DNA from: an uncultured Brachyspira sp.
GTDB lineage: Bacteria; Spirochaetota; Brachyspiria; Brachyspirales; Brachyspiraceae
NCBI GenBank assembly: GCA_934725655.1
Contig: CAKVCJ010000153.1
Location: 1 to 5,131, forward strand
Direction of reading: 5' to 3'
Length of the DNA: 5,131 nt
A program made the position numbers and the translations under genes. Positions 1 to 5,131 of the stretch are shown here, piece by piece; the stretch's first letter is position 1; the number at the start of each line of letters is the position of its first letter. Below the pieces are notes generated by a model. The model saw only the letters and a program-made list of their open reading frames with translations. It was not told the DNA's origin and searched no databases.

Positions 1-442
1 CATATTTTACCACACCTAAAAAATCATTTTTTATTTTTACTCTATCAACCTCTCCAATATATCCAACATCTTCCATAAGAACTCCATCTCTATCCAAAAA
101 TAAAGCCTTATTAATTTTTTTATTTGCATCTGGAATATATAAAGGAATGCCGTATAAATTGCCGTTATTAAATGCTTCATCTATAACCAAATTAAAACTT
201 TCATCATACTCAATAACTTTATTATCATAAGCAATTAAATTTGATATAGAATATCCAGACAATGGATTTTGAATATTATCTTTTATTATTTTATAGTTAT
301 CGTCTATCGTATATAATTTATTTTCATTATTAAAATCAAATGTAAGCCCAACAACTACCGAATTATTATTTTTTAAATTATTGTAAAACGAAAGAAAAAA
401 ACTTTTTATTTTATTAAAAATTGCTTTATCAAAATTACTCAT
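1..442 (-). CDS. HAD-superfamily (HAD-IIIA, GmhB-like) phosphatase with N-terminal extension, C-terminus cut off by window edge
   Basis: Reading the minus strand from the ATG at 442-440 gives 147 residues with no stop before the window edge. Residues 113-123 read ALFLDRDGVLM: the hydrophobic strand plus DxDG of HAD motif I, with Asp117 the expected nucleophile and Asp119 the general acid. The following ED-GYIGEVDRVKI resembles heptose-bisphosphate phosphatase (GmhB) and histidinol-phosphatase members of subclass HAD-IIIA, which remove phosphate from small sugar phosphates. Motifs II-IV lie outside the window, so the substrate is open. Family members normally begin at motif I, but here about 112 residues precede it (Asn-, Lys- and Tyr-rich, no signal peptide or clear membrane segment) and I do not recognise them. 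The start is the first possible one, because an in-frame TGA lies at 466-464. There is no Shine-Dalgarno motif. The gene is divergent from ppdK. HAD assignment is good; GmhB-like function is only suggested. Confidence 0.8.
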   Translation of the reverse strand, partial: MSNFDKAIFNKIKSFFLSFYNNLKNNNSVVVGLTFDFNNENKLYTIDDNYKIIKDNIQNPLSGYSISNLIAYDNKVIEYDESFNLVIDEAFNNGNLYGIPLYIPDANKKINKALFLDRDGVLMEDVGYIGEVDRVKIKNDFLGVVKY

Positions 443-454
443 AGCTAATAATAT

Positions 455-460
455 ATTATA
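455..460 (-). promoter_or_regulatory. possible -10 box for the HAD gene
   Basis: On the minus strand, TATAAT lies 12 nt before the ATG at 442. No good -35 hexamer sits 16-18 nt upstream; a TTGAAA is only 12 nt away. In such AT-rich DNA a perfect -10 can occur by chance, so this is tentative. If it is used, the mRNA leader would be only about 5-7 nt long, which fits the absence of a ribosome binding site. Confidence 0.35.
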
Positions 461-550
461 GTTTCATTAATATTTCAAATTTTAATAAATCAAACATTCA
501 AAAATCTGTTTTTTAAATATTACTTTTTTCATCATTTGCTTTAATAAAAA

Positions 551-578
551 TTGACAAGAATAAAAATAAAACTATACT
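551..578 (+). promoter_or_regulatory. sigma-70 type promoter of ppdK
   Basis: A perfect -35 box TTGACA (551-556) is followed by a 16-nt spacer and the -10 box TATACT (573-578, five of six matches to consensus). Transcription would begin near 585, giving a 5' leader of roughly 70 nt before the ATG at 658. The leader is A/T-rich and shows no convincing hairpin or riboswitch. It is the strongest promoter match in the window, in keeping with high expression of the glycolytic gene it precedes. Confidence 0.7.
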
Positions 579-646
579 ATATATATAAGAAAAAATTTAT
601 ATTTATTAAAAAATGTAAACAAAAAAATTATCAAAATAACAACAGT

Positions 647-651
647 AGGAG
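647..651 (+). promoter_or_regulatory. Shine-Dalgarno site of ppdK
   Basis: AGGAG (within TAGGAGA) lies 6 nt upstream of the ATG at 658. It fixes the start codon and is the only strong ribosome binding site visible in the window; the other two gene starts lack one. Confidence 0.9.
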
Positions 652-657
652 ATTATC

Positions 658-3600
658 ATGGCAACAAAAAAGATGGTTTACTTCTTTGGTAATGGTAAAT
701 CTGAAGGAGCTAAAGAGACAAAAGCATTATTAGGCGGTAAAGGTTTAGGACTCGCTCAAATGACAGAAAGTAAAGTACCTGTTCCAGCAGGTTTTACAAT
801 TACAACAGAAGTATGTGATTATTATTCCAAAAACAAATCATACCCTAATGGATTAGAAAAAGCTGTAGATGAAAACATCAAAAAATTAGAAAAGGCTATG
901 GGAATGGAGTTTGGCAATGCCGACAAGCCTCTTCTTGTATCTGTACGTTCTGGTGCTGCTATATCTATGCCTGGTATGATGGATACAATACTTAATCTTG
1001 GAATAAACGAAAATGTAGTTAATGGAATCATTAAAAAAACTAATAATCCAAGATTTGCTTGGGACGCTTATAGAAGATTCATACAAATGTTCGGCGATGT
1101 AGCTATGGGCGTGGATCATGACAAATTCGAAGAAATCCTTGATGAAAGAAAAAAAGCTATAGCACCAAAAATTGGAAAAGCTGAAAAAGAAGTTAAAGAC
1201 ACTGATTTGGATGTTGAAGAATTAAAAGTGGTAGTAGAAAAATATAAAGCTATGTATAAACAAGAAATGGGCGAAGCTTTCCCTGATGACCCTAAAGTAC
1301 AATTATGGCATGCTATTAATGCTGTATTTAGAAGCTGGAACAACCCAAGAGCTGAAGCATACAGAAAATTAAATGATATAAGAGGGCTTTTAGGTACAGC
1401 TGTAAATGTTCAAGCTATGGTATTCGGTAATATGGGAGATACTTCTGCTACTGGTGTATGTTTCTCTCGCAACCCTGCTACTGGCGAAAACAAATTCTAT
1501 GGAGAGTTTTTAATTAATGCACAAGGTGAAGATGTTGTTGCTGGTATTAGAACTCCTCAAGAAATTACATTAGAGGGAAGTAAAGAATGGGCTAAAAATA
1601 ATGGTAAAAGCGAAGAAGAAAGAAAAGCTAAATACCCTTCTCTTGAAGAGGTTATGCCTGAAGTATATAAACAATTGGTAAGCTATAAAAATCAATTAGA
1701 AAAACATTATAAAGACATGCAGGATATGGAGTTTACAATACAAGAAGGCAAACTTTACATGCTTCAAACTCGTAATGGTAAGAGAACTGCGGCTGCTGCT
1801 GTAAGGATTGCTGTTGAGCTTGCTGAGGCTAAAATTATTTCAAAAGAAGAAGCTTTAATGAGAGTTAATCCTGCTGATTTGGATCAATTGCTTCACCCTA
1901 TGTTTGACCCTAATGCTAAAAAGACTGCTAAAGTACTTGCTAAGGGTTTAAATGCTTCTCCTGGTGCTGCTGTTGGTAAGGCTGTATTTGCTGCTGAGAT
2001 AGCTGAGGCTATGAAAGAGGCTGGCGAATCTGTTATACTTATTCGTATAGAGACTAGCCCTGAAGACATTAAGGGTATGAATGCTGCTGAAGGTATATTA
2101 ACTGCAAGAGGCGGTGCTACTTCACATGCTGCTGTTGTGGCTCGCGGTATGGGTAAATGCTGTGTTGCCGGATGCAGTGAATTAGACATTGATTATAGTC
2201 AAAAACTTATGAAAGTTAACGATACCACAGTTCGTGAAGGCGATTATATTTCTATAGATGGTTCCACTGGTGAGGTTATGCTTGGACAGGTTACTACCAA
2301 AGAGGCTGATATGTCTGAAGACTTTAGAAAACTTATGCAGTGGGCTGATGAAATTAGAATAAAAAATAAATTCGAAGTGCACACTAATGCTGATACTCCT
2401 AATGATGCTCAAATCGCTAGAAAATTCGGTGCTGAAGGTATTGGTTTGTGCCGTACTGAGCATATGTTCTTTAATGCTGACAGAATTAAAAGCGTAAGAC
2501 AGCTTATACTTGTTGCTGAAGAAGTGAAGCAATTAAGAGAAAAATTGGAAGAATCTAAAAAGGTAGGTAAAGCAGATTTAGTTGAAGAGATAGAAAAACT
2601 TTACAAAGAACCAAGAAAACTTTATGATGATGCTTTAGATAGTTTATTCCCTATGCAAATGGAAGACTTTGTGGGTATATTTACTGCTATGGACGGTTAT
2701 CCTGTAACAGTTAGACTTCTTGACCCGCCTTTGCATGAGTTTATTCCTCATGAAGATTCTCAATTACAAGAGCTTTCTAATGAAATGAATGTTCCTTTTG
2801 AAAAACTCAGAACTATTAGAGATTCTTTACATGAGTTTAACCCAATGCTTGGACACAGAGGCTGCCGTCTTGGTATCACTTACCCAGAAATCTACGATAT
2901 GCAAGCAAGAGCTATAATAGAAGCTGCTGTTAAAGTTAAGAAAAACGGCGTAGATGTTCACCCTGAAATAATGATTCCTCTTGTTGGTACTCTAAAAGAG
3001 CTAAAAATGATAAAAGAGAGAATTATCAAAATAGCTGATGAAGTATTCTCTAAAGTTGGAGACAAAGTTGCTTATAAAGTTGGTACTATGATAGAGGTTC
3101 CAAGAGCTGCTTTAGTTGCTGATAAGATTGCTACAGAAGCTGAGTTCTTCTCATTTGGTACTAATGACTTAACTCAAATGGGAGGCGGTTTCTCAAGAGA
3201 TGATGCTGGTAAGTTCTTAAAAGATTATGTTGATAAAGAAATATATGAAAAAGATCCTTTCCAATCATTAGACCAAGAGGGTATTGGAGAATTATTAAAA
3301 ATTGCTGTTACTAAAGGAAGAGCTGCCAACAAAAAACTCACTGTTGGTATATGCGGTGAGCATGGAGGCGACCCTGCTACTGTTATGTTCTGTTATGATA
3401 TCGGACTTAACTATGTAAGCTGTTCTCCTTACAGAGTACCTATTGCTAGACTTGCTGCTGCTCAGGGTATAATTAATGCTTCTTCAAAAAACAAAAAAGT
3501 AAGTGTTAAAAAAGAAGTTAAAAAAGCAGCTAAAACTGTAAAAAAAGAGATTAAAAAAGATGCTAAAAAGGCAGCTTCTACAGTAAAAAAAGCTTCAAAA

Positions 3601-3711
3601 GATGTAAAAAAAGCAACTAAAGAAATAAAGAAAGTTGCTAAGGCTGTAAAAAATACTGTTGAAAAAGAAGTAAAAAAAGCTGTGTCAAAAAAAACAAGCT
3701 CTAAAAAATAA
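658..3711 (+). CDS. ppdK: pyruvate, phosphate dikinase (PPDK) with lysine-rich C-terminal tail
   Basis: PPDK (EC 2.7.9.1) is a cytosolic enzyme that reversibly converts ATP + phosphate + pyruvate to AMP + PPi + phosphoenolpyruvate, and in anaerobes often works in PPi-linked glycolysis. The 1017-residue protein shows an N-terminal ATP-grasp domain (about 1-375: GGKG with Lys28, SVRSGA with Arg97, MEFTIQEG with Glu358, LQTRNGKR with Gln370/Arg372). The phosphohistidine domain has GGATSHAAVVARG with catalytic His490, preceded by Thr488, the position regulated in plant PPDK. The C-terminal PEP/pyruvate barrel has Arg599, Arg686, Glu813, Asn836 and Cys899 (GICGEHGG), matching Clostridium symbiosum Arg561, Arg617, Glu745, Asn768 and Cys831. 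It is longer than the usual ~875 residues because of an insertion near 305-333, a charged helical insertion near 618-655, and a 77-residue Lys-rich tail from 941. Gly842-Gly843 replaces the usual Thr-Phe. All key residues are intact, so it is probably active. Its own promoter and terminator suggest a monocistronic unit. Confidence 0.97.
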   Translation: MATKKMVYFFGNGKSEGAKETKALLGGKGLGLAQMTESKVPVPAGFTITTEVCDYYSKNKSYPNGLEKAVDENIKKLEKAMGMEFGNADKPLLVSVRSGAAISMPGMMDTILNLGINENVVNGIIKKTNNPRFAWDAYRRFIQMFGDVAMGVDHDKFEEILDERKKAIAPKIGKAEKEVKDTDLDVEELKVVVEKYKAMYKQEMGEAFPDDPKVQLWHAINAVFRSWNNPRAEAYRKLNDIRGLLGTAVNVQAMVFGNMGDTSATGVCFSRNPATGENKFYGEFLINAQGEDVVAGIRTPQEITLEGSKEWAKNNGKSEEERKAKYPSLEEVMPEVYKQLVSYKNQLEKHYKDMQDMEFTIQEGKLYMLQTRNGKRTAAAAVRIAVELAEAKIISKEEALMRVNPADLDQLLHPMFDPNAKKTAKVLAKGLNASPGAAVGKAVFAAEIAEAMKEAGESVILIRIETSPEDIKGMNAAEGILTARGGATSHAAVVARGMGKCCVAGCSELDIDYSQKLMKVNDTTVREGDYISIDGSTGEVMLGQVTTKEADMSEDFRKLMQWADEIRIKNKFEVHTNADTPNDAQIARKFGAEGIGLCRTEHMFFNADRIKSVRQLILVAEEVKQLREKLEESKKVGKADLVEEIEKLYKEPRKLYDDALDSLFPMQMEDFVGIFTAMDGYPVTVRLLDPPLHEFIPHEDSQLQELSNEMNVPFEKLRTIRDSLHEFNPMLGHRGCRLGITYPEIYDMQARAIIEAAVKVKKNGVDVHPEIMIPLVGTLKELKMIKERIIKIADEVFSKVGDKVAYKVGTMIEVPRAALVADKIATEAEFFSFGTNDLTQMGGGFSRDDAGKFLKDYVDKEIYEKDPFQSLDQEGIGELLKIAVTKGRAANKKLTVGICGEHGGDPATVMFCYDIGLNYVSCSPYRVPIARLAAAQGIINASSKNKKVSVKKEVKKAAKTVKKEIKKDAKKAASTVKKASKDVKKATKEIKKVAKAVKNTVEKEVKKAVSKKTSSKK
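3478..3708 (+). other. lysine-rich, histone-H1-like C-terminal tail of PPDK (residues 941-1017)
   Basis: The catalytic core ends at the usual PPDK terminus (RVPIARLAAAQ, then GIIN to residue 940). The remaining 77 residues contain 31 Lys and only 7 Asp/Glu, with the rest mostly Ala, Val, Thr and Ser. From about residue 966 a seven-residue rhythm appears: VKKASKD, VKKATKE, IKKVAKA, then VKNTVEK. Each begins with Val/Ile, followed by Lys pairs and small residues. This suggests a cationic amphipathic helix like bacterial H1-type or PhaF-type tails. The coding DNA carries several A7 runs and one A8 run (3687-3694). The frame stays open and joins the core without a break. Its role is unknown; binding to DNA, RNA, polyphosphate or an acidic partner is inference. 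Confidence 0.9.
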
Positions 3712-3732
3712 TCTTTTATCTTTATAACTTTT

Positions 3733-3766
3733 AGCCTGTGTGCATATCAGCATGCAGGCTTTTTTT
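3733..3766 (+). terminator. intrinsic terminator of ppdK
   Basis: An 11-bp stem (3733-3743 with 3750-3760, including two G-T wobble pairs) closes a 6-nt ATATCA loop and runs straight into seven T residues (3760-3766). It begins 21 nt after the ppdK stop. The T tract is only on the plus side, so it should act in one direction and end the ppdK transcript. Confidence 0.92.
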
Positions 3767-3796
3767 GTATACTAAAAACTATCTCAAGCTAAAAAA

Positions 3797-3885
3797 TGCA
3801 GTTCTTCGCGAAGCGTATCCTTAGGATATAAGGTTCTTTGTGCCAACAAAAGAACTGGGGCGTGGGGCAAAAGCCACCACAAATA
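3797..3885. repeat. GC-rich palindromic intergenic island A (probable dispersed repeat)
   Basis: This stretch is clearly richer in G and C than its surroundings and holds four successive inverted repeats. They are the perfect palindrome CTTCGCGAAG (3804-3813); TATCCT/AGGATA around one base (3816-3828); GTTCTTTGT/ACAAAAGAAC with one extra base (3833-3841 with 3846-3855); and a 7-bp GTGGGGC stem with an AAAA loop and one bulged A (3862-3880). No start codon with a ribosome site or long frame fits, and short frames on either strand end quickly. It resembles intergenic elements I associate with Brachyspira, but only one copy is in the window, so repeat status is inferred. Confidence 0.5.
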
Positions 3886-3947
3886 ACAATTTAAAATATA
3901 TTTCACCTTAAAACTTTTCAGTATATATTGAAACAATAGTTTTCTAT

Positions 3948-3991
3948 CAACTTTTCCCCGCAGCTACGCGGTGCGGACTTCGTCAAAGTTG
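3948..3991. repeat. GC-rich structured intergenic island B (branched hairpin, probable dispersed repeat)
   Basis: Outer arms CAACTTT (3948-3954) and AAAGTTG (3985-3991) enclose two smaller hairpins: CCGC/GCGG with loop AGCTAC (3958-3971; alternatively CCGCA/TGCGG, 3958-3962 with 3972-3976) and GAC-TTC-GTC (3976-3984). Together they can fold as a three-way junction. There is no T tract after it, so it is not a plain terminator. Its GC content contrasts sharply with the flanks. It may be a mobile or dispersed repeat or a structured RNA; I cannot tell which. Confidence 0.45.
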
Positions 3992-4153
3992 CAAAAAGTG
4001 CAAATATTTTTATTTTACATGTTGAAATATGTATAAAACAAGTATATTTTTAGATAAAAAATATAGAATTTACTAAAGCGTATTTAAAGAATATATAGTA
4101 TTAGACATTCAAAACATAAAAACTAAATTATTATGATAAGCTTAAAAATTTTA

Positions 4154-4181
4154 TTTACAAATAAAAAATATAAAATATAAT
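4154..4181 (+). promoter_or_regulatory. promoter of the PHP phosphatase gene, possibly giving a leaderless mRNA
   Basis: TTTACA (4154-4159, five of six matches to the -35 consensus) is followed by a 16-nt spacer and a perfect TATAAT (4176-4181). Only 6 nt separate the -10 box from the ATG at 4188, so a start site at the normal distance would fall on or beside the start codon. There is no purine-rich ribosome site in the preceding 20 nt, which agrees with leaderless translation. AT-richness makes chance matches possible. Confidence 0.55.
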
Positions 4182-4187
4182 AACAAT

Positions 4188-5015
4188 ATGAATTATATAT
4201 CAAACCTCCACACCCACACCATCTATTGCGATGGTAAAAACACTATAGAAGAAAATATATTATATGCAATAGATAAAAACTTTATAAGCTTAGGCTTCTC
4301 TGGGCATTCTTATCTCCCTTTTGATAAGGCAGCTATGTCTAAAGAAAATACAATTAAATATTTGGAAGACATAAAAAAATTTAAAGAAATATATAAAGAT
4401 AAAATGCAGATATATGCAGGCATAGAAGCAGATTACTATTCAAACTTAAATAAAAACACAGATAAAGAGATGATGTTAGATTATAGAATAGGCTCTGTAC
4501 ATTTTATACAAGATGATGAAAATAATTATTTTTCTATAGATTCCTCAAAACAAAATTTTGAAAATACATTAAAATATTTTGGAAACATTAAAGAAGTTGT
4601 ATTAAGATATTATAATAATCTAATAGATATGATAAATAATCAAAAACCAGACATTATAGGACATTTGGATTTGATTAGAAAATATAACTTTAATAAAGAA
4701 TATTTTACAGAAGAAGAAAATTGGTATATAGAGAAAGTTGATGAAGTATTGGAAGTGATAAAAAAATCAAACTCTATAGTAGAAATAAATACAAAAAAAA
4801 TGAATAAAACTAATTTAAACGCTCACTATCCAAATAATGATACTATAAAAAAATTATTAAAATTAAATATACCTATTACAATAAATACAGATTCACACTC
4901 TGCAAATGCTTTAGATTATTTTTATTATGAAATGTCAGAAAAACTAAAAAGTTTTGGATGCAGCAAAATAAAAATGCTTATAGATAACTCATTTAAAGAT
5001 ATAATCCTAAATTAA
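4188..5015 (+). CDS. hisK: PHP-family phosphatase, histidinol-phosphatase (HisJ/HisK) type
   Basis: The 275-residue protein has the usual length and full motif set of the HisJ/HisK branch of the PHP superfamily, metal-dependent cytosolic phosphoesterases. The family reaction is L-histidinol phosphate to L-histidinol plus phosphate (EC 3.1.3.15). Expected metal ligands and active-site residues are visible in order: NLHTHTIYCDG (His8, His10, Asp15), GFSGHS (His40), GIEADYY (Glu80), GSVHFI (His105), IGHLDLI (His159), VEINT (Glu199) and NTDSHS (Asp235, His237). The start is supported because family members begin just before the HTH motif. No ribosome site precedes it, while a TATAAT lies 6 nt upstream. 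No other histidine gene is in the window, so a different sugar- or metabolite-phosphate substrate is possible. Codon use is more AT-biased than in ppdK. An A8 run at 4793-4800 is a potential slippage point. The stop codon touches that of the convergent flagellar gene. Confidence 0.88.
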   Translation: MNYISNLHTHTIYCDGKNTIEENILYAIDKNFISLGFSGHSYLPFDKAAMSKENTIKYLEDIKKFKEIYKDKMQIYAGIEADYYSNLNKNTDKEMMLDYRIGSVHFIQDDENNYFSIDSSKQNFENTLKYFGNIKEVVLRYYNNLIDMINNQKPDIIGHLDLIRKYNFNKEYFTEEENWYIEKVDEVLEVIKKSNSIVEINTKKMNKTNLNAHYPNNDTIKKLLKLNIPITINTDSHSANALDYFYYEMSEKLKSFGCSKIKMLIDNSFKDIILN

Positions 5016-5131
5016 TTAAACGTATTTTTCCATTTGATTATAAATAATTTCTGCCAAACCAAATGTTTTAGTTTTAGAGAACTCTTTAGCATATTCATCA
5101 TATAGCATATCTTCAAATATCTCTTCTGCCA
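5016..5131 (-). CDS. flgJ: C-terminal end of FlgJ-like flagellar rod-binding protein (N-terminus outside window)
   Basis: The minus strand reads 37 residues ending in TAA at 5018-5016. They begin AEEIFEDMLYDEYAKE and end GLAEIIYNQMEKYV. This matches the C-terminal end of the FlgJ N-terminal rod-binding domain: a hydrophobic/acidic helix with a DxxxYDEYA-type core, then a GLAexIYxQ helix. The domain caps or scaffolds the growing flagellar rod in the periplasm. Spirochaete versions commonly consist of this domain alone, without the C-terminal muramidase of enterobacterial FlgJ, and the stop here right after the domain fits that. The call rests on a short segment, so another protein with a similar helix cannot be excluded. 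The gene converges on the PHP gene with no spacing, and no terminator is visible. Confidence 0.72.
   Translation of the reverse strand, partial: AEEIFEDMLYDEYAKEFSKTKTFGLAEIIYNQMEKYV

Follow-up and report, generated by a model that had tools for sequence, protein, structure and literature searches.

Pyruvate phosphate dikinase (PPDK) is the step that links PEP, ATP, AMP and pyrophosphate (PPi) in many anaerobes, and the enzyme consists of a nucleotide-binding domain, a mobile histidine domain and a PEP-binding domain. Its C-terminus is usually short. When the best 80 matches from a collection of prokaryote genomes were parsed, 78 gave a PPDK locus, and 76 of these stop 4-12 residues past the RVPxARLAAAQ-like motif (one of them, L054, is cut by a contig end), which agrees with the statement of the initial annotation that PPDKs usually stop shortly after this motif. 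The two long-ended loci belong to a Brachyspira and to a member of the Bacteroidales (31 residues, 12 of them lysine). Lysine-rich segments are known from proteins of other kinds. HC2 (PF07382), a histone H1-like nucleoprotein, has a lysine-rich basic repeat like that of the PPDK tails described below, which differ from it in being fused to a metabolic enzyme. The lysine-repeat C-termini of actinobacterial topoisomerase I are said to give high processivity (PMC7398561); this too is a lysine-rich extension on an enzyme, but the substrate of topoisomerase is DNA whereas those of PPDK are small molecules. Finally, RNase R and YihI of E. coli have lysine-rich polyanion-binding segments, but neither is a central metabolic enzyme.

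In the window, the whole 5,131-nucleotide stretch of uncultured Brachyspira DNA analyzed here, a single open frame on the + strand (658-3711) encodes a PPDK of 1017 amino acids, the parts of which are given in Table 1. The protein scores 1311 bits against TIGR01828 (cut-off 843) and is matched by PF01326 (PPDK_N), PF00391 (PEP-utilizers) and PF02896 (PEP-utilizers_C). Its core is homologous along its length to canonical PPDKs, and the solved structures that match it best, such as 2x0s, 9pzl and 1kbl, are all PPDKs. The AlphaFold2 pLDDT of the core is mostly above 80, and H490 and C899, which we take to be the catalytic His and Cys, do not vary across 50 aligned PPDKs. To this canonical enzyme the window PPDK adds 81 lysine-rich residues. 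The promoter-like site upstream of the gene is weak evidence, because a scan of positions 450-4200 returned 18 such sites when 13.9 were expected from shuffled sequences; for terminator-like sites the corresponding figures were 4 and 1.8.

Table 1. Features of the PPDK locus, in positions of the window.
Feature	Position	Strand	Basis
Promoter-like site (TTGACA, 16 nt, TATACT)	551..578	+	11/12 consensus matches
PPDK catalytic core, residues 1-936, last motif RVPIARLAAAQ	658..3465	+	TIGR01828, Pfam domains, structure matches
Lysine-rich C-terminal tail, residues 937-1017, 81 aa, 31 K	3466..3708	+	composition, pLDDT
TAA stop	3709..3711	+	sequence
Intrinsic-terminator-like hairpin then T-run, 3' of the PPDK gene	3733..3760	+	11 pairs, 6 GC

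The initial annotation had described a complete PPDK core followed by 77 in-frame, strongly positive residues of about 40% lysine, and direct counting confirmed this. Residues 941-1017 (3478-3708) include 31 lysines (40.3%) and carry a net charge of +24; over all 81 residues past the core lysine makes up 38.3%, and in the core itself 9.3%, with a net charge of -15. The tail is encoded by a low-GC, A-rich tract in which 28 of the lysine codons are AAA and three AAG, and the two alternative frames across it hold 8 and 10 stops. In G015, the genome of a close relative, lysine makes up 42% of the last 40 residues of PPDK (mean 10.5%), and this C-terminus ranks second in lysine richness among 1356 reading frames from 1.59 Mb of about 2.7 Mb. 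Because of this rank, the lysine tail is not a product of chance. AlphaFold2 extends the final core helix to residue 966, and pLDDT falls below 50 over residues 961-1017. The Val/Ile-led heptads noted earlier do correspond to a hydrophobic periodicity, one that none of 500 shuffles reached; since it lies at 100 degrees, it is better termed a 3.6-residue repeat than a heptad. A Pfam scan up to E = 1 found no HC2 match in the window protein, which is accordingly not assigned to that family, and no phasin family in either the protein or its tail, so that the tail is not of the PhaF type. HC2 was matched at E < 0.01 in four of six further PPDKs scanned (P0121, P0147, P0146 and L306), of which only L306 passes the family cut-off (63.4 against 40 bits); P0001 and P0116, the nearest kinds to the window PPDK, gave no HC2 match.

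Loss or frameshift of the tail in close relatives, which had been named as grounds for rejecting the proposal, is not the pattern seen: the tail is in frame in 24 of the 25 Brachyspira genomes that have PPDK. In the exceptional genome the tail peptide can still be read, but in pieces from three frames, with breaks within an A-run stretch that look like homopolymer indels. The dN/dS ratio of the tail was 0.04-0.60 in 31 of 33 pairs and hence below 1 in every pair for which it could be computed, the remaining two having no synonymous change. Because of its in-frame conservation and these ratios, the tail is not a frameshift or an annotation artefact. Its length varies often between Brachyspira species (51-85 residues), and so does its pattern. 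Tails of the pilosicoli type have a helical repeat at 99-100 degrees; most of the hyodysenteriae-type tails tested, together with one Treponema tail, have a repeat at 69-73 degrees (about 5 residues) and no helical moment, and many tails of these kinds contain proline. Thus the position, charge and approximate length of the Brachyspira tail are conserved and its sequence is not. A protein query with the tail alone against the G001 genome gave no match, an empty answer that is uninformative for a query of this kind.

Tailed PPDKs are not restricted to Brachyspira. Among the matches listed for the rest of the phylum, 78 of 102 PPDKs end within 18 residues of the motif and the other 24 carry 33-163 further residues, which are lysine-rich in every case (22-42%). 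Three of 128 loci (L195, L250 and L255), in which no C-terminal motif was found, do not enter this count, 18 listed non-Brachyspira PPDKs were skipped at regular steps, and G083, which runs off its contig, was omitted. The proportion of 24/102 is not an unbiased rate because 20 of the loci, 16 of them tailed, had been picked for their long reading frames; in another set of 80 fetched loci, 7 of the 78 readable ones have a tail. In the phylum PPDK tree there are at least 12 changes between tailed and untailed labels, 8 of which are forced by branches with SH-aLRT ≥95. Among the matches listed, tailed PPDKs bear nine non-spirochaete labels, and the tailed labels include Treponema, Bacteroidales, Myxococcota and Planctomycetaceae; the best-120 lists used here favor tailed proteins, the tail having been part of the query by which they were ranked. 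A Brachyspira-only trait is therefore ruled out. The initial annotation had suggested that the arrangement would be new, and in the open-access literature, judged by titles and the starts of abstracts, we recognized no paper describing a PPDK tail; it is not peculiar to Brachyspira, since it recurs elsewhere in the phylum and under the labels of other phyla.

Enolase served as a control for the specificity of the tail. Of the 24 genomes outside Brachyspira with a tailed PPDK, 21 had a readable enolase (G239 gave no match and G105 and G259 no motif), and in all 21 the protein has no lysine tail and stops 20-28 residues past the KYNQ/KYNR motif. Brachyspira enolase frames are 435-437 residues long in 17 of 18 listed genomes, and the C-termini at loci L326 and L328 have no tail (L327 and L330, caught in another frame, were not counted). 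Frame length alone is ambiguous, since 14 of 150 listed enolase frames reach 464 residues and three of the 14 come from genomes with a tailed PPDK (G198, G101 and G169); the C-termini themselves show no tail there. The lysine tail is thus specific to PPDK as against enolase. Other lysine-tailed proteins do occur in G015. They include three that work on RNA or DNA, namely an S4-domain pseudouridine synthase, CarD and RNase R, which likewise ends lysine-rich, and also two plain metabolic enzymes, aspartate-semialdehyde dehydrogenase and a class II aldolase.

Published fractionation of Brachyspira cells shows that in two species PPDK is retained in the cell pellet to an unusual degree. In B. pilosicoli its ratio of trypsin-released to soluble spectra is 14.5, the second highest of 25 listed proteins, with ribosomal L2 third and enolase last; in B. 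hyodysenteriae the ratio is 2.0, third of 27 (PMC4955376). PPDK is missing from Table 4 of the same source, a list of the top 20 surface-specific proteins by abundance (PMC4955376). In Treponema denticola, PPDK (TDE0844), whether tailed or untailed there, is band 1 of 16 among the major envelope proteins (PMC3931704). These fractionation data fit membrane binding of PPDK equally well.

We tentatively propose, at somewhat less than even probability, that the tail is an unfolded electrostatic tether that holds PPDK on nucleic acids for the recycling of PPi and AMP. The lysine tail, predicted to be unfolded, would keep the enzyme on RNA, ribosomes or the nucleoid. AMP and PPi would be set free there by aminoacyl-tRNA synthetases and polymerases, and PPDK would turn these local products back into ATP. 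The tail may be the cause of the binding of PPDK to the cell pellet, nucleic acid its likely partner and the recycling of PPi and AMP its presumable gain. The support that we count for the tether is the genus-wide in-frame tail, its dN/dS below 1 and its distant recurrence with the charge kept and the sequence not; to these we add the HC2 matches of other PPDKs, the RNA and DNA workers among the lysine-tailed proteins of G015, the tail-less enolases and the cell binding of PPDK. Against it we count that most phylum PPDKs read (78/102) do without a tail, that the window tail has no HC2 match, that some lysine-tailed G015 proteins are plain metabolic enzymes, that PPDK is missing from the published surface-specific list and that tails do not follow the loss of soluble PPase (see below). 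The PPi context is also in its favor: no match to a soluble PPase of family I or of family II was found in the 26 Brachyspira genomes (0/26 for each).

Several other explanations were weighed. In the main rival, which we consider unlikely, the tail would attach to the anionic cytoplasmic membrane from inside and so place PPDK beside the ion-pumping membrane pyrophosphatase, which is present in 23 of 26 Brachyspira genomes. The strong amphipathic-helix periodicity of the pilosicoli-type tail would suit such binding, as would the prominence of PPDK in the T. denticola envelope fraction (PMC3931704) and its rank in trypsin release, where it stands just behind a chemotaxis receptor, joined in B. 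hyodysenteriae by a lipoprotein; but ribosomal L2 fractionates much like PPDK (both from PMC4955376), and no helical moment is seen in those hyodysenteriae-type and Treponema tails that were tested, many of which contain proline. Most improbable is a role of the tail in oligomerisation, as a coiled-coil or an amphipathic element. The aid to oligomerisation suggested in the initial annotation agrees with the 100-degree periodicity of the window tail and its close kin and with the model helix to residue 966, so that a coiled-coil would fit pilosicoli-type tails only; the hyodysenteriae-type and Treponema tails tested lack this periodicity, pLDDT drops below 50 from residue 961, and a net charge of +24 over 77 residues would disfavor self-association. 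Binding of inorganic polyphosphate, by which PPDK would be regulated or placed, has precedents in E. coli YihI and RNase R, where lysine-rich regions bind it (PMC12345225), and in lysine-rich sequences of Pseudomonas EngA and SrmB reported to do so (PMC12077175). We judge it very unlikely. The 26 Brachyspira genomes belong to a draw of 296 genomes, and none of them is among its 122 PPK1 positives; PPK2 was likewise matched in 0/26. The PASK motif, defined by a minimum of 15 D, E, S or K residues in a stretch of 20, with one K (PMC12345225), is not reached by the window tail, whose best stretch has 13/20. Of the partners named in the initial annotation (DNA, RNA, polyphosphate, an acidic protein or a membrane), polyphosphate is thus improbable in Brachyspira, and the wider idea of a tether to an anionic surface would fit the conserved charge, the predicted unfolded tail and the published fractionation.

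Four-cell tests outside Brachyspira, all of which ignore shared ancestry, set tailed against untailed genomes for four enzymes: PPK1 does not track the tail (10/24 against 34/78, p=1.0), nor is a link with membrane PPase supported (14/24 against 59/78, p=0.12), family I PPase is found in 1/24 (a weak partial match) against 8/78 (p=0.68), and family II PPase in 15/24 against 27/78 (p=0.019), opposite to what substitution would give. The tail as a substitute for a soluble pyrophosphatase is consequently not supported as a general cause, since across the phylum it goes with family II PPase. The tail could also be a neutral or general-purpose low-complexity extension, serving solubility or charge balance or arising by slippage in AAA-rich repeats and having no specific partner, a reading to which we give a rather low probability. 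Its repeat-like sequence, its frequent changes of length, its scattered presence in the phylum, the A-rich tract that encodes it and the few other G015 proteins with lysine-rich ends are what such an extension would lead one to expect. The dN/dS values below 1 in all computable pairs argue against it, as does the retention of the frame in 24 of 25 genomes, given that a single change can turn any of the lysine codons into a stop; moreover, all 24 long tails outside Brachyspira are lysine-rich, and enolase is tail-less in every readable tailed-PPDK genome.

If the lysine tether does set the location of PPDK, the site at which PPi is made or used would matter in bacteria without a recognized soluble pyrophosphatase, such as Brachyspira. 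It is possible, though on the doubtful side, that PPDK has independently been given a histone-like tail in many bacterial lineages, so that AMP and PPi from translation, transcription and replication would be recycled to ATP on the spot and central carbon flux would be coupled by location to macromolecule synthesis. The scattered gain or loss of one kind of tail on one enzyme is a natural experiment, for which tailed and untailed sister species exist, and whether central metabolism is coupled in space to translation or to the nucleoid, an old question, becomes directly testable in one protein.

The pyruvate phosphate dikinase (PPDK) gene of the window looks monocistronic, since it lies between a promoter-like site and a terminator-like hairpin (see the table) and the nearest downstream + strand frame (≥60 aa) begins only at 4188. 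The final core motif, RVPIARLAAAQ, stops at residue 936, and 31 of the 81 residues beyond it are lysines. The 77-residue lysine tail singled out by the initial annotation (3478-3708) is indeed 40.3% lysine, with a net charge of +24; that of the core is -15. AlphaFold2, given an alignment of 50 PPDKs, modeled the core confidently and ran the final core helix on to residue 966. Its pLDDT fell below 50 over residues 961-1017, which we read as unfolded in isolation. A weak NCBIfam match of 3466-3708 to NF011492, a model for valyl-tRNA synthetase (21 bits, cut-off 1783; E 7e-5), probably reflects only the composition of that model's lysine-rich end.

Features of the window and of proteins with lysine-rich ends in G015, a close relative with a genome of about 2.7 Mb
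Feature	Sequence	Coordinates	Strand	Remarks
PPDK gene	window	658-3711	+	single reading frame, 1017 residues
Promoter-like site	window	551-578	+	5' of PPDK gene
Terminator-like hairpin	window	3733-3760	+	3' of PPDK gene
PHP-domain protein	window	4188-5015	+	PF02811
Open-ended frame	window	2-442	-	147 residues; contains LFLDRDGVL
Pseudouridine synthase (PseudoU_synth_2 + S4)	G015, L155	5764-6819	+	45% lysine over 40 residues, top of 1356 frames
Aspartate-semialdehyde dehydrogenase	G015, L152	9945-11042	+	short lysine-rich end
Class II aldolase	G015, L173	2678-3376	-	short lysine-rich end

The spacer after the terminator (3780-4060) consists of an interspersed Brachyspira repeat, found many times in G015 (>40 partial blastn matches among the first 60 listed, about 69-100% identity). 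We take the PHP-domain protein to be a histidinol-phosphatase-like phosphoesterase. The open-ended frame had no Pfam match at E 1e-5; its LFLDRDGVL sequence resembles HAD phosphatases.

The tail proved to be conserved in the genus, one of the points on which the initial annotation had made its case depend: 23 of 26 Brachyspira genomes encode a PPDK with an in-frame tail of 51-85 residues, although the L083 copy is truncated by its contig's end after 80 tail residues. The PPDK C-terminus of G022 lies on another contig (L108, 51 residues), and the 2.0-Mb assembly G021 gave no PPDK match. In G012 the frame is broken in the core and also in the tail, whose peptide is present but split across three frames in a region rich in 6-8-base A-runs; we infer that these breaks are homopolymer errors. 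The representative of a 109-member B. pilosicoli protein cluster (P0001) has an in-frame tail. A tail is present on all 120 protein matches listed (59-85 residues, 37-42% lysine), in a ranking that favours tailed proteins. By Nei-Gojobori counting, which is rough for sequence so biased, dN/dS was 0.04-0.60 for the tail in the 31 computable of 33 within-group species pairs, and 0.02-0.13 for the core. Each tail lysine codon is one substitution away from a stop, yet clear loss was never seen. The tail is in frame, positively charged, at a fixed site and with dN/dS below 1.

Two kinds of tail occur in Brachyspira. Pilosicoli-type tails, including that of the window, show a hydrophobic periodicity of 99-100 degrees, as in an alpha-helix; for the window, L081 and L082, not one of 500 shuffles reached it. 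Two related tails, L101 and L103, had a weaker one (global P 0.026 and 0.064). None of the six hyodysenteriae-type tails tested had a helical moment; their best repeat was at 69-72 degrees, near a five-residue AKKPA unit, and was significant in five. One Treponema tail behaved likewise (73 degrees). What these tails share is position, charge and approximate length; their sequences and probably their folds differ, which favours electrostatics over a specific fold.

The phylum of G001 was sampled with 296 genomes, of which 221 had a PPDK match (E≤1e-100). Among 102 non-Brachyspira C-termini, 78 ended 4-18 residues past the core and 24 ended 33-163 residues past it, with none between. All 24 long tails are lysine-rich (22-42%). 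Sampling was biased in part: long tails were found in 16 of 20 loci picked for long frames versus 7 of 78 otherwise, and the remaining loci were L191, the outgroup nearest to Brachyspira, and three other close ones that lack a long tail. The longest cited here, the 163-residue tail of L306 (G177), exceeds Pfam's cut-off for the histone H1-like HC2 family (63.4 bits versus 40). A quick tree built from the C-terminal part of the core, with SH-aLRT support alone and no bootstrap, required at least 12 changes of tail state, and branches with support of at least 95 force 8 of them. Protein searches returned tailed PPDKs labelled Treponema, Chitinispirillaceae, Rhodothermaceae, Syntrophaceae, Smithellaceae, Myxococcota, Bacteroidales, Prevotellaceae, Planctomycetaceae and Edwardsbacteria. 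Since many of these come from metagenome bins, a few of the names could be incorrect. That PPDKs normally end near the core motif, as initially stated, held for 76 of 78 parsed among the 80 best matches in a prokaryote genome collection (≤12 residues). Together, these counts show that the tail is a recurrent accessory on a minority of PPDKs.

Among 1356 frames from 1.59 Mb of G015, the last 40 residues of PPDK ranked second for lysine. Lysine-rich ends also occur there on the pseudouridine synthase, RNase R, CarD and Lon and, in short form, on two metabolic enzymes (see the table), among others, so PPDK is not the sole tailed metabolic enzyme. Enolase, which served as the control enzyme, had no lysine tail in the 21 read of the 24 non-Brachyspira tailed-PPDK genomes, stopping 20-28 residues past its KYNQ/KYNR motif; of the 18 Brachyspira genomes listed, 17 have an enolase frame of 435-437 aa and G021 has one of 454 aa. 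PEP-protein phosphotransferase paralogues of PPDK are mostly 582-612 aa in Brachyspira. In G025 and G026, PTS enzyme I-like matches lie in 1076-aa open frames, versus about 590 in most other genomes, and these are possibly fusions.

Published data support a cell-bound PPDK. Casas et al. 2016 (PMC4955376) compared soluble proteins with those that trypsin released from cells after freezing and thawing, and report 171 soluble and 2476 released PPDK spectra in B. pilosicoli and 600 and 1184 in B. hyodysenteriae. By release ratio, from spectra not normalised for size, PPDK ranks 2nd of 25 listed proteins and 3rd of 27, respectively, below only a chemotaxis receptor and, in B. hyodysenteriae, a lipoprotein; ribosomal L2 directly follows it in both species, and the B. 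pilosicoli ranking ends with enolase. The 20 top surface-specific proteins of that study do not include PPDK; they do include Lon and CarD, two proteins with lysine-rich ends in G015. The word lysine does not appear in its main text. Among 16 major envelope proteins of Treponema denticola, PPDK forms band 1 (PMC3931704). PPDK is thus particulate according to both reports, whatever the cause.

As to what the tail, predicted to be unfolded, might bind, we favour nucleic acid over membrane, because several tails are H1/HC2-like in make-up, some RNA- and DNA-acting proteins are also tailed, and ribosomal L2 fractionates similarly. Aminoacyl-tRNA synthetases release AMP and PPi, both of which PPDK combines with PEP to yield ATP. 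No soluble pyrophosphatase (PPase) of either family was matched in the 26 Brachyspira genomes and 23 of them have a membrane PPase, making PPDK plausibly the main soluble PPi user in the genus. As a general argument this is weakened by tailed genomes outside Brachyspira, which often have a family II PPase (15 of 24, versus 27 of 78 untailed). The tail is a real, conserved and recurrent feature, and the window protein is better described as a canonical PPDK with a histone-H1-like tail; by binding nucleic acid, such a tail may allow PPDK to turn the AMP and PPi from aminoacyl-tRNA synthetases into ATP.
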